Shown here: piece by piece, positions 1 through 64,000 of the stretch
Layout of the letters: each line of letters starts with the position of its first letter
Position numbering within the stretch: the stretch's first letter is position 1
NCBI GenBank assembly: GCA_016194905.1
Contig: JACQAP010000019.1
Span: 62,001-126,000, forward strand
Source of the DNA: Betaproteobacteria bacterium
GTDB lineage: Bacteria; Pseudomonadota; Gammaproteobacteria; Burkholderiales; JACQAP01
Reading direction: 5' to 3'
DNA: 64,000 nucleotides
Notes under the pieces: generated by a model
The model's database searches: none
What the model saw: the letters and a program-made list of their open reading frames with translations, nothing else
Told to the model about the DNA's origin: nothing
Program-made: the position numbers and the translations under genes

Positions 1-114
1 GGCGAAATTGATCAGCTGAACGATCCCGTAAACCATTGTGTATCCCAGCGCGACGATGGCATACACGCTGCCCAGAGTTAGGCCGTTGACGAGTTGCTGA
101 AGGAAGATATCCAA
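1..114 (-). CDS. livH: LivH-type branched-chain amino-acid ABC permease, 5' fragment
   Basis: Only the first 38 codons are inside the window and the gene runs off the left edge. The reverse strand reads [20 protein letters not shown] and then [18 protein letters not shown], which is the very conserved first membrane segment of LivH permeases. The start is a TTG codon at 114, chosen because family members begin with the same MDIFLQQ residues. It lies downstream of the livJ-like gene on the same strand, as in other liv clusters. LivH is one of two inner-membrane permease subunits that move leucine, isoleucine and valine. The call rests on the N-terminus only. Confidence 0.85.
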
Positions 115-125
115 GGTCGGCCGGG

Positions 126-182
126 CCGTAGTCAGTCAGGCCGTAGTCAGTCAGGCTGTGGTCCGTCAGCCTGTAGTCCGAC
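126..182. repeat. 15-bp tandem repeat, about four copies
   Basis: Two identical copies of CCGTAGTCAGTCAGG (126-140 and 141-155) are followed by two diverged copies (156-170 and 171-182). They fill the gap between livJ and livH. There are no spacers, so this is not a CRISPR array. Confidence 0.85.
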
Positions 183-244
183 AACTGCTAGCAAGTTCCG
201 TGCGGATGGCACAGCGCGCAGCCTGCGGTCGAAGACCCACCAAA

Positions 245-272
245 GAAAACAGCACCCGCAGGTGCCGTTTTC
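245..272 (-). terminator. Intrinsic terminator-like hairpin after livJ
   Basis: The stem GCACC/GGTGC (252-256 with 261-265) has a 4-nt loop and is flanked by an outer GAAAAC/GTTTTC pairing. On the minus strand it ends in TTTTC just past the livJ stop. The symmetric A and T tracts would let it work in both directions. It may reduce read-through from livJ into livH. Confidence 0.6.
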
Positions 273-293
273 ATATCGGAGCAACCGCACCGC

Positions 294-1532
294 CTACTTT
301 GCGGCTCCGCCTTTTACGAAATCCTCGAACTTGACCGACTTGCCGCCCTTGATGACGGCGACCGGCGTGATGGTGCCGTTCTTCATCGTGAAGATCGTCA
401 TTTCCGCATCCTTGCGGTCACCCTTCTCGTCGAATTCGATGTGGCCGCTCGCGCCGTCGTACTTGATCTTGGCAAGCTCCGGCAGATATTTCGCCGGATC
501 GACCGAATTGGTGGCCTGCATCGCAGCGATGAGCAGGTTGGTCGCATCGTAGGTAAACGGCGCGTAGATCAGCGGATCGGAATTGAACTTCTTCTTGAAT
601 GCATCCAGGAAAGCCTTGCTCGCTGCCTGCACCGGAATGCCGGCCTGCGAGCAGACCATGCCTTCGGATGCAGCACCGGCCAGCTCTTTCATCTTTTCGG
701 TGCACGCGCCGTCGCCAAACGAGAACACGGCCTTCAGGCCCAGTTCACGCCCCTGCTTGAGCAAAGGGCCACCGCCGGAATCCATGCCGCCGTAGAAAAT
801 CGCATCCGGACCCTTGCCTTTCAGCTTGGTCAGAATGGCTTTCCAATCGCGCGTTTCCTGTGTGCCTTTCTCGCGCGGCAGCACGTTGACGCCGGATGTC
901 TTCAATGTCTTCTCGACTTCGTTCGCGAGTCCCTCGCCATAGGCTGTGGCATCGTCGATCACCGCCACGGACTTTGGCTTGTGTTCGGAAACCAGATAAC
1001 TGGCGATCGCGGGCCCCTGCTGATCATCGCGGCCCACGGTACGGAACGCGACCTTGAAACCCTGCTCGGTCAGTTTGGGATTGGTCGCCGAACCGCTGAT
1101 CATCGGTATGCCGGCCTGGTTGTACACCGCCGAAGCTGGAATGGTTACGCCGGAATTCAGGTGTCCGACCACGCCAGCCACTTTCGCATCGGCAAATTTC
1201 TGCGCGATGATCGGACCCTTGTTTTCCTTGCCTTCGTCGTCTTCGCTGATCATCTCGAAGGCGACCTTCTCGCCGCCTATGGTCAGGCCTTTCGCATTGG
1301 CTTCCTCGATCGCGAGACGTACGCCGTTCTCGTTGTCCTTGCCCAGATGCGCAATGCCGCCGGTCAGCGGTGCCGCATGTCCGATCTTGACCACACGCTG
1401 TATCGACGATGCTTTTCCGGCCGTACCGGATTGCTCTTCCTTCTTGCCACAACCGGCCAGACCGAATGCCGCCACCGCAGCAAGGCCTGCCGCAACCCAT
1501 TTGAATTCGTTCGTCACGCCGAGAGCTTTCAT
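294..1532 (-). CDS. livJ: Branched-chain amino-acid ABC transporter substrate-binding lipoprotein
   Basis: A 412-residue periplasmic binding protein of the leucine-binding family (type I fold) that captures amino acids for the LivH permease encoded next. The N-terminus has a hydrophobic stretch and a lipobox (LAGC, Cys28), so the protein is probably a lipoprotein rather than a free periplasmic protein. The mature part has the family pattern VKIGHAAPLTGG near its start and SGVTIPASAVYNQAGIPMIS in the ligand domain. I chose the ATG at 1532 because AAGGGGA lies just upstream. A 25-codon longer reading is open, but it would run through the -10 promoter box at 1578-1583. Exact substrate preference cannot be read from sequence. 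Confidence 0.93.
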   Translation of the reverse strand: MKALGVTNEFKWVAAGLAAVAAFGLAGCGKKEEQSGTAGKASSIQRVVKIGHAAPLTGGIAHLGKDNENGVRLAIEEANAKGLTIGGEKVAFEMISEDDEGKENKGPIIAQKFADAKVAGVVGHLNSGVTIPASAVYNQAGIPMISGSATNPKLTEQGFKVAFRTVGRDDQQGPAIASYLVSEHKPKSVAVIDDATAYGEGLANEVEKTLKTSGVNVLPREKGTQETRDWKAILTKLKGKGPDAIFYGGMDSGGGPLLKQGRELGLKAVFSFGDGACTEKMKELAGAASEGMVCSQAGIPVQAASKAFLDAFKKKFNSDPLIYAPFTYDATNLLIAAMQATNSVDPAKYLPELAKIKYDGASGHIEFDEKGDRKDAEMTIFTMKNGTITPVAVIKGGKSVKFEDFVKGGAAK

Positions 1533-1577
1533 GTCTGCAGTCCCCTTGTTGTTTGTAGCTTGAGCCGGTTTGCCCGG

Positions 1578-1607
1578 ATTATCCGCCAGCGATTTAAGCG
1601 TTGTCAA
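1578..1607 (-). promoter_or_regulatory. Sigma70-type promoter of livJ
   Basis: On the minus strand there is a perfect TTGACA -35 box (1607-1602), an 18-nt spacer and a GATAAT -10 box (1583-1578). Predicted transcription starts near 1570, about 40 nt before the livJ start codon. Confidence 0.65.
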
Positions 1608-1652
1608 TTTGGGCCGTTAATTCATCAAGTTGTGCATGGACAGCGAAACCGA

Positions 1653-1683
1653 CAAAAAACAAAAAGGCCGGCATTCGCCGGCC
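1653..1683 (-). terminator. Rho-independent terminator of the cytochrome c gene
   Basis: A 7-bp GC stem GGCCGGC/GCCGGCC (1666-1672 with 1677-1683) has a 4-nt loop. On the minus strand it is followed by TTTTTGTTTTTTG. It lies 28 nt past the cytochrome stop codon. Confidence 0.85.
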
Positions 1684-1710
1684 TTCCCCGCTGCAACTGC
1701 GATGACGTTA

Positions 1711-2028
1711 TTACAGGGACAATATCCAAGCTACAAGGAGCTTGGCCTCGTCTTCCTTGACCGGATTGGGCGGCATGGGAATCGTACCCCATACACCGCC
1801 TCCGCCATTGATCACTTTCTTGATCAGCACTGCTTCCGCGTCCTTGTTGCCCTTGTACTTCTTGGACACTTCGGTGTAGGCGGGACCGACCAGCTTCGTG
1901 GCGACAGCGTGACAGGCGAGGCAATTCTTGGCCTGTGCCAGCGCCTTCGCTTTTTCGGCATCTGCCGCGTTCGCACTACAGGCCAGCGCCAGACCCGCCG
2001 TCGCCGCGATCATCAGGAGTTTCTTCAT
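1711..2028 (-). CDS. Small periplasmic cytochrome c (class I, c551/c552-like)
   Basis: A 105-residue precursor with a signal peptide ending at ANA (residues 19-21). It carries one heme-binding site, CLACH (residues 36-40), and a likely axial methionine at Met85 in the IPMPPNP loop. Size and layout fit the small monoheme electron shuttles that pass electrons between bc1-type complexes and terminal reductases or oxidases. It is a single-gene unit with its own promoter-like boxes and a strong terminator. The partner enzyme is not evident from the neighbours. Confidence 0.93.
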   Translation of the reverse strand: MKKLLMIAATAGLALACSANAADAEKAKALAQAKNCLACHAVATKLVGPAYTEVSKKYKGNKDAEAVLIKKVINGGGGVWGTIPMPPNPVKEDEAKLLVAWILSL

Positions 2029-2070
2029 TTACGAGCGCCTTTCATTACGAGTTGATTTGGACCGCAGGGC

Positions 2071-2099
2071 ATTTTATCGGCTTTGGTCTACTTTGAAAA
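2071..2099 (-). promoter_or_regulatory. Possible promoter of the cytochrome c gene
   Basis: The minus strand has TTTTCA (2099-2094), a 17-nt spacer and TAAAAT (2076-2071), about 45 nt before the start codon. The -10 is good and the -35 is weak. Confidence 0.4.
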
Positions 2100-2110
2100 C
2101 CTTCAGGCAT

Positions 2111-4147
2111 TTACCCGGTTTCGAGATTCGCGAGTAATGCCTGAACATCCCCGACCGGTGCCAGGCAGATAACGCCGCGGCAGAGATAAGCGTTGACAGT
2201 GGCGCCGACGGGCTTGTTCAACACCCCCGGCAGATCGGACGACGCCGAGTCGACCGCCAACGTCATCGCGTCCGGCAGATATCTGCTTGAAAGCGTCTGC
2301 TGCCATGGACGCAGTGCATCCCGCGGTCCGCGCAGCACGATCACCCTGGTCGGTTCCAACACTTCCTCTAGGCCGGTACAAAGAGTGGAAAATCCTCCGG
2401 GCTGCCGCAGCATCACCGGATAAAAAAGCCGGACCGCCTTGTCAGCCGCTTGCAGATAGCGCGATTCGCCAAGCAGATGGCCGAGGCGCGTGAGCACCAG
2501 CGCCGCTACGCCGTTTCCAGAAGGCGTGGCGTTGTCCGCACCCGGTTTGGGCCGCAGAATCAGCGCTTCGTGGTCGTCGCTGGTGAAGAAAAAACCACCG
2601 GCGGCCCGATCTTCGAAGCGCTCGAACAGCGTGTCGGCGAGTGCGGTCGCGAGTTGCAGGTCGCCAGCCGCAAACTCGGCCTGCAACATCTCCAGCGATG
2701 CGGCAAGCAAAAAAGCATAGTCGTCCAGATACCCGTTCAGATGTGCACGGCCGTTCTTGTACGTCGCCAGCAGCCGTCCTTGCTTCCACATTGTTGCTGT
2801 GACGAAATTCATCGCGCCGCGCGCCGACACGTGCCAGTCGTCGCGTCCGAATACGCGAGCGGCGTGGGCCATGCCTTCGATCATCAACGCATTCCAGCTG
2901 GTGAGAATTTTCTCGTCCCGGCCCGGACGCACACGCTTGTCGCGCGCCACGAACAACTTGGCGCGAGCACTTTGCAACAAGGATTCGCACTCCTGCAGGT
3001 TGCGACCCGCCTTTGCTGCGACACTTTCCATCGGTTGCGCCATGTAGGGATTCCAGGCGTGGTCTTCGAAATTCGGCGCACGGTCGAGTCCGAAATAAGC
3101 GGCCGCGATCTCATATTCATCTTCGGTTAGCGGCGCGGCGAATTCCTCGCGTGACCAGACGTAAAACTTGCCTTCCTCGTGCTCCGAGTCCGCGTCGAGC
3201 GAAGAGTAGTAACCGCCTTCGGGAGATTGCATCTCGCGCATCACCCAGCCCGCGGTCTCCTCGCAAATACGCTTGAACAGGGGTTCCCCGGTGACCAACC
3301 AGGCGTCCGCATACAGGCGTAACAGCGGGCCGTTGTCGTAGAGCATTTTCTCGAAGTGCGGGATCAGCCAGCAGGCATCCGTACTGTAGCGGCAGAATCC
3401 GCCGCCGAGCTGATCGTAGATTCCGCCCTGCGCCATTTTCCTGAGCGTCAGGATCACCAGATCGCGCAGACGCGTGTCACCCGTCGATCGGGACACGCGC
3501 AGGCAGAATGCGAGCTCGAAAGGGTGCGGGAATTTCGGTGCGGCTCCGATTCCGCCGTGGATTTCATCGAAACCCGATTGCAATTCGGCGGCCGCCATTG
3601 TGATCGGTCTACGGCTCATTTCGACTGCATCGGCAGCAGCGGGCAGCGTGCCTGCGAGAAATTCGAGCAGGGATTCGTTCTGCCGGTCGATTTCGCTGCG
3701 CTTCTCGCGGTAAACAGCGGCGATTTTCTCCAGCAGTTCGCCAAACCCCGGCAGTCCGTAACGTGAAGTCTTGGGAAAGTAGGTGCCGCCGAAAAACGGT
3801 TTCTGCGCCGGCGTCAGGAACATGGTGAGCGGCCACCCGCCGGAGCGCCGCGTCAGCAGATGGTGGGCGGTCTGGTAAATCTGGTCGAGGTCCGGGCGCT
3901 CTTCGCGATCGACTTTGATATTCACGAACAACGCGTTCATGATCGCGGCGGTTCCCGGATCCTCGAAGGACTCGTGTGCCATGACGTGGCACCAATGGCA
4001 GGCGGAATAGCCGACCGACAGCAGGATCGGCTTGTCGTGGTCGCGTGCAAGCTCGAGCGCTTCTTCGCCCCACGGATGCCAGTCCACCGGGTTGTCGGCG
4101 TGTTGCTGCAGATAAGGGCTGGTTTCGCGTGCAAGCCGGTTCGGCAT
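2111..4147 (-). CDS. YyaL/SSP411-family protein with N-terminal thioredoxin-like domain (DUF255)
   Basis: A 678-residue cytoplasmic protein. Residues 1-165 form a thioredoxin-like domain with the family start [21 protein letters not shown]-type pattern and a CHWC redox motif (Cys50, Cys53). The rest is an (alpha/alpha)6-barrel, glycosidase-like region seen in bacterial YyaL and mammalian SPATA20. The biochemical role of the family is not established. The ATG at 4147 matches the usual family N-terminus; a longer in-frame reading would run deep into ubiD. The start codon lies 2 nt past the ubiD stop, so the two genes are probably cotranscribed. Confidence 0.9.
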
Positions 4148-4149
4148 GG

Positions 4150-5613
4150 CTAAAGCCCCAGCTCGCTCCAGAGCTCGTCGATCCGGCGTTTGACTCCCGC
4201 GTCCATTGCGATCGGAACGCCCCACTTGCGGTTGGTCTCGCCGGGCCATTTATTGGTGGCATCGAGTCCCATTTTCGAACCGAGTCCGGAAACCGGACTG
4301 GCAAAATCGAGATAGTCGATCGGCGTATTTTCCGCAATGAGGGTATCGCGTGCCGGGTCGACGCGGGTCGTGATGGCCCAGATCACTTCCTTCCAGTCGC
4401 GCACGTCGATGTCGTCGTCCACGACGATGATGAACTTGGTGTACATGAACTGGCGCAGGTAGGACCAGATGCCGAACATGACGCGCTTGGCATGCCCGGC
4501 ATACTGCTTGCGCATGCTGACCACGGCGATGCGGTAGGAGCAGCCTTCCGGCGGCAGATAGAAATCCACGATCTCGGGAAACTGTTTCGTGAGCAGCGGC
4601 ACGAACACTTCGTTCAGCGCCACACCGAGAACGGACGGCTCGTCCGGTGGCTTGCCGGTGTAGGTGCTGTGATAGACCGGGTCACGACGCAGGGTGATGC
4701 GCTCGATGGTGAACACCGGGAAGTTTTCCTGCTCGTTGTAATAACCCGTGTGATCGCCGAACGGTCCCTCCAGCGCGGTCTCGCCCGGCTGGATGATGCC
4801 TTCGAGGACAATTTCACTGGACGCCGGCACCTGCAGATCGGAACCGAGGCATTTGACCAACTCGGTCCTGGAGCCGCGCAGAAGTCCCGCGAACTGGTAT
4901 TCGGAGAGCGAGTCCGGCACCGGCGTCACGGCGCCGAGTATCGTTGCCGGATCGGCGCCGAGCGCGACAGCGATCGGAAACGCCTGGCCGGGATTGGCGT
5001 CGCAATGGTCACGGTAGTCCAGCGCGCCGCCGCGATGCGCCAGCCAGCGCATGATGACCTTGTTCGGCGCGATCACCTGCTGGCGATAGATGCCGAGATT
5101 CTGGCGCGGTTTGCGCGGACCGCGCGTGACGGTCAGACCCCAGGTGATCAGCGGACCGGCGTCGCCCGGCCAACAGGTCTGAATCGGCAGTTTGCCGAGA
5201 TCCACGTCCTTGCCTTCCCACACGACTTCCTGGCACGGCGCGCTGCCGACGATCTTCGGCGCCATGTTCATCACCTGCTTGAGTACCGGCAGTTTGTCCC
5301 AAGCGTCCTTCAAGCCCGACGGCGGCTCGGGTTCCTTCAGATAGGCGAGCAGCTTGCCGACTTCCTTCAGCGCTGCCACCGATTCCTCTCCCATGCCCAT
5401 CGCCACGCGTTGCGGCGTGCCGAACAAATTCGCCAGAACCGGAATCGAAAAGCCTTTTGGCCTTTCGAACAACAGCGCCGGTCCCTGCGTCTTCAGCACG
5501 CGATCGCAGATCTCAGTCATTTCCAGATAGGGTGATACCTCTGTGGCGATGCGTCTGAGTTCGCCCTGTTTTTCCAGTTGGCCGATGAAATCGCGGAGAT
5601 CGTGGTAGCGCAT
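4150..5613 (-). CDS. ubiD: 4-hydroxy-3-polyprenylbenzoate decarboxylase UbiD
   Basis: A 487-residue prenylated-FMN-dependent decarboxylase that removes the ring carboxyl group in ubiquinone biosynthesis. The length matches E. coli UbiD (about 497). The N-terminus [19 protein letters not shown] and the later segments [20 protein letters not shown] and [11 protein letters not shown] are typical of UbiD. It lies 12 nt downstream of an SDR gene and shares the strand with ubiA further upstream, which supports a ubiquinone role over other UbiD-like decarboxylases. The flavin prenyltransferase UbiX is not in this window. Confidence 0.95.
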
Positions 5614-5625
5614 GCGCGTCGGCGT

Positions 5626-6399
5626 TCAGATGATCGGGTTGGCACCGCCGTCCATCGGGATCACGGCACCCGTGACATAAGCGGCCTGATCGGAGGCCAG
5701 AAACAGCGCGACGCCGGCGATGTCCTTTGGGTCTGCATAACGACCCAAGGGCACGCGCGCCTGGCCTTGCTCGAGTACTTGTTCCGCCGTGGTGCCTTTG
5801 GCCTTGGCCTCGAGTTCGAGCCCTTCGCGGATGCGGTCGGTGATAGTGGCACCGGGATTGATCGCATTGATGCGCACACCGAATTTGCCGTAAACGCTGG
5901 CCAGGCCGACCGTAGCCAGCATCAGCGCGGAATTGGCCGCACCGCCCGGCAGGTGGATCGACGAGGCGACCTTGCCGCCGGTGCCGATAATGTTGACCAC
6001 GTTGCCGCGCTTGCGATCGCGCATCGACGGCAGCAAGGCGTCCATCGCGTGGATATAGGTGAAGTACTTGGCATCCATCGCCGCGTGCCAGGCCTGCGCG
6101 TCCAATTCGTCCGGCAGATAACGCTTCGCCGCGCCGGCGGAGTTCACCAGCACGTCAATCGGACCAATCGCTTCTTCAGCTTCACGCGCCATCCGCTTCG
6201 CATCGTCTGCACGCGTGAGATCGGCTGCGATCCGCGTGATCTTCCCCAGCAGTGCGGCCGCCCTGTCCAGATTGCCGCGGTCGCGCGAGACGATGGCGAC
6301 CTTCGCCCCTTCATCGAGGAAGGCGCGCGCGCACGCCAGTCCTATCCCCTTGCTGCCCCCGGTGATCAATACCGAGCGGTTCTTCAAATCGAGTTCCAT
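5626..6399 (-). CDS. SDR-family protein with atypical active site
   Basis: A 257-residue short-chain dehydrogenase/reductase with an N-terminal cofactor motif TGGSKGIG (residues 13-20), an NSAGA turn (86-90) and the C-terminal signature for a Rossmann SDR. The usual catalytic Tyr-x-x-x-Lys is not visible. Where YSASKAAL would be expected, the protein reads GGAANSAL (152-159), and the catalytic Ser position is in a Gly/Thr-rich stretch. Dinucleotide binding is likely, but classical proton-relay chemistry is doubtful. The gene sits between ubiA and ubiD on the same strand. A link to quinone biosynthesis is only suggested by position. Confidence 0.8.
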
Positions 6400-6472
6400 G
6401 TTGGTTGTCTCTTCGTGGATTGATTCGCGCCGTTACCGCGGGGACGCCGGCTTGCCGGAACGACTTTGCCGG

Positions 6473-7345
6473 TCAAATATGTTTCTGGAAATAGAAGCTC
6501 GCGAAGATGCCGGCGAAGATCGCCGCGCCGACCCAGTTGTTGTTCCGAAACGCGCGGAAGCATCCGGCCGGATCGCGATCCCGGATCATCCGGTGCTGGA
6601 CTGCAACCAGGCCGGCCGCAACAGCCAATCCGAGGTAGAAATACCAGCCTGGCCGGAACAGCCTGCCGATCCATATCATGATCAGGAGAAAAAGGACATG
6701 ACAGCCCATCACGGCGGCGACATCATGGCGGCCGAATGTAATCGCGGAAGTGCGAATGCCGATCTTGCGATCGTCTTCCCGGTCCACCATCGCGTATTCG
6801 GTGTCATAGGCGATCGCCCAGAACACGTTCGCCGCCAGCAGTACCCACGCCCCCCACGGCACATGGTCAGTGTGCGCAGCGAAGGCCATCGGGATACCAA
6901 AACCGAAAGCCAGACCCAGAACGGCTTGCGGCACGGCAAAGAAACGCTTCGCGAATGGATAAATCGCCGCAATGATGACAGCGACAACGGACAATTTGAT
7001 GGTTAGTGAGTTCAGCTGCATGACCAGAGCAAACGACGCCAGGATCAACACCACGGCCACCATCAATGCTTCCATCGGTCTGATCTGTCCGGTTGCCAGC
7101 GGACGTTCCCGCGTTCGCGCCACCCTGGCATCGAAATCGCGGTCGGCATAGTCATTGATGGCGCAACCCGCCGAACGCATCAGCACGGTACCCAGGACAA
7201 AGATCCAGACGATGGTCCAGTCAGGACGACCCCGCGAGGACAACCACAATGCCCACAACGTCGGCCACAACAGCAACAGAATTCCGATCGGCTTGTCGAG
7301 CCGGATCAACTTCTCGTACGCAGTCAGACGCTCGATGAAAGTCAT
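6473..7345 (-). CDS. ubiA: 4-hydroxybenzoate polyprenyltransferase UbiA
   Basis: A 290-residue polytopic inner-membrane prenyltransferase that joins the polyprenyl tail to 4-hydroxybenzoate, an early step of ubiquinone synthesis. Both Mg-pyrophosphate motifs are present: NDYADRDFD (residues 64-72) and the second one around [12 protein letters not shown]. The ATG at 7345 gives the family N-terminus. It starts 10 nt after the hyfI-like stop codon, so it may be transcribed with the Hyf-like operon. That link would place quinone synthesis and a membrane complex related to complex I on one transcript. Confidence 0.95.
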
Positions 7346-7355
7346 TGCAGTGCCG

Positions 7356-7877
7356 TCAGCCCCTGGGCTTGCCTTGCGCGATTGCGGTGAGAACACCCTG
7401 CATGATCGCATAGGGCGTGGGCGGGCAGCCGGGCACTGTGACGTCGACCGGGATCACGTTCGACACCCGGCCGCAACTGGCGTAGCCCTCGCCGAAGATG
7501 CCGCCGGTACAGCCGCAGTCGCCGATCGCCACCACCAGCTTGGGGTCGGGGGTGGCGTCGTAGGTGCGCCTGAGCGCCACCTCCATGTGGCGGGACACGG
7601 GACCGGTGACCAGCAGCATGTCGGCATGGCGCGGACTAGCGGAAAAACGAATGCCCAATCCCTCCAGATTGTAGTAAGGATTGTTGCAGGCATTGATCTC
7701 CAGCTCGCAGCCGTTGCAGGAGCCGGCGTCGACGTGACGAATCGTCAGCGCGCCTGCAAACGAGGCCAGCACTTCTTGCTTCAGCCGTTGCGACAACGCA
7801 CGCATCGCCTCGTCCGGCTGCGGCGGCGCCTCGGTCTTGATGCCGGTGAGTGCGATTTGTTTCAGAATTTGATACAT
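7356..7877 (-). CDS. hyfI: HyfI/NuoB-like [4Fe-4S] subunit
   Basis: A 173-residue small subunit related to HyfI/HycG and NuoB. It keeps the cluster-binding cysteines: CNGC (Cys54, Cys57), a Cys in the DCGCTGG loop (Cys121 or Cys123) and Cys151 in PGCPP. These would hold the terminal (N2-like) [4Fe-4S] cluster facing the large subunit. It is the last gene of the hyfB-C-E-F-G-I set. With an intact cluster here and no NiFe site in the partner, the complex probably passes electrons to or from something other than hydrogen. Confidence 0.9.
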
Positions 7878-7940
7878 GTCAAGACCTGACTAACTACACA
7901 GACACGGAGGTACGAAGAAAGCTCTGTGGTGAACATAGCG

Positions 7941-9479
7941 CTACAGATCGTGGCCGCTGTAGGAAAGATTGAACGATTTGTTGATGAGCGGGAAATCCGG
8001 AACGATGTTGCCGATCACCGCGTGCTCCAGCAGCGGCCAGTTCTGCCAGGACGGATCATGCGGATGGCAGCGGGCGACCCGTCCGTCCGGCCCCGTTTCC
8101 AGAGCAACCAGTACTTCGCCGCGCCAGCCTTCCACCCAGCCCAGGCCAAAGCTGCCTTCCGTCACGGCGGATATCGGTTCTCGATGCGGTCCAACGGGTA
8201 GCCGATCGAGGAGGGTCCGTATCAAACGCAGCGACTCGAGGACCTCTTCGAAGCGCACCGTGACACGGGCCGCGACGTCGCCATTGCGGTGCGTGGCCAT
8301 GCGCACCTCGAGCTGGTCGTAAGGCGCCCAGCCGAATTGCGCCCGCAGGTCCCAGGACTGCGCGCTGGCGCGCCCGGCGAGTCCGGTTAGGCCCATTTTC
8401 GCAGCCAGCTCCGGCGCCACCTTGCCGCAGTTGATAAAGCGATCCTGCAACCCGGCGTGATCGTCGTAGACGGACTTGAGCGCCCGGACATCTTTCTCCA
8501 CCGCGTCGGCTTCGAGCGCGATGCGCGACCAGGCCTCGCGGTCGAGGTCGCACGCCATGCCTCCCGGCACGATCGCATCCATCAAGTAGCGGTGCCCGAA
8601 TGCCATCGCGTTGGTGCGCAGCCAGTCTTCCTTGAGGCGCGAGAACTGCGCCAGGCCGAACGCCAACCCGGCATCGTTGCCGATGAAGCCGAGATCGCCC
8701 AGATGATTGGCGACCCGTTCGCGTTCCAGGCAGAGCGCGCGCAGCCAGGCCGCGCGCGCCGGGATCGTCAATTGCGCCACCCCTTCGACCGCCATCGAAT
8801 AAGCCCAGGCATACGCCACGGTGGAATCGCCGCTGACCCGGCCGGCCAGTCGCACCCCTTCCTCCAGCGTCATCTGCTCGAAGCGCCGCTCGATGCCCTT
8901 GTGCGTATAACCCAGGCGCTCTTCCAGGCGCAACACCCGCTCGCCGAGAATCGAGAAGCGGAAATGTCCCGGCTCGATCGTGCCGGCATGAACCGGCCCG
9001 ACCGGAATTTCATGCACACCTTCGCCGCTGACCGGCACGAAGGCATAGTTGTCCTGGCCGCCCGGCGTAGCAAGGGCCGGATCGAAATCGTGACGCAGCG
9101 GGTGGGCATGGCGCGGCCAGCTACCATGGCGCAACCATGAGCGCTGGTCGCGCGCACCCTCCGCGGCAATGCCGAGCATGTCGGACACGGCTCGCTGCAT
9201 GCGATTGGCCGCCGGGAACAGATCGCTCAGGTCCGGAAAAGCGGACTGCACCGGCAACGAGATCCACAACAGCCCGGCACGGATGGTGAAAGCGGCGTGC
9301 ACGGCAAAGACCCGGTTGCGGCTGCGCCAGTCGGAACCCCAGATCGCGACCAACCGGCCGCCCTGATCGAGCACGCCCTGCGCGGTTTCGCGCCACTCGC
9401 GCGCATTCACTGTGCCGCGCCATGCCGCTACCGCGCCGGGAAGCGGTGTCGTTAAATAGGTGAACTCCGTGTCGGCCAT
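7941..9479 (-). CDS. hyfG: HyfG/NuoCD-like large subunit lacking NiFe-binding cysteines
   Basis: A 512-residue fusion of a NuoC-like N-terminal domain (about 1-120) and a NuoD/hydrogenase large-subunit-like domain (about 150-512). The segment EIPVGPVHAGTIEPGHFRF is typical of the family. Hydrogenases bind nickel through two CxxC motifs, one near RxCGxC and one near the C-terminus. Here the first position reads GRVSGDST and the C-terminal part has only CHPHDPS, so both motifs are absent. The protein therefore cannot hold a NiFe site. This is the hallmark of energy-converting hydrogenase-related (Ehr) complexes. It starts 6 nt after hyfF ends. Confidence 0.88.
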   Translation of the reverse strand: MADTEFTYLTTPLPGAVAAWRGTVNAREWRETAQGVLDQGGRLVAIWGSDWRSRNRVFAVHAAFTIRAGLLWISLPVQSAFPDLSDLFPAANRMQRAVSDMLGIAAEGARDQRSWLRHGSWPRHAHPLRHDFDPALATPGGQDNYAFVPVSGEGVHEIPVGPVHAGTIEPGHFRFSILGERVLRLEERLGYTHKGIERRFEQMTLEEGVRLAGRVSGDSTVAYAWAYSMAVEGVAQLTIPARAAWLRALCLERERVANHLGDLGFIGNDAGLAFGLAQFSRLKEDWLRTNAMAFGHRYLMDAIVPGGMACDLDREAWSRIALEADAVEKDVRALKSVYDDHAGLQDRFINCGKVAPELAAKMGLTGLAGRASAQSWDLRAQFGWAPYDQLEVRMATHRNGDVAARVTVRFEEVLESLRLIRTLLDRLPVGPHREPISAVTEGSFGLGWVEGWRGEVLVALETGPDGRVARCHPHDPSWQNWPLLEHAVIGNIVPDFPLINKSFNLSYSGHDL

Positions 9480-9485
9480 GTCCGC

Positions 9486-10934
9486 TCAACCGATCATCTG
9501 CGCAGCCTGCCGGTACCATTGCGCCAGGTAAGGGGGAATGTAAAGCCCGAGCAGCAGTACGATCGCCAAGTGTGCAAATACCGGCACCGCGGCAGGCGCA
9601 TGCGGCAGGCGCTGCGCGGTGGTTTCGCCGAATACCATGCCCTGAACCTTGCCGAAGATCGCAGCAAAGGCGACACCCAGCGAAATCAGCAGGAACGGCG
9701 TGGCCCAGGGGTGCTCGTGAATCGCCGTGGTCAGGATCAGGAATTCGCTGGCAAACACGCCGAACGGCGGGACGCCCAGAATCGCCAGCGCGCCCAGCAT
9801 CAGGCTCCACCCGACCGCCGGACTGACGTTGATCAAGCCGCGGATGTCTTCGATCATCTGAGTTCCGGCCTTTTGCGCGGCGTGGCCGACAGCGAAGAAA
9901 ATCGCCGACTTGGTCAGTGAATGCACGGTCATGTGCAACAGCGCCGCGAACGACGCCACCGGCCCGCCCATGCCGAACGCGAACGTGGCCAGCCCCATGT
10001 GCTCGATCGAAGAATAGGCGAACAGCCGCTTGACGTCTTTCTGCCGCGACAGGAAGAACGCCGCCACCACCACCGACAGCAGGCCGAACCCCATCATGAG
10101 ATTGCCGGCGAGATTGCTGCCGAGCGCACCGTCCACCAGCACCTTGTTGCGCACCACCGCATACAGTGCGACGTTGAGCAGCAACCCGGACAGCACCGCC
10201 GAGATCGGTGTCGGGCCCTCGGCGTGCGCATCAGGCAGCCAGTTATGCAACGGCGCAAGCCCGGCCTTGGTGCCGTAGCCGACCAGCAGGAAAACAAATG
10301 CGATGGAAAGCACGGTCGGTTCGAGGCTGCCCTTCACCTCGTTGAGGTGGGTCCACAACAGCGCGCCGCCGCCCGAACCGAGTACACGTTCCGCGGCGAG
10401 ATAAAGAAGAATCGTGCCGAACAGCGCCTGCGCGATGCCCACGCCGCAAAGAATGAAGTATTTCCACGCGGCTTCCAGACTGGCCGGGGTGCGATACAGG
10501 CTGACCAGCAGCACCGTCGCCAGGGTGGCCGCCTCGAGTGACACCCAGAGGATGCCGACGTTGTTGGTCAGCAACGCCAGCAGCATGGTGAACGTGAACA
10601 TCTGGTACATGCTGTGATACAGCCGCAGCCTTGCGGCCGAGAGCTTGCCGCGCTGCTCCTCGATGCGCATATACGGGCGGCTGAACAGCGCGGTGGTGAA
10701 CCCGACAAAAGCGGTCAGCGTCACCAGAAAGACGTTGAAGGGATCGATGAAGAATTGCTCCCTCCACGCCAGCATGGGCCCATCGGCGACCACCCGTGTC
10801 GTCAGCGATGCCGCCGCCACAAAGGTGAGCAGGCTCACCAGGGCGTTGATCTCCGGCGCGCGGCCGCGATGGCCGCCCAGCGCCAGCAGCGCGCTGCCCG
10901 CGAGGGGGATGCCGAGTACCAGCAACAGTTCCAT
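9486..10934 (-). CDS. hyfF: HyfF-like antiporter-type membrane subunit
   Basis: A 482-residue, very hydrophobic protein of the Mrp-antiporter/NuoL-M-N superfamily. Conserved charged positions in the membrane are visible in VGYGTKAGLAPLHNWLPDAH (TM Lys) and in KDVKRLFAYSSIEHMG. About 14 membrane helices are expected. Such subunits carry proton or sodium channels that couple redox energy to ion pumping. It lies between hyfE (adjoining, no gap) and hyfG (6 nt). Confidence 0.9.
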   Translation of the reverse strand: MELLLVLGIPLAGSALLALGGHRGRAPEINALVSLLTFVAAASLTTRVVADGPMLAWREQFFIDPFNVFLVTLTAFVGFTTALFSRPYMRIEEQRGKLSAARLRLYHSMYQMFTFTMLLALLTNNVGILWVSLEAATLATVLLVSLYRTPASLEAAWKYFILCGVGIAQALFGTILLYLAAERVLGSGGGALLWTHLNEVKGSLEPTVLSIAFVFLLVGYGTKAGLAPLHNWLPDAHAEGPTPISAVLSGLLLNVALYAVVRNKVLVDGALGSNLAGNLMMGFGLLSVVVAAFFLSRQKDVKRLFAYSSIEHMGLATFAFGMGGPVASFAALLHMTVHSLTKSAIFFAVGHAAQKAGTQMIEDIRGLINVSPAVGWSLMLGALAILGVPPFGVFASEFLILTTAIHEHPWATPFLLISLGVAFAAIFGKVQGMVFGETTAQRLPHAPAAVPVFAHLAIVLLLGLYIPPYLAQWYRQAAQMIG

Positions 10935-11597
10935 CTATTTTTCCTTCAATTTTTCCAGGTGGTGAATATCGAGGCTGTCGAAAGTTTCGCGGATCTGGAA
11001 GAAGAAAATGCCGAAGATAAAGGTGCCGACCAGCACGTCGAGCGCAATGCCGAGTTCGACGACCATCGGCATGCCGTAGGTAGCGCTGGTAGCGGCGAAG
11101 AACAGTCCGTTCTCCATCGCCAGGAAGCCGATCACCTGCGGCACCGCCTTGCGCCGGGTGATCATCATCAGCATCGACAACAGCACACTCGCCATGGCGA
11201 TGCCTATCGTGGCCCGGGTAATAGTGCCGGCCAGTTGCGAAATTGGCAGCGCCAGATTGAACGCCAGAATCACCAGCAAGATGCCGACCAGCATGATGGT
11301 CGGAATGTTGATCAGGGTTTCGACGTCCCAGCGGATGTTCAGCCGAACGATCAGCCGGTGCAGAATCCACGGCAGCACGATCACTTTGAGGATCAGCGTC
11401 AGCCCCGCCGAGTAGAGCAGGTGGGTCTGTGCGGTCGACAGCGCCACCACCACGGTATTCAGGGTCAGCACCGTGCCCTGCAGGGCAAACAGGTGAATCA
11501 GCGAAAGGATGCGGCGCTGCGCCAGCATCGCGAACGCCAGCAGCAGCATCAGAGACGCCAGCAAGTTGATCAGTTGTGCGGACAGAGGCAGGATCAA
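10935..11597 (-). CDS. hyfE: HyfE-like membrane subunit
   Basis: A 220-residue membrane protein with about six hydrophobic helices, resembling HyfE, which is related to NuoK-type subunits. The C-terminus is charged (FDSLDIHHLEKLKEK). The stop codon abuts the start of hyfF and the start lies 1 nt after hyfC, so translation is coupled. It probably forms part of the ion-translocating membrane arm. Confidence 0.85.
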   Translation of the reverse strand: MILPLSAQLINLLASLMLLLAFAMLAQRRILSLIHLFALQGTVLTLNTVVVALSTAQTHLLYSAGLTLILKVIVLPWILHRLIVRLNIRWDVETLINIPTIMLVGILLVILAFNLALPISQLAGTITRATIGIAMASVLLSMLMMITRRKAVPQVIGFLAMENGLFFAATSATYGMPMVVELGIALDVLVGTFIFGIFFFQIRETFDSLDIHHLEKLKEK

Positions 11598-11598
11598 C

Positions 11599-12543
11599 TC
11601 AACGCTCCAGCAGGAAATGGGTCAGTATTCCCAGCACCCCCAGCATGAAAGCCATGCCGAGAAACTCGGGGGCGCGAAAGATGCGCAATTTCGCCGACAC
11701 GGTCTCCAGAACCGCGAGCCCGGCACCTCCGGCCGCCATCTTGGCGGCAAACGCCACGATCGCCAGCGGCATCATCGGCCAGTCGCCGGCCTGGGCGATT
11801 CCCCAGGGCAGGAACAGCGCCACGCCGACGGCGAAATAGATGGTCAGTTTGATGGCATTGGCCCATTCCATCAGCGCCAGGTGGCGCGCCGAATATTCGA
11901 GGATCATGGCCTCGTGGATCATGGTGAGTTCCAGATGCGTGGCCGGATTGTCGATCGGAATGCGCGCATTCTCGGCCAGCATCACCATCACGAAAGCGAT
12001 CCCGGCGAATGCCATGCTCGGATAAATCGTCAGCCGGGTATGCGCCAGGGTTTCAACGATGGTCGTCAGCGCCGTGGAACCCGAAATCAGCGAGGGCGTG
12101 AAAACAACCATCAGCAACGCGGGTTCGGCCAGCGACGCGATCAGCATTTCCCGGCGCGCGCCCATCGAACCGAAGGCGGTGCCCACATCCATCGCCGCCA
12201 ATGCCATGAACACGCGGGCCAGCGCAAACAGTCCGACCAGAGCGATCACGTCGGCGGCCGGGGAAAACGGCAGATCGGTGGCCAGCACCGGCACGATCGA
12301 TGCGGCCAGCGCCATGCAGCCGAACACGATGTAGGGCGTGATGCGGAACAGCGCCGAGGCGTTGTAGGCCAGCACCGCGTCCTTCAGAAACAACTTTCGC
12401 AACGCCCGGTAAGGCTGCAACCACCCGGGACCGCTGCGGTTCTGCAGCCAGGCTCGACACTGGTTGACCCAACCCAGCATCAGCGGCGCAGCCAGCACCA
12501 CCAGCAGGGTCTGAAAAAGCTGGGAGACAAGGAACTGGATCAT
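11599..12543 (-). CDS. hyfC: HyfC/NuoH-like membrane anchor subunit
   Basis: A 314-residue membrane protein of the NuoH/HycD/HyfC family, the subunit that joins the membrane arm to the soluble Fe-S module. Family features include the loop KLFLKDAVLAYNA and the acidic ENARIPIDNPATHLELTMIH segment. The ATG at 12543 overlaps the stop of hyfB by 4 nt (ATGA). A longer reading upstream would lie inside hyfB and is unlikely. Confidence 0.9.
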   Translation of the reverse strand: MIQFLVSQLFQTLLVVLAAPLMLGWVNQCRAWLQNRSGPGWLQPYRALRKLFLKDAVLAYNASALFRITPYIVFGCMALAASIVPVLATDLPFSPAADVIALVGLFALARVFMALAAMDVGTAFGSMGARREMLIASLAEPALLMVVFTPSLISGSTALTTIVETLAHTRLTIYPSMAFAGIAFVMVMLAENARIPIDNPATHLELTMIHEAMILEYSARHLALMEWANAIKLTIYFAVGVALFLPWGIAQAGDWPMMPLAIVAFAAKMAAGGAGLAVLETVSAKLRIFRAPEFLGMAFMLGVLGILTHFLLER

Positions 12544-14552
12544 CGGATCAGAAACAGCAGCGTCAGCAGCGTCACAAAGCTGTACACCAGGTAGACATGG
12601 ATGCGGCCGTGTTGCAGCACACCGATCGCTTGCGACAGCCATTGCACTGTTTTCGCCACCGGCAGGTACAGCCAGTACCACAGGCGGTCTTCGGTTTTCG
12701 ACCAGTAGTAAGGCCGCTCGTCGGTGGGCTTCGGCAGGTGCCGCTCGATGCGAAAGAACGGCTCGAAGATCTGCTTGATCGGCTGGCCGAAGCCTTCCGC
12801 GGTGTCCTGCATGCGCGCGGTCTGCTGCGGGAAACCGCAGTCCCAGGCGGCTGCTCGACGGATCCGCCCGTGGTAAACCCGGCGCACCAGCAGGAAAGTG
12901 ACCAGCACGGCGCCGACGATGCCGATCAGGAACAGCGGCGCGCTATAGCTTGCTCTTTCGGGCGAAGCGGGCGTCACGAACAGCCAGCCGGCGCGGCCCA
13001 TGTTGCCCGACAGCGCGGCACCGACCAGCATCTGGCTGACGTTATCGAGCTGCGCGATCACCGCGACCGGGGCGAGACCCAGCAGCACACATGCGGCCGC
13101 GAGCCAGACGAACGCGGCCCGCTCCCAGTTGGAAGCGTCGTGCACCTCGTTCAGCTTTCCCTCCCGCGGCTGGCCGAGGAAAACCACGCCGTAGAATTTC
13201 ACCATGACATAAGCAGCCAGCGCCGAGGCCAGCACCAGCGCAGCCGTGGCCACCGGCACCAACATATTCAAATACGAATTCGGCAATCCCGGCGTAAGCA
13301 GGAAAGCCTGCAGCAGCAGCCATTCGGAGACGAACCCGTTGAGCGGCGGCAAGCCGGCGATCGCCAGCGTGCCGATCAAGCCGAACGCGGCCACCCAGGG
13401 CATGCGCCGGATCAGGCCGCCCAGATGCCCAAGGCTGCGCTCGCGGGTGGCGTGCAGAACCGAACCGGTGACCAGAAACAGCAGGCTCTTGAAAGCGGCG
13501 TGATTGATGCAGTGATACAGCGCCGCGATCAACGCCAGCGCCGCGAGCACGTTCATGGAATAGGCGTGGAAAATGATTGCCAGGCCGATTCCCGACAGTA
13601 CGATGCCGATGTTCTCGATCGAGGAATACGCCAGCAGCCGCTTCATGTCGGTCTGCACCGCTGCGAACATGACGCCGAACAGCGCAGTGACCAGCCCTAC
13701 CGTCAGCGCCACCACACCCCACCACCAGATCTGCTGGCCGAGCAGATCGAATGTGACCCGCAGCAGCCCATAGATGGCGGTTTTCAGCATCACCCCGCTC
13801 ATCAGCGCGGACACCGGCGAGGGCGCCGCCGGGTGGGCTTCCGGGAGCCAGACGTGCAGCGGCAGGAAGCCCGCCTTGGCGCCGTAACCGATGAGTGCCA
13901 GCAGAAACACTACGGTCGCCCAGAAATCGGAAAGCTTCGCGCTGCGCATGCTGGCAAAGGTGTATTCGCCGGCGCTGTTCTGCATTACGCCGAAGCAAAG
14001 CAGAATCGAGATGGCGCCGAGGTGCGCGATCAGCAGATAAAGAAAGCCGGCGCGGCGGATCTCCGGCACATTGTGATCAGTGGTGACCAGGAAATAGGAG
14101 GACAGCGCCATGGTCTCCCATGCCACCATGAAAAAATAGGCGTCATCGGCCAGGCATACCGCGGCCATGCTGACCAGAAACAAGTGGTATTGCAGGCCGA
14201 TCAACCCCGGCTGAGCGGTGTCGGTTTTGCGGAAATAGCCCGCCGAAAACAGGGAAATGCCGGTCGCGGCGAGACCCAGCAGCGCAAGGAAGAAACTCGA
14301 CAGCGGATCGAGCCGAAGATGGAACGGAAGATCGGGAAGTCCGAGCGGCAAAACCAGCGCGACCGCCGGCTGGGACAATCCCGCGAGGCCGACCAGCACA
14401 AGCCCGGCGCCGCCGAGGCAGCCGAGGGGAAACAGAATGCGAAAAACGAAGCGCTCGTCGTGGATGCGCACCAGTCCCGCCATCCCGAGCACGAGCCAGA
14501 ACATCATCACCCCGATGGCTGCGTACAGCGCTGACGGAGCAGCAAGACTCAT
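12540..14552 (-). CDS. hyfB: HyfB-like antiporter-type membrane subunit
   Basis: A 670-residue NuoL/Mrp-type membrane protein and the first gene of the six-gene set. It has the conserved GYGAKAGFLPLHVWLPEAHP segment and a TDMKRLLAYSSIENIG segment, as in ion-pumping subunits. Together with HyfF this gives two antiporter-like channels. No HyfA or HyfH ferredoxin-like subunit, no HyfD and no hydrogenase maturation protease is encoded beside it, which again argues against a hydrogenase. Neighbouring recG lies upstream on the same strand, 75 nt away. Confidence 0.9.
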   Translation of the reverse strand: MSLAAPSALYAAIGVMMFWLVLGMAGLVRIHDERFVFRILFPLGCLGGAGLVLVGLAGLSQPAVALVLPLGLPDLPFHLRLDPLSSFFLALLGLAATGISLFSAGYFRKTDTAQPGLIGLQYHLFLVSMAAVCLADDAYFFMVAWETMALSSYFLVTTDHNVPEIRRAGFLYLLIAHLGAISILLCFGVMQNSAGEYTFASMRSAKLSDFWATVVFLLALIGYGAKAGFLPLHVWLPEAHPAAPSPVSALMSGVMLKTAIYGLLRVTFDLLGQQIWWWGVVALTVGLVTALFGVMFAAVQTDMKRLLAYSSIENIGIVLSGIGLAIIFHAYSMNVLAALALIAALYHCINHAAFKSLLFLVTGSVLHATRERSLGHLGGLIRRMPWVAAFGLIGTLAIAGLPPLNGFVSEWLLLQAFLLTPGLPNSYLNMLVPVATAALVLASALAAYVMVKFYGVVFLGQPREGKLNEVHDASNWERAAFVWLAAACVLLGLAPVAVIAQLDNVSQMLVGAALSGNMGRAGWLFVTPASPERASYSAPLFLIGIVGAVLVTFLLVRRVYHGRIRRAAAWDCGFPQQTARMQDTAEGFGQPIKQIFEPFFRIERHLPKPTDERPYYWSKTEDRLWYWLYLPVAKTVQWLSQAIGVLQHGRIHVYLVYSFVTLLTLLFLIR

Positions 14553-14627
14553 TTCGAGGGGAAGCGCTTCAACGTGCGATGAATGATATCACCCCGTCTG
14601 CCGTCGTCCCAAGGCGGGTGCGGATTG

Positions 14628-16994
14628 TCACGCCTTCAGAAACTCCTGCCTGCCGCCGAGCCAGCGTTCCAGATGCAGTTCGGCGCTCGCGGGATGATCG
14701 CGCAGCAATTGCGGCGCCAGATTGCGCGCCGCCTCCAGCAGATCGATGTCCTTTTCCAGATCGGCGAAGCGCAACATCGGCACGCCACTTTGCCGCGCAC
14801 CGAGCAATTCGCCGGGGCCGCGCAGCCGCAGGTCGTGCCGCGCAATTTCGAATCCGTCGCTGTTCTCGAATATGATACGCAGCCGCTCGCGTGCGTTCTG
14901 CGACAGCGGATTCTGGTAGAGCAGGATGCAGACGCTGCTCTCGCTGCCGCGTCCCACGCGACCACGCAACTGATGCAATTGCGACAGCCCCATGCGTTCG
15001 GCGTGTTCAATCACCATCAGCGAGGCATTTGGCACGTCGACGCCGACTTCGATCACCGTGGTGGCAACCAGCAGCTGGATCTCGTTGGCCTGGAATGCCA
15101 TCATGACCTGGGCTTTCTCCTGGTTCGGCAATCTGCCGTGCACCAGTCCGACCTTCAGTTCCGGAAACGTGGCGAGCAAACCCTGATAGGTATCGATCGC
15201 GGTCTGCAACTGCAACGCTTCGCGCCGCGCGCGAACCTTGGTCTGCAATTCCATCGCACCGGCGCGCGCAACCTCGCCACCTCCGCGGTCCCATCCCGCA
15301 AGCGGGTCCCTGCTCCGCGCTCCGGTGTCGGACTCTTCGATCAGCGGGCATACCCAGTAAGCCTGCCGGCCGGCCAGGCAGGCATCGCGCACCCGCTGAA
15401 CCACGTCGCCGCGCCGGGTGTCGGACAACAGTTTGGTCAGCACCGGCGTTCTTCCGGGGGGCAGTTCGTCGATCACCGATACGTCGAGGTCGGCGTAATA
15501 ACTCATGGCCAGCGTGCGCGGAATCGGCGTGGCGCTCATCATCAGTTGATGCGGCTGGACTTGGGCGTCGCCGCGGCTGCCTTTCTGGCGCAGCGCCAGG
15601 CGCTGATGCACGCCGAAGCGATGCTGCTCATCGACGATCGCGAGGCCCAGCTTGCTGAACGCGACCTCGTCCTGGAACAGCGCGTGCGTGCCGATGGCGA
15701 GCGCCGCTTTTCCGGAGGAAATTTCCGCGAGCGCCTTCTCGCGCTCCTTTTTCTTCAGGCTGCCTGTGAGCCATACCACTTCGACGCCGAGCGGCGCGAG
15801 CCAGGCGGCGAATTTCCGGTAGTGCTGTTCCGCGAGGATTTCGGTCGGTGCCATGACCGCCGCCTGATAGCCGGATTCGATCGCCTGCAGCGCGGCCAGT
15901 GCGGCAACGATGGTCTTGCCGCTGCCGACATCGCCCTGCAACAGGCGTTGCATCGGATGCGGACGCGTGAGATCGGTGCGGATGTCCATCAGTACCCGGG
16001 TCTGCGCCCGGGTGAGCCTGAACGGGAGCGCGGCGAGCAGCGCCTTGGACATCTTCGAATGCTGCAGCAGCGGATGCGCGCGCACCCGGTTACGCCGCTC
16101 GTGATGCAACCGCATCGACAACTGTTGCGCCAGCAGCTCGTCGAACTTGACCCGGCGCCAGGCCGGATGGGAGCCATCGAGCAGGGCCTGGGCATCGACG
16201 TCGGGCGGCGGATTGTGCAGCAGCCGGATCGCTTCATCGAGCGGCAGCAGTTTCAATTTCCTTCGCACCGGCTCCGGCAACGCGTCTGCCAGATCGGCGC
16301 TGCCGAGCGCGCGCGCAGCGAGCTTGCGCAGCACTCCCTGACCCAGCCCCGCAGTCGTCGAATACACCGGCGTCAACGCCTGCGGCAGTGGCGCCTCTCC
16401 ACGCAATACGCGAAAACGCGGATGGACCATTTCGGCGCCGAAGAAACCTTGCCGGATCTCTCCCATCACCCGCACCTTTGCACCGGGTGCCAGCGCGTTC
16501 TTCTGGCTCGGATAGAAATTGAAAAACCGCATCATCAGCCGTGCGCTGCCGTCGTCGACTTCGGAGATAAGCTGACGCCCAGGACGGAACCTGATATGGG
16601 TTTCGACCACCGTGCCTTCGATCTGCACGGTATCACCGGACAACGCATCGTGGATGGAAACGATGCGGGTCTCGTCCTCGTAGCGCAACGGCAGGTGCGT
16701 GACCAGATCCGAAAGTTTGCGGACGCCGATGCGCGCCAGCTTTTCCTGGACTGCTGGTGTGGCGAACGACAGAGAGGGATGTATTGCAGGTGCGGGCGCG
16801 GGGGAGCGATCGGGTGCATCGCTGCGGCGACGCTTCGTCGTTCCGGTGCTATGTGTACTCGAGCGGCGATCGGTCCCGGCGATTCTTTTGTCCGGCTCGG
16901 CGGCAGCACTGGATATCGGCAACGGAAGTTCGCGGGTTCGCCTGGATCCGGTGCGCTGGCCTTTGCCGTTTTTCGCCTCGCCCCTTATGGCCAT
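14628..16994 (-). CDS. recG: ATP-dependent DNA helicase RecG
   Basis: A superfamily 2 helicase that remodels stalled replication forks and branched DNA. It has a wedge/OB domain, then Walker A GDVGSGKT, the RecG form of motif II (DEQHRFGVHQR), and the C-terminal motifs GRVGRGSE and LRGPGELLG. Length from the ATG at 16994 is 788 residues, longer than the usual 690 or so. Two parts explain the excess: a basic, low-complexity N-terminus of about 80 residues that overlaps a dispersed repeat, and a 37-residue insertion after PLIEES (bases 15219-15329). The start is uncertain; AAGGGA lies upstream of 16994. Confidence 0.93.
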   Translation of the reverse strand: MAIRGEAKNGKGQRTGSRRTRELPLPISSAAAEPDKRIAGTDRRSSTHSTGTTKRRRSDAPDRSPAPAPAIHPSLSFATPAVQEKLARIGVRKLSDLVTHLPLRYEDETRIVSIHDALSGDTVQIEGTVVETHIRFRPGRQLISEVDDGSARLMMRFFNFYPSQKNALAPGAKVRVMGEIRQGFFGAEMVHPRFRVLRGEAPLPQALTPVYSTTAGLGQGVLRKLAARALGSADLADALPEPVRRKLKLLPLDEAIRLLHNPPPDVDAQALLDGSHPAWRRVKFDELLAQQLSMRLHHERRNRVRAHPLLQHSKMSKALLAALPFRLTRAQTRVLMDIRTDLTRPHPMQRLLQGDVGSGKTIVAALAALQAIESGYQAAVMAPTEILAEQHYRKFAAWLAPLGVEVVWLTGSLKKKEREKALAEISSGKAALAIGTHALFQDEVAFSKLGLAIVDEQHRFGVHQRLALRQKGSRGDAQVQPHQLMMSATPIPRTLAMSYYADLDVSVIDELPPGRTPVLTKLLSDTRRGDVVQRVRDACLAGRQAYWVCPLIEESDTGARSRDPLAGWDRGGGEVARAGAMELQTKVRARREALQLQTAIDTYQGLLATFPELKVGLVHGRLPNQEKAQVMMAFQANEIQLLVATTVIEVGVDVPNASLMVIEHAERMGLSQLHQLRGRVGRGSESSVCILLYQNPLSQNARERLRIIFENSDGFEIARHDLRLRGPGELLGARQSGVPMLRFADLEKDIDLLEAARNLAPQLLRDHPASAELHLERWLGGRQEFLKA

Positions 16995-17014
16995 AAGCCG
17001 GTATCCCTTGGGCA
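16978..17014 (-). repeat. 37-bp dispersed repeat, copy 1 (recG start)
   Basis: On the minus strand the segment reads GGTGCCCAAGGGATACCGGC followed by a palindrome CTTATGGCCATAAG. A near copy lies at 46436-46472 at the start of metF. It covers the proposed recG start codon. Confidence 0.7.
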
Positions 17015-17025
17015 CCGCATGCCCC

Positions 17026-17406
17026 TCAGCGCTTCGACAATATCGCCTCGATCTCGACCAGTGCGCCGCGCGGCAATTGGGAGACGCCGACCGCGGAACG
17101 CGCCGGATACGGTTGCTTGAGATACTGCGCCATGATCTCGTTGAGCCGCGCAAAATGCGCGAGATCCGTCAGGAACACCGTGAGTTTCACCGCATCATCG
17201 AGATTCGCGCCTGCCGCCGCGGCGACCACCTGGAGGTTGCGGAACACGCGGTGGACTTGAGCATCGATGCCATCCACCACCTGCATGGTGGCGGGGTCGA
17301 GCCCGATCTGCCCGGAGAGATAGATGGTGCTGCCGGCGCGTATCGCCTGCGAGTAGGTTCCGATTGCCTGCGGGGCATCCGGGGTGTGAACGGCCTGTTT
17401 GGTCAC
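17026..17406 (-). CDS. ridA: RidA-family reactive intermediate deaminase
   Basis: A 126-residue protein of the RidA/YjgF family, which hydrolyses reactive enamine/imine intermediates released by PLP enzymes. The family pattern is complete: [11 protein letters not shown] near the start, [10 protein letters not shown], and the key arginine in [22 protein letters not shown] prefer the GTG start at 17406, which has GGAG 6 nt upstream; an ATG at 17442 would add 12 unconserved residues. It precedes recG on the same strand by about 30 nt. Confidence 0.92.
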
Positions 17407-17639
17407 GGCTTGCTCCGGGTATAGAATGTTGCGCCACAACAAGGGCAGGCCATCAGTCCGGCCCTGCTTTCTGACGATGATAACCGAACACCCGTCGCTA
17501 GAGCCTTGTCACGACGCGAAACCGCGTTGCATCATTCGTCCGGTCCGATGAGCGGCAAGCCAAGCTGCTCCATTCGCGCGCACGCGCGCCGGTCGGCGCG
17601 GCATGGCGATCCGGGGACACTGAGGAACAAAGAATAACA

Positions 17640-19526
17640 ATGAGCTCCAACGGGAACGGACGCGAGAAGACGGGCGTGCTGCCGCTGACGGTCGCGGCGA
17701 TCGGCGTGGTCTTCGGCGATATCGGCACCAGTCCGCTGTACGCCATGCGCGAAGCGTTCAACGGCAGCCATCCGGTCGCTGCCAACCATGACAACGTGCT
17801 CGGCGTGCTGTCGCTGATTTCCTGGGCACTGATCATCGTCGTGACACTGAAATACGTGGTCTTCATGATGCGCGCCGACAATCGTGGCGAGGGAGGCATC
17901 ATGGCCTTGCTCGCACTGGTGTTGCGCTCCACGACACGCAATACCAGGGGTCGCATGATATTGATGTCGCTGGGCCTGTTCGGCGCCGCGCTGTTTTACG
18001 GCGACGGCGTCATCACACCGGCGATTTCGGTACTATCCGCCGTGGAAGGTCTGGAAGTCGCGACCCCGGCCCTTAAGCCGTTCGTCATTCCCGCCACGGT
18101 CCTCGTCCTGATCGGCCTTTTTCTGTTTCAGCAGAAAGGCACCGAAATGGTCGGCGCGCTATTCGGACCGGTCACCATTGTCTGGTTCGCGGTACTGGCG
18201 CTGCTGGGCATTGTCAATATCGTCAACTATCCGCAGGTCCTGGCGGCGTTTTCTCCCGGTTATGGCGTCGCCTTCTTTGCCGAGAATTCCACCGGCGGCT
18301 TTCTGGTGCTCGGCGCGGTCGTACTGGCCATTACCGGTACCGAGGCGTTGTACGCGGACATGGGACATTTCGGTAAAAAGCCGATCCGGCTGGCCTGGTC
18401 CTGCTACGTACTGCCGGCGCTGTTGCTGAATTATTTCGGCCAGGGTGCATTGATCCTGTACAACAACGACGCCATACCGAATCCCTTCTATCACATGGCG
18501 CCGGAATGGGCTTTGTACCCGCTGGTGATCCTCGCCACCATGGCCACCGTGATCGCGTCGCAGGCGGTGATTTCCGGAACCTATTCCCTGACCCGGCAGG
18601 CGATCCAGCTCGGCTACTGCCCACGGCTCGAGGTCACGCACACCTCCGAAAGCGAAATCGGACAGGTCTATATGCCCTGGATCAACTGGGTGCTGCTGGC
18701 TGCGGTGATCGGGCTGGTGCTCGGCTTCGAATCCTCCAGCCACCTCGCGGGCGCTTACGGCATCGCGGTGACCGGCACCATGGCCATCGACACCGTGCTG
18801 GCCTTCGTGCTGATGCGCAGACTGTGGCACTGGCCGCTGTGGATTGCCGTGCCGCTGCTGTTGATCTTCCTGACGATCGATTTATCGTTCTTCAGCGCCA
18901 ATGCGATCAAGCTGCTCCAGGGAGGCTGGTTCCCGATCGTGGTGGCGATCGCGCTGTTCACGCTGCTGGTGACCTGGAAGCGCGGACGGCTACTGCTCAT
19001 GGAACGGCTGTCGCCGGGGGCGATCCCGATCGAACCGTTTATCCAGAGCGTCACCGCGCACCCTCCGACACGCGTGCCGGGCACCTCGGTATTCCTGACC
19101 GCGGCTTCCGAAGGCGTGCCGCACGCGTTGCTGCACAATCTGAATCACAACAAGGTGCTGCACGAGCGCATCGTGCTGCTCACGGTAAGCACGATCGACA
19201 TCCCGCATGTACCCGACGAAGAACGCATCGAAGTACAGTCGCTCGGAAGCGATTTCTATCGCTTGATCGTCCGCTATGGCTTCAAGGACGAACCGGACGT
19301 GCCGCGCGCACTCGAACTCGCCTCCGCCAAGGGATTCAAATTCGAGATGATGGAGACGTCGTTCTTCCTCAGCCGGCAAACGCTGATTCCCAAGGTCGGT
19401 CCCGGCATGGCGCTGTGGCGCGAGAAACTGTTCGCATTGATGTCGCGCAACGCATCCAGCGCGACGACTTTTTTCAAGATTCCGGCAAACCGGGTTGTCG
19501 AACTGGGCACCCGGATCGAACTGTAG
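17640..19526 (+). CDS. kup: Kup potassium uptake protein
   Basis: A 628-residue K+/H+ symporter of the Kup/HAK/KT family in the inner membrane. The N-terminus has the signature AAIGVVFGDIGTSPLYAM, followed by about 12 membrane helices and a hydrophilic C-terminal domain of about 150 residues after residue 470. Length is the family standard (622 in E. coli). GAGGAACAAAGAATAACAATG precedes the start. A short TPR-protein gene follows 21 nt downstream on the same strand and may be cotranscribed. Confidence 0.96.
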   Translation: MSSNGNGREKTGVLPLTVAAIGVVFGDIGTSPLYAMREAFNGSHPVAANHDNVLGVLSLISWALIIVVTLKYVVFMMRADNRGEGGIMALLALVLRSTTRNTRGRMILMSLGLFGAALFYGDGVITPAISVLSAVEGLEVATPALKPFVIPATVLVLIGLFLFQQKGTEMVGALFGPVTIVWFAVLALLGIVNIVNYPQVLAAFSPGYGVAFFAENSTGGFLVLGAVVLAITGTEALYADMGHFGKKPIRLAWSCYVLPALLLNYFGQGALILYNNDAIPNPFYHMAPEWALYPLVILATMATVIASQAVISGTYSLTRQAIQLGYCPRLEVTHTSESEIGQVYMPWINWVLLAAVIGLVLGFESSSHLAGAYGIAVTGTMAIDTVLAFVLMRRLWHWPLWIAVPLLLIFLTIDLSFFSANAIKLLQGGWFPIVVAIALFTLLVTWKRGRLLLMERLSPGAIPIEPFIQSVTAHPPTRVPGTSVFLTAASEGVPHALLHNLNHNKVLHERIVLLTVSTIDIPHVPDEERIEVQSLGSDFYRLIVRYGFKDEPDVPRALELASAKGFKFEMMETSFFLSRQTLIPKVGPGMALWREKLFALMSRNASSATTFFKIPANRVVELGTRIEL

Positions 19527-19547
19527 GGCGAGTTGCGCACGTTCGGC

Positions 19548-19880
19548 ATGGAATCGCGATCGGTCATTTCCAATCTCGAAAAATTGCTGTCTGAAGGCAG
19601 GGAATCCGCGTTGCTGCGCTTCAGCCTGGGCAGCGAATACCTCAAACTACGCGAGATCTGGGTCGCGGTCTTCCATTTGAAGCGCGCGCTCGAGCTGGAT
19701 CCAAACTACTCCGCGGCGTGGAAGCTGCTGGGCATGGCGCTCGCCGACGGCGGAATTCTGAACGAAGCCCTCGACACTTATCGGCACGGCATCGAAGTCG
19801 CACAGCGGCGCGGCGATCAGCAGGCGGTCAAGGAAATGACCGTCTTCGCCCGGCGCCTGGAAAAGAAACTTTCATCCTGA
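19548..19880 (+). CDS. Small tetratricopeptide-repeat protein
   Basis: A 110-residue soluble protein with about two TPR units (around residues 25-60 and 62-95, including FHLKRALELDPNYSAAWKLLG). TPR folds mediate protein contacts; no catalytic domain is present. I chose the ATG at 19548; a TTG at 19533 is an alternative. It sits between kup and the DUF429 gene on the same strand. Its partner is unknown. Confidence 0.75.
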   Translation: MESRSVISNLEKLLSEGRESALLRFSLGSEYLKLREIWVAVFHLKRALELDPNYSAAWKLLGMALADGGILNEALDTYRHGIEVAQRRGDQQAVKEMTVFARRLEKKLSS

Positions 19881-19889
19881 ACGGTAACC

Positions 19890-20723
19890 ATGCGTAAATC
19901 GGCAGACTGGTCGGTCCACGGCGTGGATTTCACCAGCCGCCCGCGCATTCGCAAACCGATCACCGTCGCCAGTGGTCGCAGTCACCGTTCGGCATTTCGT
20001 CTCGACGCCCTCGAAGAATTTGCCGACTGGACGCATTTCGAAACCTGGCTGCAGCGCCCGGGGCCGTGGATAGCGGGGTTCGATTTTCCGTTCGGCCTGC
20101 CGCGTGAAGCGGTCGAGGATCTCGGCTGGCCGAAGTATTGGCCGCAGCTTGTTGCCTACTGCCGGCGTCAGGGACGCGACGAATTTCGTGCCGCACTGGA
20201 TCGGTATCGCGAAAGCCGGCCAGCCGGAAAGCGCTATGCGCACCGGGCCGCCGATCATCCGGCCAGCTCGCACAGCCCGCTCAAGCTGGTGAATCCGCCC
20301 GTGGGGCTCATGTTCCTGGAAGGCGCGCCGCGGTTGCTGGATGCCGGCGTGACCATCCCGGGGTTGCATCTGGGCGATCCGCAACGCGTGGCACTGGAAG
20401 CGTATCCCGGTTTTTCCGCGCGCCAAATGGTGAAAGCTTCGTACAAGAACGACGCCACAGCCAAACAGACGCCGGCGCGCAGACAGGCACGAAAGAGCAT
20501 GGTGAGCTTGCTGACGACAAGCGCCAATCCGTTCGGATTGGTCCTGACCGGATCGACACGACTGTTGAATTCCCTGGTCGGCGATGCAACCGGAGATCGG
20601 CTCGATGCGGTGCTTTGCGCGATGCAAGCAGCGTGGGCATGGCATCGGCGCGACGACAACTATGGATTGCCGGCGCACGTTGATCCCCTGGAAGGATGGA
20701 TCGTAACCGTGCCAGAGAAATGA
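19890..20723 (+). CDS. DUF429-family protein
   Basis: A 277-residue protein matching the DUF429 pattern: VHGVDFTS near the start, WIAGFDFPFGLPREA, and a C-terminal GDATGDRLDAVLCAMQAAWA in which two aspartates sit as in RNase H-fold proteins. DUF429 is thought to be a nuclease-like RNase H fold; the activity is not known to me. It begins 9 nt after the TPR gene. It is the last gene before the lower-GC accessory region, so it may be the core-side neighbour of the insertion. Confidence 0.8.
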   Translation: MRKSADWSVHGVDFTSRPRIRKPITVASGRSHRSAFRLDALEEFADWTHFETWLQRPGPWIAGFDFPFGLPREAVEDLGWPKYWPQLVAYCRRQGRDEFRAALDRYRESRPAGKRYAHRAADHPASSHSPLKLVNPPVGLMFLEGAPRLLDAGVTIPGLHLGDPQRVALEAYPGFSARQMVKASYKNDATAKQTPARRQARKSMVSLLTTSANPFGLVLTGSTRLLNSLVGDATGDRLDAVLCAMQAAWAWHRRDDNYGLPAHVDPLEGWIVTVPEK

Positions 20724-20848
20724 AAAGCTACCCTTCTCGGCTGAGGCCTTTTTGGCTCACCTTTGAATGCCGCGCGAATTCGATGCAGAAAAGAAGAATA
20801 CAGTAATGTTGCGGCGACACAACAACAACGTCGCGAGACGGAAGTTTA

Positions 20849-21334
20849 CTATGCCCATCGCTCCAATCGGAGTTTCACTTCTTCCTTGGGAAGCCGGCAA
20901 CGTACGTCCGCTGAAATACTGCTGAGGCCTTGGTACAGGACAGATTTTTGCACTCCAAGGAATTCCAACTGATCGAGAAGCCACAGCAACCCATACACCG
21001 TAATCTTTAGTTTTTCTGCTTCGCTTCGCAGACTTCTGTCGCTGGTTACAAGTGCATGCTGATCTCGCCGCGCAAGGACGAGGGCAAAGGAGTCGGGTAT
21101 AGAAAGTGTCGGGCGATTTTGTCGGATTACCTGTACGGAACTCAGTTCATCGGGGGTCAGCGCCAGTACACCTAACCCAAGCGTACGGAGATATGGTCCG
21201 TTGTAGTCCTGTAATTCGTCGTCGTACAGGACATCCGGGACAACCATGCTAAGACCGCAGTTGAACGCCGGGATCAAGATGGCCCCACGCTCTAGGTCGA
21301 TGAGCACAGATGTATCGGATACCAGGACAATCAT
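20849..21334 (-). CDS. PIN-domain protein (putative ribonuclease toxin)
   Basis: A 161-residue protein with the PIN start pattern IVLVSDTSVLIDLERG (Asp7 and nearby acids), a mid acidic site in SIPDSFALVLAR and the TSDRSL motif, which together form a Mg-binding acidic centre. PIN proteins are mostly RNases and common toxins of type II toxin-antitoxin pairs. It lies 9 nt downstream of the HTH/metalloprotease gene on the same strand, so that protein is the obvious candidate for control or antitoxin function. Base composition is lower in GC than the surrounding core genes. Toxicity is an inference. Confidence 0.8.
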   Translation of the reverse strand: MIVLVSDTSVLIDLERGAILIPAFNCGLSMVVPDVLYDDELQDYNGPYLRTLGLGVLALTPDELSSVQVIRQNRPTLSIPDSFALVLARRDQHALVTSDRSLRSEAEKLKITVYGLLWLLDQLEFLGVQKSVLYQGLSSISADVRCRLPKEEVKLRLERWA

Positions 21335-21343
21335 GACGTTCCA

Positions 21344-22408
21344 TCAAGCGACGGGTACCATCATTTTGTCCAGTTCCCGTACGCTTACATGCATGAGCTC
21401 TGCGACCTTGGCTTTAGATAGCACATCTTCGGCGACGGCCCGCAAGGACAGACGTTCCATGCGTTTTGGCTTTTCAGGCGGAATACTGTTCGGTTCCTTC
21501 GCCCCAAGTGCGTTTAAGCCTAGTGCCCTGATTTGCCCCCAGAGTCTTCCATACGCCGCCTTCGACAAAACGCCGAGCTGCGAGCAACGCACGACGAGGC
21601 ACGCGATGCTGACCTTGAACAGTTTCTGTAATTCCGCTAGTTCGCCAAACGAAATGGAGGTCCGGTTCCTGCCTAACAGGCGCTCCATCATTTCCTTGGC
21701 CATGAAAAATGCGCCGGCGAACCAGTCAGCGGCCTTCTCTTCCTCTTTATCGCTTAGCCCCGTGCACTCCAATACCAGGTGACCCAATTCGTGCGCCAAC
21801 GTAAATCGCTGTCGGAAGCCGTTATGCCTCTCGTTCACAACAATCACAGGTACATCTGGGAAACCCGGCCGTTGAACAAACGCTTTAGAGCCGGAGACTT
21901 CCTCCCCTAGGCCAACCACGATGACTTTGATCCCTTTCTCCTCCAGCAATTCAGCCATCACCGGAATGGGCTCGATGCCGAGCTGCCATTGCTCGCGCAA
22001 TTGAATCGCAGCGTTTTCAACGTCCTCAATGCGACTTATCTTGAAGGCGGGATTCTGAGGAGCGTTCCACGTGGCTGCCCCGTTGGGCACCAATTCTTCC
22101 AATTGGAGATACCGCTCGACGCGATCGAGCACCACGGCCTCGACGGCGCGCTCTTCCTTGGCGCCCGTGTGTGGCGCCTTACGGAAATCAACGCCTGTAA
22201 GCTCGATCTCCTGCGTACTTAATAGGTAATCTGGTCTTACCTGTAGTGTCTTCGCCAGAGCAAGCAAAACTGTTGAACTCGGCATCATTTCATTGCGTTC
22301 GTACTTGCCGATGGCCTGCGCAGATACCACTTCTCCGATTGCGGCTTCCAGTTCGCGCAACGACCAACCCTTCGCTTCCCTAGCCTTCTTCAATCGGTTC
22401 CCGATCAT
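21344..22408 (-). CDS. XRE-family HTH regulator fused to ImmA/IrrE-type metalloprotease (M78)
   Basis: A 354-residue two-domain protein. Residues 4-60 are a Cro/CI-type helix-turn-helix (NRLKKAREAKGWSLRELE...SAQAIGKYERNE). Residues about 140-250 are an ImmA/IrrE peptidase with HELGH (206-210) and a downstream acidic helix EEEKAADWFAGAFF that provides the third zinc ligand. The C-terminal 50 residues hold another small helical unit. Such proteins sense stress or phage and regulate by proteolysis. It is divergent from the bil operon, shares a promoter region with it, and is followed by a PIN gene. GGAGGG precedes the ATG at 22408. I infer that it controls the module. Confidence 0.88.
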   Translation of the reverse strand: MIGNRLKKAREAKGWSLRELEAAIGEVVSAQAIGKYERNEMMPSSTVLLALAKTLQVRPDYLLSTQEIELTGVDFRKAPHTGAKEERAVEAVVLDRVERYLQLEELVPNGAATWNAPQNPAFKISRIEDVENAAIQLREQWQLGIEPIPVMAELLEEKGIKVIVVGLGEEVSGSKAFVQRPGFPDVPVIVVNERHNGFRQRFTLAHELGHLVLECTGLSDKEEEKAADWFAGAFFMAKEMMERLLGRNRTSISFGELAELQKLFKVSIACLVVRCSQLGVLSKAAYGRLWGQIRALGLNALGAKEPNSIPPEKPKRMERLSLRAVAEDVLSKAKVAELMHVSVRELDKMMVPVA

Positions 22409-22435
22409 ATGGCTACCCTCCAGTTCTATTGTTCG

Positions 22436-22472
22436 GTTTACAAATTGACAAAAATAAGTATATTTTGTAAAC
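22436..22472. promoter_or_regulatory. Inverted repeat, likely operator between the HTH gene and bilA
   Basis: The 9-bp arms GTTTACAAA (22436-22444) and TTTGTAAAC (22464-22472) are separated by 19 bp. The right arm overlaps the -10 box of the rightward promoter, the left arm abuts its -35 box, and the pair surrounds the -10 box of the leftward one. This position suits repression by the adjacent HTH protein. Binding is an inference. Confidence 0.6.
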
Positions 22473-22473
22473 T
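22445..22473 (+). promoter_or_regulatory. Sigma70 promoter of the bil operon
   Basis: There is a perfect TTGACA (22445-22450), a 17-nt spacer and TAAACT (22468-22473). Predicted transcription starts near 22480 and gives a leader of about 300 nt before bilA. Confidence 0.7.
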
Positions 22474-22485
22474 TCGCGGTGTCAA
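22457..22485 (-). promoter_or_regulatory. Sigma70 promoter of the HTH-protease/PIN genes
   Basis: On the minus strand there is a perfect TTGACA (22485-22480), a 17-nt spacer and TATACT (22462-22457). It overlaps the bil promoter face to face, so the two polymerases cannot occupy the site together. The leader to the HTH gene is about 40 nt. Confidence 0.7.
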
Positions 22486-22781
22486 GGTAATAAATACAAA
22501 ATATTCAATCGAAACAAGGTTGGACTCGAAAGAAGCGTTAGCAGACTAACGCGCGGAGTGCCAAGAAGACCCAAGCAAAGGAAGGAGGGAAAAGAAAATG
22601 AACAACCAATAGAAAACGGCCAAGTACGAAACCGCACTTGGCCGTTGGGTTGAACGAGCGTTACGGCTACTCGCTCAGGTTTGGCGACCTTGATTGTCCG
22701 CAGCGATCTTCCCCCTGTCAAGCGCGGCCCCTGCTTTCCAGCAGGAATGACTTCCTTTGTCCGCAAATTATGGAGATTGTT
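22480..22781 (+). other. Structured 5' leader of the bil operon
   Basis: No gene longer than a few codons is visible here. The leader contains three perfect hairpins: GCGTTAG/CTAACGC (22535-22552), an 11-bp AACGGCCAAGT/ACTTGGCCGTT (22615-22646) and CCTGCT/AGCAGG (22731-22746). A mini-ORF at 22598-22612 reads M-N-N-Q-stop and has an excellent Shine-Dalgarno (GGAGGG). This looks like a regulated leader. It matches no riboswitch class I know. Confidence 0.5.
22598..22612 (+). other. Possible leader mini-ORF (MNNQ)
   Basis: ATG AAC AAC CAA TAG follows AAGGAGGGAAAAGAAA, the best ribosome site in the region, and ends 2 nt before the 11-bp hairpin. A role in leader-peptide control of the hairpin is possible but unproven. 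Confidence 0.3.
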
Positions 22782-23090
22782 ATGGAAAATCAGACTCAAA
22801 TGGCCGCAGAGGCCAAACAAAAAACCCTCGAACTTCAGGTCCGATATATAGGCGCTCGTCGCCGGTACGAGGATCCGCATGCGTCAGTGAATGAGACGCT
22901 TAGCTCGATAAAGCCGAAGGTGTTGGACTTCTTCGGACTGAGCGAGACGCCCGGACAGCAGGGTGGAAAGGTTTACACCTTCGCGCTGGGTGGTACGCCC
23001 TTGACCGATCCTTCCGTCACGCTAGGCAGATTGGCGGAAGGTCGGCATGAGCTAAAGCTCGATCTGATCGAGCAGCTCGAGCAGGGGTGA
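22782..23090 (+). CDS. bilA: Ubiquitin-like protein BilA (single beta-grasp domain)
   Basis: A 102-residue protein. Residues 14-95 read as one ubiquitin-like beta-grasp unit (KTLELQVRYIGARRRYE, then a helix and KVYTFALGGTPL, ending HELKLDLIEQL). It ends in Glu-Gln-Gly with no residues after the glycine, so the C-terminus is already in the form needed for E1 adenylation. I chose the ATG at 22782, which has GGAG 6 nt upstream; a longer reading from 22638 crosses the leader hairpin. It is followed 3 nt later by the E2 gene. The fold is inferred from pattern and context; many known BilA proteins have two such domains. It is the conjugated modifier. Confidence 0.8.
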   Translation: MENQTQMAAEAKQKTLELQVRYIGARRRYEDPHASVNETLSSIKPKVLDFFGLSETPGQQGGKVYTFALGGTPLTDPSVTLGRLAEGRHELKLDLIEQLEQG

Positions 23091-23093
23091 AGC

Positions 23094-23537
23094 ATGGCTT
23101 CGGACTTCGAGCTCAGTCTCTTTGAAGAAGAGTTGAGAGAGGTTCGAACCCTGCCTGAGGCAAACCGCTGGAAGCTCGAGCGGGACGAAACTGTTCCGCT
23201 CGGGCTGAAGGTGGAGATGCACAGCGTCAGGGATCCCGCAGAGCTATACCTGGCCAAGGTTCGCTGGACCAACTACTTTGCGCCGCCATCCCTCAAATTT
23301 CTCAACCTACAAACCGGTGCTGACAACGATGTGACCGCATGGCCCCTGTGTGGCGGCTTCCGACCAACGTCACTTGATGCGTGCGTATCGTGGACCGCTG
23401 AAGGCCATGTAGCACACCCCGAATGGGCAGGTTCATCGAAAGCAGCATTTCCGCGCGTCGAGACTCCAGTGCAATTCATCTTGCTCACCTTGCAGCGGGA
23501 ACTCGACACGTCTTACTCAGGAAGGGGACATTTGTGA
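23094..23537 (+). CDS. bilB: E2-like ubiquitin-conjugating protein BilB
   Basis: A 147-residue protein with an E2-like core: a beta-strand and FAPPSLKFLN (residues 62-71), the counterpart of the YPxxPPxxxF signature of eukaryotic E2s, followed by WPLCGGFRP and DACVSWTAEGHVAHPEW. Two cysteines could carry the thioester: Cys86 by spacing to the PP motif, and Cys97 by its conserved-looking setting. The C-terminal helix reads QFILLTLQRELDTSY. E2s take the modifier from E1 and transfer it to target lysines. The stop codon overlaps the GTG start of bilC (GTGA), so translation is coupled. Confidence 0.82.
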   Translation: MASDFELSLFEEELREVRTLPEANRWKLERDETVPLGLKVEMHSVRDPAELYLAKVRWTNYFAPPSLKFLNLQTGADNDVTAWPLCGGFRPTSLDACVSWTAEGHVAHPEWAGSSKAAFPRVETPVQFILLTLQRELDTSYSGRGHL

Positions 23538-24049
23538 GCGATGTTAAGTGGACTTTTCCGAACGATCTGCTTTCGACGTCGATCGACATGATGCGGATGC
23601 CTGGAGCGTCGGGGAATGAAGGCTTGGCGTTATGGTTAGGCCGTAGCGACGACGATGTCTCGATCTTCATTACGCATGTTATCGAAGTGTACGGCACAGG
23701 GTTCTCGACCTCACCGCTACACCTGTCACTGTCACGCCGCGCAATCAGCGAATTAACAGATCTTGCAGACCACCTTGGGGCATATCTGGTGGGGCAGATT
23801 CACTCACACCCCGGTCGATTTATCGATCTTTCAGAACTCGATCGTGTTCAGGGCTTTCGCGTACCAGATTTTCTTTCTGTCGTCTGTCCCAACTACGCAC
23901 AGTATGCAGATACGAGAATTGGTGATTGTGGCATTCACGTTTTCGAGCGCGGCGATTTCCGTCGCTTGTCGAATGCCGAGGCCAAAAACCGGATCCTCAT
24001 GTCGCCAGTCAGCGTAGAGAAAGTTTATTGCGAGGTGAATCGTGATTGA
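23534..24049 (+). CDS. bilC: JAMM/MPN-domain deubiquitinase-like protease BilC
   Basis: A 171-residue zinc metalloprotease with the complete JAMM motif: Glu29 (GNEGLALW), HSH (90-92), then seven residues to SELD (Ser100, Asp103). JAMM enzymes cut isopeptide bonds of ubiquitin-like proteins, either trimming the modifier or removing it from targets. The GTG at 23534 is preceded by AAGGGG and overlaps the bilB stop. Longer in-frame readings would lie inside bilB. Since BilA here already ends in Gly, deconjugation or recycling is the likelier job than C-terminal trimming. Confidence 0.9.
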   Translation: MSDVKWTFPNDLLSTSIDMMRMPGASGNEGLALWLGRSDDDVSIFITHVIEVYGTGFSTSPLHLSLSRRAISELTDLADHLGAYLVGQIHSHPGRFIDLSELDRVQGFRVPDFLSVVCPNYAQYADTRIGDCGIHVFERGDFRRLSNAEAKNRILMSPVSVEKVYCEVNRD

Positions 24050-25562
24050 TCTTACTTCGGCCGGTAGTCGGCCTTTGGCGACCGCCAAGGCGCTTGTAGG
24101 CGGGCAAATGAACGAGGTAGCCGTGTTTTCGAGGCTAGTCGTGCTCACCGGGGATGAATCCACGCTGAACACCGCGAATGGGCAGTGGTGTTTAGTCGAT
24201 TCCCTCAGACTTCTCGTGCGTGTCGTCGGAAGGCTAGCGGTGATTCTTCCGCCGGGATCAACTCGGCTCGAGACCGCAATTCGAGACGTATGCGCAAAAA
24301 TCTGCTTTCGGGCGCAGCCAACTATTGTCTGCGGTGATGGCAGGGAACTGTTGCGCGAGGCGACGGCAGTGTTGCATGTGGGCTCAATTGCGAGCGCGTC
24401 TTCAACTCATACCTGCGTCAATTCGAACGGCTGGGTCGCCAGGGTGTCATCCTGCGGCCGAGTATTGCCTGCTGACGTGTCCCAGCCCAATCCCATTGCC
24501 GCACTCACGGCCGCTTCCCTTGGCGTCACCGAGGTCTTCAAACGCATCGTAGGCGTCTCAGGGCAATCTGCGCCGCTGCTCGATCTTGTCGAATTCTCCC
24601 TCTTTGAGATGTCTACGGAATTCAACGGCCTTGGCCCAGAACTGCCAGAGGCCCTAGTTCTCCCCAACGGACTCTTGGTGGGAGCCGGCGCGATCGGAAA
24701 TGGCGTGGCTCTCCTGGCCTCTCAGCTTCCACTTACCGGACGGCTGCATGTCATCGATAAGCAAGAATACGGCGACGAAAATCTTGGCACGTGCGTGCTG
24801 CTGGAGACCGAAGGTTGGATAGGTCACAATAAGGCGACACGACTGGCGTCTTGGCTGGCCGCTAACAGCGGGCTGAGCGCAACCGGGGAGCACGCATTCG
24901 TCAAAGATGCACTCGGGGATGAAAAGGTCCGAACGTTAGCACCGCGCGTCGTTCTCAACGGGCTTGACGACGTAGAGGCGCGCCACGATGCACAACTGGC
25001 ATGGCCAGACCTCATGATCGACGGCGGAATCAGTGATGTCGGGGCCGCCGTGGTGGAACATCGGATCGATTCTCGGTCTCTCGCATGCTTGCGGTGCGCG
25101 TTTGAGGTTCGTGGCATCGACCACAAGGCAATTCAGGAAGAATTAACAGGATTGCCGGCGTCCGCATTGTCAGATCAGCAGAGGCTTCTTACCGAAGCAG
25201 ACGTAGCCGCCGCTGCCCCCGCTAAGCAAGCATGGCTCAAAGAACGTTTGCTCGAAAGAAAAACAATATGCTCCATCGTGACCGAGGCCGGTTTGAAGAA
25301 TCTTGGAGTCGACGCCGAGAAAGGCTTTCGCCCTTCCGTCCCGTTTGTCGCAACCGCCGCTGCCGCGCTGGTTTTCGCGGCGTTGATCAAGGCACTCCAA
25401 TATCCTACCCGGGAGTATGCGCAGAGCTTTACCATGGGCAATCTTTTCCTGGGACCTGAAAATTCTGCGGTTCTGAACCGGCCTGCGAAGAAATCGTGCC
25501 TTTGCGTTGTAAGTCGTTCTGCAATTGATGCGCTACGTAGACATCGCTTATCCTGTACTTAG
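24042..25562 (+). CDS. bilD: E1-like ubiquitin-activating enzyme BilD
   Basis: A 506-residue ThiF/E1-family protein. Residues 1-200 have no intact nucleotide motif and probably form the inactive adenylation-like half. Residues 205-480 are the active half: LLVGAGAIGN (211-220), VID (237-239), DENLG (245-249) and GHNKATRL (261-268). An inserted helical part (about 365-415) ends in RKTIC, making Cys410 the best candidate for the thioester; Cys349/Cys352 are alternatives. The C-terminus has a CLC pair. It starts at GTG within the end of bilC. The two-half layout fits the described Bil E1 and is unlike MoeB or ThiF. Confidence 0.88.
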   Translation: MIDLTSAGSRPLATAKALVGGQMNEVAVFSRLVVLTGDESTLNTANGQWCLVDSLRLLVRVVGRLAVILPPGSTRLETAIRDVCAKICFRAQPTIVCGDGRELLREATAVLHVGSIASASSTHTCVNSNGWVARVSSCGRVLPADVSQPNPIAALTAASLGVTEVFKRIVGVSGQSAPLLDLVEFSLFEMSTEFNGLGPELPEALVLPNGLLVGAGAIGNGVALLASQLPLTGRLHVIDKQEYGDENLGTCVLLETEGWIGHNKATRLASWLAANSGLSATGEHAFVKDALGDEKVRTLAPRVVLNGLDDVEARHDAQLAWPDLMIDGGISDVGAAVVEHRIDSRSLACLRCAFEVRGIDHKAIQEELTGLPASALSDQQRLLTEADVAAAAPAKQAWLKERLLERKTICSIVTEAGLKNLGVDAEKGFRPSVPFVATAAAALVFAALIKALQYPTREYAQSFTMGNLFLGPENSAVLNRPAKKSCLCVVSRSAIDALRRHRLSCT

Positions 25563-25593
25563 CGACTACACAAAAAGCTCTCTCCTCGACGTG

Positions 25594-25636
25594 CCAAAAT
25601 CAAATAACCACCCGAAAGTGGCTTTCTTGATTTTGG
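25594..25636 (+). terminator. Hairpin after bilD (also part of a tRNA-terminator duplication)
   Basis: An outer stem CCAAAATCAA/TTGATTTTGG (25594-25603 with 25627-25636) encloses an inner CCAC/GTGG stem. It could end bil transcription, although no clean T tract follows. Its 3' half resembles the terminator beside tRNA-Ala at 25870-25906. Confidence 0.5.
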
Positions 25637-25650
25637 TGGGGACGAGGGGA
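25617..25650. repeat. Duplicated tRNA-Ala 3' end plus terminator arm (possible att scar)
   Basis: The segment GTGGCTTTCTTGATTTTGGT and the following GGGGACGAGGG closely match 25892-25919, which is the terminator arm and 3' end of tRNA-Ala. A third, shorter copy of the tRNA 3' end lies at 26041-26057. Such duplications are left when elements integrate at tRNA 3' ends. Confidence 0.6.
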
Positions 25651-25745
25651 TAACACGCCAAATGTTTGTTGCGGCGGAGGCTAACTTATTATGCGAGTTA
25701 AGAGCGGCGCGCGAAGCCAATATCCGTGTCTCCCATTGCCTCTGC

Positions 25746-25840
25746 GATCCCGCCATGCCGAAACGCATGCGTTTCGAGACCGCCATCGCACTTGAGGTAT
25801 GCTGGCGTCCGGCGCGAGCGATGCTCGCTGGTCGAACTGA
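25746..25840. repeat. Imperfect about 95-bp repeat with palindrome, copy 1
   Basis: It begins GCGATCCCGCCAT and contains the 18-bp perfect palindrome CGAAACGCATGCGTTTCG (25759-25776). The later part (CTGGCGTCCGGCGCGAGC) is also found in copy 2 at 26079-26165. The two copies flank tRNA-Ala. No gene is visible in this stretch. Confidence 0.65.
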
Positions 25841-25869
25841 GGGAGTGCGATCTGCCCCTGCATCTCACC

Positions 25870-25905
25870 AAATAAGAAAGCCACCTCAGGGGTGGCTTTC
25901 TTATT

Positions 25906-25906
<1 letters not shown>
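25870..25906 (-). terminator. Terminator of tRNA-Ala
   Basis: A 16-bp stem (25870-25885 with 25891-25906) has a 5-nt loop. On the minus strand the 3' arm ends in GGTGGCTTTCTTATTT. It directly follows the tRNA CCA end. Confidence 0.75.
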
Positions 25907-25981
<75 letters not shown>

Positions 25982-26078
25982 AGTATTCGTTTACGCTTTC
26001 AATTCGCCGGAGCATATCTTACAACTGCTCAGCCTTTTCATGGAGGAGACGAGGAGGTTGTGTCGATATTGCCTTAAG

Positions 26079-26165
26079 GCGATCCCGCCATCCCGAAACG
26101 CATGCGTTTCGGGACCACCACCAAGCTTGGGCTGGTTGGCGTCCTGCGCGAGCCGCTGGTAGTTC
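26079..26165. repeat. Imperfect repeat with perfect 24-bp palindrome, copy 2
   Basis: It shares GCGATCCCGCCAT and the 18-bp palindrome core with copy 1. Here the palindrome extends to a perfect 24 bp (26091-26114, TCCCGAAACGCA and its complement). It resembles REP-type elements. No gene is visible around it. Confidence 0.65.
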
Positions 26166-26223
26166 CGACGTAACGCGCCGAAGGCGCATTAGTCTGCACT
26201 GAAACTCCCTGACGTCGTTTTCA

Positions 26224-26276
26224 AACTCCCGACCTTCGCATTGCGAACGCGACTCTCCTAAGCTGAGCTACGTCCC
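26224..26276 (-). pseudogene. Decayed tRNA-Ala copy
   Basis: 53 nt match the tRNA-Ala from acceptor base 2 into the T-arm, with about four differences in the D-arm that break the structure. The 3' part (rest of the T-arm, acceptor strand and CCA) is missing. It is not expected to be functional. Confidence 0.8.
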
Positions 26277-26358
26277 GGGATATGGCGGCATTGCCGTGCC
26301 GGTGCTGTGCGGCGTTATTATACTGAAAATGACATCGCGAAAAAACGAGACTCGTCCG

Positions 26359-27123
26359 ATGAAGATCGCCCCGCCGCTGGGTTACGAGCAGATCACGCCG
26401 TTGCTCAAGAACCATAAGGTTCTGCTGCCACGGGCCGAGGAGACGCCGGCGATTTTCCACCGGCTGCACGCGATGCCCCTGAGCCTGTCGGAATTCGAAC
26501 CGGCTTGCCGCGACTATCCGATCGTCTTCGTTACCGGCGACGACGGCAACACATTCAACGCGGTGGTAGTGCTCGGAATGCAGGTAATGCAGAACCTGTT
26601 CATTCTGACCGACGGCATGTGGGACCGGCGCGCTTATCTGCCCGCCTATGTACGCCGTTACCCGTTCTGCATGAGCCGGGTCACGGTCGACGGCCAGCCG
26701 CAGAATGAACGCATCGTCTGCATCGAAGAAAGTGCCTTGCACGACTCGGGCGAGCCGCTCTACGATGCGGACGGCCAGGCGCTCTCGCAGTGGACCGTGC
26801 TGGAAAAGCTGATCTTCGACTACGAGCAGGACCTCGTTCGCTGCGAGTCATTGTGCCAGCTGATCGCCGAGCTGAAGCTGCTTGAACCCTTCACGATGAA
26901 GGCCGAAGTCGACGGATTTACGATGCAACTGGAGGGCATGCATCGGGTAACGCGGACCACGCTCGAAGCGCTGCCCGCCGACCAACTGCAGCGGTTGATG
27001 TCAGCCGGCGCATTGGAAAAAATCTATTCGCACCTGCTGTCGCTCAACAACTTCCGCCGCCTGCTGAACCGGCGCAGTTTTTTTGCGATCAAATCTCCCA
27101 GCAAACAGGGTGATCTCAACTAG
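26359..27123 (+). CDS. SapC-family protein
   Basis: A 254-residue protein matching the SapC family, named after a Campylobacter gene linked to surface-layer protein secretion. Diagnostic parts are [40 protein letters not shown] and RRYPFCM. No signal peptide or membrane segment is visible. The ATG at 26359 gives the usual start ([15 protein letters not shown]); ATGs at 26296 and 26329 are alternatives. The 3' end overlaps the convergent lgt gene by 8 nt. Its function here is unknown. Confidence 0.82.
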
Positions 27124-27901
27124 TTTTTTTGTGATAGGCCCAAACCAGCAGTCCGATGCCGCTCAATGTCATCGGCAGGCTGAGCCACTGTCCCATCGAG
27201 AATCCAAAAGCAAGCAGCCCGAGGAAGCCGTCCGGCTCGCGGGTGTATTCGACCGCAAAGCGCAGTATCCCGTATCCCAGCAGAAACAGGCCGGACACCG
27301 CACCCGTCGGCCGCGGCTTCCCGGAAAACCACCACAGCAGGACAAACAGCACCAGTCCCTCGAGCGCGAACTCGTAGAGCTGCGAAGGATGCCGCGGCAG
27401 GTTGTCGATGTTCGGGAATATCATTGCCCACGGCACGTCGGTCGGCCGCCCCCACAGTTCCGCATTGATGAAGTTGCCGATGCGTCCCGCGCCCAATCCG
27501 AGCGGGACCAGCGGCGCGATGAAATCGGTCACGGCCAGCCAGCTTATCCGGCGCGAGCGCGCGAACCAGAGCATCGCGAGGATCACGCCGAGGAAGCCGC
27601 CGTGAAACGACATGCCGCCTTCCCACACATACAGAATATGCAACGGCTCTCGCAAATAGTCGGCGAGCTTGTAGAACAGGATGTAACCCAGCCGGCCGCC
27701 GAGGACGACACCGATCACGCCGAGAAACAGCATGTCGTCGAGATTGCGCGGGTTCCAGCCGCGCCACGGCTGGGTTCTGATGCGATAGCGCCCCAGTACC
27801 AGCACCATGGCGAATGCCAGCAGGTACATCAGGCCATACCAGCGAACAGCCAGCGGCCCGAGATGAACGGCAACCGGATCGAATTGCGGGTGAATCAGCA
27901 T
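27116..27901 (-). CDS. lgt: Prolipoprotein diacylglyceryl transferase Lgt
   Basis: A 261-residue inner-membrane enzyme that attaches diacylglycerol to the lipobox cysteine of prelipoproteins. About seven membrane helices are predicted. The signature [15 protein letters not shown] near the start and [20 protein letters not shown] around residues 140-160 contain the catalytic and lipid-contact residues. Length fits the family. It is the last of a run of minus-strand envelope and metabolic genes. Confidence 0.96.
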
Positions 27902-27930
27902 ATTGGCGGCGGATTATACGGTCGGGCAGA

Positions 27931-28626
27931 TCACGGTACCTGCACCTGGTACATCCGATCGAGGATGATGCCGGTTCGCCGCTCCAGTAGCGGCGTCTCG
28001 CGTACGTTGTCGTAGAAACGCGGCTTGGGCACCATCGCCGCCAGTCGCGCGGCCTGCTCGGGACCGAGATTTGCCGCGCTGACGCCGTAGTAGTAGCGCG
28101 CTGCGGCTTCCGCACCGAACACGCCGTTGCCCCATTCGATGATGTTCAGATAGATTTCGAAGATGCGCCGCTTCGACATCACGTTCTCGATCATGACCGT
28201 GATCAGCGTTTCCTCCGCCTTGCGCCAGGGCGTGCGCCTGCCGGACAGGAACAGGTTCTTGGCGAGCTGCTGGCTGATGGTGGAGCCGCCGGCGACCACT
28301 TTGCCCTTCCTGAGATTCTTCTCATACGCCTTCTGGATCGCTTCCCAGTCGAAGCCTTCATGGTCGAGAAACTTGGCGTCTTCGGCGGCAATCAGGGCGC
28401 GCTTTAGATTGATCGAAATGCGATCATAGGGCATCCATTGGTGCCGCAGAACCGCATCCGGATTTTTCTGCTGCAGCACTTCCAGGCGGTCCTCCATGAA
28501 CGCGCTGGTCGACGGGTTGAACCAGATCCACCATACGACGCTGCCGAAGATCCAGAACTGATAGACGACCACGGCTGCGATCAGAAGCAGCACGACGCGC
28601 GCCGTCCAGCGCCACACCTGCTTCAT
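27931..28626 (-). CDS. mtgA: Monofunctional peptidoglycan glycosyltransferase MtgA
   Basis: A 231-residue GT51 enzyme that polymerises lipid II into glycan strands. It has one N-terminal membrane anchor (residues 8-38), the catalytic motif ALIAAEDAKFLDHEGFDW with the essential Glu, the segment GGSTISQQLAKNLFLSG, and RIFEIYLNIIEWGNGVFG. There is no transpeptidase domain, as expected for MtgA. The ATG at 28626 follows aroE by 4 nt, so the genes are probably cotranscribed. Confidence 0.96.
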   Translation of the reverse strand: MKQVWRWTARVVLLLIAAVVVYQFWIFGSVVWWIWFNPSTSAFMEDRLEVLQQKNPDAVLRHQWMPYDRISINLKRALIAAEDAKFLDHEGFDWEAIQKAYEKNLRKGKVVAGGSTISQQLAKNLFLSGRRTPWRKAEETLITVMIENVMSKRRIFEIYLNIIEWGNGVFGAEAAARYYYGVSAANLGPEQAARLAAMVPKPRFYDNVRETPLLERRTGIILDRMYQVQVP

Positions 28627-28630
28627 CGGA

Positions 28631-29458
28631 TCATGGATTGCGCAGCAGCGCGATGACCGGCGCGGTGTCGGGACGCACGCCCCGCCAAAGCAGGAAGGAT
28701 TCCGCCGCCTGCTCGACCAGCATGCCCAGCCCGTCGGACGTTTTTGCGCCATGCGCCGCAGCGAACGCGAGAAAGGGCGTGGGGCCTGTGCCGTACATCA
28801 TGTCGTAAGCAAGTGCGCCGGCGGCAAAAGCGTCGGCGGGCAGCGGCGGCAACTCCCCCCGCAGGCTCGTCGAAGTGGCGTTGATCACCAGGTCGAAGTG
28901 ATGTCCGGCGAGTTCGTCGAAACCCAGGCCGCATAGCACGCTCGACGCAGCAACCGCTTTGCGGCGAAAAGTATCGGCCAATCGCAATGCCTTCTCGACG
29001 GTGCGATTGGCGATCGTCAGTATGCTGGGTTCGCGCTCGAGCAGAGGCGTGAGCACGCCTTGCGCCGCACCGCCCGCGCCCATCAACAGGACGCGTTTGG
29101 CTGCGAGTCCGAAGCCGAGGTTGTGCACGATGTCCCGAACCAATCCCACACCATCGGTATTGTCGGCGCGAATGCGGCCATCCTCGAACTCCAGGAAATT
29201 GGCGGCTTCGGCGTCCTTGGCGCGCTGCGAGACTTCGTCGGCAAGATCGAACGCTTCGAGTTTGAACGGCACGGTGACATTGACGCCTTTGCCGCCCGCC
29301 GCACGAAACGTTTCCAGAGTCGCGCGAAAGCCGTCGGCCGGTGCGAGTAATCTCGAATACTCGATATCCTGGCCGGTCTGGCGCGCAAAGGCCGCATGGA
29401 TCTCGGGCGATTTGCTGTGGGCGATCGGATTACCGACTACGGCATAACGATCGGTCAT
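28631..29458 (-). CDS. aroE: Shikimate dehydrogenase AroE
   Basis: A 275-residue NADPH-dependent enzyme that reduces 3-dehydroshikimate to shikimate. The shikimate-binding part reads YAVVGNPIAHSKSPEIH, the catalytic lysine and asparagine lie in GVNVTVPFK and ADNTDG, and the cofactor site is GAGGAAQGV. Its ATG overlaps the tonB stop (ATGA). It belongs to the yqiA-rnb-tonB-aroE-mtgA-lgt run. Confidence 0.96.
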   Translation of the reverse strand: MTDRYAVVGNPIAHSKSPEIHAAFARQTGQDIEYSRLLAPADGFRATLETFRAAGGKGVNVTVPFKLEAFDLADEVSQRAKDAEAANFLEFEDGRIRADNTDGVGLVRDIVHNLGFGLAAKRVLLMGAGGAAQGVLTPLLEREPSILTIANRTVEKALRLADTFRRKAVAASSVLCGLGFDELAGHHFDLVINATSTSLRGELPPLPADAFAAGALAYDMMYGTGPTPFLAFAAAHGAKTSDGLGMLVEQAAESFLLWRGVRPDTAPVIALLRNP

Positions 29459-30381
29459 GGGTTGGCGAGCAGTTCAAGGTCGCTGCGCGTGTAGCTGAAG
29501 GTGCGCGAGATGCTCAGGATATCCCAGTCCTTGCGCACCGCCGCGGGAAATGGCGGGAACGGCGCCGCCAGATCCACCGCGCGCCTGGCGGCGCTATCGA
29601 GCAACCGGTATCCCGACGAGCGGTCGATTTCGATCTTCTCCACGCTGCCGTCGGCCCTGATGTGCACGGTCATCACCAATGATGCGAACAGCTTGCGCCG
29701 CCTGGCCTCCTCCGGAAAATACTGCGTACCGATTTTCTCTATGCGCTGACGCCACCGGTCCACGTATTCCGCGTAGACCACACCCTCGGTACGCGCGCCG
29801 ATGAATTTGCGCCGGGGCAGCTTCTGATATTCATCCCACTCTTTTGCGATCTCCGCTTCCAGTTGCGCGATGCGCAGACGTTGCTGCTCGGCCGCCGGAT
29901 CCTCCAATCTCGCTTCGCGCGGCAACTCAGGTGCAGGCCGGGTCGAATCGGCGGTCGAGTGCGTGTCTTGCGAGAGTTGCAGCAATCGCTGCGCCTCTTC
30001 TTCGAGTCGCTGCACCTGCCTGGAGGCGAGTTGCACATTTGGCGCCGGCTCGACGTTGTGAAGTTTCGGCAGATTGGACTTGGCACGCCGCTCGGCTTCG
30101 GTGTTGCCCCCGCCGTCCAGGTTGGCCTGGGCCAGCGCATCGGCCTTGACCGGCTTCGATGATGTCTTCGAATTGACCAGCACGACGTCGAGATGCGGCA
30201 CGAACTTCGATCCGTCGAATGCCGGCGGGGCGAATGTGATCAGCAGGACGATGGCGTGCAAGACAACGGAAACCGCCAGCGTTATCGGCAGGATGTCGCC
30301 TGTGGTAGGCGGCGGGGGGACAGTGAGGCCGGCGGCTAGACCGCCTCGTGCGGGAAACGCGTTGATCGAAGTGTCCGGCAA
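29455..30381 (-). CDS. TonB-family energy-transducing protein
   Basis: A 308-residue protein with a proline-rich start, one membrane helix (about residues 30-52), a charged, coiled-coil-rich periplasmic spacer (about 95-190) and a C-terminal TonB-like domain (about 215-305; EYVDRWRQRIEKIGTQYFP and SLVMTVHIRADGSVEKIEID). It would link inner-membrane energy to outer-membrane receptors or act in an envelope complex. No exbB/exbD lies beside it, so its partners are elsewhere or it has a different role. Confidence 0.88.
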   Translation of the reverse strand: MPDTSINAFPARGGLAAGLTVPPPPTTGDILPITLAVSVVLHAIVLLITFAPPAFDGSKFVPHLDVVLVNSKTSSKPVKADALAQANLDGGGNTEAERRAKSNLPKLHNVEPAPNVQLASRQVQRLEEEAQRLLQLSQDTHSTADSTRPAPELPREARLEDPAAEQQRLRIAQLEAEIAKEWDEYQKLPRRKFIGARTEGVVYAEYVDRWRQRIEKIGTQYFPEEARRRKLFASLVMTVHIRADGSVEKIEIDRSSGYRLLDSAARRAVDLAAPFPPFPAAVRKDWDILSISRTFSYTRSDLELLANP

Positions 30382-30438
30382 ATTCGCCTTGTGAAGGAAT
30401 CGGGCTCAAGCCAATTCTAAATAACTACGGCGCAACTG

Positions 30439-32289
30439 TCAGCGCGATTGCGTTTCGAGCGGCCGTTTGAACTCGCAGTGCAGGGTCAGTTCCAGCAGAT
30501 CGATGTTGGACACGGCCAGTTCCACCCGGCTTCCGGGCGCCGAAGCCGGCATCGAGGGCACGCGCGCCACCAGAGGGATACGGTCTATTCGCACCAGCTC
30601 CTCCCGCAGTACATCGGCACCGGTCAGGCTGACGCCTTCCTGGATCAACCAGCGCAGACACCAGTAGCGTTCCATGCCGCGCTGGAATTCCGCATAGGCG
30701 TCGTAAGCCAGTTCGAAATCGCGCAGGATCACGAGCAACCGCTCGTCCCGCAGCGGATAAGCGGGCGCCTCGTTCCTTATCAGCGACAGCAACTGGCGCT
30801 GGTTGACCAGGTCGGCGTAACGCCGCAACGGCGAGCTGGCCCAGATGTACTGGGGCACACCCAGGCCCTGGTGCGGTGCCGGGATCGTGGACATTTTCAC
30901 CTTACCGCCGGCCTGCGCGCGATAGAGCGCCGGGATCTCATTCTCCGCGAGCTGCCGCCCCCACTCGGTATTGACCAGGATCATCATCTCCGAGACGACC
31001 TTGTCGATCGGCGAGCCGCGCCTGCGCTCGACGATGCTGATGCGATCGTCGTCTAAATAGAAGTTGTAGTCGGCGCGGGCGATGGCGGGTTCTTCCTTGC
31101 CGCGCTGCCTTTCCAGTCTGGTGGCCAACCGCCACAGCATGACGAGTTGCTCGCCGAAGCGGTGATCGACATGCCCCGCCGCCAGTTGCTCTTCGTTGAA
31201 TTGCGTCGCCAGGCTGTCGTGGCGCAGATTCGCCGTGATCCTGACGCGCTCGATTACGCTGCGGTATCCGGCAATGTCCAGTTCCGGCGTTACTTCGACG
31301 TACATCGACAGCGCCGGACAGTCGTGGCCTTCGGACAGCGTGTATTGCGCAATTACGGTTTCCGGCAGCATGGTGATCTTGTCGCCGGGAAAATAGACCG
31401 TCGACAGCCGCTTCGCGGCCTCGCGATCCAGCAGCGAATCGGGCGGCACACCGAGGGCCGGCGCAGCGATATGCACGCCCACCTGCCAGTGACCGTTCGC
31501 GAGCTTCGTTACCGAGAAAGCATCGTCGATCTCGGTTGTAGTCGCATCGTCGATGCTGAACGCCTCGACCGCTGACAACTCCAGATCGCCCGGCCCTGCA
31601 GCCGTCAGCTCCGGTTCGAAACCCGTGCCGCGCGGAAAGTACTCGAACAGGAAACGCCCGAAGTGGTAGTCGCGGCTGGAAGGCAGCGCACCGCTTTGTT
31701 CCAGCAGCTTCGCGACGGTCAGGTGGGTCTGCGCCGCGGCCTGTTCCAGCGCCTTGAACTCGACCGTACCCTTGTCGGGCTGGTAGAGCAACTGCGGCAG
31801 CAAAGGCCTGAGTTCTTCCGGAAACTCGAAGCGCGCGAGCTGTTCGGCAAAGCGTGCCTGCAGCTCGGCCTGTTTTTTCTTGCGCCCGATACTCGCCAGC
31901 GCCGCTTTCAGGGCATCGGCGGGTGCGGCCTTGTAGCGACCCTTGCCCTTCTTGTAAAAATGCGTGGGGGTCGCATGCAGGCGCATCAGCAGTCCGGCGC
32001 TTTCGACTGGCTTCGGTTCGCGGCCGAAGTATTCCTTTCCGAGCTGGTCGAATGCAAACTCGGTTTCGCCCGAGCATTCCCAAAGGAATGCCGGATCAAT
32101 CTCGTCCGAGATTTTCTGCGCATCCGCCATGAACTGCGAAAGGGGAATGTGATCGAATCGGACCAGCACGGCGCCTTCCTTCACCTTGGTGCGCTTGCCG
32201 TGCTGGTTCTCGACCTGCAGCGAGGTATTGTTGTCGGCAAGCACGGTGCCGGCCTTGAAGGCGCCGTCTTCTTCGAAAAAAACATTCAT
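30439..32289 (-). CDS. RNB-domain 3'-5' exoribonuclease (RNase II/R family)
   Basis: A 616-residue protein with a catalytic RNB domain from about residue 230. The acidic active site is DDATTTEIDDAFSV, followed by VHIAAPAL and the ASSPLRRYADLVNQRQL motif. The N-terminal part differs from E. coli RNase R and the C-terminal S1 region is short, so it resembles the smaller RNase II-like proteins of betaproteobacteria. It probably degrades RNA in the cytoplasm. Confidence 0.9.
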   Translation of the reverse strand: MNVFFEEDGAFKAGTVLADNNTSLQVENQHGKRTKVKEGAVLVRFDHIPLSQFMADAQKISDEIDPAFLWECSGETEFAFDQLGKEYFGREPKPVESAGLLMRLHATPTHFYKKGKGRYKAAPADALKAALASIGRKKKQAELQARFAEQLARFEFPEELRPLLPQLLYQPDKGTVEFKALEQAAAQTHLTVAKLLEQSGALPSSRDYHFGRFLFEYFPRGTGFEPELTAAGPGDLELSAVEAFSIDDATTTEIDDAFSVTKLANGHWQVGVHIAAPALGVPPDSLLDREAAKRLSTVYFPGDKITMLPETVIAQYTLSEGHDCPALSMYVEVTPELDIAGYRSVIERVRITANLRHDSLATQFNEEQLAAGHVDHRFGEQLVMLWRLATRLERQRGKEEPAIARADYNFYLDDDRISIVERRRGSPIDKVVSEMMILVNTEWGRQLAENEIPALYRAQAGGKVKMSTIPAPHQGLGVPQYIWASSPLRRYADLVNQRQLLSLIRNEAPAYPLRDERLLVILRDFELAYDAYAEFQRGMERYWCLRWLIQEGVSLTGADVLREELVRIDRIPLVARVPSMPASAPGSRVELAVSNIDLLELTLHCEFKRPLETQSR

Positions 32290-32344
32290 GTGCTGCGCCG
32301 GTGAGGAGTGAGGCGTAGGAGCAGGGCGCGATTATACGCGAGCC

Positions 32345-32908
32345 CTAGGCTGCAAATTCCAGGACGATGTCCATGTAATCGCCGAATTCCCTGAAGCCGT
32401 GATCGCTTCCCTGCACGATGACCTGCCGGCAGCCGTGGTAGTGGTCGACCGCAACGCGCCAGTCGAGCAATTCGTCCCCGGTCGTATGCATCAGGAGATA
32501 GCGATCCATCTTTGCCGGTTTCGCCACATGCAGCACGGCAAGCTGCGCCAGATGCTCTTCTGTCAGCACGTACTCGTCTCCGGTGTAGAGATTCTTCTGC
32601 GGGCCGAGACGGGTGCGCAAGCCTACGTGTGGCGTGATCGCGGGATTGACGAGCACCGAGCGCAGGCCGCGTTTTTCGGTGAGATAAGTTGCATAGAACC
32701 CACCCAGCGAACTGCCGACCAGCGTGATCTTCTCCTCCGGAACGCCGGCCACTTCGCGTTCGAGCAATGCCATTGCTTCCTGCGGCCAGTGCGGCAGAGC
32801 CGGGCACGCGAATTCGTTCTCGCGGCCGACTGCCGCGAGCCGCTCGCGCAACTGGTTCGACTTGTGGGAGGACGGAGAGCTGTTGAAGCCGTGGATGTAG
32901 ACGATCAT
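32345..32908 (-). CDS. YqiA/YcfP-family alpha/beta-hydrolase
   Basis: A 187-residue esterase-like protein. It has IVYIHGFNSSPSSHK at the start, the nucleophile elbow GSSLGGFYA, an Asp in TGDELLDW and the catalytic His in GSDHGF. The ATG at 32908 was chosen over an upstream reading that lacks family similarity. E. coli YqiA has esterase activity, but its natural substrate is not known. It is followed by the RNB nuclease gene on the same strand. Confidence 0.88.
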   Translation of the reverse strand: MIVYIHGFNSSPSSHKSNQLRERLAAVGRENEFACPALPHWPQEAMALLEREVAGVPEEKITLVGSSLGGFYATYLTEKRGLRSVLVNPAITPHVGLRTRLGPQKNLYTGDEYVLTEEHLAQLAVLHVAKPAKMDRYLLMHTTGDELLDWRVAVDHYHGCRQVIVQGSDHGFREFGDYMDIVLEFAA

Positions 32909-33101
32909 GGACGATTTCCGTTGCACCGGTATTGTGCCCGAGGGCTTGCGGACGCACAAAGAAACCGCGCTTTGACCTCGAAAACGGCGCGACCACCGGG
33001 TTTTCGCATGGCACGCCGCTTGCCACTCCTGCGAGATCAACAGTCGCCTGATTACAACAACCATGCGCCCAGAGTAGTATCACGCTAGGAAGAAACTCCC
33101 G

Positions 33102-34409
33102 ATGAAAAACGATTCCCGCAGGCGATTCCTCCTGCAGTCCGGCGCAGTTGCGAGTGCGCCATGGCTGCCGGATGTCGTGCGCGCAGAGGAAGAGGCCAGA
33201 CCCAACATGCCGGTCGGAGCAAAGCTCGGCGATGTATACGTTTTGCCGGCAACGCCCGAGACTACGCAATGGGGCTGGTTCGACAACGCCCAGCCGCCGA
33301 TCCTGAGGCTGCGCTCCGGCGACCGCGTTGCGATGGAAACCCTGATGGCCGCGGCCAACCAGGTTTTGCCCGGCGTATCGATCGAGGACATCACCAAATT
33401 GCGGCTCGCCTATCCCGGTCGCGGCCCGCACACCATCACCGGTCCGATCTACATCGAGGAAGCCGAGCCCGGCGATACGCTGAAGATCCGCATCGAATGC
33501 ATCGTGCCGAGGAGTTATGGCGCGAACTGGAATCTCCCGGGCGAACTGGGTCTCGGCCAGTTTCCCGAACGTTTTCCTGTTGGCCAGGTGCGTTACTTTT
33601 ACTTCGATCTGAAACGCGCCAGCACGCAGTTCGCCCCCGGTATTCGGGTGCCCCTGCGACCGTTCCCCGGCGTACTCGGGGTCGCACGGGCGGAACCGGG
33701 CCGTTACAGCACCGTGCCACCCGGTCCCTTCGGCGGCAACATGGACGTGCGTGAAATGATCGAGGGGACAACGGTCTATCTGCCGGTTTTCGTCGAGGGA
33801 GCGCTCCTGTGGAGCGGCGACTCGCATGCCGCGCAAGGCAACGGCGAGATCAATCTGACGGCGATCGAGACCGCGTTCAATGAACTGCGGCTGCACATCG
33901 AAGTGATCAAAGGCACACCGATCGCCTGGCCGCGCATCGAGACGCCCACGCACTGGCTCACGGTGGGCTACGACCGCGACCTCAACAAGGCGCTCGAAAT
34001 CCTGAAGACGGAGACCAGGACCTTCCTGGCAGAGACGCAGGACATCGCCCCGGAGAAAACCGAGGAATGGATGGCTACGCGCTACGACTGCCGCAACGCC
34101 GAGGTGGTGAACCAGATGAAGGGCGTGTTCTGCATGATCCCGAAGAAAGGCGTGAAGCTGAAGCGCGCTGTGCGCCCACTCAGGGAAACGCCGCGTTACT
34201 TTGCCACCAGCGCTTCATCGCCCGACCTGCAGACCGCCATGAACGAAGCAGCGTTCGCAATGATCGAGCAGATCGCCGAACGCAAAAAGATGTCAACCAT
34301 CGACGCCTACTCGCTGATGAGCCTGACCATGGATTCCCGGCTGGGCGACATCGCCGAGTCGAAAAAGACCGTACACTGCCTGGTTCCGAAAAATCTCTGG
34401 ACCACTTAG
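33102..34409 (+). CDS. Exported acetamidase/formamidase-family protein
   Basis: A 435-residue protein with a twin-arginine signal (SRRRFLLQSG, residues 5-14), so it is likely folded in the cytoplasm and exported by Tat. The mature part matches the FmdA/AmdA amidase family: GPIYIEEAEPGDTLKIRI, GGNMDVREMIEGTTVYLPVF and GALLWSGDSHAAQGNGEI, with metal-binding His and Asp residues. Members hydrolyse short amides to ammonia and an acid. A periplasmic location is less common. It stands alone, with hairpin elements downstream. Confidence 0.85.
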   Translation: MKNDSRRRFLLQSGAVASAPWLPDVVRAEEEARPNMPVGAKLGDVYVLPATPETTQWGWFDNAQPPILRLRSGDRVAMETLMAAANQVLPGVSIEDITKLRLAYPGRGPHTITGPIYIEEAEPGDTLKIRIECIVPRSYGANWNLPGELGLGQFPERFPVGQVRYFYFDLKRASTQFAPGIRVPLRPFPGVLGVARAEPGRYSTVPPGPFGGNMDVREMIEGTTVYLPVFVEGALLWSGDSHAAQGNGEINLTAIETAFNELRLHIEVIKGTPIAWPRIETPTHWLTVGYDRDLNKALEILKTETRTFLAETQDIAPEKTEEWMATRYDCRNAEVVNQMKGVFCMIPKKGVKLKRAVRPLRETPRYFATSASSPDLQTAMNEAAFAMIEQIAERKKMSTIDAYSLMSLTMDSRLGDIAESKKTVHCLVPKNLWTT

Positions 34410-34433
34410 ATCCCGGAAACAGAATAGGTCAAA

Positions 34434-34613
34434 GGCGTTGACACAGAGGGCGCAGAGAAGAAAAGAGAGGGCACGAAGAAGGACTTTAGAATTACGACGC
34501 CATATGTAAGGTGGGGCTCTCGCGTAATCTGAAGCCCCGAAGTTCATCGAAATTTTGTATTCGTTTGCCTCTGCGTACTCCTGGTTTTCCTCTGCGCCCT
34601 CTGTGTCAACGCC
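34434..34613. repeat. Inverted-repeat element, family 1 (copy A)
   Basis: 180 bp bounded by perfect 24-bp inverted repeats (34434-34457 and 34590-34613; left arm starts GGCGTTGACACAGAGGGCGC). It carries no gene. Related elements lie at 36004-36156 and 54259-54417. Confidence 0.75.
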
Positions 34614-34619
34614 CTTTAT

Positions 34620-34641
34620 GCCTTTCACTTCAGTGAAAGGC
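34620..34641. other. Perfect hairpin directly after mpl
   Basis: GCCTTTCACT/AGTGAAAGGC with a 2-nt loop sits immediately past the mpl stop codon. No T tract follows in either direction, so it may protect mRNA 3' ends rather than terminate transcription. Confidence 0.5.
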
Positions 34642-35985
34642 TTACTTCGCCAGAGCCTCCAGAATCTTCGCGTGGACGCCGCCGAAGGCGCCGTTGCTCA
34701 TCACCAGGATATGGTCGCCTTCGTGGCTTGCGCCAGCTACGGCGCGGACCAGCGTGTCGAGGTTGTCGAAACATTTCGACTTCGCACCGAGCGGCGCCAG
34801 CACCGGCTGCGCATCCCAGCCAAGCCCATTGGTGTAGCAGAACACCAGATCGGCGGCCGCCAGACTTCCCGCAAGCGCATCTTTCATCACACCCATTTTC
34901 ATGGTGTTCGAGCGCGGCTCGAGCACCGCCAGGATACGCGCGCCGCGCACCTTGCTGCGCAGGCCCGCGATCGTGGTTTCGATCGCGGTCGGATGATGAG
35001 CGAAATCGTCGTACACCGTGATGCCGTTCACCGAGCCCCGCATCTCCAGCCGGCGCTTTACGTTCCTGAATTCCGCCAGGGCGTCGATGCCCTTGGTCAC
35101 CGGCACGCCGGCATGGCGCGCCGCCGCCAGGGCCGCCAGCGCATTGTGGCGGTTGTGCTCCCCGAGCAGCTCCCAGCTTACCGTGCCGCGCGGCCCGCCT
35201 TCGAAGAACACGTCAAAGGCGTGCTCATCGCGCGGCTTCGCGGTCCAGCCTTCCTCCATGCCCAGCCATTCGACCTTGCTCCAGACACCCTTTACCAGCA
35301 CGCGCCGCATGCTCTGCTCGCGGCCATTGGCGACGATCAGGCCGTTGCCGGGCACGGTGCGCACGAGATGATGAAACTGGGCCTCGATCGCGGCGAGGTC
35401 GGGAAAGATGTCGGCGTGATCGAACTCCAGATTGTTGAGGACGGCGGTACGCGGCATGTAATGGACGAACTTCGAGCGCTTGTCGAAGAACGCCGTGTCG
35501 TATTCATCCGCTTCGATGACAAAAAACGATGAGTCCGTGGCGCGCGCGGAGATGCCGAAATTCAGCGGTACGCCGCCGATCAGGAAGCCGGGATTCAATC
35601 CCGCGTGCTCAAGTATCCACGTCAGCATCGACGTAGTGGTGGTCTTGCCATGGGTGCCGGCCACGGCCAGCACCCATTTCCCGCGCAACAGGTTCTCATA
35701 AAGCCATTGCGGGCCGGAAGTGAACGCAAGACCGCGATTTAGGATCTCCTCCATCAGCGGATTGCCGCGCGACACTACGTTGCCGATCACGAACAGATCC
35801 GGTTTCAAGTCGATCTGCCGGGAATCGAAGCCCTCGATCAGCTCGATGCCCTGCGCCTGCAACTGGGTGCTCATCGGCGGATAGACGTTGGCGTCGCAGC
35901 CGGTCACTTTGTGACCGGCCTGCCTGGCGATCACGGCGATTCCGCCCATGAAAGTGCCGCAGATGCCTAGGATATGGATATGCAT
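34642..35985 (-). CDS. mpl: UDP-MurNAc:L-Ala-gamma-D-Glu-meso-DAP ligase Mpl
   Basis: A 447-residue Mur-ligase family enzyme that recycles the tripeptide of old peptidoglycan by attaching it to UDP-MurNAc. The start HIHILGICGTFMGG is characteristic of Mpl rather than MurC. The ATP site is GTHGKTTTT (110-118), followed by EADEYDTAFFDKRSKF and DDFAHHPTAIE. Length matches E. coli Mpl. It is a single minus-strand gene between two repeat elements. Confidence 0.96.
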   Translation of the reverse strand: MHIHILGICGTFMGGIAVIARQAGHKVTGCDANVYPPMSTQLQAQGIELIEGFDSRQIDLKPDLFVIGNVVSRGNPLMEEILNRGLAFTSGPQWLYENLLRGKWVLAVAGTHGKTTTTSMLTWILEHAGLNPGFLIGGVPLNFGISARATDSSFFVIEADEYDTAFFDKRSKFVHYMPRTAVLNNLEFDHADIFPDLAAIEAQFHHLVRTVPGNGLIVANGREQSMRRVLVKGVWSKVEWLGMEEGWTAKPRDEHAFDVFFEGGPRGTVSWELLGEHNRHNALAALAAARHAGVPVTKGIDALAEFRNVKRRLEMRGSVNGITVYDDFAHHPTAIETTIAGLRSKVRGARILAVLEPRSNTMKMGVMKDALAGSLAAADLVFCYTNGLGWDAQPVLAPLGAKSKCFDNLDTLVRAVAGASHEGDHILVMSNGAFGGVHAKILEALAK

Positions 35986-36003
35986 TGCGAAAAGACCTGT
36001 CTA

Positions 36004-36156
36004 GCCACCGAGGGCATAGAGACCACAGAGAAATACGAAGTTCAAACGACGCGCAACCTTACGCAAGTCCACCCAAAATTACAAACGGCTTCGTCGGCAA
36101 ACCCATGGGGATTTCCGCAGCCTGGTTTCCTCTGTGATCTCCGTATCCTTTGTGGC
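36004..36156. repeat. Inverted-repeat element, family 1 (copy B, diverged)
   Basis: The arms at 36004-36030 and 36130-36156 match at 20 of 27 positions (GCCAC...CACAGAG). It is non-coding and lies in the gap between mpl and the methyltransferase gene. Confidence 0.6.
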
Positions 36157-36178
36157 AAATGTTCTTGGCGCTGGTGTT

Positions 36179-37381
36179 TCATAGCAACCGCGACTTGTCG
36201 CCGGAGGCGAAGCCGATCAGCGGGCCGTCGATGCCGCGACCCAGGGCAATCACCTTGAACAGCTCGCCCATTTCAGCGGGGGACAGCAGTTTCTGTACGC
36301 CCACGGTGAGCGCGAATCGGGAGGCCGCCGCATCCCCGGACTGTTGTTCCAACAGTTGTGTAATTCCGCTATTGATGAGGAACTGCGCCTGTGTGGTATA
36401 GCCGAGCAACTTCAGTCCGGCATCGATGCCGGCTTCCGCCACAACGGTAAAATCGACGTGCGCAGTCAGATCCTGCAAACCGGGCAAGAAGAACGGGTCG
36501 TCGTGCGCGCGATGACGGTAGTGGCACATCAACGTTCCTTGGGAACGTTGCGGATGGTAATACTCGCGGCGGCCGAAACCATAGTCGATCAGCAGCACTG
36601 CGCCCTTGCGAAGAGAATCGGACAAGGTGCGCACCAGCGCGGGGGCAGTCAGCGAAATTTCGCTGATGGTTTCCGCCTCGGCGCCAGCCGCTTCGGCCGC
36701 ATCGCGCAGGGCGCCCGGTGGCAAAGGCCGTTCCGACCAGACAAAGCCGTCTCTCCAGCCCACGCCACGTTCGTATAAACCGTCCTGACGCCAGGCAACC
36801 AGATGCACCGGCAGCGCATCGAGCACTTCATTTGCGATGACCACCCCCGCGAAATCTTCCGGCAATGCCGTGAGCCATTCGATCCGGGTTGCCAGTTCGG
36901 GCAAGCGCTGTTCCATCGTGCGTTTCTGGCGCTGCGCGAGTTGGGGGCTAATGTCCAGGATGAAGTAGCGCTGCGGAAGGCGATCGAGGTTGCGCAGTTC
37001 GCGGAGCACGTCCGTCGCGAGGACGCCGGAACCCGCGCCAAGTTCCAGTATGTCGCCCCCGGTGCGCCCGAGAAGCTCCGCGATCTGCCGCGCCAGCGTC
37101 CTGCCGAACAGGGGCGAGATTTCCGGTGCAGTGACAAAGTCGCCCTCGTCGCCGAGTTTGGCGGCGCCGGCGACGTAATAGCCTAGTCCGGGCGCGTATA
37201 AGGCCAACTCCATGAAGCGCGCGAAACCGATCCTGCCGCCGCCGGCTTCGATTTCTTTGCGGATGGTTTCCGTCAGCCGGGCGCTGTGACGGCGCGCATC
37301 GTCGGACGGCACAGGCAGATCCGGACCGGAATGGGGGGTCGGCAAGGGGGAAACGTGAAGTGGTTGGGCTACAATCCCCAT
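36179..37381 (-). CDS. MidA/NDUFAF7-family SAM-dependent methyltransferase
   Basis: A 400-residue class I methyltransferase-like protein (formerly DUF185). It has GDFVTAPEISPLFGRTLARQ, the SAM-binding motif ILELGAGSG, and the family signatures VIANEVLDALPVHL and LLIDYGFGRREYYHPQR. The eukaryotic relative NDUFAF7 methylates an arginine of a complex I subunit. The bacterial substrate is unknown. The N-terminal 35 residues are poorly conserved, so the start may be further in. It is divergent from the FolM-like gene. Confidence 0.88.
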   Translation of the reverse strand: MGIVAQPLHVSPLPTPHSGPDLPVPSDDARRHSARLTETIRKEIEAGGGRIGFARFMELALYAPGLGYYVAGAAKLGDEGDFVTAPEISPLFGRTLARQIAELLGRTGGDILELGAGSGVLATDVLRELRNLDRLPQRYFILDISPQLAQRQKRTMEQRLPELATRIEWLTALPEDFAGVVIANEVLDALPVHLVAWRQDGLYERGVGWRDGFVWSERPLPPGALRDAAEAAGAEAETISEISLTAPALVRTLSDSLRKGAVLLIDYGFGRREYYHPQRSQGTLMCHYRHRAHDDPFFLPGLQDLTAHVDFTVVAEAGIDAGLKLLGYTTQAQFLINSGITQLLEQQSGDAAASRFALTVGVQKLLSPAEMGELFKVIALGRGIDGPLIGFASGDKSRLL

Positions 37382-37422
37382 TCAACAACAGCTGCGCCCC
37401 GTGGTGCAACTTTCAGGACAAC

Positions 37423-38205
37423 ATGAGTCGGGCCCACAGCAAGCAACGGGCAGCATTGGTTACCGGGGCCGGCAAGCGCATAGGCCGGGCGATCGCGCTC
37501 GGACTGGCGGCCGATGGCTGGGACCTGGCGTTGCACTTTCACCGCTCACAGGCCGAGACCGAGGCATTGGCAACACAAGTTTCGGCGCTCGGCGTGAAAG
37601 CAGTCGCCGTTCGTTGTGATCTCGGAAACGCAGACCAGTTATCGGGCCTGATCGCCGGATGCGAACGCGCGCTGGGCACGGTGACCTGCCTGGTCAACAA
37701 CGCCGCCCTGTTCGAGTACGACAATCTGGCCAGTCTCGACGCCGATAAATGGCAGCGCCACATGGATGTAAACCTGCGTGCGCCGCTGTTGCTCGCCAAA
37801 GCGTTTGCGGCGCGAATTCCCGATGGCGTCACCGGTTGCATCGTGAATTTGCTGGATCAGAAAGTGTTCAACCTGAATCCGGATTTCCTTTCCTATACCA
37901 TCGCAAAGATCGGACTCGAGGGTGCGACGCGCGTGCTCGCCATGGCATTGGCGCCGAAAGTGCGTGTGTGCGGCGTGGCGCCCGGCATCACGCTGGTGAG
38001 CGCAGAGCAAACCGCGGACGGTTTTGCGCGCGCCCATCGCATGGCGCCCCTCGGACGCAGCTCGGACGTGGAAGACATCGCCGACACGGTCCGCTTCGTG
38101 GTCAACACCGGGGCGCTGACCGGCACGACGATCGTGGTCGACGGCGGCCAGCATTTATGGCCATCGCGTCGTGATGTCCAGTTCGAAACCGGTAACAGCC
38201 GATGA
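37423..38205 (+). CDS. FolM/pteridine reductase-like SDR
   Basis: A 260-residue SDR with TGAGKRIGRAIA, the TGxxxRxG cofactor signature of pteridine reductases and FolM, an NNAALFEYD segment and the catalytic YTIAK. It overlaps the 5' end of folB by 4 nt. FolM-type enzymes reduce dihydromonapterin or dihydrofolate, so the pairing with a dihydroneopterin aldolase supports a role in pterin or folate metabolism. I chose the ATG at 37423, which has AGGA upstream. Confidence 0.85.
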   Translation: MSRAHSKQRAALVTGAGKRIGRAIALGLAADGWDLALHFHRSQAETEALATQVSALGVKAVAVRCDLGNADQLSGLIAGCERALGTVTCLVNNAALFEYDNLASLDADKWQRHMDVNLRAPLLLAKAFAARIPDGVTGCIVNLLDQKVFNLNPDFLSYTIAKIGLEGATRVLAMALAPKVRVCGVAPGITLVSAEQTADGFARAHRMAPLGRSSDVEDIADTVRFVVNTGALTGTTIVVDGGQHLWPSRRDVQFETGNSR

Positions 38206-38618
38206 CTGCCCGCTTCCTGAACCCGCGAACGTCGACGGACATGGCCGCGGCAACCGGACTGGGCCGCGCACGCCGGATCTTCCTGAAAAACTTCGAGACC
38301 CGACTCTCCATCGGCATCCACGATTTCGAGAAGCAGGCCAGACAAAGGGTCATCGTGAATGTGGATCTTTATATCGATCCCGACGGCAAGGTGGAGCGCG
38401 ATCATATCGACGAAACGGTAGACTATGACTTCGTTCGCAGGGAAATCGCCGCGCTGGCCGACAGCGGCCACTTCAACCTGCAGGAAACGTTCTGCGAGAA
38501 AATCCTGGCAATCTGCCTGGCGAGGCCGGGTGTTCTGGCCGCCCGGGTTTCCAGCGAAAAACTGGATGTGTATCCGGATTGCGAATCCGTGGGTTTCGAG
38601 ATTTTCCGTACCAGGTAA
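38202..38618 (+). CDS. folB: Dihydroneopterin aldolase FolB
   Basis: A 138-residue enzyme that cleaves dihydroneopterin to 6-hydroxymethyl-dihydropterin and glycolaldehyde in folate synthesis. The core starts at RRIFLKNFETRLSIGIHDFE and continues with DETVDYDFVRREI and NLQETFCEKI, with the pterin-binding Glu. The N-terminal 24 residues are not conserved, so the true start may be at Met14. It is followed directly by ttcA. Confidence 0.93.
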   Translation: MTARFLNPRTSTDMAAATGLGRARRIFLKNFETRLSIGIHDFEKQARQRVIVNVDLYIDPDGKVERDHIDETVDYDFVRREIAALADSGHFNLQETFCEKILAICLARPGVLAARVSSEKLDVYPDCESVGFEIFRTR

Positions 38619-39503
38619 ATGACGACGCTGCAGAAACAGGTGTACGAGGGCAACAAGCTCGCCAAGCGGCTGCGCCGCCAGGTGGGGGAAGCCATTGCCG
38701 ATTTCGACATGATCCACGACGGCGACAAGGTCATGGTCTGCCTGTCCGGCGGCAAGGACAGCTATGCGCTGCTCGATATCCTGCTGTCGTTGAAGAATCA
38801 CGCGCCGATCAACTTCGACATCGTGGCGGTGAACCTCGACCAGAAGCATCCCGGCTTTCCAACCGAGGTGTTGCCGGACTACCTGATTTCGATCGGCGTG
38901 CCGTTTCGCATCATCGAGCAGGATACCTACAGCGTGGTCAAGCGCGTCATCCCCGAAGGTAAGACCATGTGCTCGCTGTGCTCCCGTCTGCGGCGTGGCG
39001 CGTTGTATCGTGTCGCCAAGGAAATTGGCGCCACCAAGATCGCGCTCGGCCACCATCGCGACGACATCCTCGAGACCTTCTTCCTGAACCTGTTCCACGG
39101 CGGGCGGCTGAAAGCGATGCCGCCGAAGCTGATCAGCGACGATGGCCAGCACATCGTGATTCGTCCGCTCGCCTACTGCAAGGAACCGGATCTCGAGGAA
39201 TATGCGAAGTTGCGCGAATTCCCGATCATTCCCTGCAACCTGTGCGGCTCGCAGGACAACCTGCAACGCCGGGTCGTGAAGAACATGCTGCAGGAGTGGG
39301 AAAGGAAATTCCCCGGCCGCCTGGAAACCATGTTTGCCAGCCTCCAGCGGACCTCGCCCTCCCATCTGCTCGACCCGCACCAGTTTGACTTCGCCAATCT
39401 GAAGACCCAGCCCGAGGCTTATCAGGACGGCGACATTGCCTTCGATGACGAGGACTTCTCTGCCCGTCTGATCCAGTTTCCGGTCGTCAAATCGGCCAAC
39501 TAG
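38619..39503 (+). CDS. ttcA: tRNA 2-thiocytidine biosynthesis protein TtcA
   Basis: A 294-residue enzyme that thiolates cytidine 32 of certain tRNAs. It has the PP-loop ATP motif [11 protein letters not shown], the [10 protein letters not shown] pair that binds an Fe-S cluster, and a second CNLCGSQ pair. Length and motifs match TtcA. It abuts folB with no gap, so it is part of the FolM-folB-ttcA transcript. Confidence 0.96.
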
Positions 39504-39829
39504 GCGGGGGGTGCCGGGTGTCGTCGCATCGATCTTTGCAACCGGTCATGGACGCCTTATTACGAGCAAGCCGGCTTCCGGTCTTATTTCCGACACTGAA
39601 TAGTGAGTGCCGCCTTCGGCAGAACGTGAGTCTAGGCTTCATCTGAAACAATCGAAGGGGAGAGTCGCGGCCGGCCTGGTGCATGATGCCAGGACCGCCA
39701 CGCCCTCCTTGGCTGCCTGTTTTTTGCACAGGCCAGCTTGGCCGGTACCCCCCGGGTCTTGTACACTTCGCGTCTTCCTGCGGCGCCGCAGCCGTGTTTC
39801 AGACCTTAATCCTCCTGCCGGGGAAAACC
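39504..39829. other. 326-bp gap with no recognised gene
   Basis: I see only small hairpins here (TGCCG/CGGCA near 39606-39620; GGCC/GGCC near 39730-39743). No convincing promoter or riboswitch was found. It must contain the start signals of the aminotransferase gene. Confidence 0.4.
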
Positions 39830-41071
39830 ATGTCCAGCCAAGATTACGCTCCGAAGAGAAAGATCAATTCCTTCTATCCGCCGCAACGCCATCTGATGGG
39901 GCCCGGTCCTTCGGAAATCCATCCGCGCGTGTTCTCGGCGATGGGCAAGCCGACCATCGGCTACCTCGATCCGGTGTTCGTCGAGATGATGGAAGAACTC
40001 AAGGAACTGCTGCGTTACGCTTTCCAGACGAACAATGCGCTGACCTTCCCGGTCTCCGGCCCCGGCTCGGTCGGCATGGAGATGTGCTTCGTCAACATGG
40101 TCAGCCCGGGGGACAAGGTCATCGTCTGCCGCAACGGCGTGTTCGGCGGCCGCATGATCGAGAATGTGCAGCGCTGCGGCGGCGTGGCCGTGGTGGTGGA
40201 AGACCGCTGGGGCACCCCGGTGAGTCCGCAGAAAGTCGAAGACGCATTCAAAGCCAATCCGGATGCCAAGGCGCTCGCCTTCGTGCACGCCGAAACCTCG
40301 ACCGGCGTCGCCTCGGATGCCAAGACGCTGGCGGAGGTCGCGCGCAAGCACGGCGCGCTCACCATCATGGACGCGGTGACGTCGCTGGGCGGCACGCCCG
40401 TGCTCATCGACGAATGGGGCATCGACGCGGTCTATTCGGCCAGCCAGAAATGCCTGTCCTGCACCCCCGGCCTGTCGCCGATTTCCTTCAATGAACGTGT
40501 CGTCGAACGGGTGAAAACCCGCGGCGACAAAGTACACAGCTGGTTCATGGACATGAACCTGCTGCTCGGTTACTGGGGCGCCACGAATCGCACCTATCAC
40601 CACACCGCGCCGACAAACGCGCTGTACGCCTTGCACGAATCGTTGCTGATGTTGCGCGAGGAAGGCCTGGAGAATGCCTGGGCCCGCCATCAGCGCAATC
40701 ATCTGGCGCTGAAAGCCGGCCTGGAGACGCTGAGCCTGAAGTATCTGGTGGAAGAAGCCTACCGGCTGCCGCAGATGAATGCGGTAACCGTGGCGCAGGG
40801 CATCGACGAGAAGGAAGTGCGCCGCCGTCTGCTGCTGGATTACAACCTGGAGATCGGCGCAGGACTGGGTGACCTCGCCGGCAAGATCTGGCGCTTCGGC
40901 CTCATGGGTTATTCCTGCAAGATGGAGAACGTGATGCTCAGCCTGTGCGCGCTGGAGACTGTGTTCACCGACATGGGTGTGAACGTCAGGTTCGGCGAAG
41001 CCGAAGCCGCGGCCTATCACGCCTACGCCGCCCATCCGTCGCGCTTGCAACCGGTGCGCGCCGTCGCCTGA
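39830..41071 (+). CDS. Alanine/serine-glyoxylate aminotransferase family protein (class V PLP)
   Basis: A 413-residue PLP enzyme of fold type I. The N-terminal glycine-rich part LMGPGPSEIHPRV is typical of the AGT/SGAT group, and the cofactor lysine lies in SASQKCLSCTPGLSPI. It probably transfers an amino group from alanine or serine to glyoxylate, or acts on a related pair such as 2-aminoethylphosphonate substrates; the substrate cannot be fixed from sequence. The ATG at 39830 is preceded by GGGGAA. It is a stand-alone plus-strand gene. Confidence 0.88.
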   Translation: MSSQDYAPKRKINSFYPPQRHLMGPGPSEIHPRVFSAMGKPTIGYLDPVFVEMMEELKELLRYAFQTNNALTFPVSGPGSVGMEMCFVNMVSPGDKVIVCRNGVFGGRMIENVQRCGGVAVVVEDRWGTPVSPQKVEDAFKANPDAKALAFVHAETSTGVASDAKTLAEVARKHGALTIMDAVTSLGGTPVLIDEWGIDAVYSASQKCLSCTPGLSPISFNERVVERVKTRGDKVHSWFMDMNLLLGYWGATNRTYHHTAPTNALYALHESLLMLREEGLENAWARHQRNHLALKAGLETLSLKYLVEEAYRLPQMNAVTVAQGIDEKEVRRRLLLDYNLEIGAGLGDLAGKIWRFGLMGYSCKMENVMLSLCALETVFTDMGVNVRFGEAEAAAYHAYAAHPSRLQPVRAVA

Positions 41072-41128
41072 CGCGAAGAGCTCCGACCAGACCGCCAGCG
41101 CCTGCAAGCAGCGCATGTTTGGACACGA

Positions 41129-41922
41129 TCAGTTTCCCTGGTCGCGCAGCGAGCGCGTGGCCGCAAGGTAACGCTCGTTGCCGACATCGCCCAGCGTGTC
41201 TTTCTCCGCACGCGCGCAATCTCGTGTCCGAGCACACCGGCCAGTTCGGACTCGGTCCCGAGCAGGGCCAGCATGCCGCGGGTCACGAATACATAGCCGC
41301 CGGGCACGGCAAAGGCATTCACCGCATCGGCATCGATCACGGCGAATTGCCAGGGCAGGCCCGGCCGCTCGCACTGCTGCGCCACCCACATGCCGACGCT
41401 GTTGAGATACCGCAGCAACGCCGGATCCTCGAGCAGTTTCTGTTCTCCTATCAGCGCCGGCACCATTTCCAGTCCCAGCGAAGCTTCCTCGCGATCGCCG
41501 AGATTGAACTGCAACTGCACGCCGGACGGATTCGCGCGCATGAAATCCTTGTGTTCCCTTTCCGATTCGGCGAGGGCCTTCGCCGTCTCCGGATCTTTGC
41601 GAAGGTTGCGCATTATCTCGTCGTTCTCTTGCTTCGCTGCCTTCGCCTGCTCGCGCGCGGCCCGCAGTTGCTCCGCGCGCTGCCCCGCATCGTCCTTGCC
41701 CGTGCCCTCGGCCGCCGTCGCTCGCGGCGGCGGATCCTGAGCGGCTTCCATTTGCGCCTGCATCTGGCGCATTTGCGCTTCCAGCTGATCGGTGCCGGCG
41801 CGCATCTGCTGTTTCATCATTTCCTGCTGCGCCTGGATCTGCTCCTGCGACGGGCCACGCGAAACCATGCAGCCGGCCACACCGATAACAGCCAAGACGA
41901 TCGTGGCGGCGAGCCTATTCAT
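41129..41922 (-). pseudogene. M48 metalloprotease gene, truncated by deletion and frameshift
   Basis: The first 250 residues read as an M48 lipoprotein: signal with lipobox (IGVAGC), a Gln/Met-rich coiled stretch, then VGMWVAQQCERPGLPWQFAV and ELAGVLGHEIA. The zinc motif HEXXH is broken: the second His is replaced (HEIAR). The original C-terminus (ARAEKDTLGDVGNERYLAA...) continues in another frame to 41129. The middle of the protease, with the third ligand, is missing. The formal reading frame runs on to 41023 with meaningless sequence. It is the decayed twin of the gene at 42257-43108. Confidence 0.85.
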
Positions 41923-42241
41923 CGAAGAAATCGTCAGGTAACTGATCCATCGACAGGTAGTCGCTGTCCTCGAGGTAATCCTGCTTGCGCGGCTTGAGTC
42001 CGGCGGACCGCGCAAAACCGCTGGCATCCCTGGCGGCGACGCTGAAGCGTTTGAGCTTGTCGAACTCGCTGCGGCTGACGACTTCGACCGGTTGCTGTTT
42101 TGCGAGCTTGGCGACAGGTTTTCCGTCGGCCGCGGGGCGGTCGAGCAGATCGATCGCCTTCGGCGCGTAGCCGGTATCGCCGGCATCGGTGTTGAACGTC
42201 GGCGTTGCGAGCAGGAGCGGAAAAAATATCCGGCTTCGCAT
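41915..42241 (-). CDS. Shortened SH3-like periplasmic protein (decaying duplicate)
   Basis: A 108-residue protein with a signal-like start and half an SH3-like domain (TGYAPKAIDLLDRPAADG...VEVVSRS), followed directly by a tail resembling the C-terminus of the neighbour at 43105-43632. The rest of the SH3 domain and the linker are missing, which suggests an in-frame deletion after duplication. It overlaps the start of the M48 pseudogene, as the intact SH3 gene overlaps the intact M48 gene. Confidence 0.7.
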   Translation of the reverse strand: MRSRIFFPLLLATPTFNTDAGDTGYAPKAIDLLDRPAADGKPVAKLAKQQPVEVVSRSEFDKLKRFSVAARDASGFARSAGLKPRKQDYLEDSDYLSMDQLPDDFFDE

Positions 42242-42256
42242 GAAGGCGGCCGAGAA

Positions 42257-43108
42257 TTATTGGGCAGCGACCTGCAATTTCCTGGTGTACTGCTGGAAGC
42301 GGGTCGCGTTCTGCGGCGCCTTGATCGAATCGAGCGTCGTGAGTCCGGGCGCAAGCTGGTCGAGCCGCGCCTGGGGCAACGGATGGGTCTTGTAGAGCAA
42401 CGTCAGGAACGTGTCCTTGGGGTCCGCGCTGGCGAGCGTGGTCAACACCGCAGGCAATCCGTAGGGGTCGTAACCCGCGCGGGTTGCAAGGACAACGCCC
42501 ATGCGATCGGCTTCGAACTCATCGGACTTGTCCAGGCCGCGTGCGTACAGTTCCTTGGTCGGACCAGCCAGCTTCTTGACCAGCTCGGCGTGCTTGTTGT
42601 CGGTTGCGGCCGCCACGCCTTCGCCGAGCAGACTTGCGAATGCAGATTTGCGCAGCGCTTTCAGATGATGTTTCTGGTTCACGTGCGCCACTTCGTGGCC
42701 GAGCACACCGGCCAGTTCGGCTTCGTTGCGCAGCTGCTTCATCATGCCCTTGGTGATGATGATGTAGCCGCCGGGCGTGGCAAACGCATTGATGTGGTCC
42801 GAATCGTTGACGCCGAAATGCCAGGGCAGGTTCGGGCGCTCCGATTGCTGGGCCACCCACAGGCCGACTTCGTTCACGTAGTGTTGCAGTTCCGGATCGT
42901 CGTACAGCGGGCGGGCGCCCAGCAGCGTTTCAGTCATGCTCTGGCCGATCTGGATTTCCTCGGGCTCCTTTACTTCACGCAGATTGCCGACGCTCTTAAC
43001 GACCGAGCCAATATCCACGTTTTTCATGTCGAACCCACCGCCGGATTTGCAGCCGCCGAGTACGACTGCGGCGATCAATGCGGGTACCACCAGCCTGAGG
43101 GCGCTCAT
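42257..43108 (-). CDS. M48-family periplasmic metalloprotease (lipoprotein)
   Basis: A 283-residue zinc protease with a lipobox signal (VVLGGC, Cys19) and the complete motif HEVAH in GVLGHEVAHVNQKHH, plus the third-ligand helix DEFEADRMGVVLATRAGYD. It resembles the N-terminal protease part of BepA/YfgC but lacks a TPR domain. Family members control outer-membrane protein quality. Its ATG overlaps the end of the SH3 gene by 4 nt, so the two proteins probably work together. Confidence 0.9.
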   Translation of the reverse strand: MSALRLVVPALIAAVVLGGCKSGGGFDMKNVDIGSVVKSVGNLREVKEPEEIQIGQSMTETLLGARPLYDDPELQHYVNEVGLWVAQQSERPNLPWHFGVNDSDHINAFATPGGYIIITKGMMKQLRNEAELAGVLGHEVAHVNQKHHLKALRKSAFASLLGEGVAAATDNKHAELVKKLAGPTKELYARGLDKSDEFEADRMGVVLATRAGYDPYGLPAVLTTLASADPKDTFLTLLYKTHPLPQARLDQLAPGLTTLDSIKAPQNATRFQQYTRKLQVAAQ

Positions 43109-43632
43109 TTCTTCTCCTTGAGCGGCTTGCCGCGCTCATCGAAGTAGGCGACCGGTCTTGTCGCGAGCTTGCCGCTCTCGGCGAGCTTGGCGGCTTCCGC
43201 GGTCGTGGCTGCGAAGCTCTTCATCTTTTCCACTTCCGCGGCATTCGGCTTGGCCTTGGCAAGATCTTCCTCGGAGAAGCCGCGCACGCCGGTGGTGACC
43301 GTGGAAGTTGTCGCCGGGCGCGGTCGATTGCCGATGCCGAGCGCGGACAGCAGGTTGCCGCCGCTCTGCGGCTTCTGGTCAGGGCTGCCGAGCCGCACAG
43401 ACAGCATGCGTATCCAGCCTTGTCGGGCGTCGGCGGCCTTGATCTGCATCCAGGCGCCCTGGCGCATCACGATTTCCACCGTCGTCTTCTCTGGCAGCGT
43501 GGCGACCGTATCGGCATCGAGGAAGGGTTTGTCCTTCAGCTCGGTGGCTTTCAGCGTGTAGCCGGTTTCCGCCGCGTACGCCGTCGGAATCAGCAACGCC
43601 AGCAGGGCAACCAGCCGTGCCAGGGTTCTCAT
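43105..43632 (-). CDS. SH3-domain periplasmic protein
   Basis: A 175-residue exported protein with a signal peptide (cleavage after AYA), one bacterial SH3-like domain (about 25-80, TGYTLKATELKDKPFLDADT...QGWIRMLSVRLG) and a helical C-terminal tail. Such domains bind cell-wall peptides or proteins. It is coupled to the M48 protease gene downstream, and its start overlaps the end of the CHASE2 cyclase gene upstream. A shortened duplicate is at 41915-42241. Confidence 0.82.
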   Translation of the reverse strand: MRTLARLVALLALLIPTAYAAETGYTLKATELKDKPFLDADTVATLPEKTTVEIVMRQGAWMQIKAADARQGWIRMLSVRLGSPDQKPQSGGNLLSALGIGNRPRPATTSTVTTGVRGFSEEDLAKAKPNAAEVEKMKSFAATTAEAAKLAESGKLATRPVAYFDERGKPLKEKK

Positions 43633-45464
43633 AGGGCGACTTTCCTCTTCGGTTCGAACAACGCGACTTCCTGCGTCCTGCCTTTCACTTTATAGAGTCC
43701 ACGCGGAACAAAGTCAAAGGCGTCCGGGCACAGGCGCATGGTGTCTTCGGATACCAGAATCCGCGCCACGCCTTTGGTAAGACCCTCGACCCGGCTCGCC
43801 AGGTTCACCGTATCGCCGATGGCGGTATATTCGCGCCGTTGCTCGGAGCCGATCAAGCCGACGACCGCGGGTCCCGAGTGAATGCCGATTCCGACATCGA
43901 AATCTGCGCCGCGGTCGTCGAGATCTTTCCTGAACGCATCCAGTGTATCCGCCATCTCCAGCGCGCATTGGATTGCGTGCTCGGCATTCTTGGCATCGTC
44001 GAGCGGCGCGCCCCAGATGGCCATGATGCAATCGCCGATGAACTTGTCGAGCGCACCGCCGTTACGAAAAATCACTTCCACCTGCCGGCTGAAATAGCGA
44101 TTGAGCAGGCTGACCACCTCCTGTGGAGTACGCGATTCGGAAAGCGTAGTGAATCCACGTATGTCGGAGAACAGCAGAGTGACCTGGCGGCTTTCGCCTT
44201 CGCGCGAAAGTCCGCCGTGGGCAATCAATTCCTTGACCACATGCGGATTGACGAACCGTGAAAATTCCCTGACCGCCTGCTCGCGTTCGCGCCTCTCGCG
44301 CAGATATTCCTGGAGCGCCGCGATGAAAAAGAAAACCAGGGCAAACAGCAATGGCCGCAGCATGGGCACTAACAGCAGCTTGCCGATTGCGACATACTGC
44401 GCAGCCACGAGGACCACCGAAACAAGCAACAGTGCGCCGCCGAGTTTCAACGTATGCAGGTGCGCTCGGAATCCTGCATACAACAGAACCAGCAGCGCCA
44501 GCATAATCGCCGCTGGCCATATCGCCGGGACCTGGTGCAGATAATTCCGGTTCTTGAGGTTGTCCAGCGCGCCGGCCAGGATATCAATGCCGTCGTACAA
44601 CGAGCCCACCGGCGTTGGCCGTATGTCGTGCAACCCGCTGGCGGTCACACCGATGACGACGATCTTGTCCTTGAACTCATTAGGATCGCGCTTGCGCTGC
44701 TGGCTGTTGAAATCGATGTACAGATCGGAATAGGACACATGCGGGCGCCCGGCCTTTCCGCCGGGCCAACTGAGCAGGATGGATCCGGTATCCGGTACGG
44801 CCATGCCAAGATCCTGCGCCACCCGCGCCGGCAAGGAGGGAATTTTCCAGCCGTAGGCATTCTGGTAGACGAAGTAGCGGCGGCCGATGCCGTCCGCGTC
44901 GGCGAGGAAATCGATGGTGCCGAGACGCCAGTTCTCGGGAATCAGCGCCTTCGGCAACCCGACATTCAGCATGGCGTTCTGGTCCGCCTGCGGGCCGGAG
45001 AATGCGCCGAGCGCGGCCTGCATTTCCGCGATCGGCACGCCGTACGGATCGCCCGCGGGATCCTGACGCACGGTTGGGAAGAACACGTTGGCGTAGCGTG
45101 CAACTGCCTTGTTGAACAACTCGTCCGCATCCAGCCGATAGATGTCCGGCTCGAAGAACATGATGTCGAACACGATGGCGCGCGGTTTTTGCGCCGCAAT
45201 GCCCTGCACCAATTCGCCGTGCACCGAGCGTGGCCATGGCCAGCGTCCGGCATAGTCGGCGAGTTGATCGAGACTGTGTTCGTCTGCGGCAACGACCACG
45301 ATGTCCGGGTCCGGTTTGATCTTCCCGGCCTGGGCGGCGACGAAGAGGTCGGAAAAACGCGCTTCGGCGGAACGCAGCCAGTTCAGCCAGGAGAACTCCA
45401 AGAGGGCCGCGACCACAATCGCGGCAAGCAGCAGGAAGAGCGGTTTTGCAGATAGGTGCGGCAC
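43629..45464 (-). CDS. CHASE2-domain adenylate/guanylate cyclase (class III)
   Basis: A 611-residue inner-membrane sensor. It has an N-terminal helix, a periplasmic CHASE2 domain (about 30-320), three membrane helices (about 335-405) and a C-terminal class III cyclase domain (about 435-600). The metal aspartates lie in LFSDIRGF and GDCIMAIWGAP, and the transition-state region reads EYTAIGDTVNLASR. Lys in DKFIGD and Thr in EYTAIGD favour ATP as substrate. The SH3 and M48 genes follow in the same transcription unit. The ligand sensed is unknown. Confidence 0.92.
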   Translation of the reverse strand: MPHLSAKPLFLLLAAIVVAALLEFSWLNWLRSAEARFSDLFVAAQAGKIKPDPDIVVVAADEHSLDQLADYAGRWPWPRSVHGELVQGIAAQKPRAIVFDIMFFEPDIYRLDADELFNKAVARYANVFFPTVRQDPAGDPYGVPIAEMQAALGAFSGPQADQNAMLNVGLPKALIPENWRLGTIDFLADADGIGRRYFVYQNAYGWKIPSLPARVAQDLGMAVPDTGSILLSWPGGKAGRPHVSYSDLYIDFNSQQRKRDPNEFKDKIVVIGVTASGLHDIRPTPVGSLYDGIDILAGALDNLKNRNYLHQVPAIWPAAIMLALLVLLYAGFRAHLHTLKLGGALLLVSVVLVAAQYVAIGKLLLVPMLRPLLFALVFFFIAALQEYLRERREREQAVREFSRFVNPHVVKELIAHGGLSREGESRQVTLLFSDIRGFTTLSESRTPQEVVSLLNRYFSRQVEVIFRNGGALDKFIGDCIMAIWGAPLDDAKNAEHAIQCALEMADTLDAFRKDLDDRGADFDVGIGIHSGPAVVGLIGSEQRREYTAIGDTVNLASRVEGLTKGVARILVSEDTMRLCPDAFDFVPRGLYKVKGRTQEVALFEPKRKVAL

Positions 45465-45493
45465 GCGCGCAGTCTACAAAAAAAGACAGCGGA

Positions 45494-45598
45494 AAGGTGA
45501 AAGAGAAAAGTGAAATTCAAAAGCAACGGCAACCGCCGCCCTTCGCTTCTCCACTTTCACCTTTGACCTTTGACCTTTTCCCTTTTCCCTTTCACCTG
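45494..45598. repeat. Inverted-repeat element, family 2
   Basis: The left arm AAGGTGAAAGAGAAAAGTGA (from 45494) is inverted in a right arm (45551-45598) built of about 7-nt units such as GGTCAAA. It lies between metF and the cyclase gene and is non-coding. Confidence 0.6.
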
Positions 45599-45601
45599 CT
45601 T

Positions 45602-46465
45602 TTACAGTCCGAGGCGTTGCCAGATGGTACTGGCCGGCCCCGCCTGGTTCAGGGTGTAGAAATGCAATCCCGGGGCGCCGGCTTCGAGCAGCTTTTCGCA
45701 TAACGCGGTCACCACATCGAGTCCGAAAGCGCGGATCGACGCAGCGTCGTCGCGATAGCCTTCCAGCTTGATACGCATCCAGCGCGGGATCTCCGCGCCG
45801 CAGGCATCCGAAAACCGGGCCAATTGGGAAAAATTGCCGATCGGCATGATACCCGGCACGATCGGGACGGTAATCCCGGCAGCCGCGCATTCGTCGACGA
45901 ACCGGAAATAGGCATCCGGATTGTAGAAATATTGTGTGATCGCCGAGTTTGCGCCAGCATCGATCTTGCGTTTGAAATTCTTCAGCTCGTCGGCAGCGTT
46001 GCGGGTCTGCGGATGGTATTCCGGATAGCAGGCCACCTCGACCTGGAACCAGTCGCCGGTCGTCTCGCGAATGAACGTCACCAACTCGTTCGCATATCTG
46101 AGCTCGCCGCCGGAAGCCAGGCCGGATGGCATGTCGCCGCGGAGCGCGACGACATGACGGATACCGCTTTCCCGGTAGCGCGACAACGTGGCCGCGATTT
46201 CCGCTTTGCTCGAAGCCACGCAAGAAAGATGCGGCGCGGCGTTCTGACCCGCGGCGCGAATTTCCAGCACGGTGTCCAGCGTGCCTTGCTGCGTGGATCC
46301 GCCAGCCCCGAAGGTCACAGAAAAGAAGCGCGGCTTCAACTGCGCGAGTTGCTGCCAGGTGGCGCGCAACTTCGCCTTGCCCTCCGGCGTCTTCGGCGGA
46401 AAGAATTCGAATGAGAAAACGCGGGAGGAGTGAGAGGTGCCCGCGGGATACCGGCCTTCGGCCAT
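45602..46465 (-). CDS. metF: Methylenetetrahydrofolate reductase MetF
   Basis: A 287-residue FAD enzyme that reduces 5,10-methylene-THF to 5-methyl-THF for methionine synthesis. It has FSFEFFPPKTPEG at the start, VTFGAGGSTQ, APHLSCV and RHVVALRGDMPSG. It follows ahcY, so both serve the SAM methyl cycle. The ATG at 46465 lies within a dispersed 37-bp repeat and has no clear ribosome site. A TTG at 46483 is an alternative, so the start is uncertain. Confidence 0.93.
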   Translation of the reverse strand: MAEGRYPAGTSHSSRVFSFEFFPPKTPEGKAKLRATWQQLAQLKPRFFSVTFGAGGSTQQGTLDTVLEIRAAGQNAAPHLSCVASSKAEIAATLSRYRESGIRHVVALRGDMPSGLASGGELRYANELVTFIRETTGDWFQVEVACYPEYHPQTRNAADELKNFKRKIDAGANSAITQYFYNPDAYFRFVDECAAAGITVPIVPGIMPIGNFSQLARFSDACGAEIPRWMRIKLEGYRDDAASIRAFGLDVVTALCEKLLEAGAPGLHFYTLNQAGPASTIWQRLGL

Positions 46466-46472
46466 AAGAGGT
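46436..46472 (+). repeat. 37-bp dispersed repeat, copy 2 (metF start)
   Basis: Read on the plus strand it begins GGTGCCCGCGGGATACCGGC and continues CTTCGGCCATAAG. It matches the copy at 16978-17014 at all but a few positions and covers the proposed metF start codon. Confidence 0.7.
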
Positions 46473-46640
46473 GAGGGGGTCAAAACTTGTTCACCGCTTT
46501 ATTTGAAGTTATCAGGCCTGCGATCAGACGAAAAACCCGATCCATCAGGGCTTCTACATCAGTCGAGTCGACGGCGTAGGTCAGCTCCGGTGCTATCACC
46601 AACTGGGTTCCCAGTTCGCTCACCCTTTACGCATCCGCTC

Positions 46641-48074
<1,434 letters not shown>

Positions 48075-48106
48075 CGACACTCTCCTTATAACGGAGCGCC
48101 GAAAAG

Positions 48107-48203
48107 ACAACGGCGCTCACAACCGGTTCAGGGATTGTGAGCGCCGTTAGTTCGTTTGCTGAGCCTGGCCTGTCCACAACGGAAGGTCGCAGCGCTCCTC
48201 AGC
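48107..48203 (-). promoter_or_regulatory. SAH riboswitch of ahcY
   Basis: The minus strand carries the conserved parts of the SAH riboswitch in order: GAGGAGCGCTGCGACC (from 48200), CCAGGCTCAGC (near 48165) and AACGGCGCTCAC (near 48148). The 5' GAGCGC can pair with GGCGCTC as the pseudoknot. The same 3' strand can instead form a 14-bp hairpin (48109-48122 with 48135-48148) followed by GTCTTTT, a terminator-like alternative. In known members, SAH binding turns ahcY on. Confidence 0.88.
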
Positions 48204-48211
48204 GAATTGCA

Positions 48212-48240
48212 ATTATAGGCGAGCCGGGAGGTTCCCGGAA
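48212..48240 (-). promoter_or_regulatory. Promoter of the ahcY leader
   Basis: A perfect TATAAT (48217-48212) has a poor -35 (TTCCGG, 48240-48235) 17 nt upstream. The predicted start near 48205 coincides with the 5' end of the riboswitch, which supports it. Confidence 0.55.
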
Positions 48241-48250
48241 AGCCGGTCGA

Positions 48251-49432
48251 TCAGGCGATTACGGCTTTCTTGATTCCCGCTTCCGACTTGAGTAACTCGA
48301 CTTTGTCCAGGTTTTCCCACGAAAACTCGGGTTCGTCGCGGCCGAAATGGCCGTACGCCGCCGTCTTCTCGTAAATCGGGCGCAGCAGATCGAGCATGGC
48401 CACGATGCCCTTGGGTCGCAGGTCGAAATGCTTCTGCACCAGTTGCGCGATTTTTTCGTCGCCGATCTTGCCGGTGCCGAACGTCGTGACCATCACGCTG
48501 GTGGGCTTGGCCACGCCAATCGCGTAGGACACCTGGATCTGGCACCTGGTCGCGAGCCCCGCGGCCACGATGTTCTTCGCCACATAACGCGCCGCATAAG
48601 CGGCGGATCGGTCGACTTTCGAGGGATCCTTGCCGGAGAACGCACCGCCGCCGTGAGGGGCCGCGCCGCCGTAGGTATCGACGATGATTTTGCGTCCGGT
48701 CAGTCCGCAGTCGCCCTGCGGTCCGCCGACGACAAAGCGGCCGGTGGGATTGACCAGGTAGTTGATCGCGCCCTTGATCAGGTTTTTCGGCAGCACCGGC
48801 TTGACGATTTCCTCGATCACGGCTTCGCGAATGTTTTCGAGGGCAATATCGGGCGAATGCTGGGTGGAAAGCACGACCGTGTCGATGGAATCCGGCCTGC
48901 CATTGACATAGCGGATGGTGACCTGGGACTTGGCATCCGGCCGCAACCACGGCAGGCGCCCGTCGCGGCGCAGTTCCGACTGGCGCTCGACCAGGCGATG
49001 CGCCAGATAAATCGGCAGCGGCATCAGCACCGGAGTCTCGTCGCAGGCATAGCCGAACATCAGACCCTGATCGCCGGCGCCCTGATTAAGCGGATCGTCG
49101 TGTGCCTTGTTGACGCCCTGTGCGATGTCCGGCGACTGTTTGTCGTAGGCAACCAGCACGGCGCAGCCGCGATAATCGATGCCATAGTCGGTATTGTCGT
49201 AACCGATGCGCTTGATGGTTTCACGCGCCACCTGCTGGAAGTCAACCACGGCATGGGTGGTGATTTCGCCGGCCATGACCACCAGGCCGGTGTTCACCAG
49301 CGTTTCTGCCGCTACTCGGGCGAATTTGTCCTGGGTTAAGATGGCGTCCAGCACGGCATCGGAAATCTGGTCGGCTACTTTGTCGGGATGACCTTCGGAC
49401 ACGGACTCGGATGTGAACAGAAAATCGCTCAT
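48251..49432 (-). CDS. metK: S-adenosylmethionine synthetase MetK
   Basis: A 393-residue enzyme that makes SAM from methionine and ATP. It has [20 protein letters not shown] at the start, the ATP loop [12 protein letters not shown] and the phosphate-binding [19 protein letters not shown]. The length is standard. The ATG at 49432 is fixed by the conserved N-terminus. It is upstream of ahcY and metF on the same strand, so three methyl-cycle genes are adjacent; a hairpin CCGGGA/TCCCGG (48224-48238) separates it from the ahcY promoter. Confidence 0.97.
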
Positions 49433-49467
49433 TTCGGGCACTCTGCAATCGATCAGGAAAGTCGTGC

Positions 49468-49495
49468 AGGATAGCAAAAGCCTGCCGAAAGACAA
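49468..49495 (-). promoter_or_regulatory. Possible promoter of metK
   Basis: The minus strand has TTGTCT (49495-49490), a 16-nt spacer and TATCCT (49473-49468), about 30 nt before the start codon. Confidence 0.35.
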
Positions 49496-49516
49496 AGTAA
49501 GAAATCGAATAACTTC

Positions 49517-50401
49517 ATGCTCATAAGGTTGTTGCGGGTGGTGGCCAAGCTGCCGCTTTCGTGGATTCACCTGGCGGGCGCTACGCTCGGTTGGCTGGTC
49601 TACTTGGTTTCCCCTTCCTACGCTTTCCGGCTTCGCGACAATCTCTTTCAAAGCAGACTATGGCGCGATGAAGCCGATTATCAGCGTTTGTTGCACGAAA
49701 ACATCGCCGAAAACGGTAAAGCGTCGACAGAATTGATTGCCGCCTGGTTTCGCCCGGTTCCCGATGCCATCAAGTTGATCGTGTCCTGCGAGGCGGCGCA
49801 CCTGGTCGAAGAGGCGCAACGGCGCGGCAAAGGAATCCTGTTCCTGACGCCTCACTTGGGCTGTTTCGACATCGCAGCGCTGTGGTTTGCTCAGCGCATT
49901 CCGATTACCGTACTGTACCGTCCTCCCAGAATGAAAATGCTGCAGCCGCTGATCGAAGCGGGGCGCGGCCGCGACAAGGTGATGCTGGCACCGGCGAATT
50001 TGTCCGGTGTGCGCCTTCTGTTGAAAGGTCTCAAGCGCGGCGAGTCGCTGGGAATCCTGCCTGATCAGGTGCCAAGCTTCGGTGAGGGCGTGTGGACGCA
50101 GTTCTTCGGCAGGCCGGCCTATACCATGACGCTGGTGGGACGATTGGTGGAAGCCACCGGTGCGACACCGATCATATTCATCGCCGAGCGGCTGCCGCGG
50201 GGTCGGGGCTATGTGCTTCGCTTTGCAAAAATAGACGAGGCCCTGGACCGCGAGAATGGTCCACGGGTGCTGAACGCGGCCATCGAGAAGATGGTGCGAC
50301 TCAAGCCCGGGCAATATCTGTGGAGTTACAACCGTTACAAGGTGCCGGCCGGTGCCCCGCCTCCCGACGCAAGCGCTGCTGCGAAAGACGCGCAGGGCTG
50401 A
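49517..50401 (+). CDS. LpxL/HtrB-type lipid A acyltransferase
   Basis: A 294-residue membrane-anchored acyltransferase of the LpxL-LpxM family, which adds secondary acyl chains to lipid A on the inner membrane. It has one N-terminal hydrophobic segment and the catalytic HX4D motif in TPHLGCFD, followed by [20 protein letters not shown]. It is divergent from metK. A second family member follows with a 1-nt stop/start overlap. The acyl donor cannot be assigned. Confidence 0.92.
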
Positions 50402-51270
50402 TGCTGACTCGCCTCGCCATTGGCGTGTTCTGGCTGCTGCACTTTCTTCCCCTCGCAATTCTGGCGCGCATCGGGGCGATCGCCGGTCTCGCATTCATGG
50501 CCTTCGGTCGCGAGCGGCGGGAAGTGGCGCGAGCCAATCTGGCGCTATGTTTTCCGGGATGGGACAAAACACGCCGTGAGGTGGTGTTGCGGGCTCATTT
50601 CCGCGCTATCGGCAGAAGTTTTTTCGAGGCCGGTATCGTCTGGTGGGGATCCGAAGAGCGCATCCGGCGCATTGTGCGCATCGAAGGCGAGGAGCACGCA
50701 CGCGCCCGGGGCGACCGGCGCATCATCTTCCTAGTGCCGCATTTCGCCGGCATCGAGATGGAGGGACTGCGCATGTCGATGGACTATAAGGGCATGGCGG
50801 TTTACAGCCACCAGAAAAACCGCGTCTTCGACGAATTCCTGGTGCGCGTGCGTAGCCGGTTTCCGGGCACGCGCATGGTAGCGCGGCAGGAGGGCGTCAA
50901 GACGCTGCTGCGCGGATTCAAGGACGGTTTGGGCCTGCAACTTTCGCCCGACCTCGATCTCGGTCCGCGCGACGCGATATTCGTGCCGTTCTTCGGCGTT
51001 CAGACAGCGACCGTCACGGCGCTGTCGCGGCTCGCCCGGCTTGCCGATGCCGTCATCGTGCCGGTGGTGGTGCGCCAGTTGCCCGGCGGAGAAGGCTACG
51101 TGCTGCGCATATATCCGGCCTGGGAGAATTGTCCCGGCGAGAGTGTGGAGGCCGACACACGCCGCATGAATGCGTTCATCGAAGAGCGGGTCCTGGAAAT
51201 GCCCGAGCAGTATTACTGGGTGCACAAGCGGTTCAAGACGCGCCCGCCAGGCGAGCCTAGGTTCTACTGA
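50401..51270 (+). CDS. Second LpxL/LpxM-family acyltransferase
   Basis: A 289-residue paralogue of the preceding protein with an N-terminal membrane segment. The catalytic motif has Glu in place of Asp (VPHFAGIE, HX4E), and it continues with LSPDLDLGPRDAIFVPFFG. The ATG at 50401 overlaps the stop of the first acyltransferase gene. The pair probably gives lipid A its two secondary chains. Confidence 0.92.
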   Translation: MLTRLAIGVFWLLHFLPLAILARIGAIAGLAFMAFGRERREVARANLALCFPGWDKTRREVVLRAHFRAIGRSFFEAGIVWWGSEERIRRIVRIEGEEHARARGDRRIIFLVPHFAGIEMEGLRMSMDYKGMAVYSHQKNRVFDEFLVRVRSRFPGTRMVARQEGVKTLLRGFKDGLGLQLSPDLDLGPRDAIFVPFFGVQTATVTALSRLARLADAVIVPVVVRQLPGGEGYVLRIYPAWENCPGESVEADTRRMNAFIEERVLEMPEQYYWVHKRFKTRPPGEPRFY

Positions 51271-51311
51271 ATGTTCGCCAATCCGGATCTCAACACGATT
51301 TGCACCTGAGC

Positions 51312-51830
51312 ATGGCCGGCACGCTCGATTTCAGCATTTCCCCGGTGCGCGATGCAGACATTGCGCCGGTTTGCGCGCTGGCGCGCGAAATCTGGATGCA
51401 GCACTATCCGGGGATCATTACCGTCAAGCAGATAGAATACATGCTGGCGCAGCGCTATTCGCCGGACGCGATCCGTACGCAACTGCAGGCCGGCGAAGCT
51501 TGGTGGGACAAACTCGAAGTGCGCGGCGAACTTTGCGGTTTCGCGAGCTACGAGCGCGGGACCGAAGCGCGCGCGATGAAACTCGACAAACTCTACGTGC
51601 ATCAACTTGCCCGCGGCAAAGGCTACGGCGCGGCTCTGATCGATCAGGTGGCAAAGGCGGCCAGGCTGCAAGGCATGGACAGTTTGACTCTTCAGGTCAA
51701 CAAATACAACCATGGGTCGGTCGCCGCTTACCGGCGCCTCGGCTTCGAAGTGACGAAGACCGTGAAAGTGGACATCGGCAACGGTTTTTTCATGGACGAC
51801 TGCATCATGTCCAAGTCCCTTGTCGCCTGA
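51312..51830 (+). CDS. GNAT-family N-acetyltransferase
   Basis: A 172-residue acetyltransferase. The acetyl-CoA loop is [18 protein letters not shown] (R/QxxGxG/A form), followed by [21 protein letters not shown], the usual C-terminal half of a GNAT. The ATG at 51312 was chosen over a TTG at 51300. It lies between the acyltransferase and dapF genes. The acceptor is unknown. Confidence 0.9.
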
Positions 51831-51840
51831 AGAGGTTCCC

Positions 51841-52671
51841 GTGCGACTGAAATTCACCAAAATGCACGGCGCGGGCAATGACTTCGTCGTCGTGGACGCC
51901 ACCCGCGCACCGCTGACGCTCGATGCCGCGAACATCCGCCGGCTGGCCGACCGCCATTTCGGCATCGGCTTCGACCAGATGCTGGTCGTCGAGCCGGCGC
52001 GCAGCCGGGACACCGATTTCTATTACAGAATCTTCAATGCGGACGGCGGCGAAGTCAGCCAGTGCGGCAACGGCGCGCGCTGCTTCGTGCGCTTCGTGCA
52101 CGACCAAGGTTTGTCCGGAAAGAACGCGATCCGCGTGGAGACGCGGTCGGGCATCATCGAACCGCGGCTGGAACAGGACGGCCGTGTTACGGTGAACATG
52201 GGCGTCCCGGAGTTCGAGCCGGCCAGAATCCCCTTCGTCGCAGAACGCCTCTCGCCGACTTACCGGCTCGAAGTCGACGGCGGTGCGCGCGAGATCAGCG
52301 CGTTGTCCATGGGCAATCCGCACGCGGTGCAGATCGTGTCCGACGTGGATGCCGCCCCGGTCGCCGGCGAAGGTCCGTTGATCGAGCGCCACCCGCGCTT
52401 TCCCGAGCGAGTCAATGCCGGATATATGCAGATCGTGGATCGCAGACATATTAAGCTGCGCGTGTTCGAGCGCGGGGCCGGCGAAACGCTGTCCTGCGGC
52501 ACCGGCGCCTGCGCGGCGGTGGCGGCCGGAATCGCGCGCGGGCTGCTGGATTCTCCGGTGAAAGTGGACACGCGTGGCGGGGTACTCGAAATCGCATGGC
52601 CGGGCGGGGCGCAACCGGTGTCGATGACCGGACCGGCGCAATCCGTATTCGAAGGTGAAATTGAGGTATAG
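51841..52671 (+). CDS. dapF: Diaminopimelate epimerase DapF
   Basis: A 276-residue cofactor-free epimerase that converts LL- to meso-diaminopimelate for lysine and peptidoglycan. The two active-site cysteines lie in [10 protein letters not shown] and [14 protein letters not shown]. The GTG at 51841 has AGAGG upstream and gives the family start [17 protein letters not shown]-type sequence. The dapF-DUF484-xerC order is conserved in many proteobacteria. Confidence 0.96.
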
Positions 52672-52679
52672 AGAAAAGA

Positions 52680-53324
52680 ATGAGACCTGAAGACATTGCC
52701 CGTTACCTGAAGGACCATCCCGAGTTTTTCGAGCACTACGCCGACATGATCGGAGACATCTTGATACCGCATCCGCATGGCGGTCGGGCCATTCCGATCT
52801 CCGAACGCCAGATCATCAGCCTGCGGGAAAAGAACAAGATACTGGAAGGGAAGTTGCGCGAGTTGGTGGAGTACGGCGAGGAAAATGACGCCATAGGCGA
52901 ACGCGTGCACCGAGCTGCACTGGCGATGATAAAGCCTGCGAACCTGGAAGCTTTGCTGCAGGTGCTCTATTACAATCTGCGGGAGGATTTCGCGGTTCCG
53001 CACGTGACAATCCGATTGTGGAGCGAGTGGGATCATCCGCCGTTGCCGGAATTCGGGGCAAGCAGCCAGGAGGTCAGGGTATTCGCCGACAGCCTCAATC
53101 AACCGTATTGCAGCCACAAGCTCATGTTCGAAACCGCCGAGTGGTTCGGCGAAGCCGGCGGCCTGCTGAAGTCGTTTGCCTACATTACCCTGCGTACGGA
53201 CAGAGTATTCGGCCTGCTGGCGCTGGCAAGCGAAGATCCGCAACGCTTCTATCCCGGGATGGGCACGCTGTACCTCAAGCGCCTGGGGGAATTGATCAGT
53301 ACGTCGCTCGTGCGGTTCTTGTAG
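52680..53324 (+). CDS. DUF484-family protein (YigA-like)
   Basis: A 214-residue cytoplasmic protein with a GAF-like fold pattern. The N-terminus EDIARYLKDHPEFFEHY and the later SQRI-like segment ISERQIISLREKNKILEGKL are the DUF484 signature. It lies between dapF and xerC, as yigA does in E. coli. No function is established for the family. Confidence 0.9.
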   Translation: MRPEDIARYLKDHPEFFEHYADMIGDILIPHPHGGRAIPISERQIISLREKNKILEGKLRELVEYGEENDAIGERVHRAALAMIKPANLEALLQVLYYNLREDFAVPHVTIRLWSEWDHPPLPEFGASSQEVRVFADSLNQPYCSHKLMFETAEWFGEAGGLLKSFAYITLRTDRVFGLLALASEDPQRFYPGMGTLYLKRLGELISTSLVRFL

Positions 53325-54263
53325 ATGTCCGTTCGCGATAGTCCGTCTCCAGCCAAAGAAGAATCCCCGGCCGAGCATCCTTTCGTCTCCGACTTCCTGT
53401 CGCATCTGATCCGGGAGCGGCGTCTTTCGCCGCATACCGCCGAAGGGTATGGGCATGATGTGCGCGTGTTGCTGGAACTGACACAAGAAACAGCGCTGCA
53501 CGACCTGCAGATTCATCAGATCCGGCGCTTCATCGCCCGGCTTCACGGACGCGGACTGGGCGGCAAATCGCTGGCGCGCATGCTTTCCGCGTGGCGCGGT
53601 TTTTTCAACTACCTCGCGCGCGATCACGGCTTCACGCGTAATCCCTGCACCGGCGTGCGACCACCGAAATCGCCCAAGTCGCTGCCGAAGGCGTTGTCGC
53701 CCGATGAAGCAACGCGCCTGGTCAGTTTCCCCCAGAGCGACCCGCTGGCTGTGCGCGATCGTGCGATGTTCGAACTGCTGTATTCTTCCGGACTGAGATT
53801 GTCCGAACTGACTTCGCTCAGGCAAGGCGACGTAAGCTTCGCGGATGCCACGGTGCGGGTGATCGGCAAGGGCAACAAGACGCGCGTGGTGCCCGTGGGC
53901 AGCCACGCGTTGCAGGCGCTCCAGGCGTGGCTGCCGGTGCGCGAGTCCCTGCCGCGCCGGAGCGAATCGGCGCTGTTCCTGAACCAACGCGGCGATGCCA
54001 TCAGCCCACGCGCCGTGCAGTCGCGGCTGAAGGCCTGGGGCATCAAGCAAGGTCTGCCCGGCCACGTACACCCGCACATGCTGCGCCATTCGTTCGCGTC
54101 TCACATCCTGCAATCCAGCGGTGATCTGCGTGCGGTGCAGGAAATGCTCGGCCACGCCAGCATTTCGAGCACACAGGTCTATACGCATCTGGACTTCCAG
54201 TATCTAGCCAAGGTCTACGACCAGGCCCATCCGCGTGCAAAAAGAAAACTTGCCAAACCTTGA
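53325..54263 (+). CDS. xerC: Tyrosine recombinase XerC
   Basis: A 312-residue site-specific recombinase that resolves chromosome dimers at dif together with XerD. The catalytic residues are visible: Arg in SSGLRLSELTSL, His-x-x-Arg in HMLRHSFASH, His in LGHASISSTQ and Tyr in VYTHLDF. It abuts DUF484 with no gap. The housekeeping context (dapF-DUF484-xerC) shows it is not a phage integrase. The final codons overlap an inverted-repeat element. Confidence 0.96.
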   Translation: MSVRDSPSPAKEESPAEHPFVSDFLSHLIRERRLSPHTAEGYGHDVRVLLELTQETALHDLQIHQIRRFIARLHGRGLGGKSLARMLSAWRGFFNYLARDHGFTRNPCTGVRPPKSPKSLPKALSPDEATRLVSFPQSDPLAVRDRAMFELLYSSGLRLSELTSLRQGDVSFADATVRVIGKGNKTRVVPVGSHALQALQAWLPVRESLPRRSESALFLNQRGDAISPRAVQSRLKAWGIKQGLPGHVHPHMLRHSFASHILQSSGDLRAVQEMLGHASISSTQVYTHLDFQYLAKVYDQAHPRAKRKLAKP

Positions 54264-54417
54264 ACCACGGAGAACACGGAGGGCACGGAGAAAGGCAGGA
54301 AATGAATAAGAGAAATCATCAGCAAGCCCCGGCTGCCTGGCTTGGGAAAGCAGCGCTGGTACTGCATCTCCCGTCTTCGGTCTTACTCCGTGCCCTCCGT
54401 GTTCTCCGTGGTTCAAG
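54259..54417. repeat. Inverted-repeat element, family 1 (copy C)
   Basis: 159 bp with perfect 32-bp inverted repeats (54259-54290 and 54386-54417), made of CACGGAG units about 9 nt apart. The left arm includes the xerC stop codon and the right arm ends 14 nt before the next gene. It carries no gene. Confidence 0.85.
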
Positions 54418-54431
54418 ATCTTCATTAGCGC

Positions 54432-55619
54432 ATGCATAAAATCGTTCTTAAACCTGGCCGCGAGAAATCGTTGCTGCGCCGGCATCCCTGGGTTTTTTCC
54501 GGCGCGATCGCCCGCATCGATGGCAAGGCCGCGGCGGGCGACACGGCGCACGTCGTTGCAAACGACGGACGCTTTCTCGCCGTCGCTGCGTTGAATCCGG
54601 ACGCGAACATTTCCGCACGCGTGTGGGACTGGAATGAAGGCACGCAGATCGACGCTGCATTCTTCCGCAAACGCCTCGAAACCGCGATCGGCATGCGCCG
54701 CGCCCTGTTCGGCAGGACACCGGACAAAGCCGAGCGCCTGGTGCATGGCGAGTCCGATGGTCTGCCGGGATTGATCGTGGATCGCTATGCCGATGTGGTC
54801 GTATTGCAGATTTCGAGCGCCGGCTGTCATCGATGGCGTAACGCGATCATCGAATCGCTGCAGCAGATCACCGCTGCCCGCGCCATCTACGAGCGTTCTG
54901 ATGCGGACGTGCTCGAACTCGAGGGACTCACGCCGCGCACGGGACTGGCGAGAGGTAAGCTCGACACGCCGGTGGTCGAGATCAGGGAAAGCGGCCTTCG
55001 CCTGCGAGTCGATGTGGCCAAAGGGCACAAGACCGGGTTCTATCTGGATCAGCGCGACAACCGCTTGCAGGTCGGCCAGCTTGCCGCACGCAAAGACGTG
55101 CTCAATTGCTTCAGCTATTCAGGTGGATTCACCGTGCAAGCGCTGGCTCACGGCGCCGCATCGGTGACTTCGGTGGACTCGTCAGCGGACGCATTGCAGC
55201 TTGCGCGCGAACATGTGCGGCTGAACGACCTGCCGGAGTACCGCTGTGAATGGGTCGACGCCGACGTATTCCAATACCTGCGGAAATTGCGCGACCAGAA
55301 CAGGCAATTCGATCTGATCATCCTGGATCCGCCGAAATTCGCGCCCACCGCGGCGACCGCCGAACGCGCCGCGCGCGGCTACAAGGACATCAATCTACTC
55401 GGCTTCAAGCTGCTGCGACCGGGCGGCCTGCTCGCGACTTTCTCCTGTTCCGGCGGCGTCTCCGCCGACCTGTTCCGCAAGATCGTCGCGGGCGCGGCTC
55501 TGGATTCGGGCACCGACGCGCAAGTCATCGATCAACTCCACCCGACGCCGGATCATCCGGTGTCGCTGGCTTTTCCCGAAGGGGAATATCTGAAGGGATT
55601 GTTGTGCCGAATCAATTGA
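54432..55619 (+). CDS. RlmI-like 23S rRNA (cytosine-C5) methyltransferase
   Basis: A 395-residue protein with an N-terminal PUA domain (about 1-75, LKPGREKSLLRRHPWVFSGAI) and a C-terminal Rossmann methyltransferase domain. It has VLNCFSYSGGFTVQALAHGA for SAM binding, ILDPPKFAPT and FSCSGGVSADLF with the catalytic Cys. The closest E. coli relative is RlmI, which makes m5C1962 in 23S rRNA. The exact target is inferred. Confidence 0.92.
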   Translation: MHKIVLKPGREKSLLRRHPWVFSGAIARIDGKAAAGDTAHVVANDGRFLAVAALNPDANISARVWDWNEGTQIDAAFFRKRLETAIGMRRALFGRTPDKAERLVHGESDGLPGLIVDRYADVVVLQISSAGCHRWRNAIIESLQQITAARAIYERSDADVLELEGLTPRTGLARGKLDTPVVEIRESGLRLRVDVAKGHKTGFYLDQRDNRLQVGQLAARKDVLNCFSYSGGFTVQALAHGAASVTSVDSSADALQLAREHVRLNDLPEYRCEWVDADVFQYLRKLRDQNRQFDLIILDPPKFAPTAATAERAARGYKDINLLGFKLLRPGGLLATFSCSGGVSADLFRKIVAGAALDSGTDAQVIDQLHPTPDHPVSLAFPEGEYLKGLLCRIN

Positions 55620-55671
55620 AGTGGTTCGAGATTGCCGACTCGCTGCCGCTCTACGAAGAAGCACCACCGCG

Positions 55672-56307
55672 ATGACCGTTACGACCTTGGTTCTCGTACG
55701 TCACGGCGAAACGTCGTGGAACGCGGAAAGCCGCATCCAGGGCCATGCCGACATTCCTTTGAATCGCCTCGGCGTCACACAAGCCAAAGCGGTGGGAAAA
55801 CGCCTGGCACGCGAACGATTCGATGCGGTTTATTCGAGCGACCTCATTCGTGCATTTCACACCGCGCGCCCCGCCGTGCCCGATCCTGACCGAACCATCA
55901 TTAAAGACCAGCGACTGCGCGAGCGCCATCTCGGTGTGTTGCAGGGATTGACCGGCGAGGAGGCGATGGCCGATCAGCCGGCCGCCTGGAAAGCGTTCAA
56001 ATCGCGCGATCCCAATCTCGAACTCGCCGGTGGCGAAAGGCTCGGCGAGTTCTCGCGCCGGGTAGTCAGCTTCGTCGAAGATATTCTCGAAGCGCATGCG
56101 GGTGAACATGTGCTTGTCGTCACGCACGGCGGCGTGCTGGATGCGGCTTATCGCCACGCTGCCGGCATGCCGCTCTCGGCATCCCGCAACTTCCCGATTT
56201 ACAACGCGTCCGTCAACATCCTCTCGCACGATAAACAAGGCTGGCGCATCGACGCTTGGGGCGACGTGAGCCACCTGCCTCAGGAATTGTCGATGGACGA
56301 CGGCTGA
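55672..56307 (+). CDS. Histidine phosphatase-family protein (GpmB-like)
   Basis: A 211-residue phosphatase of the phosphoglycerate-mutase superfamily. It has the phospho-histidine motif LVRHGETSWN (residues 8-17), the second His in VVTHGGVLDAAYR, and the substrate loop RERHLGVLQGLTGEEA. Despite the GpmB name such proteins usually act as phosphatases on small molecules. The ATG at 55672 gives the usual start; a longer reading overlaps rlmI. Confidence 0.9.
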   Translation: MTVTTLVLVRHGETSWNAESRIQGHADIPLNRLGVTQAKAVGKRLARERFDAVYSSDLIRAFHTARPAVPDPDRTIIKDQRLRERHLGVLQGLTGEEAMADQPAAWKAFKSRDPNLELAGGERLGEFSRRVVSFVEDILEAHAGEHVLVVTHGGVLDAAYRHAAGMPLSASRNFPIYNASVNILSHDKQGWRIDAWGDVSHLPQELSMDDG

Positions 56308-56311
56308 ATGC

Positions 56312-56386
56312 GGTGACTGGTAACTGGTGATTCGTGATTGGTAACTGGCAAGGCATTTCTCTTCAATCGCCAGTCACCAGTCACTG
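56312..56386. repeat. Inverted-repeat element, family 3
   Basis: The left arm (56312-56349) repeats units such as GGTGACTGGTAACTGG about every 8 nt, and the right arm (56369-56386, GCCAGTCACCAGTCAC) is its inverse. It overlaps the fecR-like stop codon. Confidence 0.6.
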
Positions 56387-57037
56387 CCTCACGAAGGGAG
56401 GCACCCTCCCGACCAGTTTCTCGAGCATTACCAGTTCATCGTCGGTATGGTTGACGAACTCCGCCTTCTGCATCATTTTGCCGTCGGTCATCCCGGCGTA
56501 GATGATATTCGGTGCGTGATAGCCGGAAACAACCAGGCGCTTTTCCGTGCGGTGCTGATCCTCGATTTCGACCGTTCCATAACACGTGCAGAAATAGGTC
56601 CGCTCCGGCGAGGCTTCCATATAGATGCCGGTACCGCGAATGCCGGCGGTCGCCGTCGCGCTCAGCAGCTGGCGCGGACCGCCCTTGCCGAACACGCCGA
56701 GGAGCGCTCCGCTCAACATGCGCAGTCCGGTCAACAGAAGCGCCTTGGGTTTCCCCAGTATTTCGACTTCGCTGTTTGCGCGAATCAGAAATGCATCCTT
56801 GCCCATCACCAGCACGAGGTGGCCGCTGGTTCCGGTCCTGATGACGTCAAGCGCGCGAACCTCGTTGGCCTTGCTTGCCAGCCTGCCGTTGACCATGACT
56901 TCACCGTCGAACTCATGAAGCTTCCCCGCATGGGATGTTGCGGGTAGCAGCAATGCCGCACCGCAGGCGGCGGATTGCAACAGGAAATCCCTGCGCGACT
57001 TCGTCGGGTCGGGGTGATACAGGCAGGGATTACCCAT
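56381..57037 (-). CDS. Exported FecR-domain protein
   Basis: A 218-residue protein with a twin-arginine-type signal (SRRDFLLQSA, residues 14-23) and a FecR-like domain (about 38-150; FDGEVMVNGRLASKANEVRALD, GTSGHLVLVMGKDAFLIRANSEVE, ATAGIRGTGIY). A CTCYG cysteine pair follows. Unlike sigma-regulator FecR proteins it has no N-terminal anti-sigma part and no sigma-factor gene beside it. Its role is unknown, perhaps structural or ligand binding in the periplasm. Confidence 0.82.
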   Translation of the reverse strand: MGNPCLYHPDPTKSRRDFLLQSAACGAALLLPATSHAGKLHEFDGEVMVNGRLASKANEVRALDVIRTGTSGHLVLVMGKDAFLIRANSEVEILGKPKALLLTGLRMLSGALLGVFGKGGPRQLLSATATAGIRGTGIYMEASPERTYFCTCYGTVEIEDQHRTEKRLVVSGYHAPNIIYAGMTDGKMMQKAEFVNHTDDELVMLEKLVGRVPPFVRQ

Positions 57038-57109
57038 GGCAAACCTCCGGTTGATGTTCTTGACTATAGTCCGTCCGTGACAGTTACGAAGGCAATCCCG
57101 ATGCGGATG

Positions 57110-57139
57110 TTGGCGAAACCGCCCGGTCGGCGCTACACT
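57110..57139 (+). promoter_or_regulatory. Possible promoter of the metal-uptake cluster
   Basis: TTGGCG (57110-57115), an 18-nt spacer and TACACT (57134-57139) lie about 25 nt before the first gene. No clear Zur-type palindrome was recognised. Confidence 0.35.
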
Positions 57140-57162
57140 GTTCGCCGGTTCGCCTCAACCCC

Positions 57163-57465
57163 ATGAAACTGCATCGCGCCCTGACCAGTCTGCTGATCCT
57201 GCTGCTGCTATTCGCACAGCAGGCGGCTTACGCGCATGCAATTTCCCACCTGGGCAAGGAACCGCCGGCGAAAGAGCAGCTCGCCCATTCGAAACTATGT
57301 GACAAGTGCGTCAGCTTCGAAAAAATCTCCGGCGTGGCGCCCGCAAGCGTCCCAGCGATCCTCCCGCTGGAATTTGTCTTTACGCAACCGTTGCATGTGG
57401 ACTACGTATTCAGTCCGCGCACGGTTGCCGCATTCCACAGCCGCGCCCCTCCGGTTTTCCTCTGA
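57163..57465 (+). CDS. Small exported CxxC protein (DUF2946-like)
   Basis: A 100-residue protein with a signal peptide (hydrophobic 8-22, then AYAHAISH) and a His/Cys-containing mature part with CDKC (residues 46-49). The ending SRAPP is typical of DUF2946 proteins, which are often found near metal-transport genes. It starts the plus-strand cluster with the barrel, binding-protein and permease genes. A metal-related role is inferred from cysteines and neighbours. Confidence 0.6.
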   Translation: MKLHRALTSLLILLLLFAQQAAYAHAISHLGKEPPAKEQLAHSKLCDKCVSFEKISGVAPASVPAILPLEFVFTQPLHVDYVFSPRTVAAFHSRAPPVFL

Positions 57466-57531
57466 TCGACGTCGCTGACGCCCGCGGCCTTGCCGCGGTG
57501 CGTTGATTTTTTTCGTCCAGAGGAGATTCTC

Positions 57532-58890
57532 ATGTTCAGGAAGGTCACCCTGGCAGTCGCCGTCGGCGCTGCTTTCGTCGCACCTGTTCCGGCCATCGGC
57601 GCGGACGATGCGGAAGTCCGGAATATCCGCGATGAAATAAAAGACCTCAAAGAGGGGTACGAGACGCGCATCCGCCAGCTCGAGCAACGCCTCGAACAGA
57701 CGGAGCAACGTCCAGCTTCGGCGCCGGCACAGTCCGCGCCGGCTTCAGCGAACGCTTTTAATCCGGCCATCTCGCTGATCCTCGGTGGCCAGTTCAGCAA
57801 CCTGCAGCGCGATCCAGCGACTTACCAGATCGGCGGCTTCATCCCCGGAGAAGGCGAAATTGGCCCCGGCAGTCGAAGCTTCAACCTCGGCGAATCCGAG
57901 TTGACCGTGTCCGCGAACATCGATCCGTACTTATCCGGCTATTTCGTGATGTCGGTCAATTCGGAAAACGAAGTCGAGGTCGAGGAAAGTTTCGTACAGA
58001 ACACCGGCACCATTCCCGGTGTGACGGTCAAATTCGGCCGCATGCTGTCCGGATTCGGTTATCTGAATGAAATCCACGCGCATGCATGGGATTTCGTCGA
58101 TGCCCCCCTGGTGCATCAGGCGTTCTTCGGCGGACAGCTCAAGGAGGACGGCATACAGGCGCGCTGGCTGGCGCCGACGCCGATGTTCGTCGAACTCGGT
58201 GTCGAAACCGGCAGGGGATCGGCATTTCCGGGTTCGGAACGCAACAAGAACGGCGCCAATTCCGGAATGATCTTCGCCCACCTGGGCGACGACGTCGGCA
58301 TCAGTAACAGCTATCGGGTCGGCGCGTCTTACCGTGCCACCAGGGCGCAAGACCGTACCTACGACGATGTCAACTCCATCGGCACGCCGGTCATCAACGC
58401 TTTCACCGGCGACAGCAAGATCTGGGGGGTGGATTTCGTCTGGAAGTGGGCGCCCAACGGCAATACCGTCGATCGCAATTTCAAGTTCCAGGCCGAATAT
58501 CTGCGCCGCAAGGAAGACGGCACTCTGGCCTTCGACACGACCGGCGCGAATCTGTCGGACGCCTATCGTTCCAGCCAGTCGGGCTGGTATGTACAAGGAG
58601 CCTACCAGTTCATGCCGCGCTGGCGCGTGGGGCTGCGCTATGAAGAATTGAACAGTGGCAACCCGGACATCGGATTGGTCAACAGCGGCGCGCTTACAGC
58701 CGCCGATTTTCCGAGGCTTGCCCAGAACGATCCGAAGCGAACCACGGCGATGATCGATTTTTCGCCGTCGGAGTTTTCGCGCTTCCGGCTGCAGTTCGCG
58801 CGCGACGAAGCCCGCTTCAACGAAGCCGACAACCAGGTCTTCCTGCAATACATCATGAGTCTCGGCACGCACGGCGCCCACAAATTCTGA
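57532..58890 (+). CDS. Outer-membrane beta-barrel protein (porin-like)
   Basis: A 452-residue protein with a signal peptide (cleavage after AIGA), an N-terminal coiled coil (about 24-55, DEIKDLKEGYETRIRQLEQR), a Pro/Ala linker and a long series of alternating beta-strands that ends in Phe (THGAHKF), as outer-membrane barrels do. The coiled-coil start resembles porins that reach into the periplasm. AGAGGAGATTCTC precedes the ATG at 57532. With a ZnuA-like protein encoded next, it may be the outer-membrane route for the metal. Confidence 0.8.
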   Translation: MFRKVTLAVAVGAAFVAPVPAIGADDAEVRNIRDEIKDLKEGYETRIRQLEQRLEQTEQRPASAPAQSAPASANAFNPAISLILGGQFSNLQRDPATYQIGGFIPGEGEIGPGSRSFNLGESELTVSANIDPYLSGYFVMSVNSENEVEVEESFVQNTGTIPGVTVKFGRMLSGFGYLNEIHAHAWDFVDAPLVHQAFFGGQLKEDGIQARWLAPTPMFVELGVETGRGSAFPGSERNKNGANSGMIFAHLGDDVGISNSYRVGASYRATRAQDRTYDDVNSIGTPVINAFTGDSKIWGVDFVWKWAPNGNTVDRNFKFQAEYLRRKEDGTLAFDTTGANLSDAYRSSQSGWYVQGAYQFMPRWRVGLRYEELNSGNPDIGLVNSGALTAADFPRLAQNDPKRTTAMIDFSPSEFSRFRLQFARDEARFNEADNQVFLQYIMSLGTHGAHKF

Positions 58891-58957
58891 TCCGGCTTCC
58901 GACCCTAAACGAAACGTCCTGCGCACGATTGCGCAGTCGACACGAAAGGAGTTGAAC

Positions 58958-59863
58958 ATGAACAGATGGGCAACATTCGCCGGCGCCATGGCGTTATGCG
59001 CTGTGTGCTCTCCGGCCTTCGCCGCCGTCAACATCTTCGCCTGCCTGCCGGAATGGGCGGCGCTCGCGACCGAGTTGGGCGGCGACAAGGTCTCGGTCTA
59101 CCAGGCTTCCAATGCACTGCAGGACCCACACCGCATCGAAGCGCGACCGAGCCTGGTCGCACGCATGCGCAGCGCCGATCTGGCGATTTGCACCGGCGCC
59201 GAACTCGAGATCGGCTGGCTGCCGGTATTGCTGCAGACCGCGGGAAACCAGAAAGTGCAGCCTGGACAGCCGGGCTTCATCGCCGCCGCTGAATTCGTGG
59301 ACCGGCTGGAAGTGCCCACGCGGCTGGACCGTGCGGAAGGGGATATCCATCCCGCAGGCAATCCGCATGTCCAGCTCGATCCGCATAATATCGCCAAGGT
59401 CGGGTTGGTGCTCACGCAGCGCCTCGAGCAAATCGATGCAGGCAACGCCGCCTATTACGAGTCGCGCAGCAAGGACTTCCAGGGCCGCTGGGGACAGGCG
59501 ATCTCGCGGTGGGAGAAGGATGCGGCGCCGCTGAAAGGCCTGCGCATCGTGCCTTATCACAAGGACTCGGTTTACCTGATCAAATGGCTGGGCCTGGTGG
59601 AAGTCATGAACATCGAACCGAAGCCGGGCATTCCGCCCAGCGCCGGTCATCTTTCCGAGCTGGTCGGGCGTTTAAAGGGCGGCGCAGCCGACGTCGTCGC
59701 CCGTTCGGCCTATCAGGACCCGAAGGCGGCGACATCGCTGGCGGAAAAAACGAATATTCCCGTAGTGGAACTTCCGTACACCGTGGGCGGAACGCCAGGG
59801 GCCAAGGACTTGTTCGGCCTGTTCGACGACTCGATCTCACGACTCAAAGCGGTGAAGAGATAA
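58958..59863 (+). CDS. ZnuA-like metal ABC transporter substrate-binding protein
   Basis: A 301-residue periplasmic protein of the TroA/ZnuA cluster A-I family. It has a signal peptide (cleavage after AFA) and likely metal ligands at the usual positions: His in QDPHRIEARPS, His in AGNPHVQLDPHN, His in PYHKDSVYL and Asp in SAYQDP. There is no His-rich loop like that of E. coli ZnuA. The ATG at 58958 has AAGGAG upstream. Zinc or manganese is likely; the exact ion cannot be read. Confidence 0.88.
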   Translation: MNRWATFAGAMALCAVCSPAFAAVNIFACLPEWAALATELGGDKVSVYQASNALQDPHRIEARPSLVARMRSADLAICTGAELEIGWLPVLLQTAGNQKVQPGQPGFIAAAEFVDRLEVPTRLDRAEGDIHPAGNPHVQLDPHNIAKVGLVLTQRLEQIDAGNAAYYESRSKDFQGRWGQAISRWEKDAAPLKGLRIVPYHKDSVYLIKWLGLVEVMNIEPKPGIPPSAGHLSELVGRLKGGAADVVARSAYQDPKAATSLAEKTNIPVVELPYTVGGTPGAKDLFGLFDDSISRLKAVKR

Positions 59864-59864
59864 C

Positions 59865-60629
59865 ATGCCCAATCTCGAGATCAGCTTCCTGCTTCCCGCA
59901 CTGATTGCGGGTTTGCTGGTTACCGCAACCCATGCCCCGCTGGGAATACAGGTGCTGAGCCGGGGTATCGTATTCATCGACATCGCCATCGCGCAGATTG
60001 CCGGGGTCGGCGTGATTGCAGCCGATTTTTTCGGCTGGGAGGCACAGGGCGTCGCCGTGCAGATTTCCGCATTGGCGGCCGCCCTGCTGGGGGCGCTGTT
60101 CCTGACCTGGACGGAGAAACGCTGGCCGGAAATCCAGGAAGCCATCATCGGGACGGTGTTCGTGCTGGCCGCAACGCTCGGCGTGCTGCTGCTCGCCAGC
60201 AATCCGCATGGCGGCGAGTATCTGAAGGATATGCTGGTCGGACAGATTCTCTGGGTCGGACACAAGCAAGTCATCGTCGTTGCGATCCTGACTGCCGTGG
60301 TTCTGGCAGCGTGGTTCGGTATCGGTCGCCAGCGCCTCGGCCGCGTCGGCTTCTATCTGCTGTTCGGCCTGTCGGTTACCGCTTCGGTGCAGATGGTCGG
60401 CGTCTACCTGGTGTTCTCCAGCCTGATCATTCCCGCGCTCGCATCGCGTAACGCCACCCGGTTCCCGCTCGCCAAAGCTTACGCCGTGGGCGGGCTGGGT
60501 TATCTGTTCGGCCTGGTCGCCTCGTCCTTGTTCGACTTGCCGACCGGCGCGATCATCGTCTGGGCGATGGCGATCGTGGGCATCGTGTTTTCCAGCCTCG
60601 AGCGCACCGAGGCCAGACCCGCAGCTTGA
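59865..60629 (+). CDS. ZnuB-like metal ABC transporter permease
   Basis: A 254-residue inner-membrane protein with about eight helices, of the ABC-3 family that partners ZnuA-type proteins. The start PLGIQVLSRGIVFIDIAIAQ and the coupling part YLVFSSLIIPALASR are typical. It follows the binding-protein gene by 1 nt. No ATPase (ZnuC) gene is present before or after it in the window, so it must use an ATPase encoded elsewhere. Confidence 0.9.
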   Translation: MPNLEISFLLPALIAGLLVTATHAPLGIQVLSRGIVFIDIAIAQIAGVGVIAADFFGWEAQGVAVQISALAAALLGALFLTWTEKRWPEIQEAIIGTVFVLAATLGVLLLASNPHGGEYLKDMLVGQILWVGHKQVIVVAILTAVVLAAWFGIGRQRLGRVGFYLLFGLSVTASVQMVGVYLVFSSLIIPALASRNATRFPLAKAYAVGGLGYLFGLVASSLFDLPTGAIIVWAMAIVGIVFSSLERTEARPAA

Positions 60630-60743
60630 ACTCTCCAGTACAATCCCCCATCTGACAGTGATCCGCCCGGGCACTTTCGGACCGGGCTTTTCTCCCCGGA
60701 CCGACCTACGCCGGTGTGCGGCCGGCAACACACACATTTCGGC

Positions 60744-61283
60744 ATGAGCGAAAACTTTCACGGTACCACCATCATTTCCGTCCGCCGCGGCAAAAATGTC
60801 GCCTTGGGCGGCGACGGCCAGGTCACCTCCGGCAACATCGTGCTGAAGTCGAGTGCGCGCAAAGTGCGGCGGCTGTTCCACGAACGCATTCTTGCCGGGT
60901 TCGCCGGCGGCACCGCGGATGCTTTCACGCTGTTCGAACGCTTCGAAGCAAAACTGGAAAAACATCAGGGGCATTTGTTGCGCTCGGCGGTCGAACTGGC
61001 GAAAGACTGGCGCACCGACCGTATCCTGCGCCGGCTCGAAGCGATGCTGGCGGTCGCGGATCATGAGTCGTCGCTGATCATCACCGGCAACGGCGACGTG
61101 GTCGAGCCCGAACTCGGTCTGGTCGCGATCGGCAGCGGCGGTGCTTACGCGCAAGCCGCCGCGCGCGCTTTGCTGGAGAACACCGATCTGCCGCCGCAGG
61201 AAATCGTCAAAAAAGCCCTGACCATCGCCGGCGAGATCTGCATCTATACCAATCAGAATCATGTGATCGAAGTACTAGAGTGA
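60744..61283 (+). CDS. hslV: HslV protease subunit (ClpQ)
   Basis: A 179-residue threonine protease, the proteolytic core of the HslUV complex. The nucleophile Thr follows a short propeptide (MSENFHG then [20 protein letters not shown]). The remaining family segments ([31 protein letters not shown]) are intact. The ATG at 60744 gives the expected propeptide length. hslU follows. Confidence 0.97.
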
Positions 61284-61358
61284 ACGGTAAACGGAAAACC
61301 CTCTACGCCACGCTGCCGCCGACTACTGTTCGCTGTTCACCGATTACCGTTCGCCTTT
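61280..61358. repeat. Inverted-repeat element, family 4
   Basis: The left arm GTGAACGGTAAACGGAAAA (from 61280) is matched in inverse by 61333-61358 (TGTTCACCGATTACCGTTCG). It fills the gap between hslV and hslU and includes the hslV stop codon. Confidence 0.6.
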
Positions 61359-61363
61359 TCGCC

Positions 61364-62695
61364 ATGTCATCAATGACCCCCCAGGAAATCGTCCATGAAC
61401 TGGACAAACACATCGTCGGCCAGGACGACGCCAAGCGGGCCGTCGCGATCGCGTTGCGCAATCGCTGGCGCCGCCAGCAGGTTGCCGAACCGCTGCGCCA
61501 GGAGATCACACCGAAGAACATCCTGATGATCGGACCCACCGGTGTCGGCAAGACGGAAATCGCACGGCGGCTGGCCAGGCTCGCCGAGGCGCCGTTCATC
61601 AAAGTCGAGGCAACGAAATTCACGGAAGTCGGCTACGTCGGCAAGGACGTGGATTCCATCGTGCGCGATCTGGTGGAAACCGCGATCAAGCAGACCCGCG
61701 AACAGGAAACGCGCAAGGTGCGACACCGCGCCGAAGATCTCGCCGAGGAACGCATCCTCGACACCCTGCTGCCGGCGGCGAGGGAAATCGGTTTCCAGCC
61801 GGATCAGCAGGAGGGCGACAATGCGACGCGGCAGAAATTCCGCAAGCGGCTGCGCGAAGGCGAGCTCGACGACAAGGAAATAGAAATCGACATCGTGGCG
61901 GCGCAGGCGCAGATGGAAATACTGGCGCCGCCCGGCATGGAAGACCTGACGTCGCAGATCCAGGGCATGTTCCAGAACCTCGGCAGCACAAGGCGCAAGA
62001 CGCGCAAGCTCAAGATCCGCGAGGCGATGAAGCTCCTGACCGAGGAAGAGGCGGCGAAGCTGGTGAACGACGAAGACCTGAAACTGAAAGCTCTCACCAA
62101 CGTGGAGCAGAACGGCATCGTGTTCATCGACGAGATCGACAAGATCACCAGCCGCCAGGAAACCGGCGGCGCCGAAGTTTCCCGCCATGGCGTGCAGCGC
62201 GATCTTCTGCCGCTCGTGGAAGGCACCACCGTCAATACGAAGTATGGAATGATCAAGACCGACCACATTCTGTTCATCGGCAGCGGCGCCTTCCATCTTT
62301 CCAAGCCTTCCGACCTGATCCCGGAATTGCAAGGCCGCTTCCCGATCCGCGTCGAGCTCGAGAGTCTGTCGGTAGAAGATTTCGAACGCATCCTGACGTC
62401 CACCGACGCCTGCCTCACGCGGCAGTATCAGGCGCTTCTGGAAACGGAAGAAGTCAAGCTCGATTTCCGCCCGGACGGCATACGCCGCATGGCCGAGATC
62501 GCCTGGCAGGTGAACGAAAAGATGGAGAACATCGGCGCGCGCCGGCTCTACACCGTCATCGAGAAGCTGCTGGAAGAAGTCTCATTCGAGGCGAATCGCC
62601 GGCAGGGCAAGGTCATCGTTATCGATGCGGCTTACGTGGATGCCCGGCTGAAGGAGCTCGCACAGAGCGAAGATCTCGCGCGCTACGTACTATGA
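61364..62695 (+). CDS. hslU: HslU ATPase subunit (ClpY)
   Basis: A 443-residue AAA+ unfoldase that feeds substrates to HslV. It has [26 protein letters not shown]-type start, Walker [10 protein letters not shown], the I-domain insertion (about 110-240), Walker B IVFIDEID and the conserved C-terminal ARYVL tail that docks into HslV. The start is the ATG at 61364 or 61373. A longer in-frame reading from 61280 would translate a repeat element and is not likely. Confidence 0.96.
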
Positions 62696-62810
62696 TCGAG
62701 GCAGGCGCTTTGATCAGTCTCCCTCGCAATCCGCCCGCTCGCAATCCGTCATGGCGCCGCTATTCCCCAAAGCCAGCATTTCCTGATACTTTGCCGCCTC
62801 AGGATTCCCT

Positions 62811-64000
62811 ATGACCAGCGGCACCGCATTCGCCCTAGAAGTCAATCCGAAGCTTCCGCACCAGCTCGTGCGGCTGGAAGAACTCGCCAACAACCTGCTG
62901 TACAGCTGGGACCGGCAGACACGGCTGCTGTTTTCGCGGCTCGACCCGCATCTCTGGGGCGAGGTCGGCCACAACCCGAAAGCTTTCCTCAAGCGCATTG
63001 ACGAGCACAAGCTGGTCGATGCCGCCGACGATCCGGTTTTTCTGGGAAACCTGAACAGAGTGCTGTCGGCATTCGACGTTTATCTGAAGGAACCCCTGCG
63101 CCGCAATGGTTCGGAGTGGCTGCGCAAGAACGATCTCGTCGCCTATTTTTGCGCCGAGTTCGGCTTCCACGAAAGTCTGCCGATCTACTCCGGGGGCCTG
63201 GGCATTCTCGCCGGCGATCATTGCAAGTCGGCGAGCGACATGCACCTGCCCTTGGTCGGCGTGGGACTGCTGTATCGCCAGGGCTATTTTCACCAGACCA
63301 TCGACAGCGAAGGCAACCAGCATGCACTGTACGCCGATTCGGACTTCGAGGATCTTCCCGTTACCCCCTGCCTGTGCACCGACGGATCGGAAGTGCGCGT
63401 CAGCATCGAGTTTCCAGGCAGGAACGTGCAAATCAAGGTGTGGCAGGCGCGCATCGGCCATGTAACGCTCTATCTGCTCGATACCGACCTGGCCGGGAAT
63501 TCTGCGGATGATCGCAATATTACCCACCGCCTGTACGGCGGAGACCGCACCACCCGCATCCAGCAGGAAATCGTGTTGGGCATCGGCGGCGTACGTGCGC
63601 TGACCGAGATGGGCATCAAACCGACGGCGTGGCACATCAACGAAGGACATCCGGCTTTCCTGGTCCTCGAGCGAGCGCGCACACTGGTTGCGCAGGGACT
63701 CAGTTTCGACGCCGCGTCCGAAGCGGTCGCTGCGAATACCGTGTTCACCACGCATACACCTGTTCCCGCAGGACACGATCATTTCAGCACTGAGGCGATC
63801 AGCGCCTACTTCCCGTGGCTGCGCAAACAGCTTGGCCTGACGGAGGAACAGTTTTTTGCATTAGGACTCGTCAACGGGGGACACGAATTCAACATGACCG
63901 CGCTGGCAATCCGCGGTTCGCGCTTTCAGAACGGCGTGAGCCGCACCCACGGCGGCGTATCCTCGCGAATCTGCGCGCCGCTGTGGCCTGAACTCGATCC
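62811..64000 (+). CDS. Alpha-glucan phosphorylase (GlgP-type), 5' part
   Basis: The first 396 codons of a gene that runs off the right edge. The protein begins with the DUF3417 region (HQLVRLEELANNLLYSWDRQ) typical of the short alpha-glucan phosphorylases. It continues with AYFCAEFGFHESLPIYSGGLGILAGDH, WHINEGHPAFLVLER and FTTHTPVPAGHDHF. These enzymes release glucose-1-phosphate from glycogen or maltodextrins with phosphate and PLP. The PLP-lysine region lies outside the window. Confidence 0.92.
   Translation, partial: MTSGTAFALEVNPKLPHQLVRLEELANNLLYSWDRQTRLLFSRLDPHLWGEVGHNPKAFLKRIDEHKLVDAADDPVFLGNLNRVLSAFDVYLKEPLRRNGSEWLRKNDLVAYFCAEFGFHESLPIYSGGLGILAGDHCKSASDMHLPLVGVGLLYRQGYFHQTIDSEGNQHALYADSDFEDLPVTPCLCTDGSEVRVSIEFPGRNVQIKVWQARIGHVTLYLLDTDLAGNSADDRNITHRLYGGDRTTRIQQEIVLGIGGVRALTEMGIKPTAWHINEGHPAFLVLERARTLVAQGLSFDAASEAVAANTVFTTHTPVPAGHDHFSTEAISAYFPWLRKQLGLTEEQFFALGLVNGGHEFNMTALAIRGSRFQNGVSRTHGGVSSRICAPLWPELD

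What the first reader, a model, noticed from the sequence alone, without database searches (positions are those of the whole stretch)
22782..25562. Complete bacterial ubiquitin-like conjugation operon (bilABCD)
Seen: four overlapping or nearly touching plus-strand genes with a small beta-grasp-like protein, an E2-like protein with FAPPSLKFLN, a JAMM protease with E29/HSH/SELD, and a ThiF-type E1 with GAGAIGN and a large non-catalytic N-terminal half. Known: this is the gene order of the Bil (bacterial ISG15-like) anti-phage systems, in which a ubiquitin-like protein is attached to phage structural proteins. Inference: this is a functional defence operon. E2 plus JAMM plus a double-domain E1 excludes ordinary sulfur-carrier pathways.
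Basis: partly seen in the sequence, partly recalled or inferred. Interest (0 to 1): 0.95.

Follow-up and report, generated by a model that had tools for sequence, protein, structure and literature searches.

The report
Divergent bacterial ubiquitin-like conjugation operon
This is a four-gene bacterial operon that looks able to attach a ubiquitin-like protein to other proteins; it belongs to a branch apart from the studied Bil anti-phage systems, and its two main enzymes carry altered active-site residues.

Summary
Four coupled genes (Ubl 22782-23090, E2 23094-23537, JAMM 23534-24049, E1 24042-25562) form a complete Ubl-E2-JAMM-E1 operon. Profile searches put JAMM and E1 with BilC and BilD. Predicted structures give one beta-grasp domain for the Ubl and an E2 fold whose top VIA-align match is the Bil E2 of 8tz0. 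Catalytic residues are present. With an HTH-ImmA gene and a PIN-like gene, the operon fills a ~5.1-kb insertion beside tRNA-Ala that three same-genus genomes lack. It is not a copy of the studied Bil systems: 11 E1s (window, other Pseudomonadota, Deinococcus, Actinomycetota) split from 11 classical ones (support 99/97), with a different E2 motif, and with threonine in 11 of 11 where the others have, in 11 of 11, the NLxR arginine that contacts ATP phosphates in ThiF and MoeB. Eight of ten Ubls end at glycine and need no trimming. Best reading: a Bil-type conjugation system, probably anti-phage; chemistry and defence are inferred. New variant of a known kind. The key Bil papers could not be read, so prior description is possible.

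The parts
20727..25869 (.). ~5.1-kb insertion carrying the PIN-like gene, HTH-ImmA gene and the whole operon, next to tRNA-Ala
   Evidence: In a same-genus genome (G002) window 19801-20726 and 25870-25981 match adjacent DNA and the flanking genes are about 190 bp apart; in G003 about 525 bp; in G001 2.4 kb with other ORFs. GC 54.5% (20727-25560) against 60.8% for the window.
20849..21334 (-). PIN-like protein (161 aa), second gene of the divergent pair
   Evidence: Weak Pfam PIN match, E 0.078, below cut-off; 25% identity, E 1e-9, to the gene in the same place beside a Bil operon in Hymenobacter L021.
21344..22408 (-). HTH + ImmA/IrrE (M78) metalloprotease, likely regulator
   Evidence: Pfam HTH_3 60 bits and Peptidase_M78 64 bits, both over cut-off; PADLOC RmrA 2e-49, capP 3e-15, capH 4e-9; 35% identity, E 4e-63, to L021.
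22436..22504 (.). Operator-like region: inverted repeats GTTTACAAA/TTTGTAAAC and ATATTTTGTA/TACAAAATAT over divergent promoter-like sites
   Evidence: consensus matches only; in 22300-26000 five promoter-like sites found against a mean of 1.6 in shuffles.
22782..23090 (+). A: ubiquitin-like protein, 102 aa, one beta-grasp domain, ends ..LEQG
   Evidence: AlphaFold2 pLDDT 82.9 for the best of five models; Foldseek/VIA matches to SUMO, ubiquitin, FAT10 and the Bil Ubl chain 8tyx_A.
23085..23087 (+). Codon of the terminal Gly102 of the Ubl, followed directly by the stop
   Evidence: Gly invariant in 10 of 10 Ubls of the group; last residue in 8, followed by two residues in L003 and L015.
23094..23537 (+). 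B: E2-like protein, 147 aa
   Evidence: pLDDT 84.6; VIA-align best 8tz0_D, Z 11.3, 121 residues, rmsd 2.6; profile-profile to BilB-type E2s, E 4e-7, probability 92.7%.
23382..23384 (+). Codon of E2 Cys97, predicted thioester cysteine
   Evidence: Invariant in 10 of 10; aligned with Cys138 of the BilB-type E2 L005.
23534..24049 (+). C: JAMM metalloprotease, 171 aa, GTG start
   Evidence: best PDB profile hit BilC 8tyx_B, E 6e-13.
24042..25562 (+). D: E1, 506 aa, GTG start; N-terminal inactive half, active ThiF half, Cys domain
   Evidence: best PDB hit BilD 8tyz_A, E 9e-18; profile-profile to classical BilD-type E1s E 5e-28 over 453 columns.
24789..24791 (+). Codon of E1 Thr250, where classical Bil E1s have the NLxR arginine
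   Evidence: Thr 11 of 11 in this group, Arg 11 of 11 in the classical group.
25269..25271 (+). Codon of E1 Cys410, predicted catalytic cysteine
   Evidence: Invariant in 22 of 22 E1s of the two groups; aligned with Cys417 of L005.
25632..25650 (+). Imperfect copy of the tRNA-Ala 3'-end sequence (possible att remnant)
   Evidence: Two matches in the window (this one with 1 mismatch, the tRNA itself with 0) against 0 in 100 shuffles.
25906..25981 (-). tRNA-Ala(cgc) beside the insertion
   Evidence: ARAGORN finds the same tRNA at this site in three of three same-genus genomes.

Best explanation
A complete Bil-type ubiquitin-like conjugation system of a separate, divergent lineage, most likely anti-phage. 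Proposed mechanism: the E1 (D) adenylates the free C-terminal glycine of the Ubl (A), using K264 and D309 (shown: both conserved; inferred: activity). It then forms a thioester on C410, passes the Ubl to C97 of the E2 (B), and the E2 attaches it to lysines of a target protein, perhaps a phage structural protein as in studied Bil systems (inferred). The JAMM (C) removes Ubl from wrong targets; in this genome it is not needed to trim the Ubl, which is encoded ending at Gly (shown by sequence). Because this E1 group has Thr in place of the NLxR arginine, ATP phosphates are probably held by other residues, such as the group-specific R134 or the N-terminal R10 (hypothesis). The divergent HTH-ImmA protein probably represses the operon and is inactivated under stress such as DNA damage (inferred by analogy with CapH+CapP); the PIN-like protein may be an additional RNase effector of the same module.
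For: Gene order and coupling. BilC and BilD hits in PADLOC and as best PDB profile hits. E1 profile-profile E 5e-28 over 453 columns with C410 on BilD C417. Beta-grasp Ubl. E2 fold with a Bil E2 as top VIA row. Invariant catalytic residues in relatives. Six relatives with all four genes. Insertion beside tRNA-Ala, absent at that site in three same-genus genomes, one of which has other cargo with a Fic motif there. Neighbours of relatives: PD-Lambda-2_B in L011 and L012, type I HsdS in L012, a JAB-ThiF gene in L009.
Against: No test of function exists. Thr250 could mean a weak or altered E1: in yeast Tcd1 a Thr at this place is said to fail to contribute to ATP activation, and R128A in Tcd2 cut activity by 91% (PMC13139853, passages). 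[quoted passage not shown] Ubl profiles of the two groups do not match each other by sequence (probability 0.4%). The Ubl model rests on one good model of five. E2 Foldseek E-values are weak, best 2e-3, and the top VIA rows are tied with human E2Q. H+8 of the BilB CEHH motif is kept in only 6 of 10 of this group. Rarity: the E2 profile was found only in the own genome among 399 of the order and 369 of the class (in each genome at most ten candidates of a loose first look were scored).
Confidence: 0.78

Rival explanations
1. A conjugation system of the Bub kind (bacterial ubiquitination-like), a different family of Ubl-E2-E1-JAB operons, rather than Bil.
For: Bub operons are also associated with HTH+peptidase (CapH+CapP) regulators: 219 of 544 have CapW or CapH+CapP (PMC13373217, passages). 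Row 6d of Iyer 2006, which I take to be the Bub type (my inference), occurs in many Betaproteobacteria (PMC1779556, passages).
Against: PADLOC and PDB profile hits name BilC and BilD. Row 6d has a fifth helical protein and a JAB with an extra N-terminal domain; here the only plus-strand ORF of 50 aa or more that starts between the E1 and the tRNA (25662-25970) overlaps the tRNA and lies largely in DNA shared with same-genus genomes that lack the operon, and the JAMM aligns to BilC from near its first residue (profile 6-124 on BilC 10-129). Gene order is the Bil one.
Confidence: 0.08
2. A real Bil-like conjugation system whose role is not phage defence but control of a stress response or of the mobile segment that carries it.
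For: HTH-ImmA plus PIN resembles a toxin-antitoxin-like module; the same pair stands beside Ubl operons in L021 and L006. It lies in a mobile insertion. [quoted passage not shown]
Against: Studied Bil systems defend against phage (recalled; the primary papers are not held). Neighbours of relatives include known or candidate defence genes.
Confidence: 0.2
3. A decaying or enzymatically dead system.
For: Thr in place of the ATP-contacting arginine. Relative L010 is broken by transposon-like genes.
Against: All four frames are intact and coupled; K264, D309, both catalytic cysteines, zinc cysteines and JAMM residues are conserved across Pseudomonadota, Deinococcus and Actinomycetota. The Thr is fixed in the whole group, so it is not recent decay.
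Confidence: 0.07
4. An ordinary sulfur-carrier pathway (ThiS/MoaD with ThiF/MoeB and a JAMM).
For: The E1 half is ThiF-like and such carriers end in glycine.
Against: Separate E2-fold protein with a conserved cysteine, two-domain E1 with a Cys domain, and one terminal Gly preceded by Gln or Ser rather than Gly-Gly.
Confidence: 0.02

Closest known systems
Bil (BilABCD), which I equate with row 6c of Iyer et al. 2006; structures 8tyx, 8tyz, 8tz0
   Same: Ubl-E2-JAMM-E1 order; E1 with inactive and active adenylation halves plus Cys domain (C410 = C417); zinc CxxC/CxC; JAMM with E, HxH, S, D; E2 fold with catalytic Cys and Glu at +6.
   Different: E1 split from the classical group, 99/97. E2 motif C-x3-T-x-EG-x3-H-x-EW instead of C-x5-EYH. 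Thr for Arg in the E1 NLxR motif. Ubl not detectably related at profile level, single beta-grasp domain, no tail after Gly in 8 of 10.
Bub (bacterial ubiquitination-like)
   Same: Ubl, E2, E1 and JAB in one operon (recalled and row 6d), often with an HTH+peptidase regulator (PMC13373217, passages).
   Different: No fifth helical protein and no N-terminal JAB extension (compared with row 6d of PMC1779556, which I equate with Bub); best hits are Bil.
Type II CBASS Cap2/Cap3
   Same: E1, E2 and JAB chemistry (recalled); a C-terminal Gly on the modifier (PMC10097602, passages).
   Different: Here E1 and E2 are separate, and none of the six proteins of the insertion matched a cGAS-type family.
CapH+CapP and RmrA-type HTH-ImmA proteins
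   Same: HTH plus ImmA metalloprotease, divergent from the operon.
   Different: Both parts are fused in one protein here, followed by a PIN-like gene.

Membership tests
Bil in the broad sense | Four-gene operon Ubl, E2, JAMM, E1 | tested here: met
   same in 6 of 7 close relatives (the seventh, L010, is truncated) and in L002, L003, L015.
Bil in the broad sense | E1 with inactive plus active adenylation domain and a Cys domain holding the catalytic Cys (Cys417 in PMC11354881) | tested here: met
   Profile-profile E 5e-28 over 453 columns; C410 aligned with C417.
Bil in the broad sense | Ubl with beta-grasp fold and C-terminal Gly (one or two domains; chain 8tyx_A has 82 residues in Foldseek) | tested here: met
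   Model and fold search; Gly102. The review PMC11354881 (passage) describes BilA as two-domain; here it is one, as the 97-residue Ubl of L005 appears to be.
Bil in the broad sense | JAMM metalloprotease related to BilC | tested here: met
   PADLOC BilC 4.5e-8; PDB 8tyx_B 5.5e-13; E29, H90, H92, S100, D103 invariant. Activity not tested.
Bil in the broad sense | E2 with the CEHH motif (C138, E144, H146, H151) | tested here: inconclusive
   C97 and E103 (+6) met. H105 (+8) is in the window protein but only in 6 of 10 of the group; a His stands at +11, not +13, invariant 10 of 10. Fold match to 8tz0_D Z 11.3.
Bil in the broad sense | Conjugates the Ubl to phage proteins and protects against phage | not testable with these tools
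   Needs experiment.
Classical Bil lineage (E1 group that holds L005, whose Cys numbers equal the published ones) | E1 falls inside that group and has the NLxR arginine | tested here: not met
   Window lies in the other group, split support 99/97, root not known; Thr250 instead of Arg.
Bub (taken as row 6d of PMC1779556) | Fifth helical protein in the operon | tested here: not met
   No gene-like ORF between the E1 and the tRNA; ORF 25662-25970 overlaps the tRNA and lies largely in DNA shared with same-genus genomes without the operon. The equation of Bub with row 6d is my inference.
Bub (taken as row 6d of PMC1779556) | JAB with an N-terminal alpha+beta domain | tested here: not met
   171-aa JAMM; profile positions 6-124 align to residues 10-129 of BilC.
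ThiS/MoaD sulfur-carrier pathway | Single-domain E1 and no E2 | tested here: not met
   E2 fold present; two-domain E1.

The most novel reading that the evidence does not exclude
A second, mechanistically distinct Bil lineage, spread through Pseudomonadota, Deinococcus and Actinomycetota: its E1 works without the arginine that otherwise holds the ATP phosphates in ThiF/MoeB-type enzymes and uses an arginine of its inactive half or N-terminus (R134 or R10) instead; its E2 uses a compact Cys-Glu-His site; its Ubl is mostly made already mature; and in some genomes it is wired to an HTH-ImmA sensor and a PIN nuclease as a two-armed immune module.
Probability: 0.32. Interest if true: 0.65.

Novelty: new variant of a known kind. 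Interest (0 to 1): 0.52.

Why it matters
Bacterial ubiquitin-like conjugation was recognised recently, and its mechanism is known from few systems (recalled). A sister lineage with the same four parts but fixed changes at the E1 ATP site and the E2 active site would show which features of the chemistry are obligatory. It is also easily overlooked: in the Deinococcus record the Ubl, E2 and JAMM are annotated as 'hypothetical protein', and in Janibacter the E2 has no listed annotation. The recurrent pairing with HTH-ImmA and PIN-like genes suggests a shared trigger that can be tested.

Tried and rejected
Single-sequence searches of the Ubl and E2 against Pfam, PADLOC, NCBIfam and PDB gave nothing of use; profile searches of PDB sequences for both also gave only chance hits. 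Structure was what settled them. So I found no phage-borne copy.

An E2 fused to the E1 N-terminus (Pfam Prok-E2_C, weak here, E 0.021, below cut-off) was considered, as in the 2006 analysis, and rejected: profile-profile alignment places that half on the same half of the BilD-type E1s, which PMC11354881 calls the inactive adenylation domain.

A tRNA integration with a clean direct repeat at both ends was looked for. A tRNA 3'-end-like copy was found only on the tRNA side, so the mode of insertion is open; none of the six scanned proteins of the insertion is an integrase.

L010 was left out of the Ubl, E2 and JAMM comparisons because its operon is cut by transposon-like genes. L004 and L006 are in neither motif group; L006 also has Thr at the NLxR place and L004 has Arg, so Thr there is not unique to this group. 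The motif expressions were written from these same sequences. The E1 tree has four long branches (L004, L006, L007, L024), three rows of odd composition (L015, L018, L023) and a midpoint root for drawing only.

The primary Bil and Bub papers are not held. Claims on them rest on passages of PMC11354881, PMC13373217 and PMC1779556, and on recall where marked. I cannot say that this lineage is unpublished.

Prevalence: the E1 profile matched 8 of 398 genomes of the phylum; apart from the own genome the best were two at E 2e-16, the other five between 8e-8 and 3e-5.

Full report
What is there. The JAMM and E1 start at GTG. The named motifs are all present.

Family evidence. Against PADLOC the JAMM matches BilC (E 4.5e-8) and the E1 matches BilD (E 9.2e-26); the Ubl and E2 match nothing in Pfam, PADLOC or NCBIfam. 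A scan of genome contigs with an E1 alignment gave 17 loci with relatives out of 154 stretches that matched a pattern. Seven have E1s 45-56% identical to the window's; six of these carry all four genes in the same order, and the seventh, L010, is cut by transposon-like genes. With the alignments from these relatives, the best PDB hits are BilC 8tyx_B for the JAMM (5.5e-13) and BilD 8tyz_A for the E1 (9.4e-18).

Structures. The Ubl model has the order beta-beta-alpha-beta-alpha-beta (pLDDT 82.9 for the best of five models, the other four under 55) and matches SUMO, ubiquitin, ISG15 and the Bil Ubl chain 8tyx_A in Foldseek (probability 1.00, E about 1e-4 to 3e-4), and FAT10 and archaeal ubiquitin at Z about 10-11 in VIA-align. 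The E2 model (pLDDT 84.6) matches E2 enzymes weakly in Foldseek (best E 2e-3) but more clearly in VIA-align, where the first row is 8tz0_D, a chain of the bacterial E1-E2-Ubl complex (Z 11.3, 121 residues, rmsd 2.6; a human E2 of the E2Q kind follows at Z 10.8, which is a tie). No E1 model was made, so the reach of its cysteine rests on alignment.

Active sites. E1: profile-profile alignment to eight classical Bil E1s covers 453 columns (E 5e-28) and puts C410 on C417 of L005, whose cysteine numbers 417 (E1) and 138 (E2) equal those given for BilD and BilB in PMC11354881 (passages). C410, the CxxC/CxC cysteines, the three motif glycines, D239, K264, D309 and R314 are shared by 22 of 22 E1s of the two groups. 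E2: C97 aligns with C138 (E 4e-7). JAMM: E29, H90, H92, S100, D103 invariant in 7 of 7 and in a wider set of 6. Ubl: Gly102 invariant in 10 of 10; it is the last residue in 8, while the two actinobacterial ones carry two more residues (..SG-SR..QG-AS). That pattern suits a JAMM able to trim, and a lineage in which trimming became unnecessary (inference).

A separate lineage. In a maximum-likelihood tree of 24 E1s, 11 (window, L008-L014, Deinococcus L002, Janibacter L003, Nucisporomicrobium L015) are split with support 99/97 from 11 that include L005; the root is not known, and two rows, L004 and L006, belong to neither group. The E2 motif follows the tree: C-x3-T-x-EG-x3-H-x-EW in 10 of the 11 (L010 has no E2 left) and C-x5-EYH in 11 of 11; L004 and L006 show neither. 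At one column the two E1 groups are fixed for different residues with mechanistic meaning: Thr in 11 of 11, Arg in 11 of 11. In yeast Tcd2 the equivalent arginine (ThiF Arg70, MoeB Arg73) coordinates the ATP phosphates; its loss cut activity by 91%, and the paralogue Tcd1 with Thr there is said not to contribute to ATP activation (PMC13139853, passages). By my motif assignment K264 and D309 correspond to the conserved MoeB Lys86 and Asp130 of the same passages. So either this group uses another arginine (R134, invariant only here, or R10, near where an arginine finger would be expected) or its E1 is slow. [quoted passage not shown] L006, a different and long-branched system, also has Thr at this place.

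Surroundings. In the same-genus genome G002 the two flanking genes are about 190 bp apart, and the DNA matching window 20726 and 25870 lies next to each other, so about 5.1 kb, holding the PIN-like gene, the HTH-ImmA gene and the operon, is an insertion beside tRNA-Ala(cgc). In G003 the flanks are about 525 bp apart; in G001 about 2.4 kb, with other genes between them, one with a Fic motif recognised by eye. The insertion has 54.5% GC against 60.8% for the window. The E1 occurs once in the own genome and in none of the three relatives.

Regulator. The HTH-ImmA protein resembles CapH and CapP fused. An ImmA-type gene stands upstream in 7 of 11 loci of the group: window, L002, L008, L011, L012 and L013 by Pfam (L011 just under the cut-off) and L015 by similarity. 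None was recognised in L009, L014 or the broken L010; L003's upstream proteins were not scanned. The M78 family has two members over the cut-off, and one below, in the whole own genome. The same PIN plus HTH-ImmA pair lies beside a classical Bil operon in Hymenobacter L021 and beside the L006 operon. Two overlapping inverted repeats and divergent promoter-like sites lie between the two transcription units. In L011 and L012 the upstream gene is PD-Lambda-2_B (E about 1e-140). PMC13373217 (passages) reports DNA-damage-activated regulators beside Bub, CBASS and a few Bil operons, the precedent for the proposed trigger.

Function. The likeliest mechanism is the thioester relay D-C410 to B-C97 to a target lysine, reversed by C. 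Everything from chemistry to phage protection is inference from homology. The primary Bil papers could not be read here, so the anti-phage role of Bil is taken from recall and from the way the cited passages name it.

Verdict. The refinement is that this is a sister lineage of the studied Bil systems with its own E1 and E2 active-site signatures, rare and scattered: the E2 profile was found only in the own genome among 399 genomes of its order and 369 of its class (not every first-look candidate was scored).

Noticed in passing
L009:1554-2939: A JAB-ThiF fusion protein (ThiF 2e-36, weak Prok-JAB), then a small ORF and an SDH-type protease, lie directly upstream of the relative's Ubl operon: two ubiquitin-like systems may sit side by side.
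   Followed up: partly
L011:4271-5503 and L012:4226-5461: The gene upstream of the Ubl operon is PD-Lambda-2_B (PADLOC E about 1e-140), a component of another anti-phage system, in two relatives.
   Followed up: partly
L044 (G001:C84), same chromosomal site as the window insertion: The tRNA-Ala site of a same-genus genome holds different cargo, including a protein with a Fic motif (HPFPDGNGR, by eye): a small hotspot of variable genes.
   Followed up: partly
L021:2947-4844 and L006:1224-3007: PIN-like plus HTH-ImmA gene pairs stand divergently beside ubiquitin-like operons of other lineages, as in the window; the pair may be a travelling module.
   Followed up: partly
L010:5000-7100: The relative's operon is interrupted within the E1 gene by transposon-like genes; Ubl, E2 and JAMM were not found upstream there.
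   Followed up: no
window 22615-22646: A strong hairpin (14-bp stem) lies in the leader of the operon, terminator-like on the minus strand; role unknown.
   Followed up: no
window 26221-26276: A second, partial tRNA-Ala-like copy and a repeated 51-nt unit (25744 and 26079) lie beside the intact tRNA.
   Followed up: partly
L014:2677-5115: A large AAA ATPase with TPR repeats is the nearest large upstream gene in this relative; no ImmA gene was recognised there.
   Followed up: no
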